DNA from: Synechococcus sp. JA-2-3B'a(2-13)
GTDB taxonomy: Bacteria > Cyanobacteriota > Cyanobacteriia > Thermostichales > Thermostichaceae
NCBI RefSeq assembly: GCF_000013225.1
Contig: NC_007776.1
Location: 1,073,277-1,137,276 of the forward strand
Direction of reading: 5' to 3'
Length of the DNA: 64,000 nt
Position 1 is the stretch's first letter. Every line of letters starts with the position of its first letter. Positions 1 to 64,000 of this stretch are shown piece after piece. A model generated the notes under the pieces. That model did no database searches and was not told where the DNA came from. It saw only the letters and a list, made by a program, of their open reading frames with translations. Both the position numbers and the translations under genes were made by a program.

Positions 1-839
1 CTCCCGCCGCTCGCGCTCTGCTGGGATCCCTGATCGACACCTTCTGGCCGGGGCCCCTAACCTTGGTGCTGCCCAAGTGCCCCACCGTGCCGGATCTGGT
101 AAGCAGCGGGTTGCCTACTGTTGCCCTGCGGGTGCCTGCTCACCCGGTGGCTCAAGCTTTGTTGCAGGCGGTGCAAACCCCTCTGGCTGCCCCCAGTGCC
201 AATCGCTTTGGCCGCATCAGCCCCACCTCAGCCCAGGCCGTCTATGCAGAGTTGGGAGGGCGGATCCCTTACATCTTGGATGGGGGAGAGTGTGCTGTGG
301 GCCTGGAGTCCACCGTGCTAAAGCTCAGCCCCGAGGGGATCCCAACGCTGCTGCGCCCAGGAGGGATCCCACTGGAAGCCCTGGAGGCCCACCTGGGGTT
401 GCCCATCCGGTTGCCCCCAGAACAGGCCCCCAAGGATGGCACAACGGGCCCGCCAGAAGCGCCGGGACGACTGAGCAGCCACTATGCCCCCAGTAAGCCC
501 CTCCGGCTTTTGCCCACCCCTTTTGCCCAGCTTCAGCCCGGCGATTGGCAACAGGTGCAGCACCTGACAACCGGTCATTCCCACCTGGGCATCCTCAGCT
601 TTGCCACGGATCCGCAGGCTCTGCTGAACACCCTCTCCCGCCATTGGCCGGGGATCACTTTCAGTTTGGAGTGTTTGGGTTCGGATCCCAAGGCAGCCGC
701 CCGCGCCCTCTTTGCCAGCCTGCGCCGACTGGATGAGGGAGATGCTACGCTCCTGCTGGCAGAGCCCCCACCCATCTCGACGGGGTTGGGCTATGCGATG
801 ATGGATCGGCTACGCCGGGCCAGCAGCCTTTCGCGTTAG
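1..839 (+). CDS. Threonylcarbamoyladenylate synthase, Sua5/YrdC/YwlC family (5' end outside window)
   Basis: The protein makes threonylcarbamoyl-AMP from threonine, bicarbonate and ATP, the first step of the t6A37 modification of ANN-decoding tRNAs. The frame is open from base 3, so the true start lies upstream. The family motif FWPGPLTLVLP sits just inside the window, followed by the conserved stretch with APSANRFGRISPT and later GLESTV, which belong to the YrdC fold. The region after about base 460 (SSHYAPSKPLRLL onward) matches the extra C-terminal Sua5 domain, so this is the long Sua5 form rather than short TsaC. The last codons and the stop lie inside a small dispersed repeat (831-852), so the C-terminus may have been rewritten by that insertion. 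Confidence 0.9.
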   Translation, partial: PAARALLGSLIDTFWPGPLTLVLPKCPTVPDLVSSGLPTVALRVPAHPVAQALLQAVQTPLAAPSANRFGRISPTSAQAVYAELGGRIPYILDGGECAVGLESTVLKLSPEGIPTLLRPGGIPLEALEAHLGLPIRLPPEQAPKDGTTGPPEAPGRLSSHYAPSKPLRLLPTPFAQLQPGDWQQVQHLTTGHSHLGILSFATDPQALLNTLSRHWPGITFSLECLGSDPKAAARALFASLRRLDEGDATLLLAEPPPISTGLGYAMMDRLRRASSLSR

Positions 840-852
840 CGTCGCTTAGCGA
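831..852 (+). repeat. Small dispersed hairpin repeat at the sua5 3' end
   Basis: The segment folds as two adjacent mini-hairpins: CGC-GTTA-GCG followed by TCGC-TTA-GCGA. It is one member of a repeat family found at least ten times in the window. It supplies the stop codon of the sua5-like gene and ends just before the purE start codon. Confidence 0.6.
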
Positions 853-853
853 T

Positions 854-1393
854 ATGGAACTCTCCCCCCTCGTTGCCATCGTAATGGGTAGCGATTCCGA
901 TTTGCCCACCCTTGCACCTGCCGCCCAGGTGTGTGAGGAGTTTGGGATCCCTTACCAATTGCAGATCCTCAGCGCCCATCGCACTCCCGAGGCGATGGTA
1001 GAGTTTGCCCGCCGCGCCCATACCCAAGGGATCCGCGTCATCATTGCCGGGGCAGGGGGAGCAGCCCATTTGCCGGGGATGGTGGCGTCCCTCACCCCTC
1101 TGCCGGTGATCGGGGTGCCGGTGCTCAGCCCATCCCTGCAGGGGATCGACTCCTTATACTCGATTGTGCAAATGCCCAAAGGGATCCCGGTGGCCACGGT
1201 GGCCATTGGCAACGGCTACAACGCGGGTCTGTTGGCGGTGCAGATCCTAGCCAGTGGGGATCCCGATCTGCTCCGGCGGGTGATCGCCTATCGGGAAAGC
1301 CTAAAACAGGCGGTGCAGGAGAAAAACGACCAGTTGCAAACCCAAGGGTGGAAAGCCTACCTCGACTCTATAAAGCATAAGAGCATAATTTAA
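854..1393 (+). CDS. purE: N5-carboxyaminoimidazole ribonucleotide mutase
   Basis: PurE converts N5-CAIR to CAIR in de novo purine synthesis in the cytoplasm. The N-terminal motif MGSDSD and the SAHRTPE motif with its catalytic histidine are present, followed by the glycine-rich AGAGGAAHLPGM segment. At 179 residues it is slightly longer than typical class I PurE because of a C-terminal tail (QAVQEKNDQLQTQGWKAYLD). The gene begins right after a small dispersed repeat that ends the upstream sua5 gene. No purK is visible nearby. The related LarB protein is encoded at 46160. Confidence 0.95.
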   Translation: MELSPLVAIVMGSDSDLPTLAPAAQVCEEFGIPYQLQILSAHRTPEAMVEFARRAHTQGIRVIIAGAGGAAHLPGMVASLTPLPVIGVPVLSPSLQGIDSLYSIVQMPKGIPVATVAIGNGYNAGLLAVQILASGDPDLLRRVIAYRESLKQAVQEKNDQLQTQGWKAYLDSIKHKSII

Positions 1394-1399
1394 GGAGCG

Positions 1400-2218
1400 T
1401 TGATCTATCTTGCCGCTTGCAAAGGGCCAGATAGGGCCGAGTTTTGGGAGTTGCCATCGGTGAAGCATCAATCGGGTCGCCCTTCTTCCGGCCAGGGATC
1501 CTGGCCAGAATATCTGCAGCGGGTGGGGCGTGGGGCAGTGGAGACGGGATCCCAAGTTGCTCTGTGGATCCTATCGGGGCCGCAGTGGCGGGTTTTGGCT
1601 CTGTCGGCCTTGGCGTTGGCAGGGCTGGCCTTCTGGAATGGGCGGCTGGCGCTCTCTCTGGGGGTGGGCACCTTGGTGATGTTGGGGCTACAGGGGGTGC
1701 GCAGCCCTGAGTTCAACCGCCGCTGGCAGGAGTGGCAAGCTTGGTTTCGGCAGGCGGATCGCTGGCTTTTGCTGGCAATTGGTTCGGGAGCAGCCGCCAC
1801 CTTGGGCACCTACACCCTCATCTCCATCTGGGCAGAATCCACCCAACGCTGGCTGGCCACCGGTGCCATTCTACAGGGATTGGCCACTCTAGCCTTGTTG
1901 TCGCTGCTGTTTGGGGAGTGGCTCAGGGGCCGACAAGAGCGGCAACGGTCTCAATTGGAGCGCGACCTCAGCGACATTGCTTCTCCCGATCCCTTCCGAC
2001 GGCTGGCGGGCGTTCGCCGCTTGCAGAGCTTAATGTCCCACCTGGATCCCGAGCAAACCCGGCTGGCGGTGGATTATCTGCGGTTGGCCCTCGACCAAGA
2101 GACGGTAGCGGTTGTGCGGGAAGCCCTGCTGGAGGCCCTACAGGGATGGGGGATCCTGCGCCGCCTCAACGATTTGACCAATCTCAAACACCCCAGCAGG
2201 GATCCCTCTTCAAACTAA
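1400..2218 (+). CDS. Membrane protein with C-terminal HEAT/armadillo-like segment, function unknown
   Basis: I do not recognise a named family with certainty. Three hydrophobic segments are visible, around residues 52-90, 113-140 and 150-170, followed by a charged cytoplasmic part that includes SDIASPDPFRRLAGVRRLQSLM and resembles a helical ARM/HEAT-type repeat. The frame opens with TTG at 1400, only 6 bases after the purE stop; the AAGGAG sequence is very close to it, so a downstream GTG at 1460 is also possible. Close spacing suggests co-transcription with purE. Confidence 0.7.
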   Translation: MIYLAACKGPDRAEFWELPSVKHQSGRPSSGQGSWPEYLQRVGRGAVETGSQVALWILSGPQWRVLALSALALAGLAFWNGRLALSLGVGTLVMLGLQGVRSPEFNRRWQEWQAWFRQADRWLLLAIGSGAAATLGTYTLISIWAESTQRWLATGAILQGLATLALLSLLFGEWLRGRQERQRSQLERDLSDIASPDPFRRLAGVRRLQSLMSHLDPEQTRLAVDYLRLALDQETVAVVREALLEALQGWGILRRLNDLTNLKHPSRDPSSN

Positions 2219-2307
2219 GATAACGGCTGTCTTGGTCCTCAAGGGTTTGACTGGGATGATAAATTCAGTCCCTTGGGCAATCCGCCAAATAGATTGCTCA
2301 CCTCAGG

Positions 2308-2400
2308 TTTAGCTAAACCGCCGAGAAGCCCCGCGCTGTATGCGTAGCAACCCTGCGGGAAGCTAGCTACAGGGTCGGGAGTATGTTACGCGGCATACCC
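2308..2400 (+). mobile_element. Solo right-end hairpin of an IS200/IS605-type element (relic)
   Basis: The 324-base gap 2219-2542 has no convincing gene. Within it, the stretch reading CAGGTTTAGCTAAACC, then AGAAGCCCCGCGCTGTA, an arm beginning ACAGGGTCGGGAG and the end TATGTT matches in order the segment upstream of the tnpB at 9912 and the tnpB right ends elsewhere in the window. No transposase gene remains, so it is a solo end. It contains a GC-GTA-GC mini-hairpin typical of the small dispersed repeats, apparently inserted in the hairpin loop. The rest of the gap holds a plausible promoter region for the downstream gene (TAGAAT near 2484). Confidence 0.55.
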
Positions 2401-2542
2401 CCTTTCCATCTAGGCTCAGGCTTGTCCCTCTGCCGCCAGCCCTATTGCAAAAAGCTTGCTTGGAGCTGGCCTGCAAGGAAGGCTAGAATCTTTTACTATG
2501 GGTAATCCTCTCCAGCCGCTCCCTTAGCCGCACTGTGCCAGC

Positions 2543-3223
2543 ATGTATACCATTTCCGACTTTGACCGCCTGATCCAGTTTCTCCCGGTGGAGATCCGCC
2601 CTGAAGTGCAGATCGAGATCGGCACCCCCGACCAGTCTCGGGTTGTGCAGCCGTTGTGGCGCTTTCCCTGGCAGAAATACTCTCGCTTCGCCATTGACCT
2701 CAGCCGTTGGCAGAAGCTGAGCCCTGACCAGCAGAAGATCTACTTCTTGCGAGAAGCGGTGATGGCCACAGAGCTGGCTTTGGGGGATAACTGGTCGGCG
2801 TTGTTGCTGTATCCCGCCTTGATCGGGGCCGGCAGCATGGGCATTTTGGTAGAGCTGCAGATGGGAGATAACCTCGGCGTTGGCTTAGCAGCAGGCTTGG
2901 CCGCGTCAGCGGTGTTTCTGTTGCGCAAAGCGGAGAAGGGCCAGAAGGCCCAGGTGGCAGCCGACGAGTTTGCCGTGCGCTATGCCTCCCAGAATGGCTA
3001 CACCTCCGAGCAAGCTGCTGCTATCTTGCTGAGCGCGCTGCAGCAGGTGGCCATGCTGGAAGATCGCGTTAAAAATGACTACGACACCACCATGCGCCGC
3101 CGCAACCTGGAGTTTTTGGCGCAGCGAGGCCTGGGAGCTGGCACCCTGACCATCAACCCCAAGTACCGCAACAAGGGGCAAAGCTCCAGCCCGAATCCTT
3201 TCCAAAACCCTTTCCAGCGCTGA
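2543..3223 (+). CDS. DUF3318 family protein, probable membrane-associated
   Basis: This 226-residue protein has the layout of the cyanobacterial DUF3318 family: an N-terminal soluble part (MYTISDFDRLIQFLPVEIRPEVQIEIGT at the start), two central hydrophobic helices (about residues 88-105 and 108-128), and a helical C-terminal part ending in a polar tail rich in N, P, S and Q. The function of the family is not known to me. It is convergent with the minus-strand ATPase cassette that ends at 3257. Confidence 0.8.
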   Translation: MYTISDFDRLIQFLPVEIRPEVQIEIGTPDQSRVVQPLWRFPWQKYSRFAIDLSRWQKLSPDQQKIYFLREAVMATELALGDNWSALLLYPALIGAGSMGILVELQMGDNLGVGLAAGLAASAVFLLRKAEKGQKAQVAADEFAVRYASQNGYTSEQAAAILLSALQQVAMLEDRVKNDYDTTMRRRNLEFLAQRGLGAGTLTINPKYRNKGQSSSPNPFQNPFQR

Positions 3224-3256
3224 GGCCTCTCAAAGCTAGTTAGGGATTGACTGGGC

Positions 3257-4504
3257 TTATTCTTCGTCCTCTTCCAACTCTGGAAGCTCCTCAGTTGGGG
3301 TAGACTTGATCGCCTCATCTTCTACAATCACAATTTCTGTATCGGGGCTGTAATACCGACGCACATCCCACTCCGTAATCCAGCGGCGAATAATTGACCG
3401 CACAGTGGTTGTGCTGTAGAGCTCAGGAAGCTGTGGCAGCGATGGGCGTACCCAATCGGGATAAGCTTTCTGGTAGAGATCCGCTACCCTATGCCACATG
3501 GATTGAATGTCCTCGCGGGCTTCTAAGCAGGAACAGAGAGGGGTAGCTTGGCTAATAGCCTCCATGCCGGCCTTTACAACTTCCTCAGACATATGCTTCT
3601 GGAGAGCTATCTTAGGTGCTTTCTCCCAATCTCCTTTTTCTTGTAGAATGACCCTCTCGAAATCGCGGGTTACTGCTCCTACGAAAACCAGCGGAGCTTT
3701 CTTTATTTCTTCAGGCAGGGTTGTTGTACCAAACAAGTGCCCAAGAACGCGGTACGACTTGACCCGCTGAAGAAGACTGTACTGGGCAATAAGCTCAATC
3801 TCATCCACCAAAACCACCAAGCCCCCAAACCCTATGGCCCGACATAGCTGGGCACAGAAGGCCAGGCGCTGCCAGTGTAGGCTTTCTGCAGGGGGTAGCT
3901 TGCCAATGGGATAAGCACCTGCCAAGCCGTGATCCCGTAGGCTTCGCCTTACCTCTGAGGACTTCAGAGTGGGCTCACCAGCCCAAAAGCGGACAATGGC
4001 GTCTAGCTTCTCGTCATCGCCTCCTAACCTTTGGTACAGAGCCAAGGTGGCCGGCCACCAGCCTGACCCAAACTGCCACTGGTTAACCCAAAGCTGGAAC
4101 TTCTGGAAAGAAGGCGAGAAAGAAGGCGAGGAGTCCTGTAGCCGGGCTGCCATGCCTTGGATCCCACGCTCAACCATGTCAGGGAGCTCGACCTGGGCAA
4201 GGAGGCGGGGAATCAGGCGATTGGGGTTACCGAGGGGCAACTCTTTGGAGACGACAACTAGGGAGGTGGCAAAATTATTCTTCCTTGCTCGCTCCTGCAG
4301 GGTTAGTAGAAGATGGGACTTGCCTGTCCCAAAATCCCCCTTTATCAGCATTCCTGCAGGGCCTGAACTAGCACCCTTGCACAGCTCTTGAAAACCCTCC
4401 TCAATCTGAGACTGCCAAGAGCCAAGTTCTGCAACTGCGAACCGGTTAGGAACGCCATTTCGTAGGGCTTCAATGGCCCGCCTAGCTGCAATCGCTACAT
4501 TCAT
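3257..4504 (-). CDS. BrxC/BrxD-like P-loop ATPase (DUF2791 type), last gene of a three-gene cassette
   Basis: The protein (415 aa from ATG at 4504) looks like the ATP-binding proteins of BREX-type systems (BrxD, formerly DUF2791). Walker A is GDFGTGKS at residues 56-63 and Walker B is VVLVDEIE at about 230-237. A C-terminal helical domain follows and the tail is very acidic (EELPELEEDEE). The chosen start gives an ATGA overlap with the upstream gene; a start at 4528 is also open but would overlap by 28 bases. Family assignment rests on motif layout. No BREX methylase, PglZ phosphatase or helicase is encoded nearby, so it is not a standard BREX locus. A DNA-linked, possibly defensive role is inference. 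Confidence 0.7.
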   Translation of the reverse strand: MNVAIAARRAIEALRNGVPNRFAVAELGSWQSQIEEGFQELCKGASSGPAGMLIKGDFGTGKSHLLLTLQERARKNNFATSLVVVSKELPLGNPNRLIPRLLAQVELPDMVERGIQGMAARLQDSSPSFSPSFQKFQLWVNQWQFGSGWWPATLALYQRLGGDDEKLDAIVRFWAGEPTLKSSEVRRSLRDHGLAGAYPIGKLPPAESLHWQRLAFCAQLCRAIGFGGLVVLVDEIELIAQYSLLQRVKSYRVLGHLFGTTTLPEEIKKAPLVFVGAVTRDFERVILQEKGDWEKAPKIALQKHMSEEVVKAGMEAISQATPLCSCLEAREDIQSMWHRVADLYQKAYPDWVRPSLPQLPELYSTTTVRSIIRRWITEWDVRRYYSPDTEIVIVEDEAIKSTPTEELPELEEDEE

Positions 4505-5451
4505 AGAAGCTGCACCATAGCTGTGCATGGATTAGGCTTTTGAAGAGAAGAAACCTCATTCTCAATTCGAGTTTGCAAAGCTCGATATCTATGATAAGAC
4601 AGACGCTCAGATTCAATAAACTCTGGAGGAGCTAAGAAAATTAACACAGTTTTTTCTAGTTCACTCTCCGCATCGATAAACTCACGCAAAGTCTCGTAGA
4701 GCTCAAGGATTTGTCGACTGGTAAAGTTAGGGCGTCCACTGGGGGTCCGCTCGTAGTAGTGAAGCAAGCTGACAAGGACTGCTACTAAGCCGGATCGTCG
4801 TGTAAATAGTCTTAAGAAAGAAAGTAGAATCCCTCGAGCATTTGTCCTGTCAATCTTTCGAAAAATAGCCGCTTCACGCACCCGGCTGATAGAGCTCAGC
4901 GTACCTTTAAGCCACTCTTGAATTGCAGAGCATAGACCTTCCAGAGTGCCTGGGCTTTGAAGGGGTTCGTAGACAAGTCGGACTATGGCTTTGCGAAAGT
5001 CAAGGGCTAGTGAGTAATCCAGAAAAATACCTCTCTTAATTTCCCGCTGAAACTCTAGTTTGATCTCACGGGCTTCAATCTGATAGAATTCGGCCAACTG
5101 CTCTAAAGTGCAGTCCTGCAGATCTAGCCTGGGAGGGTATCCAATTTTTTGGAGAATGTTGAAGCGCAGATCTTTGGCAAAAGTCTCCCAATCTACTCTC
5201 TGAGCAAGGGCAAACCAAAGCTGTTCGACTGAATGCAGCTTTAAGCACTCCTCTGTCAAATCAAAAATATGAAAGGAATACTGGTTAAGCTTTTCCAGCA
5301 GCGCTTTCCGCACCCAAGAGTAGGAATCTTTCGGAACAACGGCCAGCTTGACAGTGGCACCACCTTCAGGGATAAAAGAACGCAAGTAGTCTTCTTCCAG
5401 ACAGCGCAGCCACAAATCAGGCTCTAGCCGACCCTGGCCCTCTTCGCTCAT
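4501..5451 (-). CDS. Degenerate BrxC/BrxD-type P-loop protein (pseudo-ATPase), middle gene of the cassette
   Basis: The protein has 316 residues. Its N-terminal FIPEGGATVKLAVVPKD (residues about 26-42) lines up with the start of a BrxD-like nucleotide-binding fold, where a strand after GG..VK leads into the P-loop, but the GxxxxGKS/T loop is replaced by VPKDSYSWV. Later, SGLVAVLVSLLHYY, then the helix YETLREFIDA and the strand VLIFLAPPEF match the region that carries Walker B (DE) and sensor residues in the active family, again without the acidic pair. I infer a catalytically dead partner of the ATPase encoded next. It overlaps both neighbours by 4 bases (ATGA), which implies translational coupling. 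Confidence 0.6.
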   Translation of the reverse strand: MSEEGQGRLEPDLWLRCLEEDYLRSFIPEGGATVKLAVVPKDSYSWVRKALLEKLNQYSFHIFDLTEECLKLHSVEQLWFALAQRVDWETFAKDLRFNILQKIGYPPRLDLQDCTLEQLAEFYQIEAREIKLEFQREIKRGIFLDYSLALDFRKAIVRLVYEPLQSPGTLEGLCSAIQEWLKGTLSSISRVREAAIFRKIDRTNARGILLSFLRLFTRRSGLVAVLVSLLHYYERTPSGRPNFTSRQILELYETLREFIDAESELEKTVLIFLAPPEFIESERLSYHRYRALQTRIENEVSSLQKPNPCTAMVQLL

Positions 5452-6215
5452 AGCTTCTCAAACTCCAAAAGATAGTAGGCGTGCTCCACCCCAGCTTCGT
5501 CTCGAATGCGGTAGTAGCGACCCGAGCGCGTGCCTGTAGACGCGGAGAAGATCAAGCGGTAGCCCTCCACATGGTTGGTGCCATTTCGATCCAAGAGGTA
5601 AAGATGCCGCGTAAACTCCACTTCGGTGTAGTCTGGGTTGTTGAGGTGGAGCACCTCGAAGACATCGCGAGCAGGTACTTGAAGAGAACGAGGCAGCTCT
5701 GCGCTTGACTTTCTCAAGTAACCCGCTGCAATTTTTGCCGCTTTCCAGATGCGTTCAAGAACTACCTCTGGATTAGTTTCTTTCCCTTTGGTCATTCTTG
5801 CTCGGAGAATCTTCTCTGCAATGGCACTGGGCCGTTGAGAGCGTAGAAGCTTGCGATCTATGCGCACTCCCTCCCTGGAAAAGCGCACTAAGGCGGGGAA
5901 AGCTACAAAGACATGGGGGCTTTCCGTAGGCAGCCAAGGCTGGCCGACTCGTTCTCCTACCTCGCTAGCAAGTTCTTCAAGAGAAGTTCTCTCCAAAACC
6001 TGCTGGGTTTGTTCAAGGGCTTGTCTTACCGTCTCCACCTGGGAAAGAGCCTCGCTGAGGACAGAGCTACAGCCTTGTAGCTGGCGGCTCAGGGCTGGAA
6101 CTTGCCCTCCTTTACAAGCGACTTGGGCTTTCCCTGCGGTCTCCTTTGCTTTCTTAGTCAGGGCAAATAGCTTGCCTAGCTCGTCGTCAAGAGTCTTGAA
6201 GAGGGCTTCAATCAT
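5448..6215 (-). CDS. Coiled-coil protein, first gene of the ATPase cassette, function unknown
   Basis: I do not recognise this protein. From ATG at 6215 it has 255 residues: a helical, probably coiled-coil N-terminal half (residues about 1-100, rich in E, Q, K, L), a basic middle (FSREGVRIDRKLLRSQRPSAIAEK), and a C-terminal alpha/beta part ending in YYLLEFEKL. The frame stays open upstream to 6341, but that would overlap the asparaginase gene by 50 bases, so I prefer 6215; the sequence before it (AAGAAAAGG) is a weak ribosome site. The ATGA overlap with the next gene supports a single functional unit of three proteins. Confidence 0.6.
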   Translation of the reverse strand: MIEALFKTLDDELGKLFALTKKAKETAGKAQVACKGGQVPALSRQLQGCSSVLSEALSQVETVRQALEQTQQVLERTSLEELASEVGERVGQPWLPTESPHVFVAFPALVRFSREGVRIDRKLLRSQRPSAIAEKILRARMTKGKETNPEVVLERIWKAAKIAAGYLRKSSAELPRSLQVPARDVFEVLHLNNPDYTEVEFTRHLYLLDRNGTNHVEGYRLIFSASTGTRSGRYYRIRDEAGVEHAYYLLEFEKL

Positions 6216-6291
6216 TAGTTTTTGGGCCTTTTCTTCGAGAAATCTAGCATCACCAAGAGTTTGGGTGCAAGGCCTTCCCACCTCCGGCTCT

Positions 6292-7245
6292 TCAAGGCAT
6301 ACGCAGTTCCCCTTCCACCTCAAGGCGGGTGTAAGGGCCAATGGAGAGGAAGCGCTCCCCTAGCATTTCAGCAGCAGCAGGCTGAATCCAGCCCATACGC
6401 TGCAGCAGGTGCAAAGCCAGGGCATACTTGGCCCGGGCGGCTCCATCCTGGACCTTGATGGCCAGGCCCATGCCTTCCCCCACCCGGCCAATGCACTGGA
6501 TCCCTTCAGCACCCGATTTGCTCACCAGATCCCCTTGAGTGGCCCGCATCAATTCCGTGTCGAAACACCCCTGTCCAGCCACCATCTCCGGGTGATGGGT
6601 CATGGCCCGTGCTACCGATTCCAAGTCGGGCCGCTCGCCGGCGGTCAGTTGGGCGAATAGAGAAGCCAGGTGGTTCAGTTGCAATTGGTAGGTGGGCACC
6701 CCACAGTCATCCCGCGCAAACAAAAACTCCTCCGAGGGCATTTGCAGCAAATCCGCCAACTTGGCCCGCACCAGCGCTTGCACCGGATGCTGCCGCTGGG
6801 CATAGTCCGACAAGGTCCAGTTTTGGGCGCGGCTGGCCACGAGCATGCCAGCATGTTTGCCGGAGCAGTTGTGGCACAGGGGGCTGGGCTTGCCGGGTGG
6901 GGTGGGGCAGACCAGCAAATCGGGAGACAGATCGGCCCGCCACAGTATGCTGAACACCTGCCGCGCATGAGCCGTGGTGCCCTGATGGGATCCGCACATG
7001 ATGGCAATATCTTTCTCGCTGAGGCGGTAGCGCTCGCGGATGCCGGTGGAGAGCATGGCCAGTGCTTGGAAAGGTTTGAGGGCAGAACGGGCAAAAACAG
7101 GGGTGGTGCTGTTGCCGGCCATGGCCAGAGAACGCCCGCGGCTATCGGCCACGACAGCTTGGCAATGATGGATAGATTCGGTCAACCCCTCCCGCAAGAC
7201 ATGGATTAAGAGTTCAGGGGCGGTGGAACGATTCTCAAATGACAT
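6292..7245 (-). CDS. L-asparaginase, asparaginase II (PF06089, rhizobial-type) family
   Basis: The protein hydrolyses asparagine to aspartate and ammonia. It belongs by sequence character to the family with the motifs RSALKPFQ, CGSHQGT near residue 85, and CHNCSGKHAGML near residue 122, which are typical of thermolabile/rhizobial-type asparaginases unrelated to the E. coli type II enzyme. The 317-residue length fits the family. It lies upstream of the ATPase cassette on the same strand with a 76-base gap, so read-through into the cassette is possible. The gene itself carries GGATCC sites like the host background, unlike the cassette. Confidence 0.85.
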   Translation of the reverse strand: MSFENRSTAPELLIHVLREGLTESIHHCQAVVADSRGRSLAMAGNSTTPVFARSALKPFQALAMLSTGIRERYRLSEKDIAIMCGSHQGTTAHARQVFSILWRADLSPDLLVCPTPPGKPSPLCHNCSGKHAGMLVASRAQNWTLSDYAQRQHPVQALVRAKLADLLQMPSEEFLFARDDCGVPTYQLQLNHLASLFAQLTAGERPDLESVARAMTHHPEMVAGQGCFDTELMRATQGDLVSKSGAEGIQCIGRVGEGMGLAIKVQDGAARAKYALALHLLQRMGWIQPAAAEMLGERFLSIGPYTRLEVEGELRMP

Positions 7246-7387
7246 GAAAACCTGGGAAAGGGCTGACGAAGCTGGGAAAGAGGATGTGTACTCTTCAAAT
7301 CATACGCGCAGATCCTACGCGAGAAGTTGGCGGGATCCCCTAAAGTAGCAAAATGGAACCCTTCCGCTCGGATCCCTGACCTCTGCC

Positions 7388-8182
7388 ATGTCCTCCAATC
7401 CCCTGGTGTTTTTGGTCTGTCACGGCAGCCGGGATCCCGATTATCAGCAGGCTTTGGCAGATTTGTTGGCCCGGGTGCAGCAGCAGCTGGCTCCCCAGCC
7501 GGTGGAGCTGGCCCAGTTGGAAGGTCAGCCTCTCACCCTGGCCGAACAGATTCAAGGACGGCTGGCAGCTTGGCTGGGCGCAGGCCGATCTCCCGATCAA
7601 GTGGTGCTGCTGTCGCTGTTTATGGGCGAGGGATCCCATGTGGAAGAGGATTTACCGGCTGCGGTGAAGCAGGTTCAAGCTCGCTGGCCGCGCCTGCCCA
7701 TCCGGTTAACACCCCCCATTGGCCAGCACCCGGCCCTCCTGGATCTGTTGGTGGCTCGCATTCTGGCTCCACAGCCCTCTTGCTCTGCAACGCTCAGGCA
7801 ATCCGGCGAACGGGCAGATGCCTGGATTGTGCTTGGCCATGGCAGCCGTCTGCCGGGGTTTGCCGCCCAGCTCCAAGCCGGGATCCAAACTGTGCAACGG
7901 CGCTTGCCCGAGATCCCCTTGCATGTGGCTTTTGCTGCCCAGTCCCCCACCTTAGAAGCGGTCGTGATCCATTGCTTGCGCCTTAGCCAGTGCCGTCTAC
8001 GGGTGCTGCCGTTTTTTCTCTTTCCAGGCGGTCTGCTGCGCGCCCTACAAGAACAGGCTCAGCGATTACAGCGGGAATGGCCTCTGCTCCAAATCCAGGT
8101 GGAGCCGCCCCTCTGGCGGGATCCTCAACTGATGCAGGCCATTGTGGAGACACTCCAGGCTTTTAGCCCGGCGCTGGAATAG
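7388..8182 (+). CDS. Sirohydrochlorin chelatase (CbiX/SirB family)
   Basis: The enzyme inserts a metal (iron for siroheme, cobalt for B12) into sirohydrochlorin. Two homologous halves are visible, each opening with the CbiX signature: VFLVCHGSRDP near the N-terminus and WIVLGHGSRLPGF near residue 138, the histidines being the metal/tetrapyrrole ligands of the family. FMGEGSHVEEDLP is the second active-site region of the first half. It is followed directly by a uroporphyrinogen methyltransferase gene, giving two consecutive pathway steps. The original start ATG at 7388 follows a short AT-rich region. Confidence 0.9.
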   Translation: MSSNPLVFLVCHGSRDPDYQQALADLLARVQQQLAPQPVELAQLEGQPLTLAEQIQGRLAAWLGAGRSPDQVVLLSLFMGEGSHVEEDLPAAVKQVQARWPRLPIRLTPPIGQHPALLDLLVARILAPQPSCSATLRQSGERADAWIVLGHGSRLPGFAAQLQAGIQTVQRRLPEIPLHVAFAAQSPTLEAVVIHCLRLSQCRLRVLPFFLFPGGLLRALQEQAQRLQREWPLLQIQVEPPLWRDPQLMQAIVETLQAFSPALE

Positions 8183-8225
8183 CCGAATCTTTCCCGTTCC
8201 CTCAAAATGGATATTTCCAACAGCA

Positions 8226-9029
8226 ATGACGCGACCAGGACTTGAGATGGGCAAAGTGTATTTGGTGGGGGCAGGGCCTGGGGATCCAGGGCTGCTGACG
8301 GTGAAGGGAAAGGCGCTACTCGCCCACGCGGATGTGGTCATCTACGATGCTCTGGTGGGATCCTCCATCCTGGAGCTGATCCCGCCGACGGCAGAACGGA
8401 TCTATGCTGGCAAACACTGCGGCGCTCACACCTTGCCCCAGGAGCAGATCACAGCCTTGCTGATGGAGAAAGCTCGGACGGCAGCCGTGGTGGTGCGGCT
8501 CAAAGGGGGGGATCCCTTCATCTTTGGGCGAGGCGGCGAGGAGATGTTGGCTCTGGTGCAGGCCGGGATCCCAGTGGAGGTGGTGCCGGGAATTACGGCG
8601 GGCATTGCCGCCAGCGCCTATGCCGGGATCCCTCTCACCCATCGCGACCTCAGCTCCTCAGTTGCTTTTGTTACCGGACATGAGGCGGCAGGGAAATACC
8701 GCCCTCAGGTCAATTGGCGGGCTTTGGCCGGGGCGGTGGAAACCCTGGTGATCTACATGGGCATGCACAACCTCAGCCACATTGCCGCTGAATTGTTGGC
8801 CGGAGGGAAAGCTCCCGACACCCCGGTTGCCCTGATCCGCTGGGGCACCACCCCTGAGCAAGAGATTCATCTGCTCCGCCTGCAGACTCTGGCTGGGCAG
8901 CCCTCGCCCGTAGCACCGCCTTCAATTGTTGTGGTGGGAGCGGTGGTCAGCCTGGCCAGCTTGTTGCCCACTTTGCGTCCGCCAGTCTCGTATTGCTCCG
9001 CAGCGCTTGCGCAACCGGAATCTCCATGA
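8226..9029 (+). CDS. cobA: Uroporphyrinogen-III C-methyltransferase (SUMT)
   Basis: SUMT makes precorrin-2 from uroporphyrinogen III using two S-adenosylmethionines, feeding siroheme for nitrite and sulfite reductases, and B12. The glycine-rich N-terminal motif VYLVGAGPGDPGLLTVKG, the GGDPFIFGRGGEE loop, the VVPGITAG segment and the GMHNL segment are all present. ATG at 8226 and ATG at 8247 are both plausible starts; the longer open frame into sirB is unlikely to be used. The stop overlaps the start of the next gene as ATGA (9026-9029). Confidence 0.92.
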   Translation: MTRPGLEMGKVYLVGAGPGDPGLLTVKGKALLAHADVVIYDALVGSSILELIPPTAERIYAGKHCGAHTLPQEQITALLMEKARTAAVVVRLKGGDPFIFGRGGEEMLALVQAGIPVEVVPGITAGIAASAYAGIPLTHRDLSSSVAFVTGHEAAGKYRPQVNWRALAGAVETLVIYMGMHNLSHIAAELLAGGKAPDTPVALIRWGTTPEQEIHLLRLQTLAGQPSPVAPPSIVVVGAVVSLASLLPTLRPPVSYCSAALAQPESP

Positions 9030-9814
9030 ACGCCTTCTTTCGCAAGTTGGGTGCCCTCTTCTCCGCCTACTACGCCTACATGCTGGAGTACCGGGCCGAG
9101 CTGATCCTGTGGGTGTTGGCCGGATCCCTGCCCCTGATCATGATGGGGGTGTGGAGCGAGGCAGCCCGCTCAGGAGACTTCTCGCTGTCTGCTCTGGAGT
9201 TCATCCGCTACTTTCTGGCGGTGTTCCTGGTGCGCCAGTTCACCATCGTCTGGGTCATCTGGGACTTTGAGCGAGAGGTGGTCGAAGGCAAATTATCTCC
9301 TCGCCTGTTGCAGCCTCTGGATCCCGCTTGGCACCATGTGGCCAGCCACCTGATGGAGCGCTTGGCCCGTCTCCCCTTTACCCTGGTTTTAATCGCCCTT
9401 TTCTTCGTCCTCTACCCCCGTGCCTTTTGGATCCCCTCTTGGGCCCAGGCGGGGCTGGGATCCCTGGCCATTCTCCTGGCTTTTGCCCTGCGCTTTCTCA
9501 TGCAGTACACCCTGGCGCTGCTGGCCTTTTGGGTGGAACGGGTGACGGCCTTGGAGCAGTTCCATTTTTTGGTGTACTTGTTTTTCTCGGGGGTGATCGC
9601 TCCTCTGGAGGTGTTCCCACCACCCGTGCGCCAGGTCTTGGCCTGGACACCCTTCCCCTACCTGGTGCATTTTCCCGCCAGCCTCTGGGCAGGGATCCCG
9701 GTGGACATTCTGCGCGGTTTTGGCCTGGGCCTGGCCTGGACGGGCCTGCTCTGGCTGGCTAACCGCTGGTTGTGGCGCAAAGGCTTGCAACAGTACTCGG
9801 GAATGGGAGCTTAG
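9026..9814 (+). CDS. ABC-2 type transporter permease
   Basis: This 262-residue integral membrane protein has six hydrophobic segments (around residues 25-45, 60-80, 115-135, 145-165, 175-200 and 225-245) and the family features of ABC-2 permeases (FEREVVEGKLSPRLLQPLDPAW after the second segment; ALEQFHFLVYLFFSGVIAPLEVFP near the end). Such permeases work with a separate ATPase, which is not in this window. It starts within the stop of cobA (ATGA), suggesting translational coupling although no functional link to siroheme is evident. The substrate is unknown. Confidence 0.85.
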   Translation: MNAFFRKLGALFSAYYAYMLEYRAELILWVLAGSLPLIMMGVWSEAARSGDFSLSALEFIRYFLAVFLVRQFTIVWVIWDFEREVVEGKLSPRLLQPLDPAWHHVASHLMERLARLPFTLVLIALFFVLYPRAFWIPSWAQAGLGSLAILLAFALRFLMQYTLALLAFWVERVTALEQFHFLVYLFFSGVIAPLEVFPPPVRQVLAWTPFPYLVHFPASLWAGIPVDILRGFGLGLAWTGLLWLANRWLWRKGLQQYSGMGA

Positions 9815-9821
9815 AGGGCCA

Positions 9822-9885
9822 GGTTCAGCTAGAAATCGCAGGAGCCCCGCACTGTACCCGTAGGGTCAGTGCCGGGAGGAATGCG
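9822..9885 (+). mobile_element. Solo IS605-type right-end hairpin directly upstream of tnpB
   Basis: The stretch starting CAGGTTCAGCT and continuing GGAGCCCCGCACTGTA, a short CCCG loop, then a GGGTCAGTGCCGGGAGG arm, matches the solo right end at 2308-2400. In IS605-type elements this hairpin normally follows tnpB, but here it lies only about 25 bases before the tnpB start. It is therefore either the remnant of an older element into which the present one jumped, or a co-opted leader. Confidence 0.5.
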
Positions 9886-9911
9886 CTTTAATGAAGTACA
9901 ATGAACTTATG

Positions 9912-11150
9912 AGCCAAGTCCTGACCGTCTCCTGTAAGCTCAAGGCGTCCCAGTCGCAAGCCGCCAAATTGGACGCGACGATGGAGGCTTTTGGCCAAGC
10001 CTTGAACTGGGTCAACCAGAACACGCCGGAGAAGATCGTCAACGCGGTCAAACTGCAATCCCTTTGCTACTACGAGATTCGAGCCCGGTTCGGCTTGTCC
10101 AGTAACTTGGCAAGGACTACGTCCCGCTTACGCGACCAACAGGTGTGCAGACGGGTAGCGGGTTCCCGCAAAGTGGCGAGACAGCGCAACCGTCCGGTTA
10201 AAGAGTTCAAGCGTAGGTTCGTTACCTACGACGCACGTATCTTTTCATTCCGCGAGAAAGACTGGACGGTGTCGCTGACCACGGTTGAAGGGAGAGAACG
10301 CTTTGAGCTAGCCATTGGTAACTACCAGAGGGGAATGCTGGCTGGCTCTAACCCCAAATCGGCCACCCTAGTCCAGCAGAAGGATGGCTCCTACTACATC
10401 CAGATTTGCGTAGAGAAAAAACCACCCAAGCAACAAGATACCGACAAGGTGATCGGGGTGGACTTGGGAAGGACAGATATTGCCCATACGTCAGACGGGG
10501 ACAACTGGAATGGACAGCAGTTGAACAGAGTCCGCGACCACTACTCCCGGTTGAGGGCGGCACTCCAACGCAAAGCCAGTAAGGGCACACGCAGTTCGCG
10601 GCGCAGATGCAGAGAACTGTTGCAACGGCTGTCTGGCAAGGAGAGACGCTTTCAGTCGCGTCAGCGTTGCGTAGCAAAAACGTGGGTCAATCATCGCATC
10701 TCCAAAGCTATTGTCTCTAGGGCAAAAGCTACCAACAGCGCTATTGCTCTGGAAGACCTGACAGGGATCCGGGAAAGGGTCAATCAACAGCCACGCAGCA
10801 AAGCCGAGCGGCGTAGGACCAACAGTTGGGCGTTCTACCAACTACGTCAATTTCTGGAATACAAGGCGAGGGTTGCAGGGGTTTCTCTGATTCTTGTGCC
10901 GCCCGCCTACACGTCGCAGACCTGCCACAAGTGTTTGCACATCCATCCCGACCCTGCGCAATCCTACCGCAGTGGCAAGTCGTTCAAGTGTGGGCACTGT
11001 GGATGGGAAGGGGATGCGGATTTGAATGGTGCGAATGTGATTGCGCTCTTGGGGGCTGCCGTAAACCAGCCTAGAGGTCCGGGCTTGTTTTGTTCTCTGG
11101 TAGAGCAGAACAGGCTCAGGGCTACTGAAAGCCCGCTCCGTACCGCTTAG
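9912..11150 (+). CDS. tnpB: TnpB, IS200/IS605-type RNA-guided nuclease homologue
   Basis: Full-length TnpB of 412 residues if the second ATG is used (9891 is an alternative). The RuvC-like motifs are in order: D184 in GVDLGRTD, E281 in ALEDL, and the C-terminal aspartate around 370 in GDADLNGAN. The zinc ribbon CHKC...CGHC is at about 338-363. TnpB proteins are RNA-guided DNA endonucleases of IS605-type transposons, using an omegaRNA from the 3' end of the element. No TnpA is present, so it is not self-mobile by itself. A 21-base dispersed repeat (10657-10677) adds residues SRQRCVA between RuvC I and II; whether the nuclease is still active is uncertain. Confidence 0.88.
   Translation, partial: SQVLTVSCKLKASQSQAAKLDATMEAFGQALNWVNQNTPEKIVNAVKLQSLCYYEIRARFGLSSNLARTTSRLRDQQVCRRVAGSRKVARQRNRPVKEFKRRFVTYDARIFSFREKDWTVSLTTVEGRERFELAIGNYQRGMLAGSNPKSATLVQQKDGSYYIQICVEKKPPKQQDTDKVIGVDLGRTDIAHTSDGDNWNGQQLNRVRDHYSRLRAALQRKASKGTRSSRRRCRELLQRLSGKERRFQSRQRCVAKTWVNHRISKAIVSRAKATNSAIALEDLTGIRERVNQQPRSKAERRRTNSWAFYQLRQFLEYKARVAGVSLILVPPAYTSQTCHKCLHIHPDPAQSYRSGKSFKCGHCGWEGDADLNGANVIALLGAAVNQPRGPGLFCSLVEQNRLRATESPLRTA
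10657..10677 (+). repeat. Small dispersed hairpin repeat inserted in frame in tnpB
   Basis: This copy has CGC-GTCA-GCG followed by TTGC-GTA-GCAA (extending to the bases just outside). It is nearly the reverse complement of the copy at 50511-50532. It encodes SRQRCVA, which interrupts the usual SGKERRFQ...NHRISK continuity of TnpB proteins. Confidence 0.6.
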
Positions 11151-11176
11151 CGGTCGGAGCCGGGTAGTTTACCTTT
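11110..11176 (+). mobile_element. Right end / candidate omegaRNA 3' region of the tnpB element
   Basis: From CAGGCTCAGG through AAGCCCGCTCCGTA, a loop with ACCGC-TTA-GCGGT, and the arm GGAGCCGGGTAGTTT, the sequence parallels the solo right ends at 2308 and 9822. In characterised TnpB systems this region ends the omegaRNA scaffold, and the bases directly after the element act as guide; here that would be the sequence from about 11177. This follows family knowledge and is not proven. Confidence 0.5.
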
Positions 11177-11317
11177 CAACCAGGCCACCCTTGAAACCAC
11201 TATTATGGGTCAAGGCACCCCAGCCAAATGACGAATCCTGTCCGTCTCCCTAAAATAGCGACAGATAACAGGTGAATAGCGCTTTACCCTTTTCCCTAAC
11301 AGCCTCCTCGAGTCCTC

Positions 11318-12007
11318 ATGAAGCGTGTACTGGTCGTAGATGACGATCCCCTCTCCCTGAAGGTGCTGAGCCGCCACCTGACTCAGCATGGCTATCGGGT
11401 TTGTACAGGCGCTTCGGGTGTGGAAGGATTGCGTCTGTTTGCCCAAGAGCAGCCGGATGTGGTGGTTTCAGATGTGGTGATGCCGGAAATGGACGGCTTT
11501 GAGTTTTGCCGACAACTGCGCCAACAGCGCGGCGGCGAGCTCGTCCCCTTCATTTTTCTCTCTTCGCGGGGAGAGATCGATGACCGAGTTCAGGGCTATG
11601 AGCGGGGGGCGGATGACTACATCATCAAGCCCTTTGAACCCCTGGAACTGGTGGCCAAAATCGAGGCCCAGATTGAACGCTCCCGCCGCACCCAATCGGA
11701 AATTTTGCGGCTAATCCAACAGCAGTCCCAGCCAAAACCCGAAGCGGACCCCCGCCCCACCCCACCCGAATTGCCCCTGACCCCTGCCGAAGAGCGGGTC
11801 TTTCGGGAAGTCATTCGCGGCTTCACCAACAAGCAAATCGGCGAGAAGCTGTTCATCAGCCCGCGCACCGTGCAAACTCACCTGACCAACATCCTCAGCA
11901 AGCTTTCTTTGGAAAATCGCTCGCAACTGGTGCGTTTTGCCTACGAACGGGGCTACACCGCCGAAGAGGAGCCGGGCCAGAAGGGATCCCTTTCAGGCCA
12001 GGTGTAG
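11318..12007 (+). CDS. Response regulator, receiver plus LuxR/NarL-type HTH
   Basis: The N-terminal receiver domain (residues 1-120) has the acidic pocket VVDDDP, the phospho-acceptor D52 in VVSDVVMP, and the conserved lysine in IIKPFEP. A proline-rich linker (about 150-165) joins a LuxR-type DNA-binding domain with LTPAEERVFREVIRGFTNKQIGEKL and the recognition helix region SPRTVQTHLTNILSKL. The domain order resembles the Ycf29/NarL type of cyanobacterial regulators. No sensor kinase lies nearby. The 3' end overlaps the convergent sulfiredoxin gene by 15 bases. Confidence 0.9.
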   Translation: MKRVLVVDDDPLSLKVLSRHLTQHGYRVCTGASGVEGLRLFAQEQPDVVVSDVVMPEMDGFEFCRQLRQQRGGELVPFIFLSSRGEIDDRVQGYERGADDYIIKPFEPLELVAKIEAQIERSRRTQSEILRLIQQQSQPKPEADPRPTPPELPLTPAEERVFREVIRGFTNKQIGEKLFISPRTVQTHLTNILSKLSLENRSQLVRFAYERGYTAEEEPGQKGSLSGQV

Positions 12008-12256
12008 CCTCAAAACAGCACGTGGCGCTTTTCGCACCCGGCAGGGGATCCGCTCCTTGCCCAAGCGGACAAATGCCTCGTAGCGATGGCAGCCGGAGAA
12101 CCCATAATACTCCCCTTCCACTTCCAAAACCTCAATGGGCTCCTGTAGGCCGACTGCTTCAATGGAAGCCATCAGCGCCTGCACCTTATCCGGATCCGTT
12201 TGCCGCGGCAAAGGGCGGCGAATTTGGGCAAGGGGAATCTCGCGAATCTGCGCCAT
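11993..12256 (-). CDS. srx: Sulfiredoxin
   Basis: Sulfiredoxin uses ATP to repair hyperoxidised 2-Cys peroxiredoxins. The 87-residue protein has the ParB/Srx fold and the signature FSGCHRYEA with the catalytic cysteine, preceded by LMASIEAVGLQEPIEVLEV. It is convergent with the response-regulator gene and overlaps its tail by 15 bases. A PrxQ-type peroxiredoxin is encoded elsewhere in the window (22691), but a 2-Cys substrate is not visible here. Confidence 0.88.
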   Translation of the reverse strand: MAQIREIPLAQIRRPLPRQTDPDKVQALMASIEAVGLQEPIEVLEVEGEYYGFSGCHRYEAFVRLGKERIPCRVRKAPRAVLRLHLA

Positions 12257-12404
12257 GTTGAACTTTCTCCCTAAGCAAGCTACTTAATCATACTCGTTAT
12301 GACTTTGCTCTATCAAGACTGGCAGAGGGTATGGATTCTCAGGCCAGAGCATGGCAGGATAACACCATTCCTCACTGCTCTCTCCCTCAGTAGCCAACCC
12401 AGCC

Positions 12405-12851
12405 ATGTGGCAACTCCTCAAAGCCTTATGGGGAAAGATCGCCGGCCAAGCCCCCCCTGCACCCCCCGCTGCCGCGCCACGCAAGGCCCCACGACCGCCC
12501 CTTGGCAAGAGGCCGGTTCAGCAGCCCTCTCTTCAGAAGGCCGCTGCTGCGAAGGCTACCCGCAGAGAAGAAGCCCCTGAGCCCACCCCAGAACATCCCG
12601 CCCCAAAAGTTGCAGTAGCCCAACGGGGTGAGGAACCTGTGGTGTGGATCCCTGCTCAGGAAAAATCCCCAGACTCCCAGGCAGTAGAATCCCCCATCGG
12701 CCCAGCTCAACCCACCTCTACGGCCAAAAGCATCAGCAGCTTCTGGGCCATGACCGACACTGGATCCCGGATTTCCTGCATTGCTGCCACCACCGACAGT
12801 GGCCGTGCGGTCAGCTCCATTGCGACTGCTAGGCTCCGCCAACCGGAATAG
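12405..12851 (+). CDS. Low-complexity Pro/Ala-rich hypothetical protein
   Basis: I do not recognise this protein. The 148 residues start MWQLLKALWGKIAG, then run through a Pro/Ala/Lys-rich, probably disordered region, and end with a short Ser/Thr-rich part. No clear ribosome site precedes the ATG. The same bases are also open on the minus strand (12426-12842), so coding is only moderately supported. The amphipathic N-terminus and disordered body are the only visible features. Confidence 0.4.
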   Translation: MWQLLKALWGKIAGQAPPAPPAAAPRKAPRPPLGKRPVQQPSLQKAAAAKATRREEAPEPTPEHPAPKVAVAQRGEEPVVWIPAQEKSPDSQAVESPIGPAQPTSTAKSISSFWAMTDTGSRISCIAATTDSGRAVSSIATARLRQPE

Positions 12852-12989
12852 CGACCGGGATCCCTCTGGCTCCAGAAAAAACTTCAGGGCAAGTCAGGAA
12901 TAGCTCCTATCCATTCCTACCCACCACTGCAGGGATCCCCAGGGGGCATTGGGCCGATAATAGACAGGTAGCGTTGGGGGCTGCCAAGC

Positions 12990-13472
12990 ATGCTGGAGAT
13001 GATCTTTAACGGGGCTAACTGGTTTGCTCTGCCCTTTTGGGCCTTGATGATTCTGCTGCCGGGTTGGAAGGTAACCCGCAAAGTGATGGAATCGCTTTTG
13101 CCCATCGCTCTTTTGGCGGCGGTTTATTTGTATCTTTTGGTCACCGGGTTTAATGCCGATGTTCTCAAGGAATTTTCCAACCCTCAACTGTCTCTGACCA
13201 GCTTAACTGGCCTATTCAGTCAACCCTCTGTTATGGCGACGGGATGGGTCCACTACATCGTCATGGATTTGTTTGTGGGCCGCTGGATCTTCTTGGAAGG
13301 GTGGGATAAGCGAGTATGGACAACCCATTCCCTGATTTTGTGCTTGTTTGCTGGGCCTGTGGGTCTGCTCTCCCATTTGCTTACGGTGGCGATTGTACAA
13401 GCAACTCGCCAGAACCGGCCCAGTGTTGCTCAACCTGAAAAAGGCTCAGAAGTGCCGCAAGAATCCATCTAG
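12990..13472 (+). CDS. ABA4-like family membrane protein (DUF4281)
   Basis: This 160-residue protein has four hydrophobic segments and the family signature HYIVMDLFVGRWI, followed by a short hydrophilic loop and LCLFAGPVGLLSHLL. Plant ABA4 is needed for neoxanthin formation; the role of bacterial homologues is less clear, with a link to carotenoid or thylakoid membranes as a reasonable guess. It stands alone, downstream of a low-complexity ORF, and the next 460 bases contain IS debris. Confidence 0.85.
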   Translation: MLEMIFNGANWFALPFWALMILLPGWKVTRKVMESLLPIALLAAVYLYLLVTGFNADVLKEFSNPQLSLTSLTGLFSQPSVMATGWVHYIVMDLFVGRWIFLEGWDKRVWTTHSLILCLFAGPVGLLSHLLTVAIVQATRQNRPSVAQPEKGSEVPQESI

Positions 13473-13485
13473 CCCCTGCTTGGCT

Positions 13486-13776
13486 TTATAGCTCTTTCCG
13501 ATGCACAGGGTGCAAAATGAGCAGCGTGGGATCATCCTCGACCTCAACGTTGCTGCCACGCAGCTCCCCAGCGCTACGTACTCGCCAGCACACAGGGTGG
13601 TTCCCGAGTGCCTTTAGGTGCCGTTGTAAACAACAACCACAAAACCCACTGAGGTCGGATCCAACCGTCAGGCTGTCGGGTTTAGGGCCTACAGCCCGTT
13701 TACGCGAACAATGCGCCCTGTGCTGCTGTGGGCGAGAGCGGCTGACTACCCTGGCACTGCAGGCAGCGTAGCACAA
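13486..13776 (-). CDS. Possible small Cys-rich protein
   Basis: The minus-strand frame encodes up to 96 residues. Its C-terminal part, with FCGCCLQRHLKALGNHPVCW and then VEVEDDPTLLILHPVHRKEL, reads like a genuine folded protein, whereas the first 25-30 residues overlap IS-type end sequence and may not be translated. An overlapping plus-strand frame (13517-13771) is also open. I do not recognise the family. The C-x-C-C/H pattern suggests metal binding but this is inference. Confidence 0.35.
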   Translation of the reverse strand: MCYAACSARVVSRSRPQQHRAHCSRKRAVGPKPDSLTVGSDLSGFCGCCLQRHLKALGNHPVCWRVRSAGELRGSNVEVEDDPTLLILHPVHRKEL

Positions 13777-13844
13777 AGCCGCTTTAAAGGGCGGGGCTTC
13801 AAACCCAGTTTTTCGGTAACCGAATTCTTGTATTCTGAAACCCT

Positions 13845-13919
13845 GACATACTCCCCGCCCTACTGGCTTGCTTCCGCGCAGCGATGGGACGGGGCCTTAA
13901 GCTCAGTCTTCGGGTAAAC
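13845..13919 (-). mobile_element. Miniature (75 bp) IS605-type derivative plus neighbouring solo end
   Basis: The segment begins GACATACTCCCCGCCCTA, the same as the right end of the tnpB element at 18804, and finishes with GGGGCCTTAAGCTCAG...CGGGTAAAC, which resembles the left ends at 20145-20166 and 13797-13820. So both ends of one family are joined with almost nothing between them. A second left-end copy lies at 13792-13820 with no visible partner. Together with the small minus ORF these fill the 464-base gap before bioY. Confidence 0.5.
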
Positions 13920-13936
13920 AGGAGTGCAAACCTCTC

Positions 13937-14557
13937 ATGACTGCTACCTTTGTTCACACACCCTTGGCGCAAACTGTTCTGCCTCGCCCTTCCCGAACTC
14001 GGGATCTCCTGCTGGTTCTGGGGGGAAGTTTGTTCGTAGCTGCCCTGGCTCAGGTGCGGATCCCTCTGCCCTTCACGCCGGTACCGATTACCGGGCAAAC
14101 CTTTGGGGTGATGCTGGTGGGGGCAGGCTTTGGGGCACGGCTGGGCTTTCTCACGTTGCTGGTGTACCTGCTGGAAGGGATCCTGGGATTGCCCTTCTTC
14201 AGCGGTGGCGGATCCGGGCTTGGCCACTTGGCGGGGGCGACGGGGGGCTACCTATTGGCTTTTCCCCTAGCTGCGGGGCTGATGGGCTGGTTGGTGGAGC
14301 GCTGGGGCGTGGATCGCAACCCCTGGAAGATGGCGCTGGCGATGTTATCCTGCTCAGCTCTGATTTTTTTGCTGGGAGCCACTTGGCTGGGGGTGTGGCT
14401 GAACCAGAATGTTGAGCCCACCTCGATCTTGGCCGTCCTCAACAAAGGGGTCTTCCCTTTTATCCCAGGAGACTTGGTGAAGTGCGGACTGGCGGCAGTG
14501 CTGCTGCCCACCATCTGGCGCTGGGTGGGACGGGAAAGGCCACCGGCTGACTCGTAA
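13937..14557 (+). CDS. bioY: Biotin transporter, BioY family (ECF S-component)
   Basis: BioY binds and imports biotin, alone or with the ECF ATPase/T module. The 206 residues contain six predicted membrane helices and the family patterns RIPLPFTPVPITGQTFGVMLVGAGFGARLG and GLPFFSGG.SGLGHLAGATGGYLLAFP. No ecfA or ecfT genes are nearby, so it may act as a solo transporter or use a shared ECF module. The gene follows two IS605-type miniature ends. Confidence 0.92.
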   Translation: MTATFVHTPLAQTVLPRPSRTRDLLLVLGGSLFVAALAQVRIPLPFTPVPITGQTFGVMLVGAGFGARLGFLTLLVYLLEGILGLPFFSGGGSGLGHLAGATGGYLLAFPLAAGLMGWLVERWGVDRNPWKMALAMLSCSALIFLLGATWLGVWLNQNVEPTSILAVLNKGVFPFIPGDLVKCGLAAVLLPTIWRWVGRERPPADS

Positions 14558-14784
14558 CCCACTGGGCAAGAGCAGCAACTCTAAAGACCGCTCCGGCAAA
14601 GCAGAAGGGGCCTGGGATTAGCCTCGGGTCGGAAAATCTAAAAAAAAGATAACAGCTCCGAGGATTTGGCCTTTTTTCTGAGATTCTAAAAACTGTGCTC
14701 AATGCGATGTTCAATACGGCCTATTCATGGAGCTTTTCTTTACATTGCTCTAGAGTTTTATAAGTCGCTGACTGGTCGCGGCAG

Positions 14785-14810
14785 AGCCCCCTTGTGGGGC
14801 TTTTTATTTT
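14785..14810 (+). terminator. Rho-independent terminator-like hairpin
   Basis: AGCCCC-CTTGT-GGGGCT is followed by a T-rich run (TTTTTATTTT). It lies about 230 bases after bioY in the otherwise gene-free gap 14558-14955. A TTTACA box near 14749 and TATAAG near 14759 sit just upstream, so it could end a very short independent transcript as well as bioY mRNA. Confidence 0.6.
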
Positions 14811-14955
14811 CTATCTGCCGACCGGAAAAAGTTGAACTCAACCTACTATGGTCATTCCAAGCTATAATTTGATCTCTATAGACTCCCTAAATAGACGGGA
14901 ACCCCGTCAGGCAACAGACGCGCCGGATCCCAGAAACATCCTGGTGGGTAGTCAT

Positions 14956-15903
14956 TCAGCCCTTGACGGGCACCTTCTTTTCCAGCCACTGAGCCACTTG
15001 ATCTGCCAGGTCAACTCCTTCCAACTGACAGAGTTCTCGCAGCATTGTTGGGCTGGTCACGTTCACTTCGGTTAGTCGTTCCCCGATAACATCAATCCCG
15101 ACAAAATACAGCTTCTCCTGCCTGAGCACCGGTGCCAAAGCCCCGCAGAGAGCCCGTTCTTTTTCGGTAATCTTGGTTTTTTCCACTCGACCGCCGGCAG
15201 CAACATTGCCCCGAAAATCGCCCTCTCCAGGGATCCGATTGACGGCGCCCAAAGGTTCTCCTTCCAGCAACAAAATGCGTTTATCTCCTGCGGCCGCCTG
15301 TGGCAAATACTCCTGCACCATCACAGGCAGCCGACCAAATTGGGTGCTCATTTCAATCAACGAGTTGAGGTTTGGATCCCCGGCATTGACCCTCAGGATC
15401 CCTTCCCCACCTTTGCCACCCAAGGGCTTGAGCACCGCCTGTCCTTCCTGTTCGACGAACTGACGCAGCAGACGCTTGTTGCTGCTGACGCGGGTGCGCG
15501 GGATCCACTCTTGAAATTGCAGGGCATAGAGCTTTTCGTTGGCCGAGCGGATCCCGGCAGGATGATTGAGCACCAGTGTGCGGCTGGGAGAGAGACGATC
15601 CAAAAGGTAAGTGGCATAGAGATAGGCCGCATCTACCGGCGGATCCTTGCGCATCCACACCGCCTGCATTTGGCTCAGGGGCAGCAGTTGCCGGTCTTTG
15701 ACCTCATACCAGGGATCCGCTTGCAGATCCAACCGGATTTCCTCAAGGGATCCCCAAGTTTCCCCTTGATCCCAGTAGAGATCCGCCAGGCCCAGGCAGA
15801 AAATGCGGTGTCCCCGTTTCTGCAGAGCTTCCATCAGGGCAATGCTGGTGTCATGGCCCACCTGCAACTGAGGCAATGGATCGACAATAAAAGCTACCTG
15901 CAT
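14956..15903 (-). CDS. gshB: Glutathione synthetase
   Basis: GshB ligates glycine to gamma-glutamylcysteine using ATP. The 315-residue protein matches the bacterial type: IVDPLPQLQVGHDTSIALM at the N-terminus, WMRKDPPVD, the ATP-grasp loop LKPLGGKGGEGI, RILLLEGEPLGAVNRIPGEGDFRGN, and the metal-binding GIDVIGERLTEVNVTSPT. It is monocistronic in this view, with gene-free sequence on both sides (398 bases toward bioY, 234 toward the pentapeptide gene). Confidence 0.95.
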   Translation of the reverse strand: MQVAFIVDPLPQLQVGHDTSIALMEALQKRGHRIFCLGLADLYWDQGETWGSLEEIRLDLQADPWYEVKDRQLLPLSQMQAVWMRKDPPVDAAYLYATYLLDRLSPSRTLVLNHPAGIRSANEKLYALQFQEWIPRTRVSSNKRLLRQFVEQEGQAVLKPLGGKGGEGILRVNAGDPNLNSLIEMSTQFGRLPVMVQEYLPQAAAGDKRILLLEGEPLGAVNRIPGEGDFRGNVAAGGRVEKTKITEKERALCGALAPVLRQEKLYFVGIDVIGERLTEVNVTSPTMLRELCQLEGVDLADQVAQWLEKKVPVKG

Positions 15904-16137
15904 GGGAGGTGTGGTTCACTGACGAAAGGCTGCCCCGAGTATGCAACAAATCGGAGCCGATGGCTCTCCCCCGGTAGGCTGTTTCCACAAGAGAAGGCCC
16001 CCTCTGGAAAGCTCGATGCAGGGTTGTCTTTTTAACATCCTCTTAACCTCGGCAGGCGGCGCAAACGTTAGCTTGATAGGTGGGATCCCTGTTGGCCCCC
16101 AGTTTACGGCTGGGTTGGCCGGGTTTCTGGCCTAACT

Positions 16138-16884
16138 GTGAGGAATGCTCCATCCGTGAGTGCTCCCCCTTCTCAACCCTCAGAGCCGGTTCGCATTGAA
16201 ACCACGCGGGACTTGCTGGAAGCCTTGCGTGAGGGGCGCTCCCTGGTGGGTGCCAACCTGGAGAATGCCTACCTCTCGCGGGGCTTGTTCGACCGCATTC
16301 AGATGCCCAAATCCAATTTGACGCGGGCTAACCTGCGCTCGATCAGCCTGCAGCAAGCCGACCTACGTCTGTGCAACTTTCGCCGCGCTGAGCTAGAGCG
16401 GGCCAATTTTACCGCCTCAGATCTACGGGGATCCAGCTTTAGCCAGGCTCTGGGGGACTACAGCAACTTTACCGCCGCCAAACTGGACAAAAGCAGCTTT
16501 CAGGGGGGCCGTTTCAGCCATTCCATCTTTCGCGAAGCCAGCTTGGTGGCTGCTAATCTGGCGGAGGGGAACTTTTTTGCCGCCGACTTCCGCCAGGCCA
16601 ACCTATCTCGCTGCAACCTCTCCCAGGCTGCCTTGGTGAGTTGCCAGCTTCAGTTTGCCAACCTAGAACAAGCCATTTTGGTGGGGGCCAACCTACGGGA
16701 CGCTCAGATTGAAGATACGCTCTTCAGTGGAGCCGATTTTACCGATGCCAAGCTCTCCGATGAGACGCGCAAGCTCTTAATCGAGCGGGCCAGCGGCACC
16801 AACGAGCTTACCCAACGGGATACCCTCAACACCTTGCTGGCGGGATTGCAACCCAAGTCGCGTAAGCTTTTTGGCTTGCTGTGA
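16138..16884 (+). CDS. Pentapeptide-repeat protein
   Basis: From about residue 38 to 215 the protein is built of A(D/N)LXX-type pentapeptide repeats (for example GANLENAYLS, RANLRSISLQQADLRLCNF, VAANLAEGNFFAADFRQANLSRCNL), which fold as a right-handed quadrilateral beta-helix. It lacks a signal peptide. The last 30 residues (QRDTLNTLLAGLQPKSRKLFGLL) are outside the repeats. The start is uncertain: GTG at 16138 or GTG at 16156. Function of such cyanobacterial proteins is generally unknown. Two TTTAAC/CTTAAC units 11 bases apart lie at 16031-16047 upstream. Confidence 0.85.
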   Translation: MRNAPSVSAPPSQPSEPVRIETTRDLLEALREGRSLVGANLENAYLSRGLFDRIQMPKSNLTRANLRSISLQQADLRLCNFRRAELERANFTASDLRGSSFSQALGDYSNFTAAKLDKSSFQGGRFSHSIFREASLVAANLAEGNFFAADFRQANLSRCNLSQAALVSCQLQFANLEQAILVGANLRDAQIEDTLFSGADFTDAKLSDETRKLLIERASGTNELTQRDTLNTLLAGLQPKSRKLFGLL

Positions 16885-16923
16885 GGTTGGAGCCGTCAAG
16901 GACAACCGGGCTAAAGAGAAAAC

Positions 16924-17160
16924 TCAAAACTGGTTGAGGTCGATCCCGGCTTCCCGGGCCATGGCTCCTATACCCTTGGCCTTGAGAGTCTTCAAGGCTT
17001 TGGTGGAAAGGCGCAGACGAACAAACCGCTTACCCTCTTCCCACCAGATGCGCTTCCACTGCAAATTGACTTCCTGCAGGCGCTTGGTGCGCCGGTGGGA
17101 GTGGGAGATGGCAAAAGCGTTGTTGCGTTTCTTGTTGGTTAGTTGGCAGCGACGCGCCAT
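16924..17160 (-). CDS. rpmB: 50S ribosomal protein L28
   Basis: The 78-residue basic protein starts [27 protein letters not shown] and contains the L28 core [27 protein letters not shown]. The length and motif order match bacterial and chloroplast L28. The gene begins 24 bases after a small conserved ORF on the same strand (17185-17547), so they may be transcribed together. Confidence 0.95.
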
Positions 17161-17184
17161 GGGATCAAAGCAAACTCAGCCTAG

Positions 17185-17547
17185 CTATCGTAAGGCATCT
17201 TTTTGTTGGGCAGCAAGCTGAAGTTGACTTTGCAACTGGGCTAGCTCTGCCTTCAGTCGGTCAAAGGTTTGTTGGCAGTGGTTAACGCTTCTGAGGGGCA
17301 GCTCTTCGTTTTTGGCAATGCAGGTCACCTGTACAGAGCCGTCGGCAGCCTGACGGGTGCGATCCACAAACACTTCCACCGTCACCAGTTTGGTGTGGGG
17401 ATTTTTTCCGGGAGGCTCGCCGGCCACCCAATAATCAAGGCTGTTGTGGAGGATATTGAGTTGGCAGCGCTCCAAAACAGCGCGGATCGACTCGCTGAGC
17501 TGCTCGGCTGAGCCCACAAGCTGGGTAACGCAAGAGTATCGAGCCAT
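17185..17547 (-). CDS. Conserved small protein, function unknown
   Basis: The protein has 120 residues. The first 90 form an alpha/beta region (MARYSCVTQLVGSAEQLSESIRAVLERC at the start; HTKLVTVEVFVDRT in the middle), and the C-terminal 30 residues (FDRLKAELAQLQSQLQLAAQQK) look like a short coiled coil. I do not recognise a named family. It lies just upstream of rpmB on the same strand, which suggests an operon but gives no clear function. Confidence 0.7.
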   Translation of the reverse strand: MARYSCVTQLVGSAEQLSESIRAVLERCQLNILHNSLDYWVAGEPPGKNPHTKLVTVEVFVDRTRQAADGSVQVTCIAKNEELPLRSVNHCQQTFDRLKAELAQLQSQLQLAAQQKDALR

Positions 17548-17712
17548 AGAACAGGCAAGCCACCACGGTTATCCTACCATTAAGTTTTCGGCTCCTGCAG
17601 CCAAAGGCGAACCGGCAAAATTGCGCTCAAGAGTACTCTACACCGGCTCGGTCAACCCTGCTGCGAGGAGGTGAATTACGTTAGAACATGAACAACTCCC
17701 AGGAGAGTTGCC

Positions 17713-18822
17713 ATGTTTAGGGTCTCCTGTTTGGCTCATTCTCTTTTGCTACTGGGATCCCTTGGCCTGGGTTGGATAGGCGTGTCTTTTGCCCAAGCGC
17801 AGCCCTTTCAAGCGGGCGATTTGGACGGGGATGGCCGTTTGACGGTGCAGGATCTCAACCTGTTGGGGGCCTACTTGCGGGGAGAACGGGGATTGACCGA
17901 CGACCAGATCCGAGCTGCCGATGTCGACCAGGATGGACGGATCACAGAAGCCGACTGGCAAGTGTTGCAGCAGCGCATTCAGGCAGCAACGGATGTGCCC
18001 ACAGGACAGGTGCAGTTGGATTCCGCCTATTCGGGACAGGTGGTGGATCGGCTGACAGGGCAGCCTTTGGCCGGGGCGGAGGTGGCCATTCCAGGGGCGG
18101 GTATTTCGGTGCGCACCGATGCCCAGGGTCGGTTTCGCCTGCCAGGGCCACTGCCGGCAGAGGAAATTTTGGTGGCGCGGCTGGAGAATTATTTGCCCTA
18201 TTCCCAAAGTACAGGCAGCGGTCAAGCCAGCGGGGATCGGCCTTGGCAACTGCAGTTGGAGCGCTGGGATCCCAACACGACTTTGGTACTGGAGGCGAAT
18301 GTCATCCGCCTGGGGGATAACCAGTACTCACCGGAATCGGCTGCCGCCGGGCAATTTTTGGGCCCTGCCCAAGGGGTGGAGATGACCCGCTCTTTCACTT
18401 TGCAACGCCTGCCTTCGCGCCCACCGGTTTTGCGGATTGGATCCCTGATTGGGTTGGATACTGCCGCCGCCTATCGGGCCGGCCAATCCCGGATCCCCAG
18501 CGCCAACATGTCTCCCATGCAAGTCATCTTGAACGGGGTGGAAATCGAACAGATTCACCTGGGGGGAGATAACCTACAGATTCCCCTGCCTCTGCAACCT
18601 CTGCGCCTGGGCCTGAACACTGTTACCTTGCGCACCGGTAAAACCCTGATTGAGCCCAGCATGGTCACCCGCGGCCCCCAAGTGCTTGTTGGTATTCCCC
18701 TCTTTGGCGGATCCCTGCACATCTCGGTGCCGGTGGGAGGTGATACGGTCGTCCGGCACGGCGGAGCCTGGGTGGATCATGACGATGTGCAGTTGGCCAA
18801 TTTGACATACTCCCCACCCTAA
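17713..18822 (+). CDS. Secreted dockerin/EF-hand-type protein, 3' end rewritten by an IS
   Basis: A signal peptide (about residues 1-30, ending AQAQP) is followed by two calcium-loop repeats of dockerin type I character: GDLDGDGRLTVQDLNLLGAYL and ADVDQDGRITEADWQVL. Next comes a carboxypeptidase-regulatory-like beta domain (SGQVVDRLTGQPLAGAEVAIPG...TDAQGRFRLP), then a long beta-rich region. An AGGAG ribosome site lies just before the ATG. The last six residues (LTYSPP) and the stop codon come from the right end of the IS605-type element at 18804, so the native C-terminus has been lost. The protein is probably exported to the periplasm or surface; its partner is unknown. Confidence 0.8.
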   Translation: MFRVSCLAHSLLLLGSLGLGWIGVSFAQAQPFQAGDLDGDGRLTVQDLNLLGAYLRGERGLTDDQIRAADVDQDGRITEADWQVLQQRIQAATDVPTGQVQLDSAYSGQVVDRLTGQPLAGAEVAIPGAGISVRTDAQGRFRLPGPLPAEEILVARLENYLPYSQSTGSGQASGDRPWQLQLERWDPNTTLVLEANVIRLGDNQYSPESAAAGQFLGPAQGVEMTRSFTLQRLPSRPPVLRIGSLIGLDTAAAYRAGQSRIPSANMSPMQVILNGVEIEQIHLGGDNLQIPLPLQPLRLGLNTVTLRTGKTLIEPSMVTRGPQVLVGIPLFGGSLHISVPVGGDTVVRHGGAWVDHDDVQLANLTYSPP

Positions 18823-20166
18823 AGAGCGAGGATTCTGGTTCCTGGTTCCACGACAGCACTTACCATGTTAGGCTGCCCCTCCATGGCAGAGGTGCTTGTC
18901 TCCCCAGGCGTTCCCTCTTTCGAGGCGGTTCCCCAATGCCCTTGGGTACCGTTCCATTCCATGCCCAACATCTTCAATGCCCGCCGCAGGATGTTGAGTG
19001 CCGCATTCTGGTCTCGACACAGCACCAACCCACACTTAGGGCACTGATGGGTACGAGTAGAGAGCGTCTTCTTCACCAGGTGACCACACCCCGAACACTC
19101 CTGGGTGGTGTACTCCGGCGGCACAGCAATCACTACCTTGCCGTACACCTTCCCGTAGTAGTCCAGCCACCGGGTGAACAAAGACCAGGCCGCATCCTGA
19201 ATCGACTTGGCCAGGTGGTGGTTCCTCATCAGGTTCTTCACCGACAAGTCCTCGTACGCCACGACGTCGTGAGACGCCACCACGCACCGGGCCAACTTCA
19301 TAGCCCAGTCTCTACGCTGGCGTTGAACTTTGAGGTGTACCTTGCCAAGTCTCTGTTTCTGTTTAAGGTAGTTCCTCGACTGTTCCTTGGATCCCCTCCT
19401 CAACTTACGACTCAGTCTTCTTTGGTGCAGCCTCAACCGCCTCTCTGCTTTGCGCAGATACTTGGGGCAGTCCACCGTGTTGCCGTCCTGGTCGGTGTAG
19501 AAGTGCTGCAGCCCCAGGTCAATACCAATCATCTTCCCCGCATACTCGCCCTGCTCCTGGCGCTCCATGTCCAGGCAGAACTGGGCGTAGTACCCATCCG
19601 CTCTGCGGACTACTCGCACCCGGTTGATTTTGGAGTGGAGAATGAGCTGTCTGGCCTCGCTGTTGCAGTACAGGGCAAAAGTGCCGGCTTGGTTGCCGTC
19701 GGTGAAAGTGATGGCCATGCCATCTGCCGACAGCTTCCAGCCGGATTGCTTGTACTCCACAGAGCGGCAGTTCTTCTTAAACTGCGGGTAGCTCTTCTTC
19801 TCACCGGCACGGCACCGACGGTAGAAGGTGGAGATGGCTGCCCAGGCTCGTTCTGCACTGGCTTGCCTGGCTTGGGAGTTGAGCTTTTGGGCAAACTCGA
19901 ACTCCTGGGCCAGATGCTTGCAGAGGGTGTACAGCTCCTTTTTGCCTATGCCCCGGTTATCCATCCAGTGGCGCAGGCACTTGTTGCGCACAAACTGGGC
20001 AGTACGAATGGCTTCATCCAAAGCTCGGTACTGCTCAGGTGTGCCGTATAGGAGCTTGGCTTCCAGGACACGCATAGCTCTAGTTTATCACGGAAGCCTT
20101 TGGATAAGAAGATAGCGCCTTACATCCCTGCCTTGAAAGGCAGGGCTTTACGGCGCTTTTTGGTAA
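18804..20166 (-). mobile_element. IS200/IS605-family element carrying only tnpB
   Basis: The right end begins GACATACTCCCCACCCTAAA at 18804 and the left end lies at about 20120-20166, with the hairpin CCCTGCC-TTGAAA-GGCAGGG and the tail GCGCTTTTTGGTAACC. Only tnpB is present, so it is an IS1341-type element. The boundaries are judged by comparison with the miniature copies at 13845, 21701 and 25811 and may be off by a few bases. Confidence 0.7.
18819..20075 (-). CDS. tnpB: TnpB, IS200/IS605-type RNA-guided nuclease homologue
   Basis: A full-length 418-residue TnpB of a different subgroup from the one at 9912. The RuvC motifs are D186 (GIDLGLQHF), E275 (VAYEDLSVKNL) and D355 (CRDQNAALNI), and the zinc ribbon is CSGC at 327-330 and CPKC at 345-348. 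All catalytic positions are intact. The gene ends only about 15 bases inside the right end of its element, as expected when the 3' end also encodes the omegaRNA scaffold. Its last 25 codons are matched by a relic at 25811-25890. Confidence 0.9.
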   Translation of the reverse strand: MRVLEAKLLYGTPEQYRALDEAIRTAQFVRNKCLRHWMDNRGIGKKELYTLCKHLAQEFEFAQKLNSQARQASAERAWAAISTFYRRCRAGEKKSYPQFKKNCRSVEYKQSGWKLSADGMAITFTDGNQAGTFALYCNSEARQLILHSKINRVRVVRRADGYYAQFCLDMERQEQGEYAGKMIGIDLGLQHFYTDQDGNTVDCPKYLRKAERRLRLHQRRLSRKLRRGSKEQSRNYLKQKQRLGKVHLKVQRQRRDWAMKLARCVVASHDVVAYEDLSVKNLMRNHHLAKSIQDAAWSLFTRWLDYYGKVYGKVVIAVPPEYTTQECSGCGHLVKKTLSTRTHQCPKCGLVLCRDQNAALNILRRALKMLGMEWNGTQGHWGTASKEGTPGETSTSAMEGQPNMVSAVVEPGTRILAL

Positions 20167-20498
20167 CCCTCGAGATCCCCAACTGACCTTCCCCCGTCCA
20201 AGGTTCGCGCCCTCTGTAGCCCATGCTGGGACGGGGCCTGTCGGTTGAGAGGAACCAGTTTGGGCCCGCTTTCGATAACCGAGCCATCTGATCAACAAGG
20301 GGAATGGGTTTGTCCAACAATTGGAAGATCCTCCTTCCAATAGAAGGCATACTGCAGTTGCTGAATGGCTCCTCTTCGATGCCTCTGGGAGTTCTGGGCA
20401 TCTCGATCTTCGAGAGGGATCCCTGAGGTGGCCCATGTGAGTGAGGTGAAATCCTGGCAACCGAGCAGATCGATAACCCAAACTGAGGAGAGCTGACT
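20167..20498. other. Gene-free interval with IS-type end debris
   Basis: No convincing gene is present. The stretch 20228-20280 (GGGACGGGGCCTGTCGG ... GCTTTCGATAACC) resembles the left-end pattern GGACGGGGCCTTAAG...CGGGTAAAC of the 75-bp miniature at 13845, so it may be another decayed end. The remainder is unremarkable up to the GAGGAG ribosome site before the next gene. Confidence 0.4.
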
Positions 20499-21647
20499 AT
20501 GAGTATGAGTATGAATAGGGCTTCTGCCTTCCCCTTAACCTGGCTGTGGACGGGATCCCTGGCCCTGGGGGTGACGGCCCTGGTGACCCGCCAAGTGATC
20601 TGGGGGCTCTTACCTTTGGCAGCAGCCTACCCTGCCATCCGCCGCCGCGAAGAACAGCTTGGCCAAGTTCTGGAACAGACCTGGACACAGCAGCAACAGA
20701 CAGCAACCCAACTGGAGACCCTGCAAGCGCGTTTCGAGGTGCTGGACGCTCGGCTCACTGCTGAACCGTCCCTTCTGCAGCAGACCTTGGCTTCCCCGGC
20801 TGAAGCCATTCAAGAGCTCGAGCAGAAAGTAAAGGTTTTGGAGCCCATCTGGGTACAGCAGCAGCAGACGGCGGCCCAACTGGAAACATTACAAGGGCGG
20901 ATCGACGCCCTCGAAGCTCGGCCCACGTCTCATCTGTCCGTGCGGCAACAGCTGGCCCCCATCACCCAGGCCATCCAGCAAATCCAGCAGCGGTTAAAAG
21001 CCGTGGAGCTGCGGTTGAATGCTCTGCCGGTATCCCAGCCCCAAGTGACTTTGGAGCAACTGGAGTTGGTGCAGGCGCAACTCCAACACCTGCAGCAGCT
21101 GGTGGCATCCCAGCCGAACCCTGCTTTTCCCCGCAAAGCCCTGGGGGTGTTCATCGACGCGGCCAATCTCCACGCCAGCGCCCAGCAGTGGGGATCCCAT
21201 CTCGACTATCCCAGTCTGCTCAGCTGGCTGGCCCAGGGCAGATCCGAGATGGAAGTGCATGTCTACAGCGGGGTAGATCGCCACAACCTAGCTCAGCGTC
21301 GTTTCCTGCGGGAGTTGAGAAAACAGGGCTATCGGGTGGTCACCAAGCCGGTGGTGATCCACGCCGACGGCAGCCGCAAAGCCAATCTGGATGGGGAGCT
21401 GATCGTGGACTTGATGGCGCTGCACTCCCACTACGAGACGGTGCTGCTGCTGAGTGGGGATGGAGATTTTGTGCCGGCCCTCAAGCATATCCGCCGCCAA
21501 GGCTGCCGGCTGGAGGTAGCCGCCTACAGGCCGAACACGAACCCGGCGTTAATTCGGATAGCCGACCAGTTCGTGGATTTGTGCGCTTGGCAGGGAACAG
21601 GAACGCTGGTGCCGCTGCCTGCAAAACAGACTCCGGCCACCGGCTGA
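20499..21647 (+). CDS. Membrane-anchored coiled-coil protein with C-terminal NYN (LabA/DUF88-like) domain
   Basis: The protein has 382 residues. One hydrophobic segment (about 13-45) is followed by a coiled coil rich in Q, L and E (about 50-205) containing two near-repeats of the phrase TWTQQQQTATQLETLQ / IWVQQQQTAAQLETLQ. The NYN domain begins near 215: GVFIDAANLHAS, then KANLDGELIVDLMAL and LLLSGDGDFVPALKHIRRQG carry the conserved acidic residues of this PIN-like nuclease fold. LabA-type proteins act in cyanobacterial circadian output, and NYN proteins are often RNases; which applies here is unknown. GAGGAG precedes the ATG. Confidence 0.8.
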   Translation: MSMSMNRASAFPLTWLWTGSLALGVTALVTRQVIWGLLPLAAAYPAIRRREEQLGQVLEQTWTQQQQTATQLETLQARFEVLDARLTAEPSLLQQTLASPAEAIQELEQKVKVLEPIWVQQQQTAAQLETLQGRIDALEARPTSHLSVRQQLAPITQAIQQIQQRLKAVELRLNALPVSQPQVTLEQLELVQAQLQHLQQLVASQPNPAFPRKALGVFIDAANLHASAQQWGSHLDYPSLLSWLAQGRSEMEVHVYSGVDRHNLAQRRFLRELRKQGYRVVTKPVVIHADGSRKANLDGELIVDLMALHSHYETVLLLSGDGDFVPALKHIRRQGCRLEVAAYRPNTNPALIRIADQFVDLCAWQGTGTLVPLPAKQTPATG

Positions 21648-21700
21648 ACCTTGCCATCTCAGCGCCTGAACCTCGCTTGGATCAACCTTGTCCAAAAATT

Positions 21701-21977
21701 GGCATTCTCCCTGCCCTAAAAGGCAAGGATTCTTTCCCAGGCCACAGGATAATTCCTACTTCTTGGGCTACACCACCCTTGCGAGTGGTGGGGGATGCCA
21801 TAACCCCGACTACTGGGATGAACTCCCAGATACTTTTCCTGCTGACATTGCTCTTGCTAACACTGCGCCATACTCAAGTTGGCGGAGTTCAACCAACAGC
21901 GTAGCACGAAGCCGCCCTTGCCGCGTCAGCGGGCTGTAGGCCTTAGGGCAGGGCTTGCAACCCAGTTTTCTTGGTCA
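21701..21977 (-). mobile_element. Non-autonomous IS605-type derivative, about 277 bp
   Basis: The left boundary GGCATTCTCCCTGCCCTAAAAGG matches in position and order the right end of the tnpB element at 18804, and the right boundary GGGCAGGGCTTGCAACCC...TTGGTCAAC matches its left end. The interior has no tnpB sequence. An internal GCGTAGCAC...GCCGC stretch also occurs at 13768, so the same derivative may exist in more copies. It fills the gap between the NYN gene and the HD-domain gene. Confidence 0.55.
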
Positions 21978-22002
21978 ACTTAACCCCAATTGGAGAGTCC
22001 AG

Positions 22003-22620
22003 ATGTCAACGCAACTCACACAGCGGTTTGTGCAGGCAATGCACTATGCCCATCGCTGGCATGCTTCTCAGACCCGCAAGGGAACCGGGATCCCTTACCT
22101 CAGCCATCTGTTGGCCGTAGCAGCCATCGCCCTGGAGCATGGGGCGGATGAAGATGAAGCGATTGCCGCTCTGCTCCACGACAGCCTAGAGGACGGCCCC
22201 CACAACACAGGCGAGCCCCGGGCCCAGATTGAGCAACAGATCCGGGAGCACTTTGGAGAACGGGTGCTGCAGATCATCCTGGGATGTACGGATACCGAAA
22301 GCGATGGCTCCCGAGGCGAGCCCAAAGAAAACTGGAAAGAGCGCAAAACCGCCTACCTGAAGCACCTGGAAACGGCAAATGCCTCGGTTTTGTTGGTGGC
22401 CGCCTCTGACAAGCTGCACAACGCCCGCTGCATCTTGCGGGATTTTCGCCAACTGGGGGATGAACTCTGGCAGCGGTTTTCCGCCGGAAAAGAGGGATCC
22501 CTGTGGTATTATCGATCGTTGGCAGAGATTCTGAGGCGACGGCTGCCCGGCAATCTATCGGCGGAGCTTCAAGAGCTGGTGGCTGAGTTGCAATGCCAAG
22601 CTGGAGCGGTAATGCCTTGA
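22003..22620 (+). CDS. HD-domain phosphohydrolase (RelA/SpoT-hydrolase-like)
   Basis: The 205-residue protein shows the HD signature typical of (p)ppGpp-hydrolase-like and related phosphohydrolases: SHLLAVAAIALEHGADEDEAIAALLHDSLED (H and HD), then later ASDKLHNARCILRD. Only the HD domain is present; synthetase and regulatory domains are missing, so a small alarmone hydrolase is one possibility but the substrate is not shown. I chose ATG 22003 because the upstream extension from 21955 lies inside the IS-type left end. Confidence 0.8.
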   Translation: MSTQLTQRFVQAMHYAHRWHASQTRKGTGIPYLSHLLAVAAIALEHGADEDEAIAALLHDSLEDGPHNTGEPRAQIEQQIREHFGERVLQIILGCTDTESDGSRGEPKENWKERKTAYLKHLETANASVLLVAASDKLHNARCILRDFRQLGDELWQRFSAGKEGSLWYYRSLAEILRRRLPGNLSAELQELVAELQCQAGAVMP

Positions 22621-22690
22621 CAGAGACAAGCAGGGCTGAAGAAAATGCTGAGGGCAGCCCTATTCATCACACTTTTTGGGTCACGCACCT

Positions 22691-23128
22691 ATGGTTCTCG
22701 CTGTTGGCACCCCTGCTCCTGGGTTCAACACCACTGACACCCAAGGCAACCAGGTTTCGCTGGCTGATTTTGCCGGCAAAACCGTTGTCCTCTATTTTTA
22801 CCCCAAAGACGACACCCCCGGCTGTACCAAAGAAGCCTGTGGATTCCGCGACGCCTACGCCGACTACCAAAGCAAGGACGTGGTGGTGCTGGGGGTGAGC
22901 ATGGACGACCAAGCTTCTCACCAAAAGTTCACCGAAAAGTACAACTTGCCTTTCCCCCTACTGGTGGATAGCAGTGGGGTGATTACCCGCGCCTACGATG
23001 TGGATGGGGGCGGCTATGCCAAGCGGGTGACCTACGTCATTGATGGCGAGGGCAAAATTGCCAAAGTCTACCAGAACATCAATACCGAAACCCATGCCCG
23101 CGATATTTTGGCGGATTTGGGTTTGTAG
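22691..23128 (+). CDS. Peroxiredoxin Q (BCP family)
   Basis: The enzyme reduces hydrogen peroxide and alkyl hydroperoxides with thioredoxin as usual electron donor. The active-site motif DDTPGCTKEACGFRD has the peroxidatic cysteine and a second cysteine five residues later, the pattern of the atypical two-Cys PrxQ/BCP group. FTEKYNLPFPLLVD and YVIDGEGKIAKVY are family strands. ATG at 22691 gives 145 residues; the in-frame codon at 22676 is less likely. Confidence 0.92.
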   Translation: MVLAVGTPAPGFNTTDTQGNQVSLADFAGKTVVLYFYPKDDTPGCTKEACGFRDAYADYQSKDVVVLGVSMDDQASHQKFTEKYNLPFPLLVDSSGVITRAYDVDGGGYAKRVTYVIDGEGKIAKVYQNINTETHARDILADLGL

Positions 23129-23176
23129 AAACGCTGCCTCTTTTCAGTACTCCTCGCTAGATCCCGGCCTTTGCGC

Positions 23177-24004
23177 ATGAACGACGACATTCCGGTCGCC
23201 CGTCGCCAGTCCACTCCGGCGAAAAAAGCGCAAAGTTCGGTGCCTGCCCTGAGGTCCCGTCTAGTCTTGGGCCTGGTGCTGGTTGGGCTAGTGCTCCTGG
23301 CGGGTTGGGGGATAGAGAAGTTACCGGGATCCCAGCAGGCGGCGGATCCCCAAGTTCTGGAAGAAACCGGTCAGCCCTCTCTGCCGCAGCCAACTGTGCA
23401 GAATGGGCGACCTTCTCTGTTGGGGCACTATGCCTATTCCGAAGCCCCTGCAGACAGCTTGCGGGTGGTGGGCCACTACCGCGGTCGCGAGGTGCGCCTA
23501 CGCCAGGGGGCTGCTGAAAGTTACCTACGCATGAGCGAAGCAGCTCGAGCTGCCGGGATCCGCCTTGTCCCCATTTCCGGGTTTCGCTCCATGGCGGAGC
23601 AGGAATTCTTGTTTTTTCAATTGGCTCAATCCCGAGCCTTGCGACCCGAGGAACGAGCTGCTGTCAGTGCTCCCCCTGGCTACAGCGAGCACCACACTGG
23701 CTATGCCATCGACCTTGGGGATGCCGGGTTTCCGCAGTGGGATACTCAAGAAGCCTTTGAGACCACCCCGGCCTTCCAGTGGCTGCAGAGCAACGCGGCC
23801 CGCTTTGGCTTTGAGCTGTCTTTCCCCAGAAACAACCCTCAGGGGGTGAATTACGAACCCTGGCACTGGCGCTTTGTGGGCGACCGTGACAGCCTGGAGA
23901 CCTTCTACGCTCCCCAAATCAAACCATTCCCAAATCAGCCCAATCAAACCGAGACCCCTACTCTCCCGTCTTCCAGAGGGAGAAGAGCTGGGAGTGAGGG
24001 CTGA
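23177..24004 (+). CDS. D-alanyl-D-alanine carboxypeptidase, VanY/M15 family, membrane-anchored
   Basis: The enzyme trims the terminal D-alanine of peptidoglycan stem peptides in the periplasm. A basic N-terminus and one hydrophobic segment (about residues 28-48) act as a signal anchor. The M15 zinc and catalytic motifs are visible: ISGFRSMAEQ, SEHHTGYAIDLGD (H and D zinc ligands) and EPWHWRFVG (E catalytic, H ligand). The proline/threonine-rich C-terminal tail appears to be derived from an inverted repeat (CTCTCCCGTCTTCC...) that runs past the stop. ATG 23177 is preferred over TTG 23171. Confidence 0.88.
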   Translation: MNDDIPVARRQSTPAKKAQSSVPALRSRLVLGLVLVGLVLLAGWGIEKLPGSQQAADPQVLEETGQPSLPQPTVQNGRPSLLGHYAYSEAPADSLRVVGHYRGREVRLRQGAAESYLRMSEAARAAGIRLVPISGFRSMAEQEFLFFQLAQSRALRPEERAAVSAPPGYSEHHTGYAIDLGDAGFPQWDTQEAFETTPAFQWLQSNAARFGFELSFPRNNPQGVNYEPWHWRFVGDRDSLETFYAPQIKPFPNQPNQTETPTLPSSRGRRAGSEG

Positions 24005-24110
24005 CTCCTTTGGGGAGAGAGGAAAGGGGGAGCTCCTTGGGACTACCGTCACGGCCCTCTCCCTTGCAGGGATCTCATTCCCCTCTTGAATGGGTTCACA
24101 AGCCTAAGCA

Positions 24111-24182
24111 AGCGGATGACGCGATTCGAACGCGCGACCGTCTCGTTGGCAACGAGAAGCTCTACCACTGAGCTACATCCGC
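24111..24182 (-). tRNA. tRNA-Gly (GCC)
   Basis: On the minus strand the acceptor stem GCGGATG pairs with CATCCGC, the D arm contains GCTCAGTGGTAGAGC, the anticodon stem-loop is TCTCG-TTGCCAA-CGAGA with anticodon GCC, and the T arm is GCGCG-TTCGAAT-CGCGT. CCA is not encoded. The flanking sequence in the 24005-24334 gap holds no gene that I can see. Confidence 0.95.
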
Positions 24183-24334
24183 GTCGGGAAATTTATGATG
24201 GCAAGTTTTGCGGTGGTTTGTCAAGTCAGGGATCCCTGGCGCATTTTGTTCCAGAATGAGAGAAGTTCATCTTTCTTTGCAGTTGCGCAAAGTCTGGGCG
24301 GGATCCCGGGCAGCGCCTGTTTGAGGGTATTGCT

Positions 24335-25777
24335 ATGCGGGTAGCCATTATTGGGGCCGGATTGGCCGGGTTGGTGACGGCAGTCGATTTGGTTGAAGCA
24401 GGACACGAGGTGCAGCTCTACGAGGCGCGGCCTTTTGTCGGCGGCAAGGTGGGATCCTGGCAGGATGCCGATGGCAACCACATCGAGATGGGGCTGCACG
24501 TTTTTTTCTGCAACTACAGCAATTTGTTTGCCCTGATGAAAAAGGTGGGGGCCTACGAGAACCTGCTGCCCAAGCAACACACCCACACCTTTGTCAACCG
24601 AGGTGGGCAAACGGCCAGTCTGGATTTTCGCTTTCCCCTGGGGGCGCCTTTCAACGGCCTCAAAGCTTTTTTCACCACCGAGCAGCTCTCTTGGGCGGAC
24701 AAGCTGCGCAACGCCTTAGCGCTGGGCACCAGCCCTTTGATTCGCGGCTTGCTGGACTATGAAGGGGCAATGCGGCAAATTCGCGCCTTGGATCGGATGA
24801 GCTTTGCCGATTGGTTTCGGCGGCATGGGGGATCCGAAGGTAGCCTGAAGCGGATGTGGAACCCGATTGCCTATGCCTTGGGCTTTATTGACACGGAGCA
24901 GATTTCTGCCCGCTGCATGCTGACGATCTTTCAGATGTTTGCCAGCAAAACAGAGGCCTCCAAGCTCAATTTCCTCAAGGGATCCCCGGACACCTATCTC
25001 ACTCAGCCTATCGTCCGCTACATCCAAGCCCGTGGGGGCCAGATCCACACCCGCAGAGGGGTCAGCCGCATTGAAGTGAACGACTCTCCTCCCTACGCGG
25101 TGACCGGCTTGCTCTTGGCCAATGGAGAGCGGGTGGAGGCAGATGTGTATGTGTGTGCAACGGCAGTGGAAGGGGCCAAACGGCTGATCCCGGAAGTATG
25201 GCGGCAGTGGCCTCAGTTCGACAACCTCTACAAGCTGGAATCCGTACCTGTGGCCACGGTGCAGTTGCGCTTCGATGGCTGGGTGACGGAGCTGAACCCC
25301 CAAGGCCAGGCCAAACGAGCCAGCCAACACCCAGAGGCTCTGGGTATCGACAATCTCCTCTACACCGCCGATGCCGATTTTTCCTGCTTTGCCGATCTGG
25401 CCCTCACCAGCCCCGCCGACTACTACAAGCCGGGCCAGGGATCCCTGCTACAATGCGTGCTCACGCCGGGGGATCCCTTCATTTCCATGCCCAACGAGCA
25501 AATTGCCCAGCACGTGTTGCACCAAGTCCACGAGCTGTTTCCCTCATCCCGGCAGCTGAACATGACCTGGTACAGCGTGGTGAAACTGGCCCACTCCCTC
25601 TATCGAGAAGCGCCGGGCATGGATCCCTATCGCCCGCAGCAAAAGACTCCCGTGCCCAACTTCTTTTTTGCCGGCAGCTACACCGCCCAAGACTACATCG
25701 ACAGCATGGAAGGGGCCACTCTCTCCGGCCACCTGGCTGCTCAGGCCATTCTGGCTGCCCACAGGGATCCCCAATAG
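24335..25777 (+). CDS. crtQ: 9,9'-di-cis-zeta-carotene desaturase
   Basis: This enzyme (also called ZDS) introduces two double bases of desaturation to convert zeta-carotene to poly-cis-lycopene, with plastoquinone as acceptor, at the thylakoid membrane. The FAD-binding dinucleotide fold is at the N-terminus ([24 protein letters not shown], then [13 protein letters not shown]), and the desaturase C-terminal signature [25 protein letters not shown] is complete. Length of 480 residues and the [13 protein letters not shown] stretch fit ZDS rather than phytoene desaturase. It is a single gene followed directly by IS-type debris. Confidence 0.93.
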
Positions 25778-25810
25778 GAGGACTTTCACCTGATGGCACT
25801 TGACCCCTTT

Positions 25811-25982
25811 GACATACTCCCCGTCATAAAGGGCGAGGATTCCGGTTCCTGGTTCTGCTACGGCACTTCCTCTGTCGGGTTGCCCTCCCATTCGCGCCAG
25901 CGGGACGGAGCCCTTGAAGCCTGCACTCTCTCGCTTTAGCGGCGCGGAGCGCTTTGCGTCAGCATGAGTGCGGGAGTATGTC
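25811..25982. mobile_element. Two IS605-type right ends placed tail to tail (172 bp)
   Basis: The segment opens with GACATACTCCCCGTC and closes with GCGGGAGTATGTC, an inverted-repeat boundary. The left half is the right end plus the last 25 or so codons of a tnpB like the one at 18819 (minus-strand reading GTGILAL versus GTRILAL). The right half, in the opposite direction, matches the right end of the broken tnpB at 52901-52996. A small dispersed repeat lies at 25891-25915. The rest of the 25778-26126 gap shows no gene. Confidence 0.6.
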
Positions 25983-26126
25983 ACAGTGGGTACCAGAAGT
26001 CTTGGCCCAAAGCCGAGAGTTGGGTAGAAGTCCAGCCCTTCGCGCCCCTCGCCAAAAAATACGCTCCATCCTAGGGGATCAATACGAGCCACAGGCCCCA
26101 TACCCTGAGAGTTTTGCACAGGAAGG

Positions 26127-26702
26127 ATGATGATCGCCCTCAACCTGCAGCCGGCTGTGAATTTAACCGATGAAGTTTTCGAGCAGCTCTGCCGGCGGAA
26201 TCCTGAGCTGCGCCTGGAACGCACCGCCCAAGGAGAACTGATCGCCATGGCTCCTGCAGGCAGCGAAAGCAGTCGTCAAAACTTGAGCCTTAGCGCCCAG
26301 CTCTGGCAGTGGAACCGGCAAACTCAGCTTGGTGTGGCCTTTGACTCTTCCGCCGGTTTTGCCTTGCCCAATGGGGCCATTCGCTCTCCCGATGCCGCTT
26401 GGATGCCCAAAGAGCGCTGGCAGCAGCTCACCCCAGAGCAGCGCCGTCGGTTTGCTCCTCTGTGCCCTGACTTTGTGCTGGAACTGAAGTCTCCTACTGA
26501 CGAGCTGGCCATCCTTCAGGCCAAGCTGCAGGAGTACCTGGACAACGGATCCCAACTGGGCTGGTTAATCGACCCGGAAAGCGGGAAGGTCTATGTCTAT
26601 CGCACAGGTCAGCCGGTGCAAGTTTTGGAGCGACCTACCAGCTTGTCTGGGGATCCCGTTCTCCCTGGCTTTGTGGTGGATCTCACCTTAATCTGGGAAT
26701 AG
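26127..26702 (+). CDS. Uma2 family protein (restriction-endonuclease-like fold), copy 1
   Basis: Uma2 proteins are abundant in cyanobacteria and have a PD-(D/E)XK nuclease-like fold; their role is unclear. In this 191-residue copy the probable metal-site residues are in the SPDAAWMPKERW segment and in PDFVLELKSPTDELA, followed by GWLIDPESGKVYVYR. It is nearly identical through the N- and C-terminal parts to the next gene, with a more divergent stretch around residues 48-70 (SSRQNLSLSAQLWQWNRQTQLGVAF). ATG 26127 or 26130 may serve as start. Confidence 0.88.
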   Translation: MMIALNLQPAVNLTDEVFEQLCRRNPELRLERTAQGELIAMAPAGSESSRQNLSLSAQLWQWNRQTQLGVAFDSSAGFALPNGAIRSPDAAWMPKERWQQLTPEQRRRFAPLCPDFVLELKSPTDELAILQAKLQEYLDNGSQLGWLIDPESGKVYVYRTGQPVQVLERPTSLSGDPVLPGFVVDLTLIWE

Positions 26703-26741
26703 TGCTCCCCACGCTCTAAAACTGCCCACCAGGATGAGCTC

Positions 26742-27314
26742 ATGATTGCCCTCAACCTGCAGCCGGCTGTGAATTTAACCGATGAAGTTTTCGAGCAGCT
26801 TTGTCGGCAGAATCCTGAGCTGCGCCTGGAACGCACCGCCCAAGGAGAACTGATCGCCATGGCCCCTGCAGGCAGCGAAAGTGGATTCCGCAATGCCGAC
26901 CTACTGGGCCAACTTTGGCAGTGGAATCGACGCAAGAACTTAGGTCTTGTCTTCGACTCTTCTGCAGGTTTTGCCCTGCCCAATGGGGCCATTCGCTCTC
27001 CCGATGCCGCCTGGGTTGCCAAAGAGCGCTGGCAGCAGCTCACCCCAGAGCAGCGCCGTCGTTTTGCTCCCCTCTGCCCTGACTTTGTGCTGGAACTGAA
27101 GTCCCCTACCGATGAGCTGGCCACCCTTGAGGCCAAGTTGCAGGAGTTCCTAGACAACGGATCCCAACTGGGCTGGTTAATTGACCCGGAAAGTCGCCAA
27201 GTCCACGTCTATCGCCCCGGTCAGCCGGTACAAGTTTTGGAGCAGCCTGTGAGTTTGTCTGGGGATCCCGTTCTTCCTGGCTTTGTTATGGATCTCACCC
27301 TAATCTGGGGATAA
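26742..27314 (+). CDS. Uma2 family protein, copy 2 (tandem duplicate)
   Basis: This 190-residue copy shares most of its sequence with the preceding gene, including the opening MIALNLQPAVNLTDEVFEQL and the catalytic-region ELKSPTDELA. The two are separated by only 39 bases, so this is a recent tandem duplication or a gene-converted pair. Differences cluster in the middle segment (GFRNADLLGQLWQWNRRKNLGLVF), where copy 1 has a different version, which may reflect changed specificity. Confidence 0.88.
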   Translation: MIALNLQPAVNLTDEVFEQLCRQNPELRLERTAQGELIAMAPAGSESGFRNADLLGQLWQWNRRKNLGLVFDSSAGFALPNGAIRSPDAAWVAKERWQQLTPEQRRRFAPLCPDFVLELKSPTDELATLEAKLQEFLDNGSQLGWLIDPESRQVHVYRPGQPVQVLEQPVSLSGDPVLPGFVMDLTLIWG

Positions 27315-27411
27315 CCGACCCACCCCATGACTCCAAATTTCATTTTTCCCACTCTGGGGAGAAACGCCAGGGATCCCCAAGCTGCTTCGCTGCAATTCAA
27401 GTAACCCTGCT

Positions 27412-28782
27412 CTACTGCTTGGAGCCAGAACTAACCGCTGCTCCCACCCTCTCCATTAGGTCGTCCAGCTCGCTGTAGTCCGGCAAAGTGGTGTCGATGG
27501 CCTGCCCCTGACGCAACACCACCCGGTCATGTTGGGGTCGCGAGAGCAGCTCGTCAAAGCCACGTCCCTTGAACAGCACCAGATCTGCCGGCAAGCCCAC
27601 CCCAATTTGCCCTCGCTCGGTCAAGCCCATGATGCGGGCAGGGGTGGTGGTAATCGCCTGGGGCCAATCCCCATAGGGGGTATCCAGGTGCAAAATGCGG
27701 GTGGCCTCCCGGAACACCTCCAGGCCGTCGTGATCCCCAAAGCCATAAAAGGGATCCCGACAGTTATCGCTGGCTATCATCACCGGCACGCCCAAGGCTT
27801 TCAGCTCGTGGAGCAGGGTCACTCCCCGCCAACGGGGGGTATGGCCGGGGTTACGGGCTTGCAAATAGAGATTACACATGGGCAGGCTGACCACGGCAAT
27901 TCCCGCCTCTCTGACCAAGGCCATAGTCTTGTGGGCCACCTCCGGCGGTTGCACGGCCAGGCTACAGCAATGGCCACACACCACCTGATGGGGAAAATCG
28001 TTGCGCAAGGCCGCCGCTGCCACGTGTCTCAACGTGAGGGATCCCGGATCGTCCGTCTCATCCGTATGAAAGTCCAGAGCCAAGCCCCGCTCCTTGGCCA
28101 GGGCAAACACCCGATCCAATTGCCGATCCAGTTCCGGCCCCATCGCCGCCACCCCACCCAGGATCCCGCCCACTTCCGCCACCTTGTCCGCCAGCTTTTC
28201 TGCTGCAGGGGTGAGAAAGGCATCCAAGCTCAAAAGCGTGACCGCCTGGAGTTCCAGCTTGCCCGCCCACTCTCGGCGCAACTGGACAAACACCTCCCAG
28301 CTGGCCCCCATAACCTGAGGGTTCTCACAGACCAGATGGGTGCGCACCGCCTGGGATCCATGGGCATAGCTGCAGCGCAAACCAAAGCTGAAGCGACGGT
28401 AGAGATCCTCCCGAAACTGCTCCGGATCCCCGTCATAGGCTTGCTTCATCTTCACCCAATCTTCCTGGCCGGCCTGCCTCGCCCCGGCAAAGGTACCATC
28501 GGGATTGGGGGTGCGCGGCCACACATGCCCCTTGTCCAGGTGGGTATGGATGTCCACAAAACACGGCCACACTTGGCCCCGCCTTAGATCCACGCTGGGG
28601 ATCCCCTGGGGCGGGATCCCTGTTGCCGCCTGGATTTGGCGGATCTGCCCCCCTTCGATTTCCAGATCCAGCAACACCAGGTTATCGCGGTTGGGGACAG
28701 CTCCTGGCACCGCCTCCTTCAGTACCGACAGGGGAACCTGAGCATTCAGCAGCCAGTAGTGGGCAACGCCGGGGATCTGCAT
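27412..28782 (-). CDS. Cytosine-deaminase-like amidohydrolase (CodA family)
   Basis: A metal-dependent hydrolase of the TIM-barrel amidohydrolase superfamily. It has the HTHLDKG motif (first metal ligands) near residue 76, FHTDETDDPGS, VVCGHCCSLAV and the ASDNCRDPFYGFGDHD segment with the catalytic aspartate, all typical of cytosine deaminase / isoguanine-type enzymes. From ATG 28782 it has 456 residues, a little longer than E. coli CodA. Substrate specificity cannot be read with certainty; pyrimidine salvage is the likely role. Confidence 0.82.
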   Translation of the reverse strand: MQIPGVAHYWLLNAQVPLSVLKEAVPGAVPNRDNLVLLDLEIEGGQIRQIQAATGIPPQGIPSVDLRRGQVWPCFVDIHTHLDKGHVWPRTPNPDGTFAGARQAGQEDWVKMKQAYDGDPEQFREDLYRRFSFGLRCSYAHGSQAVRTHLVCENPQVMGASWEVFVQLRREWAGKLELQAVTLLSLDAFLTPAAEKLADKVAEVGGILGGVAAMGPELDRQLDRVFALAKERGLALDFHTDETDDPGSLTLRHVAAAALRNDFPHQVVCGHCCSLAVQPPEVAHKTMALVREAGIAVVSLPMCNLYLQARNPGHTPRWRGVTLLHELKALGVPVMIASDNCRDPFYGFGDHDGLEVFREATRILHLDTPYGDWPQAITTTPARIMGLTERGQIGVGLPADLVLFKGRGFDELLSRPQHDRVVLRQGQAIDTTLPDYSELDDLMERVGAAVSSGSKQ

Positions 28783-28856
28783 GGCGGGCAACGAAAAAGT
28801 GACTCCCAATCTTAAGGGGATCCGAGCCCCTCAGGAGGAATCCAGTGCTACAGCAG

Positions 28857-29186
28857 CTAGGCAAACTGGCCCACCACCTGCATGGCAAAGCTGAGCAAAA
28901 TGAAGGCCAACCAGGGGGAAAAGTCCAAGCCACCAATGGGGGGAATGATGCCGCGGAACAGGTTGAGATAGGGATCGGTGAGTTGGCTGAGCACCGACAG
29001 GATGGGGTTAGACCAGTTCAGTTGCGGGAACCAGCTCAGCAAAATCCGCACGATCAGCAGAGCATTGTAAATGACAATGAACTGGTAAAGGGAGCGGAAC
29101 AGCAAAGACGCGGCAGTGCCGTAGACCAACCCCAGGGAGAGGCCGTCCACCCAAGCGAGAGGAGACAACAAGTGACTGAGCATCAT
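28857..29186 (-). CDS. YggT/Ycf19 family membrane protein
   Basis: The 109-residue protein has two hydrophobic stretches and the family signature RILLSWFPQLNWSNPILSVLSQLTDPYLNLFRGIIPPIGGLDFSPWLAF. Family members are small membrane proteins that have been linked to division and nucleoid/chloroplast distribution (Ycf19). Two adjacent ATGs are possible starts. The gene stands between the amidohydrolase and a small membrane-anchored coiled-coil gene, all on the minus strand. The 170-base upstream region shows no ORF. Confidence 0.9.
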   Translation of the reverse strand: MMLSHLLSPLAWVDGLSLGLVYGTAASLLFRSLYQFIVIYNALLIVRILLSWFPQLNWSNPILSVLSQLTDPYLNLFRGIIPPIGGLDFSPWLAFILLSFAMQVVGQFA

Positions 29187-29356
29187 GGTTGGGAAAAGTA
29201 GGGAAACAACTCGATCAACTCAACATCCATTAAGCTGAAGCACCTTCGCCAGAGGCAGACCTGGCCCAGGATCGCAACTCAGCCGAGAGAGGATGGCAGA
29301 ACCTAGAGAGGAAAGCCGCTGCCGCCTCTAGTTTGGCATGGACAGGGATCCCCTGC

Positions 29357-29725
29357 TCAAGGCTTTTCCTCAACAGCCCTGGAAGAGGTTTCCTTGACGA
29401 GCAATTGCGTGCGCATGGCCTGGATCGCCTCGTTTAACTCGGCAATCTTGGCCTCTAGAGTGCGGCGGGCTTGAGCAATGCGTTCTGCCTCATTTTCCCA
29501 CTTCCTCCAGTCGCTGGACATGGCCGACTCACCCGAAGCACTGAGGCGCGGTCGTTCAGGGGCTACCGAGGTGCCGTTGAGGCGATCTGGATCCCGGCGT
29601 TGGCCTTCGGCGGATCCCTTTCTGAGTCGAGGGGCAAGCACAAACCCAATGACCCCGCCGATGATCCCTCCCAACAGGGCGCCAGTCACTACACCCGCAA
29701 TGAAGTCACCTTTCTGATCTGCCAC
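29357..29725 (-). CDS. Small membrane-anchored coiled-coil protein (YtxH-like)
   Basis: The 122-residue protein starts with a glycine-rich hydrophobic helix (FIAGVVTGALLGGIIGGVIGFVLAP), typical of YtxH-like stress proteins, then a polar linker, then a C-terminal coiled coil (ENEAERIAQARRTLEAKIAELNEAIQAM). Function is unknown. It begins 48 bases downstream of the AarF-type gene on the same strand, so the two may be co-transcribed. Confidence 0.7.
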   Translation of the reverse strand: MADQKGDFIAGVVTGALLGGIIGGVIGFVLAPRLRKGSAEGQRRDPDRLNGTSVAPERPRLSASGESAMSSDWRKWENEAERIAQARRTLEAKIAELNEAIQAMRTQLLVKETSSRAVEEKP

Positions 29726-29773
29726 GCTTTTGTCCAGCTCAATAACAATAAACTTGAGTCATCTTCTTCCGTT

Positions 29774-31546
29774 CTACCTTTCCTGTCCCACTCCTGCCAG
29801 CAAATCCGACCAAGGTTGAGGTAGCCGCCAGCGGCTGAGATGTTCCAGATGGGCTTGCACCTGCTCCCTCAACTCGACAAGCGTGTGTTGCAGATCGCCG
29901 GTCGAGGGTAGGGATCTCAGCGTTGCCTGCCAGAGGTAAGCTGGGGAAAGTTCAGGGCTGAGCAACTGCCACAAACGCTGCAGCTCCTCAAAGTGAAGGC
30001 GATCATCTTCTGTGAGGGAAAGCACCAACTGGCGACGCAGATCGCGGGCCTCTTCCGACATCAGGTAGCGCAAACCCGTTTGGGCAGTGGGTAACCAATC
30101 CAATCCCCCATCGCTGCGGGCAATTTGAATCAGGTTCTCCAGGCGGTTCCAGCGGAACTTACCATCCTTGATCAACACTTGCAGCAGCCGTTGGCGAATA
30201 CGCGGCGATTCATCCGTCAGCAGGCGCTTGGCCACATAGGGATAGGCCACACCGACGATGCGGAACTGGGGATAGAGGCTGAGGGCTACTCCCTCTTGGG
30301 TCACCAAAGATCGGATCACCAGAGCAAAGTGGGAGGGCACCTGAAAGGGGTAGCGGTACATCAAGTCGGAGAACTGATCTGTGGCCGTTTTGAAGTTAAA
30401 GTTGACCACCTCTTGGGTCAGCACGTCTGCCAGCACCTTTTCCAAGGCGGGGATCAGCTCTTGGCGGCCGACATCCGGCTGCAAAAAGCCCAGATGAATA
30501 AAGTCATCGATCAGGGCGTTGTAGTCGCGATCCACCAGGTGAACCAGAGCATCCACCAAGTACTCCTTCATTTCCTCGGTAAGCTGATCCATCATGCCGA
30601 AATCGATGTAGGCCATACGGCCATCGGTGAGGGCAAACAAGTTACCTGGATGGGGATCCGCGTGGAAAAAGCCGTATTCCAGCAATTGCTTGAGGGCAGC
30701 AACCACCCCGATGCGCACCAATTGTTTCACTTCCAGGTTGGCTGCTCGAATGCGCTCCACATCCGTCAGCTTGATGCCGTCGATCCACTCCAGGGTCAGA
30801 ACCCGGCGGGTGCTGTAAGCCCAAAAGATGCGCGGCACGTACACATCCGGATCGTCGCGGAAGTATTCGGCGAAGCGCTCGCAGTTTCGCCCTTCGTGCA
30901 GGTAGTCGATCTCTTCAAAAAGCTTGCGGCCAAACTCATCCACCACCGCCGTCAAAGTACTGCCCAGGTTTAAGGGCAGCCAGGGGCCCAGCCATGTCGA
31001 GGCCCAGCGAATCAGGTACAGATCCAGGCTCAACTGCTCTCGCAGATGGGGTCGCTGCACCTTCACCGCCACCCATTCGCCGCTGTGCAACTGCGCTTTG
31101 TAGACCTGCCCCAGGCTGGCAGCAGCCACCGGCTCTGGAGAGATCTGGGCAAAGATCTCGGCAATCGGACGGCCCAACTCGGATTCGATGCGGGCAAATG
31201 CTTGCTCGGAAGGAAATGGCGGCAGTTGATCTTGCAGTTGGGTGAGTTCTTCTAGGTAGTCTTTGCGCACCAGATCGGGGCGGGTGGAGAGGGCCTGACC
31301 CACCTTGATGAACGTTGGCCCCAGGTCGGTGAGCAGCTTTCGCAACTGCACCGAGCGCCGTCCCACATTGCGATCAGTGTGTCCCCACAGTTGATCCCAG
31401 CGCAAACAGAGGACAAACCACAAGAAAGGCCAGAGAATGGCCAGCGCCCGACCGATCACTTGGGGCAGGCGCCAGCGGTAATAGCGGCAGATCAATTGCG
31501 GATCGTAAACTTCCAAAGCGGCAATGGGCGAAGTTCTACTAAACAC
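29774..31546 (-). CDS. AarF/UbiB/ABC1 family atypical kinase
   Basis: This 590-residue protein is a member of the ABC1K family, which in bacteria and plastids controls quinone and prenyl-lipid metabolism. Diagnostic motifs are visible: KVGQALSTRPDL (KxGQ helix), AAASLGQVYKAQL (alanine-rich nucleotide loop), VAVKVQRP (catalytic-type lysine), HADPHPGNLFAL and MAYIDFGMMD (the DFG-like metal loop). The hydrophobic segment near residue 35 (LAILWPFLWFVLCL) may tether it to the membrane. The start is GTG. No ubi genes are adjacent. Confidence 0.92.
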   Translation of the reverse strand: MFSRTSPIAALEVYDPQLICRYYRWRLPQVIGRALAILWPFLWFVLCLRWDQLWGHTDRNVGRRSVQLRKLLTDLGPTFIKVGQALSTRPDLVRKDYLEELTQLQDQLPPFPSEQAFARIESELGRPIAEIFAQISPEPVAAASLGQVYKAQLHSGEWVAVKVQRPHLREQLSLDLYLIRWASTWLGPWLPLNLGSTLTAVVDEFGRKLFEEIDYLHEGRNCERFAEYFRDDPDVYVPRIFWAYSTRRVLTLEWIDGIKLTDVERIRAANLEVKQLVRIGVVAALKQLLEYGFFHADPHPGNLFALTDGRMAYIDFGMMDQLTEEMKEYLVDALVHLVDRDYNALIDDFIHLGFLQPDVGRQELIPALEKVLADVLTQEVVNFNFKTATDQFSDLMYRYPFQVPSHFALVIRSLVTQEGVALSLYPQFRIVGVAYPYVAKRLLTDESPRIRQRLLQVLIKDGKFRWNRLENLIQIARSDGGLDWLPTAQTGLRYLMSEEARDLRRQLVLSLTEDDRLHFEELQRLWQLLSPELSPAYLWQATLRSLPSTGDLQHTLVELREQVQAHLEHLSRWRLPQPWSDLLAGVGQER

Positions 31547-31681
31547 ACTCCAGCGATCTCACAGTTTTTTGTTTTGAAGCTCTTGGTATCCATCTTAACA
31601 GAAAAAGCCTCGCCGTTTCTGCGCAAGGGCCTGTCAGCCCCATCCTGCCCCCTTCTCGGCCAGGGCCGGCCTGTTTCCCCC

Positions 31682-32968
31682 TCAAATGATGGTGTTGTCC
31701 GGGATCACCGAGTCTTTGATGATGGTGACGATGCCGTTGCTGATCCAGATCCCTTCCTCTTCCCGCTGCGCTTCGGTGACGTGATCCTTGTTGAGGATGC
31801 GGACATTGCGCCCAATGCGGGCATTCTTATCCACGATGGCGTTGACAATGTGAGAGTTGGCCCCGATGCCCACCGGTGGGATCCCTTCCTCCAGCCTGGC
31901 CTGTCGCTCTTCTGCCGACTCGTAGTAATCGGCTCCCATTACCAGGGTGTTTTCGATGATGGTGTTGGCCTCCAAGCGGCTGCGAATGCCGATGATGGAG
32001 TTGCGAATTTGGGCGTTTTTGATGATGCAACCATCGGCGATCATGGAGTTGACAATCTGGGAGTCGAGGATTTTGTTGGGGGGCAAAAAGCGCGGGCGGG
32101 TGTAGATGGGCATTTCGCTGTCGAAGAAGCTGAAGGGCGGGTTGGGCTGCTGCACCAGTGCCAGGTTGGCCCGGTAAAAAGCCTCGATGGTGCCGATGTC
32201 TTCCCAGTAACCCTTGAAGAGGTAGGCTTGCAGATGGTACTTGCCGATGGCTGCCGGCAGCACCTCTTTGCCAAAGTCGGTGTGCTCCTTGACTTTGAGC
32301 ATCTCGATCAGAGCTTCTCGCTTGAATACATAGATGCCCATGGAGGCGATGTAGGGCTTGGCTTTGGCTTCTTCCGGGCTGAGGCCGAGGGCTTGGGTGT
32401 CCACCTGGCAGGCTTTCAGCAGATCTCCTGTTGGCTTTTCCTTGAAATCCACAATGCGACCGTTCTCGCCAAGCTTGAGCAAGCCAAAACCCGAGGCCAC
32501 TTTTTCTTCACAGGGGAGCACCGCCAGCGTCACATCGGCTCCCACCTGCCGGTGATGGTGGATGAAGGGGCGGTAGTCCATGCGGTAGAGGTGATCCCCA
32601 GATAGGATGAGGAAGTCCCGCGGCTTCCAGGAGTCCATCAGCCAGAGGTATTGGCGGACAGCATCGGCGGTGCCTTGGAACCAATCGGGATTGTCAGGGG
32701 TTTGTTGGGCCGCCAAAACGTCCACAAAGCCGCCTGTGAAGGGGGACAAGCGGTAGGTGTTGACGATGTGGCGGTTCAGAGAGGCAGAGTTGAACTGGGT
32801 GAGGACGTAGATTTTTTCGATGTCGGAGTTGATGCAGTTGCTGACCGGGATGTCGATGAGGCGGTATTTGCCGGCCAGGGGCACAGCGGGTTTGGCGCGG
32901 CGCTTGGTCAGGGGATAAAGTCGGGTGCCACGCCCACCTCCCAAGATGATCGCCAGTACATCGCGCAT
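31682..32968 (-). CDS. glgC: Glucose-1-phosphate adenylyltransferase (ADP-glucose pyrophosphorylase)
   Basis: GlgC makes ADP-glucose for glycogen; the cyanobacterial enzyme is activated by 3-phosphoglycerate and inhibited by phosphate. The N-terminal [38 protein letters not shown], the ATP-binding [22 protein letters not shown], the sugar-binding SMGIYVF and the C-terminal left-handed beta-helix with [11 protein letters not shown] are all present. I set the start at ATG 32968 (428 aa); the frame is open further upstream to 33070 but without family sequence. It diverges from the ParA-type gene. Confidence 0.96.
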
Positions 32969-33099
32969 GGTTGTCCTCCACCAGGCTACACCCAATAGCA
33001 TAGACTGCTGCGGGGCCACCTCAACGACTGTCCTGTTCAATCTGGCCAAGCTGCTCGGGAAGGGGAACAAGTTGGCAAGACAGAATGCAGGGAGAGCTG

Positions 33100-33882
33100 A
33101 TGGCGCGTATCCTGGCCTTTACCAACAACAAAGGGGGCACTGGCAAGTCCACCCTCTGCGTCCACGCGGCTCAGTTGACGGCCCAACGGGGATACCGAGT
33201 TTTGCTCATCGATCTCACGTCCCAGGCCACCGCCAGCAACCTTTACCTGGAAGGGGCCGGATCCTTGCCGGCACCGGAAACGGTTTGGGCCAGCTTACAC
33301 CCGCAACACCAACGTCCTCTGGAAGAGGTGATCTACTGCACGGACAAGGGAGTGGATGTGGCGCCCTCCCACAGCACCATGGCGGAAGTGGCGGCCCAAC
33401 TGGCTGCTGCTGGAGAGATGGGGCAGAATCTATTGCAGCGCCAACTGGATCCCTTGCTGCCGGACTACGACTTCATCTTTCTCGATACGCCGGGAGAACT
33501 GAATGCCCTCACCGCCAATGCCCTGCGGGTGGCCCAGCGGGTACTGATCCCGACGCGGCTCAACCGCGCCGATTTCTCCTGCACGGAAGTGACCTTGCGC
33601 TACATTGAGGCCCTGAAAGGCCAGCTCAGCCACGCCCGCGCCGTTTTGACGATGCTGGACGACCGCTATCTGCCGGGGGGCATTTGGTCGGGATCCCACA
33701 CCGGGCAATTGTACGTGCAAGCGCAACAGATTTTTGCGGATGTGCTTTCACCCGTTACCATTCCAGATAGCAGCGATTTGCGCATCGCCTTTGACTACGG
33801 CTTGACGGTGATGGACTATCGGCCTGGGTCGGCGGTGTGTCAGCGGCTGCTGCAGTTTGTTGAACGCGAGGTGCTCTTGTGA
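33100..33882 (+). CDS. ParA/MinD-type ATPase
   Basis: The protein (260 aa) has the deviant Walker A motif KGGTGKST with the signature lysine near residue 10-16, the A' strand [17 protein letters not shown], and the Walker B FIFLDTPG. ParA ATPases position plasmids, chromosomes and large protein complexes by nucleoid-bound gradients. ATG 33100 follows a purine-rich ribosome site (GGGAGAG). The next gene starts with GTG overlapping its stop (33879-33882), so a paired partner is likely. No parS cluster or ParB gene is visible nearby. Confidence 0.9.
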
Positions 33883-34388
33883 CTGGATCTGACCGCAGCC
33901 TCTTTCCTTCGTCGGGGGAAATTTCCCGCCGCTCCGGCGGAATTCGGCGCAAGGCCGGTGCTAAAACCAGTTCAGAGCCCACCTCCGCAGAGTCTACTCC
34001 CACAGGCGAGGAGCCGACAACGATGTCTTCTCAGTCTCCCCCAGAACCAACCCCAGAATCGCCGGAAATGGAAGCCCTCAAAAGCCAACTGGCCGAAGCT
34101 CAACAACTCTTGCAAGACTACCAAAACAAAGTCTCTGCCCTGCAAGCTCAATTGCAGCAGGTTACTGCCCATCGGGACGAATTGCAAAAGGCGCTGGCGC
34201 AGTTGCAAGCGGTTGCGGACGAGCGGGCCAAAACCATCCAGGAGTTACAGAACCCCAGAGGACAAGCCCCCATTCAGCCCAAACCCCAATCCTCACCTCT
34301 GCACGCGCAAAAGAAGATTATGAATCGGCCCATCTTCGACAACGTATCGGCCACCGATGAAAGCATGCCCCCCTATTTGTTGGATTGA
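33879..34388 (+). CDS. Disordered coiled-coil partner of the ParA-type ATPase
   Basis: The 169-residue protein is basic and probably disordered at the N-terminus (SRRSGGIRRKAGAKTSSE), has a central coiled coil (about residues 62-125: MEALKSQLAEAQQLLQDYQNK and onward) and a conserved-looking end, NRPIFDNVSATDESMPPYLLD. Its GTG start overlaps the stop of the ParA gene by 4 bases. This layout resembles McdB and other ParA adaptor proteins, but the C-terminal tryptophan described for McdB is absent, so I do not name it so. Confidence 0.7.
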   Translation: MTGSDRSLFPSSGEISRRSGGIRRKAGAKTSSEPTSAESTPTGEEPTTMSSQSPPEPTPESPEMEALKSQLAEAQQLLQDYQNKVSALQAQLQQVTAHRDELQKALAQLQAVADERAKTIQELQNPRGQAPIQPKPQSSPLHAQKKIMNRPIFDNVSATDESMPPYLLD

Positions 34389-34554
34389 CCGGGATGGAAG
34401 GGATCCCTGAGGGCGTGATTTGGATGGGGTCTCCACCTGTTCTGCTCCCTCCTGTTTTCAGCCCGACCTGTGCTTTTTTCCCTGCTTCCTGGAGATCCGG
34501 GATTCGATAGCTGGATATTGGATTTGGACAACCGTCGTTCTCGCTGCCCTTCTC

Positions 34555-35745
34555 ATGAGCCAATCTCAATCGACTCTCCCTGCTGGTGATACCATTCCGC
34601 CCCACGGGGGCACCCTGATCAACTGCATTGCCCCGCCTGAGCAGGCGCAGGAGCTGCGTTCCAAAGCCGAACATTGCCCCATCCTCTATCTCGACGAGCG
34701 GGCCCAATCGGATCTGGAGATGATCGCCATTGGGGGCTTCAGCCCGCTAACGGGGTTTATGGGGCGGGAAGATTACCAGGCCGTTCTGGAAACAATGCAC
34801 CTGGCCAATGGCTTGGCTTGGTCGCTGCCGGTCACCCTGCCGGTCTCCTCAGAAGTGGCAGCGGGTCTGAAAGAGGGGCAAATGATCGCCTTGGCCAGTG
34901 CCGAGGGCAAGATCCTGGGCTTACTGGAGCTGACCGAGAAGTTCACCTACGATAAAACATACGAAGCCCGGCAAGTTTATCGCACCACCGATGAGCAACA
35001 TCCAGGGGTAAAGGTGCTCTACGAGCAGGGATCCGTCTATTTGGCCGGCCCCGTCACCCTCCTGCAGCGGGATCCCCACCCTCTTTTTCCGGCCTACCAG
35101 ATTGACCCGGCCCAATCGCGGCAACTGTTTCGGGAAAGAGGCTGGAGAACCATTGTAGGCTTCCAAACCCGCAACCCCATCCACCGCGCCCATGAATACA
35201 TCCAAAAATGTGCCTTGGAGATTGTGGACGGGCTATTTTTGCACCCGCTGGTGGGGGCTACCAAAAGCGACGACATTCCCGCCGATGTGCGTATGCGCTG
35301 CTACGAGGTGTTGATCGAAAAGTACTACCCCAAGGAGCGGGTGATCTTGGCCATCAATCCTGCGTCGATGCGCTACGCCGGCCCCCGCGAGGCTATTTTC
35401 CATGCTCTCATTCGCAAAAACTATGGCTGTACCCATTTCATTGTGGGGCGGGATCACGCCGGGGTGGGGAACTACTACGGTACCTACGATGCCCAACACA
35501 TTTTCGATGAGTTCCAGCCGGGGGAGCTGGGCATCATTCCCTTGAAGTTTGAACATGCTTTCTATTGCACCGTCACCGGCACCATGGCCACGGCCAAGAC
35601 CAGCCCCAGCCAGCCTCACCAGCGCATTCACCTCTCAGGTACCAAGGTGCGGGAAATGCTGCGCCGCGGTGAAGTGCCCCCGCCGGAGTTTTCTCGACCA
35701 GAAGTGGCCCGGCTGCTGGCCGAAGCCATGCGAGAGCGGGGTTAA
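34555..35745 (+). CDS. sat: Sulfate adenylyltransferase (ATP sulfurylase)
   Basis: The enzyme makes adenosine 5'-phosphosulfate from sulfate and ATP, the entry to assimilatory sulfate reduction. The family motifs are intact: [14 protein letters not shown] with the HxxH nucleotide site, [36 protein letters not shown] and the GRDHAGVG loop. The 396-residue length from ATG 34555 fits the homo-oligomeric bacterial/algal type without an APS kinase domain. The longer frame from 34420 is in a region without family similarity. Confidence 0.95.
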
Positions 35746-35800
35746 CCCTGGGAATCTCCCTAAGTGGCAGTCAAAAAGGGCCTGGGACAGACCAGACCCT

Positions 35801-35848
35801 CTGTATTGAAAGTTGTATTGAAAAAAGTTGTATTGAAAGTTGAACTTG
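35801..35848 (+). repeat. Short tandem repeat TGTATTGAAA(n)AGT
   Basis: Three units of TGTATTGAAAGT or TGTATTGAAAAAAGT follow each other after the sat gene. The 337-base gap 35746-36082 holds this repeat, a minus-strand terminator at 35979-36005, and no gene that I can see. Confidence 0.7.
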
Positions 35849-35978
35849 AACCAGATTCCAGTCGAGTATTAGGCCGGCTCCGCTAGATTGATTGTCGGGT
35901 TGCGGTCGAAGAAGCCCCAAGGTACCAGCCTAAAGCCCGTTCTGTGTACAGGCATGACGGGCCAATCCTCATCCCATG

Positions 35979-36005
35979 AAAAAACCCCTGCCCAACGGCA
36001 TGGGG
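35979..36005 (-). terminator. Rho-independent terminator for the minus-strand small gene
   Basis: On the minus strand CCCCATGCC-GTTG-GGCAGGGG is followed by six T residues. It lies about 80 bases downstream of the small conserved gene ending at 36083 and faces the sat gene, so it separates the two convergent transcripts. Confidence 0.7.
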
Positions 36006-36082
36006 AGGATGTATGATGGGGAGCCCGCGTTTCTACAGAACTCCCTCGAAGTCAAGCAGCCCTGAATAGGCAGCAACAGTTC

Positions 36083-36259
36083 TCATCCCGCCTCAAACCA
36101 GAGTTGTTCGGGATCCACATAATAGCAGCGGGCATTGTCCGCACAGATCAGCGCCCAGCCGTTTTGGTCGGCCTCGACCAAAGTATACTCACACTGGGGA
36201 ATGAAATAGCCTTGGTGGTTTCGGGTATCGCTCTTAACCCAAACGGTCTGACAGTTCAT
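36083..36259 (-). CDS. Small conserved protein, function unknown (58 aa)
   Basis: ATG 36259 is preceded by a strong ribosome site (GGGAGGAA), which decides this start over the open codon at 36295. The protein begins MNCQTVWVKSDTRNHQGYFIPQ and ends YYVDPEQLWFEAG. It is small, rich in aromatic residues and has three cysteines. I do not recognise a named family. A clear terminator follows on the same strand. Confidence 0.7.
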   Translation of the reverse strand: MNCQTVWVKSDTRNHQGYFIPQCEYTLVEADQNGWALICADNARCYYVDPEQLWFEAG

Positions 36260-36613
36260 CTTAAAGTTCCTCCCATCTGCAGTCAAAGGGGTCAAAAAAG
36301 TGAGGTTGGAAAACGGGACTCGATTCAGTGGCTGTGGAAGCGGCGGCAGTGCAACACCACTGCAATATAATGAAGTGCAGCCACCGCCGAGCTAAGCATC
36401 TCGCGCCAGCCCGGAGTTCAATCTCATCAATCAACTGAGGCCGGGGAAGAGAAGCGACGAGAGCTAACCTCTATCGATAAATGGATCCCATATTGCTATT
36501 GGGTACAAGAAGTTTAGCACCAACTCCATGAGAACATCGCTAAGAGTTGTAGATTAAAATAAAAAGCTCTAGATTTTCCTAAAGTCTTGTTGCAAAACCA
36601 GGAATAGGGTCAC
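36260..36613. other. Gene-free interval of about 350 bases
   Basis: No ORF of note is seen. A dyad with GTGGCTG (about 36330) and CAGCCAC (about 36380) flanks CAGTGCAACACCACTGC, so a stable hairpin can form. An AT-rich stretch near 36555-36590 precedes the 3' end of the TPR gene and may hold a minus-strand terminator or simply spacer. Confidence 0.4.
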
Positions 36614-37039
36614 TTAATCTTCTTCAAAGAGCCAGTTGTAAATCTTGCTCAAGTGGGGCCAAGCAGGACGGCGGTTCCCTCCCTCTTGCAGGTTGGATTT
36701 GACACCCTCAATCTGCTCGGGATCCCGTGCCAAGATTTGCTTAATGGCCTCCACCTGCTGGCGTACCCCGGTTTTTTTCAGCTCCAGCATGGCTAGGGTC
36801 AGATTCACACGGGGCTGGGCATCCACCGGATCCAACTTCACAGCAGTCTGGGCGGCCTTCAGAGCTTTTTCCGCCTGCCCCTCCAGAAGGTAGAGCCAGG
36901 ACAAGCACGTCCAAGCCGCCGCCGCCTTTGGGGATCCCTTACAGATCGACTCAAAAGAGGGAATTAACGTCTTGGCTGCTTCCCCGGATTCATAGCGCCG
37001 AATCCCTTCCTGAAACAATTCTTCAATTTTTTGGCTCAT
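36614..37039 (-). CDS. Tetratricopeptide-repeat protein
   Basis: The 141-residue protein from ATG 37039 has at least two TPR units: an N-terminal pair (EELFQEGIRRYESGEAAKTLIPSFE, AAAWTCLSWLYLLEGQAEKALKAAQTAVKLDP) and a following helix pair (AQPRVNLTLAMLELKKT). TPR domains mediate protein contacts; the partner is unknown. It is 43 bases downstream of tlyA on the same strand. Confidence 0.82.
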   Translation of the reverse strand: MSQKIEELFQEGIRRYESGEAAKTLIPSFESICKGSPKAAAAWTCLSWLYLLEGQAEKALKAAQTAVKLDPVDAQPRVNLTLAMLELKKTGVRQQVEAIKQILARDPEQIEGVKSNLQEGGNRRPAWPHLSKIYNWLFEED

Positions 37040-37082
37040 CTCCCCCAACCCAGCACATTAGCTTATTGACAAAATCGACGAT

Positions 37083-37910
37083 CTATGCATGTAAAGTCGC
37101 TCTCGCCTGCTCGCTCATCTGTTGTAGCGCACTGCCGCTGGGGAGAGGGATCCCTTCTCCTTCGGCCAGCCAGAGCCAGTACTCGATATTGCCGGCAGGG
37201 CCAGTGATGGGCGACCACGTGTAGCCTTGCACCTGCCAACCCTGGGCCACGGCCGAGCGCATCACCGTCTCCAGCACGCGGGCATGGACAACCGGATCCC
37301 GTACCACCCCCTTTTTACCCACCTGGTCTCGGCCCGCCTCAAACTGGGGCTTCACCAGCAACAGCGCCTCCCGTGGGAAACGCAATAGGTTCCACAGCGG
37401 AGCTAGCACCTTAGTCAGGGAAATAAAAGACAGGTCTACCACCGCCAAATCCGGCCAGCTCTGGGGAGGTGCCTCGCTTCCGTACAGATCCTCCGGCTGC
37501 AGATGGCGCAAGTTGGCCCGCTCCTTTAGGATCACCCGCGCATCCGTTCGCAAAGACCAGGCCAGTTGCCCATAGCCCACATCCACTCCGTAGACCCGCT
37601 GGGCTCCCCGTTTCAACAAGCAGTCTGTAAAACCTCCTGTGGAAATGCCCGCATCCAAACAAATACGACCCTGCACCTGAACAGGAAAAGTTTGCAGCGC
37701 CCCCTGTAGCTTTTCTCCCCCCCGTGAGACAAAAGCAGGCCCAGACTGGACTTGCACCGCTGGATCCCCGCTCACCCAGGTTCCAGGCTTTTCCGCCCGC
37801 ACCCCATTTAGAAAGACTTCTCCTGCCAAAATGGAGCGTTGCGCTTGCTGGCGTGAGGAAAAATATCCGCGCTCCACCAACCAGCTATCCAGACGCACCC
37901 GCTTGGCCAT
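37083..37910 (-). CDS. tlyA: TlyA-type rRNA 2'-O-methyltransferase
   Basis: TlyA methylates cytidines in 16S (and in some species 23S) rRNA. An N-terminal S4 RNA-binding domain (VRLDSWLVERGYFSSRQQAQRSILAGEVFLNG) precedes the FtsJ-type methyltransferase fold with the SAM motif CLDAGISTGGFTDCLL and the catalytic-region FISLTKVL and LLVKPQFEAGR. The 275-residue length matches the family. Sequence alone cannot tell the short type I from type II specificity. Confidence 0.92.
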   Translation of the reverse strand: MAKRVRLDSWLVERGYFSSRQQAQRSILAGEVFLNGVRAEKPGTWVSGDPAVQVQSGPAFVSRGGEKLQGALQTFPVQVQGRICLDAGISTGGFTDCLLKRGAQRVYGVDVGYGQLAWSLRTDARVILKERANLRHLQPEDLYGSEAPPQSWPDLAVVDLSFISLTKVLAPLWNLLRFPREALLLVKPQFEAGRDQVGKKGVVRDPVVHARVLETVMRSAVAQGWQVQGYTWSPITGPAGNIEYWLWLAEGEGIPLPSGSALQQMSEQARATLHA

Positions 37911-38005
37911 CTCGCCGGTGCCTCACCTTGCATAGATCTTCCCGCCCATTAGAATAGGCGAGCGGGATCCCAACTGACCAGAATTGAGGGATCGCCAACA
38001 GCAGA

Positions 38006-38896
38006 TTAGCCGAACCGTCCGCTCACGTACTCTTCCGTTTCCCGATGGGCGGGAGAGTTAAAGATTTTCTCAGTGCGGTTAAACTCCACTAGCCGTCCGT
38101 AGCGAAACCCCTCTTCGTCGACTTCAGTGTTGAAGAAGGCGGTAAAGTCGGAGACCCGCGCTGCCTGCTGCATGTTGTGGGTAACGATAATGATCGTGTA
38201 GCGACGGCCCAGTTCCTTGAGCAACTCCTCAATGCGCAACGTGGAGATTGGATCCAACGAGGCACAGGGCTCGTCCATCAGGATCACCTCTGGTTGGATG
38301 GCCAAGGTGCGGGCAATGCAGAGGCGCTGCTGCTGTCCCCCCGAAAGGGAGAGGCCGCTCGTCTTCAACTTGTCTTTCACCTCGTCCCAGAGGACGGCCT
38401 GACGCAATGCGCGCTCTACCAGCTCATCCAAGTCTCCTTGGTAGCCGTTGACCCGTGGCCCAAAGGCAATGTTGTCGTAGATGGACTTCGGGAAGGGGTT
38501 GGGCTTTTGGAACACCAGGCCAACTCGCCGCCGCACTTCAGCAGGATCTACATCGGGATCGTAGATGTTTTTCCCGTGAAAAATTACGGATCCCTCTACT
38601 CTCGCCCCCGGGATCAGATCGTTCATGCGGTTAAAGCAGCGCAGCAAAGTACTCTTGCCGCAGCCGGAAGGGCCAATAAAAGCAGTGATGTGATTCTTGG
38701 GAATCTTCAGAGAAACCTGCTTCACCGCCAAATGAGAGCCGTAGTAAACACTGACTGCTTGCGTTTCCAGCTTAACAGTTAAGTTGGCAGACTTCTTAGA
38801 GGAATCAGGAGTGCCGGGAAATGGAGGGCGCATAGGAATACCAGAGGTAGACGTTGCTTCAGAACCCAAACTCAAAATCGAAGAATAGTGAGGCAA
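38006..38896 (-). CDS. pstB: Phosphate ABC transporter ATP-binding protein
   Basis: PstB powers high-affinity phosphate import. Walker A is GPSGCGKST, the signature is [13 protein letters not shown], and Walker B is [13 protein letters not shown], with the PstB-type N-terminal pairing [21 protein letters not shown] 38896 opens the frame; ATG 38833 would remove 21 variable residues and is equally plausible. It is the last gene of a pstS-pstC-pstA-pstB operon. No phoU follows. Confidence 0.95.
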
Positions 38897-38915
38897 AAAT
38901 CTCAGAAGAACCAGA

Positions 38916-39806
38916 TCAGATAGTAATGGTTTCCTGACGACGACTCAGCAGCAGCCGGAAACTGATCGTGGTGATCAAAACCAGAATCACCAAAGCCAAG
39001 GCTCCTCCCCAAGCAATTTTCTGCTGGTTCTCGAAGGGAACAATGGCAAAGTTGTAGATCAGCACCGCCAACGAGGCTACTGGCTTCAGCAGACCATCAG
39101 GCCATAGAAAGCTGAACAGAGCAGTAAAAATTAGAGGTGCAGTCTCCCCAGCTGCTCGGGCAATGGCCAAGGTCACTCCCGTCAGAACGACCGGCAAAGC
39201 AGCTGGCAAAACGACCCGAAACACAGTCTGCACCCGCGAAGCTCCCAAGGCGTAGGCGGCAGCCCGAGTGTCCGCCGGCACCAAGCGCAGAGCCTCCTCG
39301 CAGGAGAGGATGATGATCGGCAAAGTCAATACCGATAGAGCTACTCCGCCAGAAAGGGCAGAAAAGGTCTTGGTGGAAAGCACCAGCACCCCATAGGCGA
39401 ACACGCCAGCGATGATGGAAGGAACCCCCGTCAGCACTTTGATAATGAAACGCAGAGATGATGCTGTAGAACTGTTCTGGCCGAACTCCGAGAGATAGAT
39501 CGCAGCAAATAGACCAATAGGGAAAGTGATTGTAATGGCAATCGATACCACAATGATCGTTCCCAGCACAGCGTTGCCAAAGCCGCCTACCTGATCGCCA
39601 GGAGGAGGAGGAAGCTGGGTTAAGGTCTGCCAATTGAAGCGCTCAATGCCATTGACGAAAACATAGTAAAGGATGGAAGCGAGCACAACAATCGCAAAAA
39701 TGCTGGAAGCAAAGATCAGGCCTGTCATCACCCAGTCCAGCACGACGCGCTTGGATCTGACTTTGCGTTTGAACAAATTGGCCTGTGCTGCCACTTGTGT
39801 CGCCAT
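38916..39806 (-). CDS. pstA: Phosphate ABC transporter permease PstA
   Basis: The 296-residue membrane protein has six predicted helices and the permease EAA-like loop ([35 protein letters not shown]). It partners with PstC in the membrane pore for phosphate. Only 19 bases separate it from pstB and 6 from pstC. Confidence 0.94.
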
Positions 39807-39812
39807 GTTCCT

Positions 39813-40781
39813 CTACTCCCGAGAAGCTGTCAAAGCAAACTTGACGCGCCGAACCAATAGCTCAGCGATGATGTTGACCACCAGCGTAATGACCAGCAAG
39901 ATCAAAGCCGCATACATCAGAGCCGAGATCTGCTCGTCGGCTGCTTCTGCAAACTCGCTGGCCAGCAATGCAGGGATGTTGCTGGCAGGGGCCAAAAGCG
40001 AGACTCTAATCCCCCGCGCATTGCCAATCAGCATTGCCACCGCCATGGTCTCGCCCAGGGCGCGTCCCAAACCCAGCACCACAGCCCCCAACATACCCCC
40101 AATCGCAGCCGGTAGTACCACTCCAAAAATGGCTTCCCATCGCGTAGCCCCCATCGCATAGGCAGCCGCGCGCAGCTCAGGAGGAACAGCCACCAAAACC
40201 TCTCTGGCGATGGCCGTGATGATGGGGATGATCATGATCCCCAAGACAACCCCTGCCGTCAGCATCCCCGGCCCAATCGGTGGTGTGCCGAAAATGGGAA
40301 GCCAATTGAAGTTCTCGTACAGGAACATCTGAACGGGGCGGAAGAAGGGGATGAAGACAAACAATCCCCAAATGCCGAACACCACACTGGGAATAGCCGC
40401 CAACAGCTCAACCACAATGATCAGAGCCAGACGCAAGGACTTCGGAAGAAAATCCTCGCTCAGAAAAATAGAGATGCCAAAGCTAAAAGGAACCCCCACA
40501 ATCAGAGCGATGAGAGAAGTCACTAGCGTGCCGTAGATCTGTGGCCAGGCCCCATAGATATCCTCGACCGGATCCCAGGTGGTGTTCCAGAAAAAGCTTA
40601 GTCCAAACCTGTCTATAGCAGGTAAAGACTGAATGCCGATCTCCAGAGCAATCCAGAGCAGCAGGAAGGCCGAGAAAAACACGGCAATCCGCGTAGCCCA
40701 GATAAAAACCTGGTCGCGCCGGCGCTGGAAAACCGGCCGAGGCCGAAACATAGAACTGCTGTCAGAAAAAAAGGTATTCAT
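39813..40781 (-). CDS. pstC: Phosphate ABC transporter permease PstC
   Basis: The 322-residue protein has six helices, the LFVFIPFFRPVQMF region, and the conserved cytoplasmic loop AIAREVLVAVPPELRAAAYAMGATRWEAIFGVVLPAA. It forms a heterodimer with PstA. Thirty-three bases separate it from pstS upstream. Confidence 0.94.
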   Translation of the reverse strand: MNTFFSDSSSMFRPRPVFQRRRDQVFIWATRIAVFFSAFLLLWIALEIGIQSLPAIDRFGLSFFWNTTWDPVEDIYGAWPQIYGTLVTSLIALIVGVPFSFGISIFLSEDFLPKSLRLALIIVVELLAAIPSVVFGIWGLFVFIPFFRPVQMFLYENFNWLPIFGTPPIGPGMLTAGVVLGIMIIPIITAIAREVLVAVPPELRAAAYAMGATRWEAIFGVVLPAAIGGMLGAVVLGLGRALGETMAVAMLIGNARGIRVSLLAPASNIPALLASEFAEAADEQISALMYAALILLVITLVVNIIAELLVRRVKFALTASRE

Positions 40782-40814
40782 CCGCCTGAAGCCAGAAGTG
40801 GTTGGTAAGAGTTT

Positions 40815-41891
40815 TTACGGGGTAATGCCTTCCAGCGCAGCCAGAGCTTTTTGCCGCGTTTCTTCCGGCAGAGGGACATATCCCAACTGCTCAGCGAAAG
40901 CCTGCCCCTCAGTGAGGCCGTAGCGGAGAAACTCTCTAACGGCCTTGGAAGTCTCGGCTTTGGGGTAAACCTTGTAGGCAAGGATCCAGGTGTAGCCTGC
41001 AATAGGGTAAGAGTCTTCCCCACTAGGATCCGGATCGACCCCCAGCAAACGCTCGTCGAGCTGAATTCTGGCCAGCGCCGCTTTCTCCGTCTCGACGTTG
41101 GGAGTTACAAACTTGCCTGCCCGGTTTTCCAGACGGGCAATGTTCAGGTTGTTGAGCTTGGCAAAGCCGAATTCCACGTAGCCAATCGAGCCAGGAATTT
41201 GCTTGATCTGCTCGGAAACCCCTTCGTTCCCACGCGCCCCTACGCCGGTTGGCCAGTTTACCGAAGAGCCGCGACCCACCTTTTGCTTCCACTCTGGGCT
41301 AATAGCGTTGAGGTGAGTGGTGAAGATATCGGTGGTACCACTTCCATCAGAGCGATGCACGACGGTAATCGGCAAATTCGGGAAAGTCACCTGTGGGTTA
41401 AGGCCAGCCAGCAGGGGATCGTTCCAGTTCTTGATCTTGCCCAGGAAGATATTCGCCAGTGCCAGGCGGGAAAGGCGGATTTCGGGGCCCACCCCAGGAA
41501 TGTTGTACGCTGCAACTAACGCTCCGCCCACCATGGGTACAGAAACCATCCCTTTGGGAGGGTTAGCCTCATTCTCAATTTGGTTGATCTCTTCAGGACG
41601 GGGCACGCTGTCACTGGCACCGAAATCGACCGTGCGGGCTACAAACTGCCGACGACCCGCACCGCTTCCTACAGACTGATAGTTGACCTGGATGTTAGGG
41701 TTTTTCTTGCCAAACTCTTGGGCCCAAGTTTGATAGATGGGGGCCGGGAAGGTCGCCCCAGCGCCATTGATGGTGATGGTCTGCCGAGCAAACACCCGCT
41801 GCCAATTCGTCTGACTGGCCGCAAAGCCGGCAACAGTGGCAGATAGAAACTTCAGGAAAGAACGACGCTCCAAGGGGTGCAACGTCACCAT
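40815..41891 (-). CDS. pstS: Phosphate-binding periplasmic protein PstS with Tat-type signal
   Basis: PstS captures phosphate in the periplasm and delivers it to PstCA. The mature protein shows INGAGATFPAPIYQTWAQEF, YQSVGSGAGRRQFVARTVDFGASD and VHRSDGSGTTDIFTTHL, the phosphate-ligand loops of the family. The start ATG 41891 gives MVTLHPLERRSFLKFLSATVAG: the RRSFLKF motif suggests export by the Tat pathway rather than Sec. First gene of the pst operon, behind a Pho box about 290 bases upstream. Confidence 0.94.
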   Translation of the reverse strand: MVTLHPLERRSFLKFLSATVAGFAASQTNWQRVFARQTITINGAGATFPAPIYQTWAQEFGKKNPNIQVNYQSVGSGAGRRQFVARTVDFGASDSVPRPEEINQIENEANPPKGMVSVPMVGGALVAAYNIPGVGPEIRLSRLALANIFLGKIKNWNDPLLAGLNPQVTFPNLPITVVHRSDGSGTTDIFTTHLNAISPEWKQKVGRGSSVNWPTGVGARGNEGVSEQIKQIPGSIGYVEFGFAKLNNLNIARLENRAGKFVTPNVETEKAALARIQLDERLLGVDPDPSGEDSYPIAGYTWILAYKVYPKAETSKAVREFLRYGLTEGQAFAEQLGYVPLPEETRQKALAALEGITP

Positions 41892-42178
41892 ACAGATCTC
41901 CTCTCCCAGATGAAGATAAAATCCTAGCCCAGATCTAAAAAAGGCTACTTCACTCGAGAACCTTACCCAACCCAATCAAAACTCGTCGGGCTGGGTATGC
42001 CACTACCGCCTGGAAGCTTGGAGGCAACCCTCAAGCTAACCCTGCGATCCTCAACAAGCCTTCAACCGATCGCAGCGCCCCAAGGCTCCCTCCGAGCACG
42101 CAAGGTTTCCCACGGAACGCTCCATCGAAGACTTCACCAATTCGTCCAGCTACTATAACGTAAAGGTCAGTTGTTTTT

Positions 42179-42206
42179 GGTTAAATCGAGGTTAAGCCCA
42201 GGTTAT
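42179..42206 (-). promoter_or_regulatory. Pho box (SphR/PhoB-type, three direct repeats) of the pst operon
   Basis: On the minus strand the repeats GGATAACC, GCTTAACC and ATTTAACC are spaced with an exact 11-base period (GGTTA(A/T) in plus-strand terms at 42179, 42190 and 42201). This is the layout known for cyanobacterial SphR sites. A -10-like TATAGT lies about 22 bases further on (plus-strand 42151-42157), placing the box where an activator would sit over the -35 region. It implies induction of pstSCAB by phosphate starvation. Confidence 0.85.
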
Positions 42207-42521
42207 CCTTGGGGATATCCGCCAAATGTTGCAAACCCCTCAAGGGATCCCCTTTGGTGTCAGCCACTCTATACCCTCTGCTAAGTATTTCCTGAAACAA
42301 ATAACCTTCCGCATTTTTGGTTTAGAAACAAGGTGGCTTCTTGTCTTCCTACCGGGGTTGCGAGCGGCAAGAGAGCTTCATCGGCAATGAGCTCCGAGAA
42401 GGGATCCCTCATGCCAAAGGGCTGAGGCGTAGGGGGCAGCTTGCTTTGGAGTTTATAGTCGTTTCAGGCTAGGGTGAGACGCCTGGGCTATTGAGAAAAG
42501 CCTTCTTCCCCCGTACATTAT

Positions 42522-42542
42522 TGCTCCGTAACGCTGACGCGA
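42522..42542 (-). repeat. Small dispersed hairpin repeat upstream of rplI
   Basis: Reading the minus strand it begins CGC-GTCA-GCG and continues as TTACGGAGCA, a mixed form between the GTGC-GGA-GCAC and TTGC-GTA-GCAA subtypes. The second stem is imperfect, so this may be a decayed copy. Confidence 0.5.
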
Positions 42543-42666
42543 CGGCGCGACCAACGTTCTAGGTGGGGGTGCAGTGTCCTGGTTTGAATCGAAATGACCA
42601 TAAGCTGACAATGGCTCTACTGAGCCTCTAGAATGGAGGGCTGTCGAGAAAAGAAGTGTCTTCCCA

Positions 42667-43131
42667 ATGTCGAAACGTAACATGCAGGTTGTGCTGCGCC
42701 AGGCGATCCCAGGGCTGGGCAAGCCCGGAGAGATTGTCAACGTCAAGCCCGGATATGCTCGCAACTACCTCTTCCCACGGCAGATGGCGGTGCGGGTTAC
42801 CCCTGGCATATTGAAAGAGCAGCAGGTGCGTCTGGAGCAGGAGGCAGCTCGTAAACTGGCAGAAAGACAACAGGCGGAAAACTACAAGACTGCTCTGGAG
42901 ACCATCGGTCGCTTTGTCATCCGTAAGAAAGTGGGAGAACACGACCTCCTATTTGGGCAGGTGACCACCAGCGATATTGCCGAGGTGGTGCTGGCTACCA
43001 GCGGTCTAGATATCGACCGCCGCAACATTCTCCTCAACGAGGAAATCAAAAAAACCGGGGTTTATCCCGTGCAGGTAAAGTTACACCCCGAAGTTACCGC
43101 TACGCTGCGCATTCAGGTTACTCCCGAATGA
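42667..43131 (+). CDS. rplI: 50S ribosomal protein L9
   Basis: The 154-residue protein has the L9 N-terminal signature (LGKPGEIVNVKPGYARNYLFP), the long connecting helix (residues about 45-75) and the C-terminal domain (KVGEHDLLFGQVTTSDIAEVV...EIKKTGVYPVQVKLHPEV). Its neighbour dnaB follows after 154 bases, a common rplI-dnaB order. A GGGATCCC-containing inverted repeat lies between them. Confidence 0.96.
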   Translation: MSKRNMQVVLRQAIPGLGKPGEIVNVKPGYARNYLFPRQMAVRVTPGILKEQQVRLEQEAARKLAERQQAENYKTALETIGRFVIRKKVGEHDLLFGQVTTSDIAEVVLATSGLDIDRRNILLNEEIKKTGVYPVQVKLHPEVTATLRIQVTPE

Positions 43132-43285
43132 GGACTCACCTTCGAGGATCCCTGAGTTCCCGTGAGGGATCCCGGGGTGAGTAGGGTTTTTGCCTTAGGC
43201 AACAAGCGGGTATGCTCAGCCTAGAGCTTGACCCGCCTGACGATTGGAGCTGACTGGCTGAGAGGCCGGTTGCCCTAGGGCTGGG

Positions 43286-45085
43286 TTGATTTTCCTATCC
43301 TGGCTTGTGGTGATCAGCGATTACGACTTAACGGGTGGGGATCGGCTTCCTCCTCAAAACATTGAAGCCGAGGAGGAAATCCTGGGGGGCATTCTCCTCG
43401 ATCCGGATGCGTTGGTGCGGGTCGCGGAGTTTCTGCGTCCAGAGATGTTCTATATCTCTGCCCACCAAGAGATTTACCGGGCTGCTCTCCAACTGCACAG
43501 CCAAGGCCAACCCACTGACCTGATGACTGTGTCTGCCTGGTTGGCGGATCATCATCTTCTGGAGCGGGTGGGAGGAACAGGGGCGATCCGTCGTCTGCTG
43601 GAGCAAACCGTCAGCAGCGTCAACATCGACCAGTATGCTCGCCTGGTGATGGATAAATACATGCGCCGCCAGTTGATCCAGGTGAGCAATACCTTGGCTC
43701 GTTTGGCCTACGACACCAGTCAGCCCCTGTCTCAGGTGATGGATCAAGCCGAGCAGCAGGTGTTTGGCCTCACCCAAGAGCGAGTGCAGCGTAGCCTCAT
43801 CCCGGCTTCTGAGGTTTTGGTCAATATCTTCTCGGACTTGGAAGAGAAGTTCCAAAGCGGGGCACAGCTTCCGGGGATCCCGACCAAATTCATCGACCTG
43901 GATAACCTGACCCAGGGCTTGCAGCGATCCGATTTGCTGATTCTGGCCGGTCGTCCCTCGATGGGGAAAACCAGTCTTGCCCTCAACATTGCCCAAAATG
44001 TGGCTGCCTATGCCAAGCAGCCGGTCGCCATCTTTAGCTTGGAAATGTCACGAGAGCAACTGGTGCAGCGGCTTTTGGCCAGCGAAGCCCGCATCGACAG
44101 CAGCCGTCTGCGTTCTGGGCGCATCAGCGAACACGAGTGGCAGCGCCTGGGACAAGCCATTGGTTTTTTATCGCAATTGCCCCTGTTCATCGACGATACC
44201 CCCGACTGTACCGTTACAGAAATTCGCTCCAAAGCGCGGCGTTTGCAGGCGGAACAGGGGGGAACGTTGGGGATGGTGTTGATCGACTACCTACAACTGA
44301 TGCAGGGATCCGCTGCTGACAACCGGGTGCAGGAGCTGTCGCGCATTACCCGTGGCCTCAAGGCCATGGCCAAAGAGCTGATGGTGCCGGTGCTGGTGCT
44401 TTCTCAGCTCAGTCGAGCTGTTGAGTCTCGCTCCGATAAGCGCCCGCAACTGGCAGACCTGCGGGAATCGGGCTGTCTGGCCGGGGATACGCAGGTGATG
44501 GATGCGGATCGCGGCAAGATCTGGCGGCTGGATCAACTGGCGGCCCTGCCGGCTGCGGCGGAACTGCCCCGCCTGCTCAGCTTGAACGGGCGCGGGCGCT
44601 TGGTGCCCCAACAGCCTGTGAAAGTGTTTTGCAGTGGTCGGCAGCCCACCTGTGTTCTGAAGACCCGCCTCAACTTTTCCATTCGCGCCACCGGCAACCA
44701 TCCCTTCTTGACCCCAGACGGCTGGAAAACCCTCGACGAGCTGCAATTGGAGGAAGAGGTGGCGGTGGTAGTGCAGGAGGGGCTGATCTGGGATCCGGTG
44801 GTGCTCATCAGCGAGCCGGGGGAGCCTCAGCCGGTTTACGACATCGAGATGCCCCGCCACCACAACTTTGTGGCCAACGGGCTGCTAGTTCACAACAGCA
44901 TCGAGCAGGATGCCGATCTGGTGATGATGATCTATCGCCCGGAGTACTACGATCCCAACACCAGCGATCGCGGCATTGCCGAAGTCATTATCGCCAAACA
45001 TCGCAACGGCCCCACCGGCACTGTGCGCCTGCTGTTCGAAAGCCAGTACACCCAGTTTCGCAACCTGGCAGATCCCAACCGCTGA
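43286..45085 (+). CDS. dnaB: Replicative DNA helicase DnaB with in-frame intein
   Basis: DnaB unwinds DNA at the replication fork. The N-terminal domain (RLPPQNIEAEEEILGGILLDPDAL), the RecA-like core with Walker A GRPSMGKTS, SLEMSREQLVQRLLASEA, the Walker B strand VLIDYLQLM and the C-terminal segment IIAKHRNGPTGTVRLLFE are complete once the intein (44474-44896) is removed, leaving about 458 residues. The start may be TTG 43286 or GTG 43307/43310; the first residues are not conserved. The intein must splice for function. Confidence 0.95.
   Translation: MIFLSWLVVISDYDLTGGDRLPPQNIEAEEEILGGILLDPDALVRVAEFLRPEMFYISAHQEIYRAALQLHSQGQPTDLMTVSAWLADHHLLERVGGTGAIRRLLEQTVSSVNIDQYARLVMDKYMRRQLIQVSNTLARLAYDTSQPLSQVMDQAEQQVFGLTQERVQRSLIPASEVLVNIFSDLEEKFQSGAQLPGIPTKFIDLDNLTQGLQRSDLLILAGRPSMGKTSLALNIAQNVAAYAKQPVAIFSLEMSREQLVQRLLASEARIDSSRLRSGRISEHEWQRLGQAIGFLSQLPLFIDDTPDCTVTEIRSKARRLQAEQGGTLGMVLIDYLQLMQGSAADNRVQELSRITRGLKAMAKELMVPVLVLSQLSRAVESRSDKRPQLADLRESGCLAGDTQVMDADRGKIWRLDQLAALPAAAELPRLLSLNGRGRLVPQQPVKVFCSGRQPTCVLKTRLNFSIRATGNHPFLTPDGWKTLDELQLEEEVAVVVQEGLIWDPVVLISEPGEPQPVYDIEMPRHHNFVANGLLVHNSIEQDADLVMMIYRPEYYDPNTSDRGIAEVIIAKHRNGPTGTVRLLFESQYTQFRNLADPNR
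44474..44896 (+). other. DnaB mini-intein (141 aa, no homing endonuclease)
   Basis: The extein reads RESG before Cys1 of the intein and SIEQDAD after its last Asn, the same insertion site as the Synechocystis DnaB intein. Splicing block A is CLAGDTQV, block B contains ATGNHPFLTPDG with the TxxH-type histidine, and the end is VANGLLVHN followed by Ser(+1). All core splicing residues (Cys1, block-B His, penultimate His, Asn, Ser+1) are present. At 141 residues it has only the Hint core. Confidence 0.93.
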
Positions 45086-45216
45086 GCAACCGATGCCGAA
45101 GAGAGATCCGGAGCTGCTGCCTTGGGAACAACCCCGCAAGGTGTTAGCTTAGGATCGCTGCGGGCCAAAGCGTTGCTCTTGAGCCGGCTACCCTCTCTCC
45201 TAATGCTCAAAACGAT

Positions 45217-46113
45217 ATGTTTAAAAACGTGTTAATTGCCACCGACCGCCGAGATGGCCTGCAGCGTTTTGGCAAGTGTCTAGAAGATCTGCACAGCAAT
45301 GGCATCGAGCGCGTCACCTTCGTCCGCAGCGTAGATTGGCAAGAGGACGACATCGGCATTCCCGACGACATTACCCCCGAAGTCCAGGCAGAGCAGACCC
45401 AGTTGCAGAAGCTGCTGAACCCGATCCCAGCAGGGTTGGAAGTCGAGGCTCTGGTGCAGGTGGGCAGGCCAGCCGATCTAATCCTAAAAGGCATCCAAAC
45501 CTATGGCTCCGATCTGCTGATTACAGGCATGGGTACCCACAACCTGCTCGCCGAAAAATTGTTCGGCAGCACCACCATGACGCTGTTGCCGAAGCTGAAA
45601 ATCCCCCTACTGGTGATGCGCCCCCAGCTGCTGGCTACCTTTACCCTGGAGGAACTGCGCCTGCGCAGTCGCCACCTGTTTCGCTGCCTCTTGGTGCCCT
45701 TTGACTTTGAGCAGCCGCGTCAGCAGTTGCTGAACCATCTCGGCCACCTGCTGCCCGGTACTTCCCAGTGCCAGACGCTTACCCTGCTCTACGTGGTGGA
45801 TCCCAGCGCCCGCCGCAACCAAGGAACTCCGGTGGAGGTGCTCCAACGCAAAGCCGAGGCTGACCTGGCCCAGGTGCTTGAACCCCTGAGCGAGCAGGTG
45901 AAGCCCGTACAGCTGCGCACCCTGGTGCGGGTGGGATCCCCTCTCAAAGAGATCCTGGCTACTGCTGCCGATGAAGACATGACGGCCATCGCCACTGCCT
46001 CCCCCCATGTGGGCAGCTTTTGGGAGTGGTCGGTTCGCAGCCTAACCGGCGAGATTTTGCGGCAAAGTTGGCATCCGGTGTTGTTTTTCCCGCGCGGGTC
46101 TTTGGCCCAGTAG
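45217..46113 (+). CDS. Tandem universal stress protein (two Usp domains)
   Basis: Two Usp domains of about 145 residues occur in one protein: the first opens KNVLIATDRRDGLQRF and has SDLLITGMGTHNLLAEKLFGSTTMTLLPKLKIPLLVMRP, the second opens FRCLLVPFDFEQPRQQLLNHL and ends with TGEILRQSWHPVLFFP. The nucleotide-binding glycine loop is clear in the first (GxGxxN...GS) and weak in the second. The role is probably stress signalling; the ligand is not shown. Confidence 0.85.
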   Translation: MFKNVLIATDRRDGLQRFGKCLEDLHSNGIERVTFVRSVDWQEDDIGIPDDITPEVQAEQTQLQKLLNPIPAGLEVEALVQVGRPADLILKGIQTYGSDLLITGMGTHNLLAEKLFGSTTMTLLPKLKIPLLVMRPQLLATFTLEELRLRSRHLFRCLLVPFDFEQPRQQLLNHLGHLLPGTSQCQTLTLLYVVDPSARRNQGTPVEVLQRKAEADLAQVLEPLSEQVKPVQLRTLVRVGSPLKEILATAADEDMTAIATASPHVGSFWEWSVRSLTGEILRQSWHPVLFFPRGSLAQ

Positions 46114-46159
46114 ATCCAGGCAAGATCCAAGCCGAGTGTTGCAGATTAACTCATCCTCC

Positions 46160-46993
46160 ATGACCCCCCCCTCTACGACAGCGCTGCAGGATCTGTTTCG
46201 GGCGGTGGCCCAAGGGAAGCTCACCCCAGAGCAAGCTCTGCAGGCCTATCGCTTTCTGCCCTTCGAGCCGGTGGGAGATTTCGCCCATGTGGATCACCAC
46301 CGTCCCTTGCGCACGGGCTTTCCCGAAGCCGTGTGGGGGCCGGGCAAGACCCCAGATCAGATTGCCCAGATCCTGGAGCAACTCCACCAGCGGGGATCCC
46401 TGGCCTTGGCCACCCGCATCGAAGCCCAGGTGTATGCCGAGATCCGCAGCCGCTTGCCCCAGGCCCAGTATTCCGAGTTGGCCCGCTTGTGTTGGATCCC
46501 GCCCCGGCAGGTGGTCAGCCATCCTGGACAGGTCAGCGTGATCTCCGCTGGCACTGCCGACTTACCGGTGGCAGAAGAAGCCGCCCTCACGCTGGAGCTT
46601 TCCGGATTTCAGGTGAAGCGCCTCTGGGATGTGGGGGTGGCCGGGATCCATCGGCTGCTGCACAACTGGGCGGCCCTGCAAGCGGACGTGCTGATCGTGG
46701 TGGCGGGCATGGAGGGGGCCTTGGCCAGTGTGGTGGCGGGTCTGGCGGATTGTCCGGTGATCGCTGTGCCCACCAGCATTGGCTACGGGGCCAGCTTCCA
46801 GGGCTTGGCTGCCCTGCTCACGATGCTCAACTCTTGCGCAGCGGGGGTGGGAGTGCTGAACATTGATAACGGTTTTGGGGCGGCGATTCTGGCAGGCCAG
46901 ATCCTGCGTTGCGGACAACGGCTGGCAGCTCGATTGAGTTCATGCGGCCCCACTGGAGATCCAACAGGGAATCGACAGATTTCGGAAGGTTAA
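46160..46993 (+). CDS. larB: Nickel-pincer cofactor biosynthesis protein LarB
   Basis: LarB carboxylates and hydrolyses nicotinic acid adenine dinucleotide to start the nickel-pincer nucleotide, and is related to PurE. The C-terminal PurE-like domain shows VISAGTADLPVAEEAALTLELSGFQVKRLWDVGVAGIHRLL, VVAGMEGALASVVAGLADCPVIAVPTSIGYGASFQG and IDNGFGAAILAG. Start ATG 46160 fits better than the longer frame at 46136. No larC or larE lies nearby, so in this genome the protein may serve another lactate-racemase-type enzyme encoded elsewhere. Confidence 0.9.
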   Translation: MTPPSTTALQDLFRAVAQGKLTPEQALQAYRFLPFEPVGDFAHVDHHRPLRTGFPEAVWGPGKTPDQIAQILEQLHQRGSLALATRIEAQVYAEIRSRLPQAQYSELARLCWIPPRQVVSHPGQVSVISAGTADLPVAEEAALTLELSGFQVKRLWDVGVAGIHRLLHNWAALQADVLIVVAGMEGALASVVAGLADCPVIAVPTSIGYGASFQGLAALLTMLNSCAAGVGVLNIDNGFGAAILAGQILRCGQRLAARLSSCGPTGDPTGNRQISEG

Positions 46994-47211
46994 GAATTGT
47001 AAATAGATCCTGAGCCAAACAGGCTATACTCAGGCCATAGTTTAGGCTTGGGCTTTCTCTTTCCCATCCTTCGGGAGTTTGAGGGTGTTGCCTCTGGTCA
47101 CCTAACTGGGTTCATGCCTTTTTCTGGGGTACCTTTATCCGAAGATGGGGAGGGTTCCTACGCTGGTTAACTGCTGTGTTGGACTGACTGGGGCGGACAA
47201 AACGCGCGAAT
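46994..47211 (+). promoter_or_regulatory. Leader region of the TerC-family gene
   Basis: A TATACT box (about 47023) suggests a start of transcription near 47032, leaving about 175 bases of leader. The leader is GC-rich with short dyads. TerC-type genes are often preceded by the yybP-ykoY manganese riboswitch, but I cannot see its conserved loop motifs here, so I make no riboswitch call. Confidence 0.3.
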
Positions 47212-48141
47212 ATGCTAATTGATGCAACACTTGTCAAAAATGCAACAGATGCGATGGGAGCGACCTTGATCCTGGCGCAAGGGATGACTCAGTCCTTCAC
47301 CTGGACAGATATTTTCTTGGTAGTGGCTTTGGTGTTTTTGGAGGCCGCCCTCTCTGCGGACAACGCCGTTGCCCTAGCAGCTCTGGTGAAGCATCTGCCC
47401 ACCCCTCAGCAACAAAATCGGGCCTTGCGCTGGGGCATCATCGGCGCTTACAGCTTTCGCATTGCCATTGTCTTCGCGGCAGTTTGGTTGGTGGAGTATC
47501 CGCCCGCCCAATTCTTGGGGGCCTGTTATCTGCTCTGGCTAGCCTGGCAGCACTTTCGGGGCGAGGAAGAAGGCCAAGAACAGGACATCACCCGCCACGC
47601 CAATTTTTGGCAGACCCTGGTGATGGTGGAACTGACGGATCTGGTTTTTTCTTTCGACAGCATCGCCGCTTCGGTGGGCGTCTCCCGCAAGGCTTGGGTA
47701 ATCATCCTCGGCGGCATTCTCGGCATTACCCTGATGCGCTACATGGCTTCTCTGTTTTTGCGTTGGTTGGACGAGTTCTCTCACCTGGAAGACGCCGCTT
47801 TTGCCATCATCGCCTTGGTGGGGAGCACCATGTTGTTGGAGGTGTTTTTCCCCCAAATCGAGCTCCCGGAGTGGGGGATGGTGGTGGCTGTGATCCCCCT
47901 ATTTGTCTGGGGTTTCTCGCGGCGCGTGAAACTCAATTCGGAGCAGGATGAACAGCCGGAGCTGGCTGACGGAGAGAAGAGGGAAGAGAAAAGAGCAGGG
48001 GTTACAGACGAGATGGAGATCGTCCCCTCCGGTTGGGTGACTGCCCTTGAGGAAGACCTCGCCCCTGAGCCCCAGAGCAGAGAGAATGGAGAGGAGAGGT
48101 ACGGCTTGGGCCTATCGCCAGGGATCCCTGATCTGCCTTGA
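47212..48141 (+). CDS. TerC family integral membrane protein
   Basis: The 309-residue protein has the TerC core: seven to eight helices with FLVVALVFLEAALSADNAVALAALV in the first (acidic DN pair) and VELTDLVFSFDSIAASVGVSRKAWVIILGGILGITLMRYMAS in the middle, matching the repeated half structure. TerC proteins are tied to metal (Mn, Ca) handling and to tellurite resistance operons; chloroplast TerC is needed for thylakoid formation. The charged C-terminal tail of about 70 residues is not conserved. Gene is alone on its strand. Confidence 0.88.
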   Translation: MLIDATLVKNATDAMGATLILAQGMTQSFTWTDIFLVVALVFLEAALSADNAVALAALVKHLPTPQQQNRALRWGIIGAYSFRIAIVFAAVWLVEYPPAQFLGACYLLWLAWQHFRGEEEGQEQDITRHANFWQTLVMVELTDLVFSFDSIAASVGVSRKAWVIILGGILGITLMRYMASLFLRWLDEFSHLEDAAFAIIALVGSTMLLEVFFPQIELPEWGMVVAVIPLFVWGFSRRVKLNSEQDEQPELADGEKREEKRAGVTDEMEIVPSGWVTALEEDLAPEPQSRENGEERYGLGLSPGIPDLP

Positions 48142-48345
48142 TAGGGCTGTGGGCTGCTTCATTGCCTTGGCCCCTGCCGACTCCTAAACTAGCAGTGAAG
48201 CCGACTCAAGGAGGGAAGCATCCTGAGCCCCCAGTTTTGCTTGAAATCATTGGTCAAGTGCTTCAGAAGCAGCATAGACAGCCCAAAGGAGCAGCAGGCC
48301 GCGGAAAATAGGCTCCAGCCTTTGGCGAGGGCGGAGGTTCTGAGC

Positions 48346-49152
48346 ATGCCAGCAGTGCAGAGCACTGCCCCCTTGGTGGAGCTGCGCCAAGTTTCCAAGC
48401 GCTTCGGCTCGACGGTGGTGCTTGACCACGTGGATCTGAAGGTGTACCGGGGTGAGGCCCTGGGCCTGGTGGGGCCTTCGGGCACCGGGAAATCGACGCT
48501 GCTGCGCATCATCGCCGGCCTAACGGAGCCAGACGCTGGAGAAGTGCTCTGGTGCGGGATCCCACTCCCGGAGATTCAAGCCCATCATGCAACTCCCCCT
48601 TTGCGGGTAGGGATGGTGTTTCAGCAGGCCGCCCTCTTCGACTCCCTGACGGTGGAAGAAAACGTGGGGTTTTTGCTCTACGAGCACTCGCAGTTGCCCC
48701 ACTCCCGCATTCGGGAATTGGTGGCCGCCAAGCTGGAGGCGGTGGGACTGGCGGGCAAAGAGCACAACCTGCCAGAAGAACTCTCGGGGGGGATGCGCAA
48801 ACGGGCCAGCTTCGCCCGCGCCATTATGGAGGATCCTTCTCTGCCCCAGGATGAGCCCCAATTGCTGCTGTACGACGAGCCCACAGCGGGCTTGGATCCC
48901 ATTGCCTCCACGGTAATTGAAGATCTCATCCGGGAGCTGCAGCAGGTGAAAAAAGCCTGTGAGAGCTACATTGTGGTGACCCACCAGCACAGCACCATTT
49001 ACCGCGCCACCGACCGCATTGTCCTGTTGGCTCAGGGGCGGGTGCAGTGGGAGGGATCCGTGCAGCAGATTGAAACGTGCGATAACCCCTTTGTGCGGCA
49101 GTTTTTCAGCGGTAGCGTAGAAGGGCCAATTCAAGTGGCGGGGCAGGTGTGA
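48346..49152 (+). CDS. MlaF-type ABC transporter ATPase (lipid importer)
   Basis: The ATPase of an MCE/Mla-type lipid transporter. Walker A GPSGTGKST, Q-loop VFQQAALFDSLTVEENVGFLLYEHS, signature LSGGMRKRASFARAI (the M-R-K variant is typical of MlaF/TGD3) and Walker B LLLYDEPTAGLDP are seen. ATG 48346 begins a normal-length protein; upstream codons are open to 48241. It overlaps the MCE gene that follows (TGATG). The permease MlaE partner is not in the window. Confidence 0.9.
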   Translation: MPAVQSTAPLVELRQVSKRFGSTVVLDHVDLKVYRGEALGLVGPSGTGKSTLLRIIAGLTEPDAGEVLWCGIPLPEIQAHHATPPLRVGMVFQQAALFDSLTVEENVGFLLYEHSQLPHSRIRELVAAKLEAVGLAGKEHNLPEELSGGMRKRASFARAIMEDPSLPQDEPQLLLYDEPTAGLDPIASTVIEDLIRELQQVKKACESYIVVTHQHSTIYRATDRIVLLAQGRVQWEGSVQQIETCDNPFVRQFFSGSVEGPIQVAGQV

Positions 49153-50375
49153 TGCGTTCGCGAGCAGTGCGAGAAGGGGCAGTGGGCCTATTGATCCTGG
49201 CGGGGGCGCTGGGCTTTGCCGGCCTGTTTTTGTGGATCTACAACCTGCGCTTTGGCAGTCGCGGCTTTCAATTTACCGTCACCTATACCAACGTGGTCGG
49301 CCTGACAGAGGGATCCAGCGTGCGGCTGCGGGGGGTAACCATAGGTCGAGTGGAGCGGATTGTGCCTCAACCCAGCCAAGTAGAAGTACAGGTGACCATT
49401 GATCAGCCCCTAGTCATCCCCCGCGATTCCCTGTTTCTTACCAAACAGACGGGGTTGGTGGGGGAAACGGTGATGGACATCCTGCCCCAGGGGAGGGGTC
49501 AGGCGGCAACGGGATCCCCTCTGGCAGCGGATTGCGACAGCAGTCAAATCATCTGCGATGGGGATGTGGTGGAGGGCAAACCTGGAGTGGATTTTGGCCA
49601 GTTATTGATCCGGCTGGATCAGTTGCTCACACGGATCAACGACGATGAGCTCTTCGATACCCTTAACGCCACCCTAGAAGGGCTCACCCGCGTTGCCAAT
49701 AGCGTGGCCGATCTCTCAGAAACCGTGGAAGAGCGAGTAGCTGCCCTGCGCACCGAAGATCTGGACTTGTTGCAATTCACGACCGCTGCCACAGCCATCC
49801 AAGACGCGGCTGGAGCTGTGAGGGGAACTGCCCGCAGTTTGCAAGCGGCTGCCGATCAATTCACCGCCCTGGTGGATCAAAACCGCACTTCCCTTAACGC
49901 CGCCCTGGAGAACATTCAGCAGGTGAGCGCCGATCTACAGGCCATGTCGAGCGCGGTGCGCCCGCTGGTTACCGATCCACAACTCCAGGCCGATGTGCGC
50001 CAGATCCTGGCCGAGGTGCGAGCGGCTGCGGAGAACGTGGCCCAAGCTACCGAAGATCTGCAGCAGATTGCCGCCAGCCTCAACGATCCGGGCACTTTAG
50101 CTACTCTGCGCCAAACCCTCGATTCCGCCCGCATCACCTTTCAGAATATGCAAAAAATTACCGCCGACATCGACGAGCTGACCGGGGATCCCCAGTTTCG
50201 CCGCGGCATTCGAGAGTTGGTATTAGGGCTGAGCAACTTGGTCTCCAGCGTCCCTGGGGAAGATGGGATCCAGCCCGCGGTGGCCGAAGGGTATCACTTT
50301 CGTTTTGCGCCCGTCTCTTTTGCCCAGGGGATTGTCTCTGGATCCCAAGGATGGCAGCCGCAGACTTCCCCATAA
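49152..50375 (+). CDS. MCE-domain lipid-binding protein (MlaD/TGD2-like)
   Basis: One N-terminal transmembrane helix (residues about 11-33) is followed by an MCE domain (FTVTYTNVVGLTEGSSVRLRGVTIGRVERIV...LVGETVMDILP) and a long helical tail (about residues 150-350) of many A/Q/L heptads that in the family forms a tube. Homologues carry lipids between membranes; chloroplast TGD2 is the classic relative. It directly follows the ATPase gene, supporting a two-gene unit. The final stretch is low in order. Confidence 0.9.
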   Translation: MRSRAVREGAVGLLILAGALGFAGLFLWIYNLRFGSRGFQFTVTYTNVVGLTEGSSVRLRGVTIGRVERIVPQPSQVEVQVTIDQPLVIPRDSLFLTKQTGLVGETVMDILPQGRGQAATGSPLAADCDSSQIICDGDVVEGKPGVDFGQLLIRLDQLLTRINDDELFDTLNATLEGLTRVANSVADLSETVEERVAALRTEDLDLLQFTTAATAIQDAAGAVRGTARSLQAAADQFTALVDQNRTSLNAALENIQQVSADLQAMSSAVRPLVTDPQLQADVRQILAEVRAAAENVAQATEDLQQIAASLNDPGTLATLRQTLDSARITFQNMQKITADIDELTGDPQFRRGIRELVLGLSNLVSSVPGEDGIQPAVAEGYHFRFAPVSFAQGIVSGSQGWQPQTSP

Positions 50376-50438
50376 GTTGGCTGCCTTTCCCCTCTCTCTA
50401 GCGGGAGTCTGGGATCCCTGAGATGACCCGCTGAGGTA

Positions 50439-50460
50439 ACAACGGCGGCCAAAGCCGTTG
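50439..50460 (+). terminator. Weak hairpin after the MCE gene
   Basis: CAACGGC-GGCCAAA-GCCGTTG is a perfect 7-bp dyad but has no T-run, so it is only a possible terminator or mRNA-stabilising hairpin. Confidence 0.3.
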
Positions 50461-50510
50461 AAGGGATCCCCAACCTGGGGTAGGCTTTGCGGATAAGGTG
50501 TTGCCTGTAT

Positions 50511-50532
50511 TGCTACGCAACGCTGGCGCGAC
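50511..50532 (-). repeat. Small dispersed hairpin repeat in the glmS leader
   Basis: On the minus strand it reads CGC-GCCA-GCG followed by TTGC-GTA-GCAA, matching the copy inside tnpB at 10657. It ends about 20 bases before the glmS start codon, so it would fold in the leader near the ribosome site. Confidence 0.6.
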
Positions 50533-50551
50533 TGAGGTTGAGGTGTGAGGA

Positions 50552-52399
50552 ATGTGTGGCATTGTCGGCTACGTGGGTTTTCAGTGGGCTGCCCCCATCC
50601 TGTTGGAGGGCCTGCGCACCTTGGAGTATCGGGGCTATGATTCTGCCGGCATCGCCACGGTGGATCCCGAAGAGGGATTGAGGATTGTTCGCGCCACCGG
50701 CAAGCTGCACAACCTGCTGGTGAAGCTGACGGCCAACATGCCCACGGCCAAGGTAGGGATCGGACATACCCGCTGGGCCACCCACGGCGGCGTGACCGAA
50801 GAAAATGCTCACCCCCACTGCGACGAGCGCGGGCGCATTGTGGTGATCCAAAACGGCATTGTGGAAAACTACCTGGAGCTAAAGGAGCGTCTCCTGGAGC
50901 GGGGGATCCCATTTCGCTCCCAAACCGATACGGAAGTGATCGCCCAACTGCTCGGCCTCTATACAGAAGAGCTGGGCTCCTTTGAGGCGGCCTTTGGCCA
51001 GGTCATGGGGCAACTGCGGGGGGGAAACGCCGTGGTGGCTCTGGATCGGGAGGCGCCGGATCGGCTGATCGCAGCCCGTTTGGGCAATGCCGGAGCCGTG
51101 GTGGTGGGAGAGGGAGAAGGAGAAAACTTCGTGGCCTCCGATCTGCCTGCCATTGTCCGCCATACCCGCAAGGTGGTGTTCTTAGAAGATGGGGAAATGG
51201 CGGTTCTCACGGAGTCTCAAGTGCGCTACCTGCGCATTACCGGCGAGGAGCTGCGCAAATCCAGCATCACCGTGGCCTGGGATCCCGTCTCAGCCGCCAA
51301 GGGAGGCTACAAGCACTTCATGCAAAAGGAGATCTTTGAGCAGCCCCGCACCACCACCGATACGCTACGGGGGCGGGTGGATCTGGAACAGGGCCGGGTG
51401 ACACTGGAGGGGCTAACGCTTTCTGAAGCGCAACTGGCCCACATTGAGCACATCCACGCCGTAGCCTGTGGTACTGCCTGGCACGCCTGCTGGGTGCTCA
51501 AGTACTTCATCGAGAGCTTGGCCCGTACCCCTGTAGAGGTGGATTACGCCTCTGAGTTTCGCTACCGCCAGCCGGTGTTGCGCCCCAACCACCTGTTGCT
51601 GGCCTTAACCCAGTCGGGAGAAACCGTCGATACGCTGGCAGCCATGAGCGAGGCCCGCACCCAAGGGATCCCGACTCTGGCGATTGTCAACGCCATCGGA
51701 TCCCAGGCCAGCCGTCTGGCGGATGCCGGAGTCCTCTACATCCATGCCGGGCCGGAGATTGCCGTGGCTTCCACCAAAGTGTTTACTGGCATGTTGGTGG
51801 CGGGGTATTTGCTGGCCCTGCAACTGGCCCAAGCCAAAGGGATCCTCAGCCCGGCCCAGATCCAAGCCCACCTGCAAGCCTTGATTGAGCTGCCGGGCAA
51901 GATCAGCCTGATGCTGAAGGACGCCGCCCTCTACGACCAACTGGCGGAGCAGTACCATCATGTTGCCAACATGCTCTACCTGGGCCGCTGGGTTAACGCC
52001 CCGATTGCCTTGGAAGGAGCCTTGAAGATGAAAGAGGTGAGCTACATCCACGCCGAAGGCTACCCGGCAGGCGAGATGAAGCATGGCCCTATTGCCCTCA
52101 TCGACGAGCGGGTGCCGGTGGTGTGCATTGCCACCCGGGATCCCGTCTACGAAAAAATGCTCTCCAACATCGAACAGGTGCGGGCGCGGGGGGGACGGGT
52201 GATCGCCCTCATCAACCCCGAAGACACCCAGGTGCGGGAGAAAGCCGACCACATCATCGAGGTGCCCAGCACGACACCCCTGTTGTCGGCGGTTCTGAAC
52301 GTGATCCCCCTGCAGTTGTTCGCCTACGCCATGGCTTTGCGCCGCGGAGCCGATGTGGATCAGCCGCGCAACTTGGCCAAGTCGGTAACGGTGGAGTAA
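50552..52399 (+). CDS. glmS: Glutamine-fructose-6-phosphate aminotransferase
   Basis: GlmS makes glucosamine-6-phosphate for peptidoglycan and lipopolysaccharide. The N-terminal nucleophile follows Met as MCGIVGYVG, with the glutaminase motifs GIGHTRWATHG and GIVENYLELKERL, then two SIS isomerase domains (ACGTAWHACWVLKYF and LALTQSGETVDTLAAM; GRWVNAPIALEGALKMKEVSYIHAEGYPAGEMKHGPIALID). Length 615 is usual. The last 40 bases overlap the convergent MerR-type gene. Confidence 0.97.
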   Translation: MCGIVGYVGFQWAAPILLEGLRTLEYRGYDSAGIATVDPEEGLRIVRATGKLHNLLVKLTANMPTAKVGIGHTRWATHGGVTEENAHPHCDERGRIVVIQNGIVENYLELKERLLERGIPFRSQTDTEVIAQLLGLYTEELGSFEAAFGQVMGQLRGGNAVVALDREAPDRLIAARLGNAGAVVVGEGEGENFVASDLPAIVRHTRKVVFLEDGEMAVLTESQVRYLRITGEELRKSSITVAWDPVSAAKGGYKHFMQKEIFEQPRTTTDTLRGRVDLEQGRVTLEGLTLSEAQLAHIEHIHAVACGTAWHACWVLKYFIESLARTPVEVDYASEFRYRQPVLRPNHLLLALTQSGETVDTLAAMSEARTQGIPTLAIVNAIGSQASRLADAGVLYIHAGPEIAVASTKVFTGMLVAGYLLALQLAQAKGILSPAQIQAHLQALIELPGKISLMLKDAALYDQLAEQYHHVANMLYLGRWVNAPIALEGALKMKEVSYIHAEGYPAGEMKHGPIALIDERVPVVCIATRDPVYEKMLSNIEQVRARGGRVIALINPEDTQVREKADHIIEVPSTTPLLSAVLNVIPLQLFAYAMALRRGADVDQPRNLAKSVTVE

Positions 52400-52866
52400 C
52401 GGCTGTTGCCCTTGCCGCCCCTGGCCTCTGGTTTTTGCAAAATCGGGCAGATCACCTCTTTTTCATCAGCAGCCGCAGGGGTGATTTGCCAATCGGAGAG
52501 GAGACCTTGAATTTGGCTTTTCAGCGCTTGCAGATCGGCAATTCGCTGTTCAATCTCCTGCAGCTTGCCTTGCAGATGCTGGCGAATTTCTGGACAAGGC
52601 TGCTCCCCTCGGTCGTGGACATCCAGGATTTGGCGGATTTCTTCTAAGCTCAGGCCCAGGCTCTGGCAGCGGCGGATAAAAGCCAGGCGAACCAAAACCG
52701 AAGGGTCGAACAATCGATAGCTGGACTCCGCCCGTTCCACCGTTGGCTTCAGCAGGCCAATCGACTCGTAGTAACGCACCGTGCGCACGGACAAGCCAGC
52801 TGCCAATGCCACCTGGCCGATCTTCAGGCTGGCAGACAAGTCCTGGACAGCAGCAGGATTCGACAT
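52360..52866 (-). CDS. MerR family transcriptional regulator
   Basis: The N-terminal winged HTH (KIGQVALAAGLSVRTVRYYESIGLLKP) is followed by a long dimer helix (HLQGKLQEIEQRIADLQALKSQIQGLL). Cysteines in GEQPCPEI and in VICPILQK lie at positions where metal-sensing MerR relatives bind thiol ligands, so a metal or redox sensor is plausible. The start ATG 52866 gives 168 residues. The final residues are read from sequence that is antisense to the glmS 3' end. Target genes are not evident. Confidence 0.85.
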   Translation of the reverse strand: MSNPAAVQDLSASLKIGQVALAAGLSVRTVRYYESIGLLKPTVERAESSYRLFDPSVLVRLAFIRRCQSLGLSLEEIRQILDVHDRGEQPCPEIRQHLQGKLQEIEQRIADLQALKSQIQGLLSDWQITPAAADEKEVICPILQKPEARGGKGNSRYSTVTDLAKLRG

Positions 52867-52900
52867 GTCCCCAACTGGATCCCTGTAGATTTCTTCAGCG

Positions 52901-52996
52901 TGACATACTCCCACACTCATGCTGACGCAAAGCGCTCCGCGCCGCCAAAGCGAGAGAGTGCGGGCTTCAAGGACTCCGTCCCGCTGACGCGAAAAG
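52901..52996 (-). mobile_element. Right end of the broken tnpB element
   Basis: Read on the minus strand the end runs through CCCGCACTC, a loop holding CGGCGCGGAGCGC and GCGTCAGCAT, the arm GAGTGTGGGAG and TATGTC. The same region appears in opposite orientation at 25891-25982. The dispersed repeat unit GGAC-GGA-GTCC is present at 52968-52992. Confidence 0.6.
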
Positions 52997-54182
52997 AACG
53001 GGATGCCCCACCGCCCTGTACTTGATGTTGATGGCCGCATGGTGGTCGCGTCCTAGTTCTAGCCCACAATGGGAACAAGAATGCCACCTGTCTTGAATCG
53101 CTTTCGGTACTCTTTGACCGCACCGAGAGCAGTTTTGACTGCTGCCGTTGGGATTCACTGCAATCGCCCTCAGCCCAGCTCTTTCAGCCTTGACTGCCAG
53201 CATTTGCAGAAATTGTCCCCACCCAGCATCATAGGTAGATTTTGCTAGTCGGGTTCTAGCAACACCTTTGATATTCAGGGCTTCGTACCCAATATGCTTG
53301 CCTTTGCTTACCAGCCAGTTCGCTGTTTTGTCATGAAAATCTTTGCGCTGAGATAGTGGTTAGTGGATAGTGGTTAGTGGATAGTCACTATTCACTATCT
53401 ACTGGTCACTATCCACTAGTCACTAGCCATAGGCGGTTTGACCCCTTCTTCTCGCGAGACAAGGCTCGCTGCAACCTCTTGAGCCTGAGCTCTGCCTTGC
53501 GATAGTACTGGGGAACTGGAACAGACTCCCCCGCGTCGGTCACCAAAAAGGAGTCCAGTCCCACGTCGATCCCTGTAGTGTTTTCCAGCGTTGCAGACTC
53601 AGGAGTAAACTCAGGGACGGACGAATCTTGCAGGCTCAAGGTCACATACCACCCGTCTGCCTTGCGGCTGATGGTAGCCGCCTTAATCACAAAGCCCTCA
53701 GGCAAAGGACGGTGCTGAATTATCCGAACAGCACCGATTTTGGGCAGATGGATAAACTGCCCGCAAATGCAGTCCTGTTGCATTGGGGGGAAACTGAAGG
53801 AGCGATACCGCCCAACTCCCTTGAATCTGGGTTTCCATGCCCGCTTGCCGTTACCGTCCCCCTTCAGCCAGCGGTCGAATGCTTTGTGCACTCGCTCTAT
53901 GCAGTTTTGCAGGACTTGCGAATGGATGGCTCTGTACTCCGGAAACAGGGCTTTCGTCTTCACCAAGTCCCGTTTCTGGGAGTAGAAATCGGGCTTGTCT
54001 TTCAGCTGGGGCAAATGACAGACTAGGGGACAAGCATTGCTATCACAGCGATTGTGTTCCCACCACGCAAAGCGCTCTGCCAAGCGGTAGTTGTACTGCT
54101 TGCGTAACAAGTCTAGCCACTCGCTCATCAAAGCAATCTGGCTGGGCGTAGGTCGCAAACGGTACTGGTAAGCAGTTCTCAT
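52967..54182 (-). pseudogene. tnpB: tnpB split by a tandem-repeat insertion
   Basis: The N-terminal half (54182 down to about 53437) opens [26 protein letters not shown] and contains the first RuvC motif GIDVGLDSF. It breaks off after LSREKKGSN. The C-terminal half resumes at about 53352 with RKDFHDKTANWLVS, the second RuvC region YEALNIKGV, zinc-ribbon cysteines CSRC...CSHC and the DHHAAINIKY end. Between them lies a 75-base run of TAGTGGATAG-type repeats (53353-53428). So the gene was one TnpB and is now interrupted. Confidence 0.8.
53353..53428 (+). repeat. TAGTGGATAG-type tandem/palindromic repeats within tnpB
   Basis: Units of TAGTGG(A/T)TAG run forward and then in reverse complement (CTATCCACTA, TAGTCACTA), giving a long imperfect palindrome. 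A shorter array of the same type lies at 54311-54350. Such heptamer-like STRR arrays are common in cyanobacterial genomes. Confidence 0.75.
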
Positions 54183-54310
54183 TGAGGCAAGGGTAATCTA
54201 CTGGAATGAATCCTACCTTATTGCTTCATGCGGTGGGGTTACCGTCTCGGTTTTAGGCCAGTCCATTGAAAACCAAAGTGTCCCCGCCTCTCATCCCGAC
54301 CTTCACCCTG

Positions 54311-54350
54311 GATAGTGGTGAGTGGATAGTGACTAGCCACTAGTCACTAA
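54311..54350 (+). repeat. Second TAGTGGATAG-type repeat array
   Basis: GGATAGTGGTGAGTGGATAG followed by TGACTAGCCACTAGTCACTA resembles the array at 53353-53428. It lies in the 350-base interval 54183-54530, which otherwise holds a decayed left end (GGGCAGGGCTTCCCGGCGG at 54354) with an inserted repeat-like GCTACGC/GCTAACGC stretch and no gene. Confidence 0.6.
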
Positions 54351-54530
54351 CAGAGGGCAGGGCTTCCCGGCGGTCTAGCTAACGCTACGCATCGCCAACA
54401 GGAGCGATGAGCAGGGGAAACGCTACAAAAAACAAACCGTGAAAAATCCCCCGGCCTCAAGGGTGAGGAGAACGTCAAACTGCCCAAAATTCCCCTGCAA
54501 TTTGCAATGGCCACAAAAGGGGATCCCTAG

Positions 54531-55339
54531 GTCGTGTTGATCTTATGTTAGGATAGAGGGAATAATTTATAGAGGAAAGAGGATGAAGTTGGTTTTTTTA
54601 GATGAAAACAAATGGCAGAAGATATTGGCTTTTTTACAGACAGAAGAGAGAGTTAACATTGGGAAAGAAGCAAACTGCAAACAGTTTATTGAAGCAGTTC
54701 TTTGGATAGCCCGTTCCGGTGCTCCTTGGCGCTACCTCCCAGAAGGATATGGCAAATGGTACACCATCTATCAAAGATTCCACCGGTGGAGTCGTTTTGG
54801 AGTGTGGGAACGGATGTTCAAGTATTTTATTGACGACCCTGATTTAGAGCATCTCATTATTGATTCAACCATGGTTCGAGCGCACTCCTGTGCTGCCGGA
54901 AAAAAGGGGAGCAAGCTTTGGGGAGAAGCCGAGGCGGATACAGCACCAAGATTCATGTGAGTGTAGATGGGTTGGGAAATCCGCTGGAATTGAGAATAAC
55001 TGGCGGAGAAAAGAGCGATATTACTCAAGGGGAAGAATTGATAGAGGGCTGGCAGAGAAAGGATACCAAAGTAATTGGGGATAAAGGATATGATGCGGAT
55101 AAGTTGATTGAGAAGATAGGGGAAGCTCAAGCGGTTATTCCGCCTAAAAGGAATAGAAAGACGCAGCGGCATTATGACAAGCATCTGTATCAAGAGAGGC
55201 ATTTAATCGAATGCTTTTTTCATAAGTTAAAGCAGTACCGGCATCTATTTTCTCGTTTTGACAAATTGGCCAGGAACTTCTTGAGTTTTCTCTATCTCGT
55301 CAGTGCTCTCTTTTGGCTCAAATGAAAGATCAACACAAC
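54531..55339 (+). mobile_element. IS5-family (IS427-group) insertion sequence, 809 bp
   Basis: Terminal inverted repeats GTCGTGTTGATCTT (left) and AAGATCAACACAAC (right, reverse complement with one mismatch) border the element. It is flanked on both sides by CTAG, a target duplication typical for this group. It encodes one transposase through a frameshift. The element is much more AT-rich than its host and lacks GGATCC sites internally. The right CTAG is part of the rpsD stop region. Confidence 0.88.
54583..55325 (+). CDS. IS5/IS427-type transposase made by -1 ribosomal frameshift
   Basis: Two overlapping frames (54583-54960 and 54918-55325) join by a -1 shift at the slippery A-AAA-AAG near 54902-54908. 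The fused protein then reads AAGKKGEQALGRSRGGYSTKIHV, the known consensus of this family. DDE residues are D in LIIDSTMVRAH, D in VIGDKGYDAD and E in ERHLIECFFHKLKQYRHLFSRFDKLA. The N-terminal WIARSGAPWRYLPEGYGKW is also typical. The frame structure is intact, so the element may be active. Confidence 0.88.
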
Positions 55340-55951
55340 CTAGAGCTTGCGGGAATAGAACTCAACCACCAAAAGCTCGTTGACCGGGGCGCAAATTTGC
55401 TCGCGGGGGGGCAATTCCTTGATGCGTCCGCGCAGCTTTTCTTTGTCAAACTCCAGGTAGTCCGGCAAAAACAACCCCGGATACTCCGCGTAGGCGGCCA
55501 CCAGCTTGCGGGAAGATTCCTTGTTTTTTACTGTAATCACATCCCCCACTTTGCAGCCATAGCTGGGAATGGTTACCTTTTGGCCGTTAACCTCTATGTG
55601 GCCGTGGCTCACGAGCTGCCGAGCTGCCGGAATGGTTGGAGCCATGCCCAGACGAAACACGATGCAATCCAACCGCATTTCCAGCATTTGCAGCAAGGCC
55701 AAACCGGTGGATCCCTTGGAGCGCCGTGCCTTGCGCATGTAGCGGATCATCTGCCGCTCGCTCAGCCCGTAGTTGAAGCGCACCTTCTGCTTTTCTTCTA
55801 AGCGAATGGCATATTCGGATTTTTTCTTGCGCTCGGCGCCATGCATACCGGGCGGGTTGGTATTTTTGGGGCGCTTGCGCGTCAAGCCGGGCAGATCAAG
55901 TCCCCCGAAGCGACGAATGATTTTTAGGCGGGGACCTGTGTAGCGGGACAT
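55340..55951 (-). CDS. rpsD: 30S ribosomal protein S4
   Basis: The 203-residue protein has the S4 N-terminal domain ([24 protein letters not shown]) and the S4 RNA-binding domain ([47 protein letters not shown]). Its stop codon TAG lies within the CTAG target site of the downstream IS, but no residue is changed. A TATAGT box at about 56046 is a plausible promoter. This gene stands alone rather than in an alpha operon, as in many cyanobacteria. Confidence 0.96.
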
Positions 55952-56127
55952 GCGGGCATTTCTCCAAAATCAGCAAACAAAGTCAGCAAGAGATGGTCAG
56001 CTGGGGAGCAAGAGGACGAGGCACCAAAAGAATCGGCGATCTACTATATTAAGCGTTTAGTTCCTGCTTTGGACAAGGGGTCAAGGCTGTCTTTTGGGAT
56101 CCCGTCTCCACCGTTGTATTCACCCTG

Positions 56128-57264
56128 TCAGTCGTAGTGAACCCCCAGCTGGGTGCGGATGAAAGCGCGATCTTCGCTGAGCAGGCCGTTGAGGGTGCGC
56201 CGTTCCCCCAAGATGGGATCCGGATCCAGGCCGATGGCTTCCAAGTCGGCCAGCACCATCAGCTCCACCAACTGCGGGAAGCTCACCTTGGGCTCCCATC
56301 CTAGGACTCGCTTGGCTTTTGAAGCATCCCCCAACAGCAGATCCACCTCGGTTGGGCGGTAGTAGCGGGGATCGATCTCGATCAACACTTGGTCTTTGTA
56401 CAGCCCCTGTTCGGCTTGGCCGGAGCCTTTCCAGGTAATCGGCAGGCCCACCAGCGCGAAGGCCCGTTCCACAAACTCGCGCACAGTGTGGGTTTCCCCG
56501 GTAGCCAGCACATAGTCATCCGGCTGGGGTTGTTGGAGCATCATCCACATCCCCTCGACGTAGTCTTTGGCGTAGCCCCAGTCCCGCTTGGCATCCAGGT
56601 TGCCCAGGTAGAGCTTGTCCTGTTTGCCGGCCACAATGCGGCTGACGGCGCGGGTGATCTTGCGGGTTACAAAGGTTTCCCCTCGCCGTGGGCTTTCGTG
56701 GTTGAACAAGATACCGTTGCAGGCGAAGAGGTTGTAGGCTTCGCGGTAGTTGACCGTCTGCCAGTAGCCGTACACCTTGGCACAGGCATAGGGGCTGCGC
56801 GGGTAGAAGGGGGTGGTTTCCTTTTGCGGGATCTCCTGCACCAGGCCGAACATCTCCGAGGAGCCTGCCTGGTAAAACTTCACCCGGATCCCGGTGCGCT
56901 GCTGGTAGTCGCGGATGGCCTCTAGGAGACGCAGGGTACCCATGGCCACTGCATCAACAGTGTATTCCGGCGCATCAAAGCTCACCCGCACGTGGGATTG
57001 GGCCCCCAGGTTGTACACTTCCGTCGGCTGCACCTGTTCCAGGATCCTGCGCAGGGTGGTGCCATCCGTGAGATCCCCGTAGTGAAGGAATAGCCTAGCC
57101 TGGGGGTCATGGGCATCCACGTAGATGTGGTCGATGCGGTCGGTGTTGAAGGTGCTGGCGCGGCGGATGATGCCGTGAACTTCGTAGTTTTTCTTCAACA
57201 ACAGCTCGGCCAGATAGGAGCCATCCTGTCCGGTGATGCCGGTAATTAGGGCACGTTGGGTCAT
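56128..57264 (-). CDS. gmd: GDP-mannose 4,6-dehydratase
   Basis: Gmd converts GDP-mannose to GDP-4-keto-6-deoxy-mannose, precursor of fucose, rhamnose and perosamine in surface polysaccharide. The NAD(P) motif [17 protein letters not shown], the catalytic GSSEMFG with [10 protein letters not shown] (YxxxK), [16 protein letters not shown] and the C-terminal [24 protein letters not shown] fit the family. ATG 57264 gives 378 residues. A partner such as GDP-fucose synthase is not in the window. Confidence 0.95.
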
Positions 57265-57396
57265 AGAGCTGGGGGCAAAGACTAGGAAAACACCAAAAAT
57301 CAAAATGGCCTGAGGCTCAAGTCCAATGGCAAAACTCAAACCTCAAAGCGGAGACCTTGAAGCTAGAACATTATAGTGCAGCGGGACTCCTTCTCC

Positions 57397-58779
57397 TCAG
57401 GCAGGGCCCGCCGAGGCACATTCCTGGCCAAGGGTGTGGTCTTTCAACCGTTGCAAAGCGGCAGTCAGGGCTGTGGGCCAGGGATCCGGCTGGCGCAGTT
57501 GTCGCACTCCCTGGGGCAGGCACAGCACAGAGGCGCGGCTGGTGCGGGCAATGGCTTCCAGATCCGGCAAGGGATCCAGCAGCAGCCCTTTTTCCATAAC
57601 TTTGCGCAAGAGCGGTTCGTAGCCAGGAGGCGGGGGCTCGTCAGCATGGCCCAACAAGTCTCCTTCAGGGCCGCGAAAGATCTGCTTGCGACCGGGAAGG
57701 GTGGCTTTGGCAAAGGAAGCTTTGGCCACTGGGATCCCATTGATTTCCACCAATTTGTACACCCCGTTTACGCCTTCTCCAGTTACCAGGCGGGTGCCCA
57801 CCCCATAACCGCTGATGGGGGCTTGGGAGCGATGCAGGCGCTCGATCTCGTATTCGTCCAAATCCCCACTGACGAACACCGGGGCGCCTTGAGGCAAAAT
57901 TTGTTTCACCCGGCGAGAGAGATCTTCCAAATCTCCCGAGTCGATGCGCACCCCGCCGATTTCCCCCTGGGATCCCAGTTGATCTGGGCTTCTGGCCGCA
58001 AAGAGCTGGGCTGCTGTGCGCGCCCCTTGGATGGGATCGTAGGTATCGATTAGAAGCGCAGCTTGGGGAAAGTAGCGCCGAAAGGATTGAAAGGCGCGGG
58101 TTTCGTCTCCCGAGAGAGCAGCAATGGCCATCACTAGGGAATGGGCCATGGTTCCTGCCGGCTTGCGCCCCAATTTCAGGGCTGCCAAGACGTTGGAGGT
58201 GGCATTGAACCCTGCCGCCAGAGCCGCCCGGGCTGCCCACAGCCCCGCCTGGGGACCAAAAGCTCGCCGGGTGCCGAACTCCAACAAAATGGCCTCATCC
58301 CCTGCTGCATCTCGCATACGGGCCGCCTTGGTGGCGATCAGGGTCTGGTAGTTAAAGGTGGACAGCAAGTAAGTTTCCACCAGTTGGGCTTGCCAGAGGG
58401 GGGCTTCCACCCGCAACAGGGGCTGGTTGGCGAAAATGGCGGTTCCTTCCGGCACCGCCCACACATCCCCCTCAAACCGGCAGCGGGCCAGCAGCTCCCA
58501 AAAGCGCTCCGGCGCATCGGCGAAAATGCCCGTTTCCCGCAGCGCTCGCAAAGCCTCGGGGGCGAAGCTCAGTTGCTGCAGATAGTCCACTGCCTGGGTG
58601 AGCCCCATGGCGATTAGGTAGCCATAGTCGGTGGGCAGCCGCCGCACAAACAGCTCAAAGGCAGCGGGCTGAGACTCTAGCCCTTCCCCCACGTAGCAGG
58701 CGGCCATGGTGAACTGGTACAGGTCGGTTAGCAGGCCATAGTCTTGGGGCCGCAACGACGAGAAATCAGGGCTCAACAT
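57397..58779 (-). CDS. pncB: Nicotinate phosphoribosyltransferase
   Basis: PncB forms nicotinate mononucleotide from nicotinate and PRPP in NAD salvage. The protein (460 aa) begins with LLTDLYQFTMAACYVGEGL, with the family's FELFVRRLPTDYGYLIAMGL, then has the catalytic-region GTMAHSLVMA, the PRPP-contacting RIDSGDLEDLSRRV and VSGDLDEYEIERL segments. It diverges from the nicotinamidase-like gene across a region with two operator-like dyads. Confidence 0.92.
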   Translation of the reverse strand: MLSPDFSSLRPQDYGLLTDLYQFTMAACYVGEGLESQPAAFELFVRRLPTDYGYLIAMGLTQAVDYLQQLSFAPEALRALRETGIFADAPERFWELLARCRFEGDVWAVPEGTAIFANQPLLRVEAPLWQAQLVETYLLSTFNYQTLIATKAARMRDAAGDEAILLEFGTRRAFGPQAGLWAARAALAAGFNATSNVLAALKLGRKPAGTMAHSLVMAIAALSGDETRAFQSFRRYFPQAALLIDTYDPIQGARTAAQLFAARSPDQLGSQGEIGGVRIDSGDLEDLSRRVKQILPQGAPVFVSGDLDEYEIERLHRSQAPISGYGVGTRLVTGEGVNGVYKLVEINGIPVAKASFAKATLPGRKQIFRGPEGDLLGHADEPPPPGYEPLLRKVMEKGLLLDPLPDLEAIARTSRASVLCLPQGVRQLRQPDPWPTALTAALQRLKDHTLGQECASAGPA

Positions 58780-58842
58780 GAAAAACCTCGGGGCAGAAGC
58801 CAGTGGGGAACGGCGGGATCGAGCAGAGGGCTGTTGCGAAGG

Positions 58843-58863
58843 TTATAGTGAAACTTACCATAA
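58843..58863. promoter_or_regulatory. Dyad operator 1 in the pncB / nicotinamidase divergent region
   Basis: TTATAGT-GAAACTT-ACCATAA: 7-base arms with 6 of 7 symmetric positions. It lies about 65 bases upstream of the pncB start. The same motif occurs once more at 58997. The 306-base gap between the two divergent genes contains no ORF. Confidence 0.6.
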
Positions 58864-58996
58864 GTAAGGCTGCTTGTAGGGATCCACCAGAAGCATCACA
58901 ACCCCAAAAAACCCTAAAAATCGGCCTCGACAAGACACCAAACCCAAACTCAGCCAGAAATACAGGCGGCCATCTGGACAAAATCTTGCCCCCAAC

Positions 58997-59017
58997 TTAT
59001 AGTGAAACCAACCATAA
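58997..59017. promoter_or_regulatory. Dyad operator 2 near the nicotinamidase-like gene
   Basis: TTATAGT-GAAACCA-ACCATAA: same arms and spacer length as operator 1, about 70 bases upstream of the plus-strand gene start. Presence of one copy near each gene start fits co-regulation, possibly by an NrtR-like NAD regulator; the regulator is not in the window. Confidence 0.6.
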
Positions 59018-59085
59018 GTGTTACCCGTCCAACTCTATCGAGCGGGTGCAAGCCTGGTCAATCCAGCCCCCACCGGAAGAACGCC

Positions 59086-60156
59086 ATGAATACCACTCTA
59101 CAGGAGCTAACTGTTAAGGCTCCAGCGGGCCTTCCCCCCCACTTTGATCCGGAGCGGGTGGGAGAGATTTGGCGCGTGCCCTACCAACAGCGGGCAGCAG
59201 AAGCCGAGCTCTGGGCCAAGGAGCAAGGGATCCCGCCGGCAGAGGCGGATCGGGTGCGGGTGGGCTTGCTGCTCATTGATGTGCAGAACACCTTTTGCAT
59301 TCCCGGCTTTGAGTTGTTTGTGGCCGGTTCCGGCGGATTGGGAGCGGTGGAAGACAATCGACGGCTTTGTCAGTTCATCTACCGCAATTTGGCTTGCCTC
59401 ACCCAGATCATTGCCACTCTCGACACCCACACGGCCATGCAGATCTTCCACCCCGTCTTTTGGGTGGACGCGCAGGGAGCCCATCCTGAGCCGGCCACGG
59501 CCATTTCGGCAGCCGATATCCGCTGCGGACGCTGGCGGGTTAACCCCGCCATGGCTGCCAACCTCACCCAGGGGGATCTGACGCGGTTGCAGGTCTACGC
59601 TCTGCACTACGCCGAGCAGTTGGAGCAGGGGGGAAAATATCCCCTCATCGTCTGGCCCTACCACTCCATGCTGGGGGGGATTGGCCATGCCCTGGTGCCA
59701 GCGGTGGAGGAGGCGATTTTCTTTCACGGCATGGCCCGCTGCAGCCAGCCCAGCCTGCAGCTCAAGGGAGCCAATCCCTTGACGGAAAATTATTCCGTGC
59801 TTAGCCCGGAGGTTTTGACTGGGCCGGAAGGGGATCCCATCGACGAGAAAAATGAGCTCCTCATCCACCACCTGCTGCAGTTTGACGCCCTGATCGTGGC
59901 TGGCCAAGCCAAAAGCCACTGCGTGGCCTGGACGGTGAGCGACCTGCTGCAAGAGATCCAGGCCACGGATCCCAGCTTGGCCAAGAAAGTCTACCTTCTG
60001 GAGGACTGCACCTCGGCGGTGGTGATCCCCGGCGTTGTGGATTTCAGCGAACAGGCGGAGGCCGCTTTCGCCCGCTTTGCGGAAGCAGGAATGCACCGAG
60101 TGCGCTCCACGGATCCCATCTGGGAGTGGCCTGAGTTTCCCCGGGATCCCAGCTGA
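59086..60156 (+). CDS. Nicotinamidase-like cysteine hydrolase (isochorismatase fold), long form
   Basis: At 356 residues it is longer than bacterial PncA (about 210). The isochorismatase-fold triad region is visible: D in [16 protein letters not shown], a metal-site segment with [16 protein letters not shown], and the nucleophile Cys in [21 protein letters not shown] 59086 is the start because it has the best context after two upstream dyads. Nicotinamide to nicotinate hydrolysis would feed the divergent PncB. Substrate is inferred from context and the fold. Confidence 0.75.
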
Positions 60157-60205
60157 CCTCCAACATCCGGTATGATGCAGCAGGATCCTCTGCTGGAGCA
60201 GCCCT

Positions 60206-61510
60206 GTGTACGGTCGCGGTAGCGGTGCGGAGCACTCTCGCGGTAGCGGTGCGGAGCACTTTTGGGATCCCCGCCCTGAGGCCAGTTCCACCGTCTCCAG
60301 CAGTCTGCGCCCCCCCAGCGGTGCCCGGGATCTCCTGCCGCGGGAAGTACAACGGCGGGAGAAGCTGGAGGCTCAGCTGACCCGGGTTTTCCGGCGCCAT
60401 GGCTACCAGCGCATCATCACTCCCACCCTAGAGCGGCTGGAAACGCTGCTGGCGGGGGGATCCATCCGCGCTGAGTCGGTGCTGCAACTGCGGGATGGCG
60501 AAGGGACGATGCTGGGGCTGCGCCCCGAGTTCACTGCTTCCATTGTGCGGGCGGCAGCCACCCGTCTAGCCGGTGGGCCTTTGCCGTTGCGGCTCTACTA
60601 CCACGGCAGCGTTTTTCGCAACAGCCGGCGGGAGGAGGGATCCTACAGTAGCCAGGAGTTTTTTCAGTCCGGAGTGGAGCTGATCGGGGCAGGGGGATGG
60701 CTGGCAGATGCCGAGATTCTGCTGCTGCTGGCCGATTGCATTCGCTCGGTCGGCATCTCCTCTTGTGAGTTCTCTTGGACGCTGTTGCTGGGAGATGTCA
60801 GCCTCACCGAGAGTTTGCTCAGCGCCGTTGCCCCCACGGCTCAAGCGGCAGTACGCCGTGCCATTGCCCAGCTCGACTACGTTTACCTGGAATCGGCCCC
60901 TCTGCCGGAAGCCGCCCGCCAGATTGGCTTGCAGATTCTGGGGCTGCGGGGCCAGCCCGGCTCAGTTCTTTCTGACCTGGCTCAGTTGCCTGTCCCGCCT
61001 GAGCGGCTGCGGGATCTGCGGCAGCTCTGCCAGGTGCTGGAGGAACATGGGGTGCGGGTGGTGCTGGATCTGAGCTTGTTGCAAACCCTGGCCTACTACA
61101 CCGGCATCGTTTTTCAGGCGGTGGCGAGCGGGGAGATCATTGCTCTGGGGGGACGCTACGACCGGCTGTACGCCCTCTACAGCCCTCAGCAGGTCGAACA
61201 GCCGGGGATTGGCTTTACCCTTCTGCCGGATACGCTGCTGCGGCTCTTGCCCCCCGATCCCCAAACCGAGGAGATGGGCTGCAAACGGTTGGTGGTGCCC
61301 CTGGTGCCGGCAGGGATCCCGGCGGCGCTGGCCTTGGCCGCCCGCTGGCGAGAAGAGTGCACCGCACCGCTGACGCGAACGGAGGCGGTGGAGCTGGAAT
61401 TGCTGGATCGGGCCCCTGAAGAGATCGAAGCCTATGCCCGCCAATGTCGGATCCCGGAGATCGCCTGGGTACAAGCCGACGGCAGCTACCACATCACCCA
61501 CCCGGGCTAA
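60206..61510 (+). CDS. hisZ: ATP phosphoribosyltransferase regulatory subunit
   Basis: HisZ is a catalytically inactive class-II synthetase homologue that pairs with the short HisG. Family motifs are SGARDLLPREV, GYQRIITPTLERLETL, LGLRPEFTASIVRAAATRL, YYHGSVFRNSRREEGSY and YYTGIVFQAVASGEIIALGGRYD. The first 20 residues (YGRGSGAEHSRGSGAEHF) are encoded by a double dispersed repeat; GTG 60206 is the only in-frame start upstream of the conserved part. A second repeat copy adds CTAPLTRT near the C-terminus. The end overlaps holB by 17 bases. Confidence 0.9.
   Translation: MYGRGSGAEHSRGSGAEHFWDPRPEASSTVSSSLRPPSGARDLLPREVQRREKLEAQLTRVFRRHGYQRIITPTLERLETLLAGGSIRAESVLQLRDGEGTMLGLRPEFTASIVRAAATRLAGGPLPLRLYYHGSVFRNSRREEGSYSSQEFFQSGVELIGAGGWLADAEILLLLADCIRSVGISSCEFSWTLLLGDVSLTESLLSAVAPTAQAAVRRAIAQLDYVYLESAPLPEAARQIGLQILGLRGQPGSVLSDLAQLPVPPERLRDLRQLCQVLEEHGVRVVLDLSLLQTLAYYTGIVFQAVASGEIIALGGRYDRLYALYSPQQVEQPGIGFTLLPDTLLRLLPPDPQTEEMGCKRLVVPLVPAGIPAALALAARWREECTAPLTRTEAVELELLDRAPEEIEAYARQCRIPEIAWVQADGSYHITHPG
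60214..60260 (+). repeat. Two tandem small dispersed repeats at the hisZ start
   Basis: Two 23-base units, 24 bases apart (60214-60236 and 60238-60260), each with CGC-GGTA-GCG followed by GTGC-GGA-GCAC. They are translated as RGSGAEH twice at the head of HisZ. Confidence 0.85.
61356..61378 (-). repeat. Small dispersed repeat in frame near the hisZ 3' end
   Basis: Reverse orientation of the same repeat: the plus strand reads AGTGCACCGCACC then GCTGACGCGA. It adds the peptide CTAPLTRT to HisZ. The GTGC-stem partner is changed (GTGC-GGT-GCAC), again keeping the stem. Confidence 0.7.
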
Positions 61511-62573
61511 TGCTGGCAAGGTTGACCTCCCAACAGAGACGGGGCTGCACCAGTTGCAACAGGTGTTGGCGAATGCGTTCCAACTGCCGGATGGCGCTCT
61601 GCACCCCTGGCGCAAACGGCTGACGGGATCCCTGCGCCCAAAAATGCTGCTGCAAATAATCGATCAGCCACAGTTGTGCCGGCAGCTCCAAACTGGCCAC
61701 CGCTCTGCCCAATTCCAATGCCTGCTGGAGAGAAGAGTGCCAGGGCCAACGTTTGAGTTCCTCAAGGAGCGACGGCGGGATCTGCTGCAGGTGCTGGTGG
61801 GCCAGCAAGGCCAAGCCGGGGCTGCCCTGGGCCAAGGCAATCAGCTCGGATCGAGGGATCCCTGCCAGATCTGGGCAACCCAACCCACTCAGCACCCGGT
61901 CGACCTCTTCTGGGCTGAGGCGGCGAAAAGGCACCATCTGGCAGCGGGACAACAGCGTCGGCAACAGCGAGGCCGCCTGGGGGGCGATGAGTATAATATG
62001 GGCTGGGCCTGGCTCCTCCAGGGTTTTCAACAAAGCATTGGCAGCGCTTTCCGCCAAGGTTTCGGCTCCCTCCAGCACCACCACCGCTCCCGTTCGCGTA
62101 AGCGGGACGGAGTCCTTTAGCGGGGCGGAGCCCTTTCGCTGGGCTCGAATCGGCTTGCGGGCACAGAAGCGGGATACCCCCTGCACCTGCTCCAGGCGAA
62201 TTTGGGGCGGCGAGCGCCGTTGCAAGGTTTGCGCCTCCGGGGAGTCTGCCGCAATTAGGCGGCCTTGGTGCAGGTAGGTGGGGCTGACCCAGTGGAGATC
62301 GGGATGGTTGCCCGCCAGCAGCCAACGGCAGTGGGAGCACTTGCCGCAAGGGATCCCGGAGCTGGATTCGCACAAGAGGGCCTGGGCAAACCAACGGGCC
62401 ATCAGCTTCCGCCCCACCCCTTGGGGGCCCAAGAAGCAGTAGCTGGAAGTCACCCGCTCCTTCTCCAGGGCCGCCACAAGCAGTCGTGCCGCCATCTCCT
62501 GCCCGACAATGTGCTGTGGAGGCAAGACCTTCATCCGCTTGACGGTCTCGGCGCTCGGACGGAGTTCTGGCAT
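61494..62573 (-). CDS. holB: DNA polymerase III delta-prime subunit
   Basis: Delta-prime is part of the clamp loader. The N-terminus (MKVLPPQHIVGQEMAARLLVAALEKERV) leads to a P-loop GPQGVGRK, the zinc module CGKCSHC (residues 76-82), and AESAANALLKTLEEPGPAHIILI with the sensor-like region after it. Residues about 146-161 (KGSAPLKDSVPLTRT) come from an inserted dispersed repeat and interrupt FCARKPI...GAVVVLEGAE. Start ATG 62573 or 62534. It follows a 59-aa ORF with 3 bases between. Confidence 0.88.
   Translation of the reverse strand: MPELRPSAETVKRMKVLPPQHIVGQEMAARLLVAALEKERVTSSYCFLGPQGVGRKLMARWFAQALLCESSSGIPCGKCSHCRWLLAGNHPDLHWVSPTYLHQGRLIAADSPEAQTLQRRSPPQIRLEQVQGVSRFCARKPIRAQRKGSAPLKDSVPLTRTGAVVVLEGAETLAESAANALLKTLEEPGPAHIILIAPQAASLLPTLLSRCQMVPFRRLSPEEVDRVLSGLGCPDLAGIPRSELIALAQGSPGLALLAHQHLQQIPPSLLEELKRWPWHSSLQQALELGRAVASLELPAQLWLIDYLQQHFWAQGSRQPFAPGVQSAIRQLERIRQHLLQLVQPRLCWEVNLASISPGG
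62093..62136 (+). repeat. Double small dispersed repeat inserted in frame in holB
   Basis: First unit: CGC-GTAA-GCG then GGAC-GGA-GTCC. Second unit: TTAGCG then GGGC-GGA-GCCC. In the coding sense (minus) this is translated KGSAPLKDSVPLTRT. Confidence 0.85.
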
Positions 62574-62576
62574 ATC

Positions 62577-62756
62577 TCAGCATCCGCTGGCAGAAGCTGG
62601 CAGGAAATGTTTGCGAAAATACTGCAGCGTCTCCGGTCGCAATAACCCCCGCTCCACCAAGGGATCCCCCCAGTGGGGCGAAGATTCATCCATCGGCGGC
62701 AAGGACTCCAGCACTTCAGCAGCCAACAAGTCGGCAGCCTTGAGGAACTGATACAT
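62577..62756 (-). CDS. Small protein upstream of holB, 59 aa
   Basis: The frame encodes MYQFLKAADLLAAEVLESLP and continues to GDPLVERGLLRPETLQYFRKHFLPASASGC. Helical, leucine-rich N-terminus and a basic C-terminal part. No family recognised. It ends 3 bases before the holB frame, on the same strand, so the two probably form an operon. Too short for standard ORF cut-offs. Confidence 0.5.
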   Translation of the reverse strand: MYQFLKAADLLAAEVLESLPPMDESSPHWGDPLVERGLLRPETLQYFRKHFLPASASGC

Positions 62757-62803
62757 TTACGCTGAACACTGCTGAACATCACTGTTCAACTATGCAGCGA
62801 TAG

Positions 62804-62853
62804 CATTCTGTTTGTTTCCATTCGCGTTAGCGGGACGGAGTCCAAACAGAATG
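62804..62853. repeat. Hairpin with a small dispersed repeat in its loop
   Basis: The 11-base arms CATTCTGTTTG (62804) and CAAACAGAATG (62843) are perfect reverse complements. The loop contains a full dispersed repeat (62821-62843: CGC-GTTA-GCG, GGAC-GGA-GTCC). The rest of the gap to 63032 is AT-rich with a second dyad (TTACTACCA near 62909 and TGGTAGTAA near 62977). Short frames exist there, but none is convincing. Confidence 0.7.
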
Positions 62854-63140
62854 GCGGTATCCCGCAAAGCTTTGAGTAGAATACCCAAAGCGCAGTTTCC
62901 GTGTCGTCTTACTACCAATTTTCTGCTTTGCTTTGGCTACCATGTTGGCAGACTCGAAAGTAAACAGAAAGATCAACTGGTAGTAATCCGTACTGAACAT
63001 ATTATACATTATTTTCAGTATAGTTGAGCTTATTATTGACTAGAGTCATGCTCTCCCACCGTGCGGCACCCCGACAAACGGGCAGAATACCCCCCATCCG
63101 CAAAGAACTTGAAAGTGCTATGCCTCCGGCACCCTACCGG

Positions 63141-63163
63141 GAACCGCACCGCTACCGCGACCG
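63141..63163 (-). repeat. Second dispersed repeat in the same coiled-coil gene
   Basis: On the minus strand CGC-GGTA-GCG followed by a decayed second stem (GTGCGGTTCC). It is read in frame, so the insertion did not break this part. Confidence 0.65.
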
Positions 63164-63531
63164 TGGTTGCCTTCAGGCCGGTACACTCGCCAATGACCGC
63201 GGTCAGCTTGCCCCCCGACTGTTGCCAGCGGCTGAGGATGTCTTGGATCTGGGGCCGATCCAGCAAGCCCGCTGCCTGCAAGTTTTGGAACAGATGCCTG
63301 GCCCATGGGGTGAGTTCTGCCAACAAGGGATCCGTCGGCGTATCCTCAGGAGTGTCGGCGTCGGTCTCGGGTTCCTCCGGTCTCCCCGTAAGGACTGCGT
63401 TTCGCTCACGCAAGCGTGCTGGCTCATCTTTGGCGGTTGAACCAGAGAAGTTGGCTGCTCTCAACTGAGCCTGCGCTGCCTCGGCGATCAGCTTTTGCTG
63501 TTCGTAACTCACCTGCAGCAGACGGTTGCGA

Positions 63532-63555
63532 TCGCGTTAGCGGTGCGGAGCACTT
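63532..63555 (+). repeat. Small dispersed repeat that carries the interrupting stop
   Basis: CGC-GTTA-GCG followed by GTGC-GGA-GCAC. In the minus-strand reading frame its GCTAACGCG part supplies the in-frame TAA. Confidence 0.85.
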
Positions 63556-64000
63556 TTCTGCTCAATCTTGAGATTCTCCTGTAAAGTCTCCAGGCTCTGC
63601 CGATAGGCCGCTAGCAGCTCTCGCGCGTCTCGCAGTTCCACCGTCAAGTTGGCCTGCTGCTGTTGAAGGGCGCTGAGGCGGGATCCCGTGGTTTTCAGTT
63701 GTTGTTGAGCTTGCTCCAAGGCTTCTTGGCGGGCTTGCAGGGATCCCTCCAGTTGGACAATGCGCTGGTCGGCTTCGGCCTGTTCTGTCCTGAGCTGAAG
63801 GATCAGGGCTTGGCTCTGCTGTAGTTGCTCCTCCAGTTGGGCAATGTGCGCTTCGTAGTCACGGTTGGCTGCCATCAGCCGCGCCATTTCCGCTTGCAGT
63901 TGTTGTAGCTGCACCTGTAAGCTTTCCACCTGCTCTGGGGGAACATAGCCGGAAAGCCGCGCCATTTGGGCCTCGTGCTCTTGCTGTAACTGAGCGTAGC

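What the first reader, a model, noticed from the sequence alone, without database searches (positions are those of the whole stretch)
3257..6215. Three-gene cassette: coiled-coil protein, pseudo-ATPase and BrxD-like ATPase with ATGA coupling
Seen: all three genes are linked by exact 4-base ATGA overlaps (5448-5451; 4501-4504). The last encodes an intact P-loop ATPase (GDFGTGKS, VVLVDEIE). The middle one keeps the flanking pattern of the same fold (FIPEGGATVKL...; YETLREFIDA; VLIFLAPPEF) but has lost both Walker motifs. Family knowledge: BrxC/BrxD/DUF2791 ATPases occur in BREX and TerB/helicase-type conflict loci. Inference: an active/inactive ATPase heteromer plus a coiled-coil subunit, without the methylase, PglZ or helicase of BREX, may be a compact defence or DNA-handling system not yet described.
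Basis: partly seen in the sequence, partly recalled or inferred. Interest (0 to 1): 0.75.

Follow-up and report, generated by a model that had tools for sequence, protein, structure and literature searches.

The report
Mobile three-gene cassette with split ATPase
A small cassette of three genes, one a working molecular motor, one a motor-like protein that has lost its fuel-binding site, and one of an unnamed family, turns up unchanged in order in scattered, distantly related bacteria and is probably an undescribed relative of known anti-virus systems.

Summary
Three genes on the minus strand (A 5448-6215, B 4501-5451, C 3257-4504) are joined by exact ATGA overlaps. C is an intact BrxC/BrxD-family P-loop ATPase. 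B is the same fold with both Walker motifs gone. The A-B-C order recurs in about 30 other loci in Cyanobacteriota, Bacillota, Atribacterota and Coprothermobacterota, beside unrelated neighbours and with no constant fourth gene. At this site it is a discrete 3.06-kb insert, absent from four congeners.

In every relative outside the two Synechococcus genomes, B has an intact Walker A, so the pseudo-ATPase is a derived state of this lineage. It is not decay: dN/dS of B is 0.10-0.19. B keeps an arginine motif (YxALxxR, R295) found in all B proteins and in Shango SngB but not conserved in C. C keeps the ATP site. My reading is one AAA+ active site split over two subunits, with A (coiled-coil hairpin plus winged-helix-like end, no Pfam family) as adaptor. 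It is neither BREX nor Shango: PglZ and a BrxHI-type helicase were not found in this genome, and A is unrelated to the TerB-type proteins tested. A defence role is inferred, not shown.

The parts
5448..6215 (-). Gene A (255 aa): N-terminal coiled-coil hairpin plus winged-helix-like C-terminal part; undescribed family
   Evidence: AF2 pLDDT 86, pTM 0.67; homologous to A of relatives, hhalign E 1.5e-6; no Pfam family in any of 28 members
5988..6212 (-). A residues 2-76: two-helix coiled-coil hairpin
   Evidence: secondary structure
5475..5771 (-). A residues 149-247: helix-strand-helix-helix-strand-strand order, winged-helix-like
   Evidence: secondary structure order; no confident fold match
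4501..5451 (-). Gene B (316 aa): BrxC/BrxD-family P-loop fold without Walker A and B (pseudo-ATPase)
5314..5337 (-). B residues 39-46: degenerate Walker A region (relatives G..GTGKTH)
4768..4788 (-). B residues 222-228: degenerate Walker B strand (D227 replaced by V in both Synechococcus)
4567..4569 (-). B Arg295 in the YxALxxR motif between sensor strand and strand 5: candidate trans-acting arginine finger, retained
3257..4504 (-). Gene C (415 aa): intact BrxC/BrxD-family ATPase
4316..4339 (-). C Walker A GDFGTGKS
3794..3817 (-). C Walker B VVLVDEIE
5448..5451 (-). ATGA overlap A stop / B start
4501..4504 (-). ATGA overlap B stop / C start
3225..6288 (.). Insert carrying the trio: window 3224 and 6289 are contiguous in the closest sister genome
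   Evidence: (L062, and with a short spacer in L064, L065, L066)

Best explanation
A-B-C encodes one accessory, horizontally spread AAA+ complex of the BrxC/BrxD (ORC/Cdc6-like) superfamily, in which the catalytic unit is shared between two subunits. C carries the ATP-binding site. B, here without an ATP site, carries the arginine that completes C's site in trans, so C should hydrolyse ATP only next to B. A is the adaptor: its coiled coil tethers it to the ring or to another A, and its winged-helix-like end contacts DNA or a partner. The most likely role is anti-invader defence: the complex assembles on foreign DNA and blocks it or remodels a host replication protein, since no nuclease or dedicated helicase is encoded. 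Shown: homology, fold of B, conserved trio, insert/empty site, constraint, loss of the Walker motifs, retention of R295. Inferred: heteromer, arginine finger, DNA contact, defence.
For: C hits BrxC_BrxD 1.3e-14, and PADLOC BrxD 5e-11 and SngB 1e-4. B is homologous to intact ATPases (E 1.4e-20) and models as a P-loop fold, with BrxC and ORC structures among the best though weak matches. The trio order is invariant in about 30 loci of four phyla, with no constant fourth gene. There is an empty site in four congeners, and only 13 of 390 Cyanobacteriia genomes have a full-length C. dN/dS for A, B and C is 0.10-0.23. Walker A is intact in B of all 41 non-Synechococcus locus records examined, some of them duplicates. 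YxALxxR is present in 29/29 trio B, 3/3 helicase-linked B and SngB, and is not conserved in C; no column between C residues 247 and 369 has Arg in 60% or more of the relatives. C keeps G56 G59 G61 K62 D234 E235. Kin systems with one such ATPase are defence systems: Shango (PMC10250203) and BREX type 2 (PMC12839542).
Against: No complex was modelled; the finger role of R295 rests on its position between strands 4 and 5 and on conservation. The fold matches for A are not significant. Many relatives sit beside housekeeping genes rather than defence genes. No effector is recognisable. Only two closely related sequences carry the pseudo-ATPase, and both B and C of that lineage are very divergent.
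Confidence: 0.5

Rival explanations
1. The trio is an accessory chromosome-maintenance or replication-restart factor (ORC/Cdc6-like loader for a host helicase), not a defence system.
For: BrxD-type ATPases are classed as ORC/Cdc6 AAA+ and proposed to load a helicase (PMC12839542). The trio has no nuclease. Several copies sit between housekeeping genes such as ispG and here between DUF3318 and asparaginase.
Against: Very patchy presence, absence in congeners and decayed copies in several lineages (L055, L056, L058, L083) suit a dispensable accessory better than a maintenance factor.
Confidence: 0.25
2. The cassette in Synechococcus is a decaying remnant: B lost its motifs by relaxed selection and the complex is dead.
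For: B lost Walker A and B; A of the sister genome G004 has an in-frame TAA about 30 codons in; the stems are long.
Against: dN/dS of B 0.10-0.19, similar to C; the segment FIPEGGATVKLAVVP at the former P-loop is identical in both genomes; C keeps every catalytic residue; all three window frames are open with ATGA junctions intact.
Confidence: 0.12
3. It is a reduced BREX type 2 or Shango system whose other genes were lost or lie elsewhere.
For: Same ATPase superfamily: B vs SngB E 2.8e-12, C vs SngB 3.3e-8; BrxD hits.
Against: No BrxHI-type helicase and no PglZ in G000 or G004; A unrelated to SngA or TerB_C proteins; NCBIfam BrxD equivalog score 40.9 against a cut-off of 350; trio-only organisation is the rule in all lineages.
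Confidence: 0.08

Closest known systems
BrxD ATPase of type 2 BREX (PF10923 BrxC_BrxD; NCBIfam NF033438)
   Same: Same ATPase family for B and C; ORC/Cdc6-type AAA+ with an arginine finger reported near strand 5 (PMC12839542)
   Different: Two paralogues instead of one, one of them ATP-site-less here; no BrxHI partner, PglZ or BrxC-size protein; score far below the BrxD equivalog cut-off
Shango (SngA TerB, SngB ATPase, SngC helicase)
   Same: Three genes; SngB matches both B and C and carries the same YxALxxR motif; patchy and mobile
   Different: No helicase; adaptor A is not related to SngA or to the TerB_C protein tested; two ATPases instead of one
Helicase-linked four-gene cassette in cyanobacteria (L025, L026, L102)
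   Same: Homologous A (E 2.6e-11), B and C in the same order
   Different: Adds a BrxHI/SngC-like helicase directly after C; both ATPases have Walker motifs; no published description found
Clamp-loader delta-prime and other AAA+ pseudo-ATPase subunits (own knowledge)
   Same: Works like: a subunit that lost its own ATP site but donates an arginine to a neighbour
   Different: Not homologous beyond the AAA+ fold; analogy only

Membership tests
BrxC_BrxD ATPase superfamily (PF10923) | Profile match over the curated cut-off, C | tested here: met
   54.4 bits against 22.2
BrxC_BrxD ATPase superfamily (PF10923) | Profile match over the curated cut-off, B | tested here: inconclusive
   21.1 bits against 22.2 directly; relatives of B well over it (63.7 and 179.3 bits) and B homologous to them, E 1.4e-20
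BREX type 2 | BrxD equivalog score | tested here: not met
   40.9 bits against 350; relatives at most about 121
BREX type 2 | PglZ present | tested here: not met
   None in G000 or G004; controls rang
BREX type 2 | BrxHI helicase present | tested here: not met
   No match at E 1e-10 in G000 or G004 to a cyanobacterial BrxHI-like helicase used as query
BREX type 2 | PglX methylase and PglW | not tested
   Not searched genome-wide; no gene of that size next to the trio in 1-12000
Shango | SngB-type ATPase | tested here: met
   Homologous, but as two paralogues
Shango | TerB-domain SngA | tested here: not met
   A vs SngA E 0.084, vs TerB_C protein E 0.39; genome search for TerB_N gave no hit but its controls did not ring
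Shango | SngC helicase | tested here: not met
   None linked and none in G000 with a BrxHI/SngC-like query
Split-site AAA+ pair (works-like) | One subunit with ATP site, the other with trans arginine | tested here: inconclusive
   Sequence pattern fits; biochemistry and complex structure not testable here
Anti-phage defence system | Protection shown by experiment | not testable with these tools
   -
Anti-phage defence system | Enrichment next to defence genes | tested here: inconclusive
   A few loci beside CRISPR-Cas I-B, MTase II, SNF2 helicase; no statistical control

The most novel reading that the evidence does not exclude
A previously undescribed defence system, built from a new adaptor family (A) and two BrxD-like AAA+ paralogues without helicase or nuclease, in which the ATP site and its activating arginine have been divided between two proteins, the Synechococcus copy being the end state.
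Probability: 0.45. Interest if true: 0.75.

Novelty: new variant of a known kind. Interest (0 to 1): 0.6.

Why it matters
BrxD in BREX and SngB in Shango are AAA+ proteins whose role is unknown; both come with a helicase. A stand-alone trio shows that this ATPase family occurs without a linked helicase, methylase or nuclease in several phyla, and gives a minimal three-protein complex to study. The Synechococcus copy separates ATP binding (C) from the candidate finger (B) by nature, so the mechanism can be tested with two point mutations.

Tried and rejected
Single-protein scan of genome contigs with C found nothing; a profile of B was needed. Viral and phage collections hold no relative, PHROGs none; the only plasmid hits to B are Shango SngB. 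A as a TerB or TerB_C protein: rejected. An unlinked helicase partner of BrxHI type in trio genomes: not found in G000, G004, G260, G023 or G266, only weak in G012. Fold searches for A in PDB and BFVD gave no significant match. Literature searches for DUF2791/PF10923 gave nothing on the trio. A fourth constant gene: none; the downstream gene shared by some Leptolyngbyaceae loci is an ABC-F type ATPase followed by phosphoglycerate mutase, i.e. ordinary neighbours. No clear target-site duplication at the insert ends.

Full report
What is there. The window lies in a complete 3,046,682-base Synechococcus-type cyanobacterial genome (the size is that of strain JA-2-3B'a, and the 2,932,766-base congener G004 that of JA-3-3Ab, from my own knowledge). 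Three minus-strand genes, A (5448-6215), B (4501-5451) and C (3257-4504), overlap by exactly four bases, ATGA, at both junctions. C is a P-loop ATPase of the BrxC_BrxD family (E 1.3e-14), with weaker hits to BrxD and Shango SngB. B shows the same family at 1.7e-4 over its C-terminal half. A has no family.

B is a genuine pseudo-ATPase. Compared as a profile with the middle proteins of other trios, B aligns over residues 8-313 at E 1.4e-20. In the 29-row alignment, G39, G42, the following Gly, K44 and H46 of the Walker A region, and D227 of Walker B, are replaced in both Synechococcus sequences. In contrast C retains G56, G59, G61, K62, H64, D234, E235 and E237. The AlphaFold model of B (pLDDT 86, pTM 0.85) is a P-loop-type alpha/beta core with a helical insert. 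Its best solved-structure match is a BrxC dimer, with several AAA+ and ORC complexes further down, none with E below 1e-3.

The trio is a conserved unit. Searches of 386 phylum genomes with B and with C hit the same loci, apart from one weak extra hit for C. A profile scan of the GTDB contigs gave 25 locus records from Cyanobacteriota, Bacillota, Atribacterota, Coprothermobacterota and unplaced bacteria. In each of these where the contig reaches, A, B and C stand in this order on one strand. A of the window is homologous to A of the others by profile comparison (E 1.5e-6) and belongs to a family with no Pfam entry in any of 28 members. No fourth gene is constant. Neighbours range from ispG and an ABC-F ATPase to CRISPR-Cas I-B, a type II methylase and an SNF2 helicase of defence type.

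It is an accessory insert. In the closest sister genome the bases at window 3224 and 6289 are contiguous, and three further congeners also lack the trio at that place. In G004 the trio sits at the same site. Its synonymous divergence between the two carriers (NG86 about 1.0-1.5) is about twice that of the flanking genes (0.50-0.59), which suggests older or separately exchanged alleles, though faster local rates are not excluded. A full-length C occurs in 13 of 390 Cyanobacteriia genomes.

The pseudo-ATPase state is derived and constrained. Walker A is intact in B of all 41 non-Synechococcus locus records checked, some of which are duplicates of one another, and which include helicase-linked relatives. 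Therefore loss on the Synechococcus stem is the parsimonious reading. dN/dS between the two Synechococcus copies is 0.10-0.19 for B, 0.14-0.23 for C and 0.14-0.18 for A. The trees place these copies on very long stems, so their exact sister group is unresolved.

How it may work. All 29 trio B proteins, the three helicase-linked B proteins and SngB share the motif YxALxxR (R295 in the window) between the sensor strand and strand 5. The C proteins have no conserved counterpart: no column between C residues 247 and 369 has Arg in 60% or more of the relatives. In BrxD an arginine finger has been placed at the base of strand 5 (PMC12839542). I infer that B donates this arginine to C's ATP site. In the relatives B's own ATP site would have no conserved finger facing it from C, which may explain why its loss could be tolerated. 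This is inference from sequence; no complex was modelled. A is modelled as a coiled-coil hairpin followed by a region with the strand/helix order of a winged helix, without a confident structural match.

What it is not. PglZ and a BrxHI-type helicase were not found in G000 or G004. The BrxD equivalog cut-off is missed by far. A is not related to SngA or to a TerB_C adaptor. Hence neither BREX nor Shango, but kin of their ATPase. A four-gene version with homologous A, B and C plus a BrxHI/SngC-like helicase exists in other cyanobacteria and links the trio to those systems.

Verdict. The active/inactive pairing is real but confined to this lineage. Defence is the most likely role, unproven.

Noticed in passing
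L025:7036-12445, L026:7882-10451, L102:5345-12017: Four-gene cyanobacterial cassette: homologous A, two BrxC_BrxD ATPases and a BrxHI/SngC-like helicase (seen complete in L025 and L102). In L026 the C gene is shortened to a 156-aa frame; in L102 a 388-aa reading frame on the other strand lies between A and B.
   Followed up: partly
L104:6816-11782 and L106:8784-13357: BrxD-like ATPase plus helicase loci in cyanobacteria; in L104 preceded by a coiled-coil TerB_C protein, a Shango-like arrangement.
   Followed up: partly
L010:4538: In the sister genome G004, gene A has an in-frame TAA about 30 codons after its ATG; the rest of A is conserved and could restart at GTG 4583.
   Followed up: partly
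L055:4840-9444, L056:2618-3873, L058:7001-8309, L083: Decayed trios: ISL3 transposase between A and B (L055), split C (L056), B and C truncated around a deletion (L058, Sporomusa ovata), stop inside C (L083).
   Followed up: partly
window 9891-11150: IS605 OrfB/TnpB-type protein (Cas12f1-like TNB domain) near the trio.
   Followed up: no
L060:370-9175: In one uncultured bacterium the trio is directly followed by type I-B cas genes (cas8b, cas7b, cas3).
   Followed up: no
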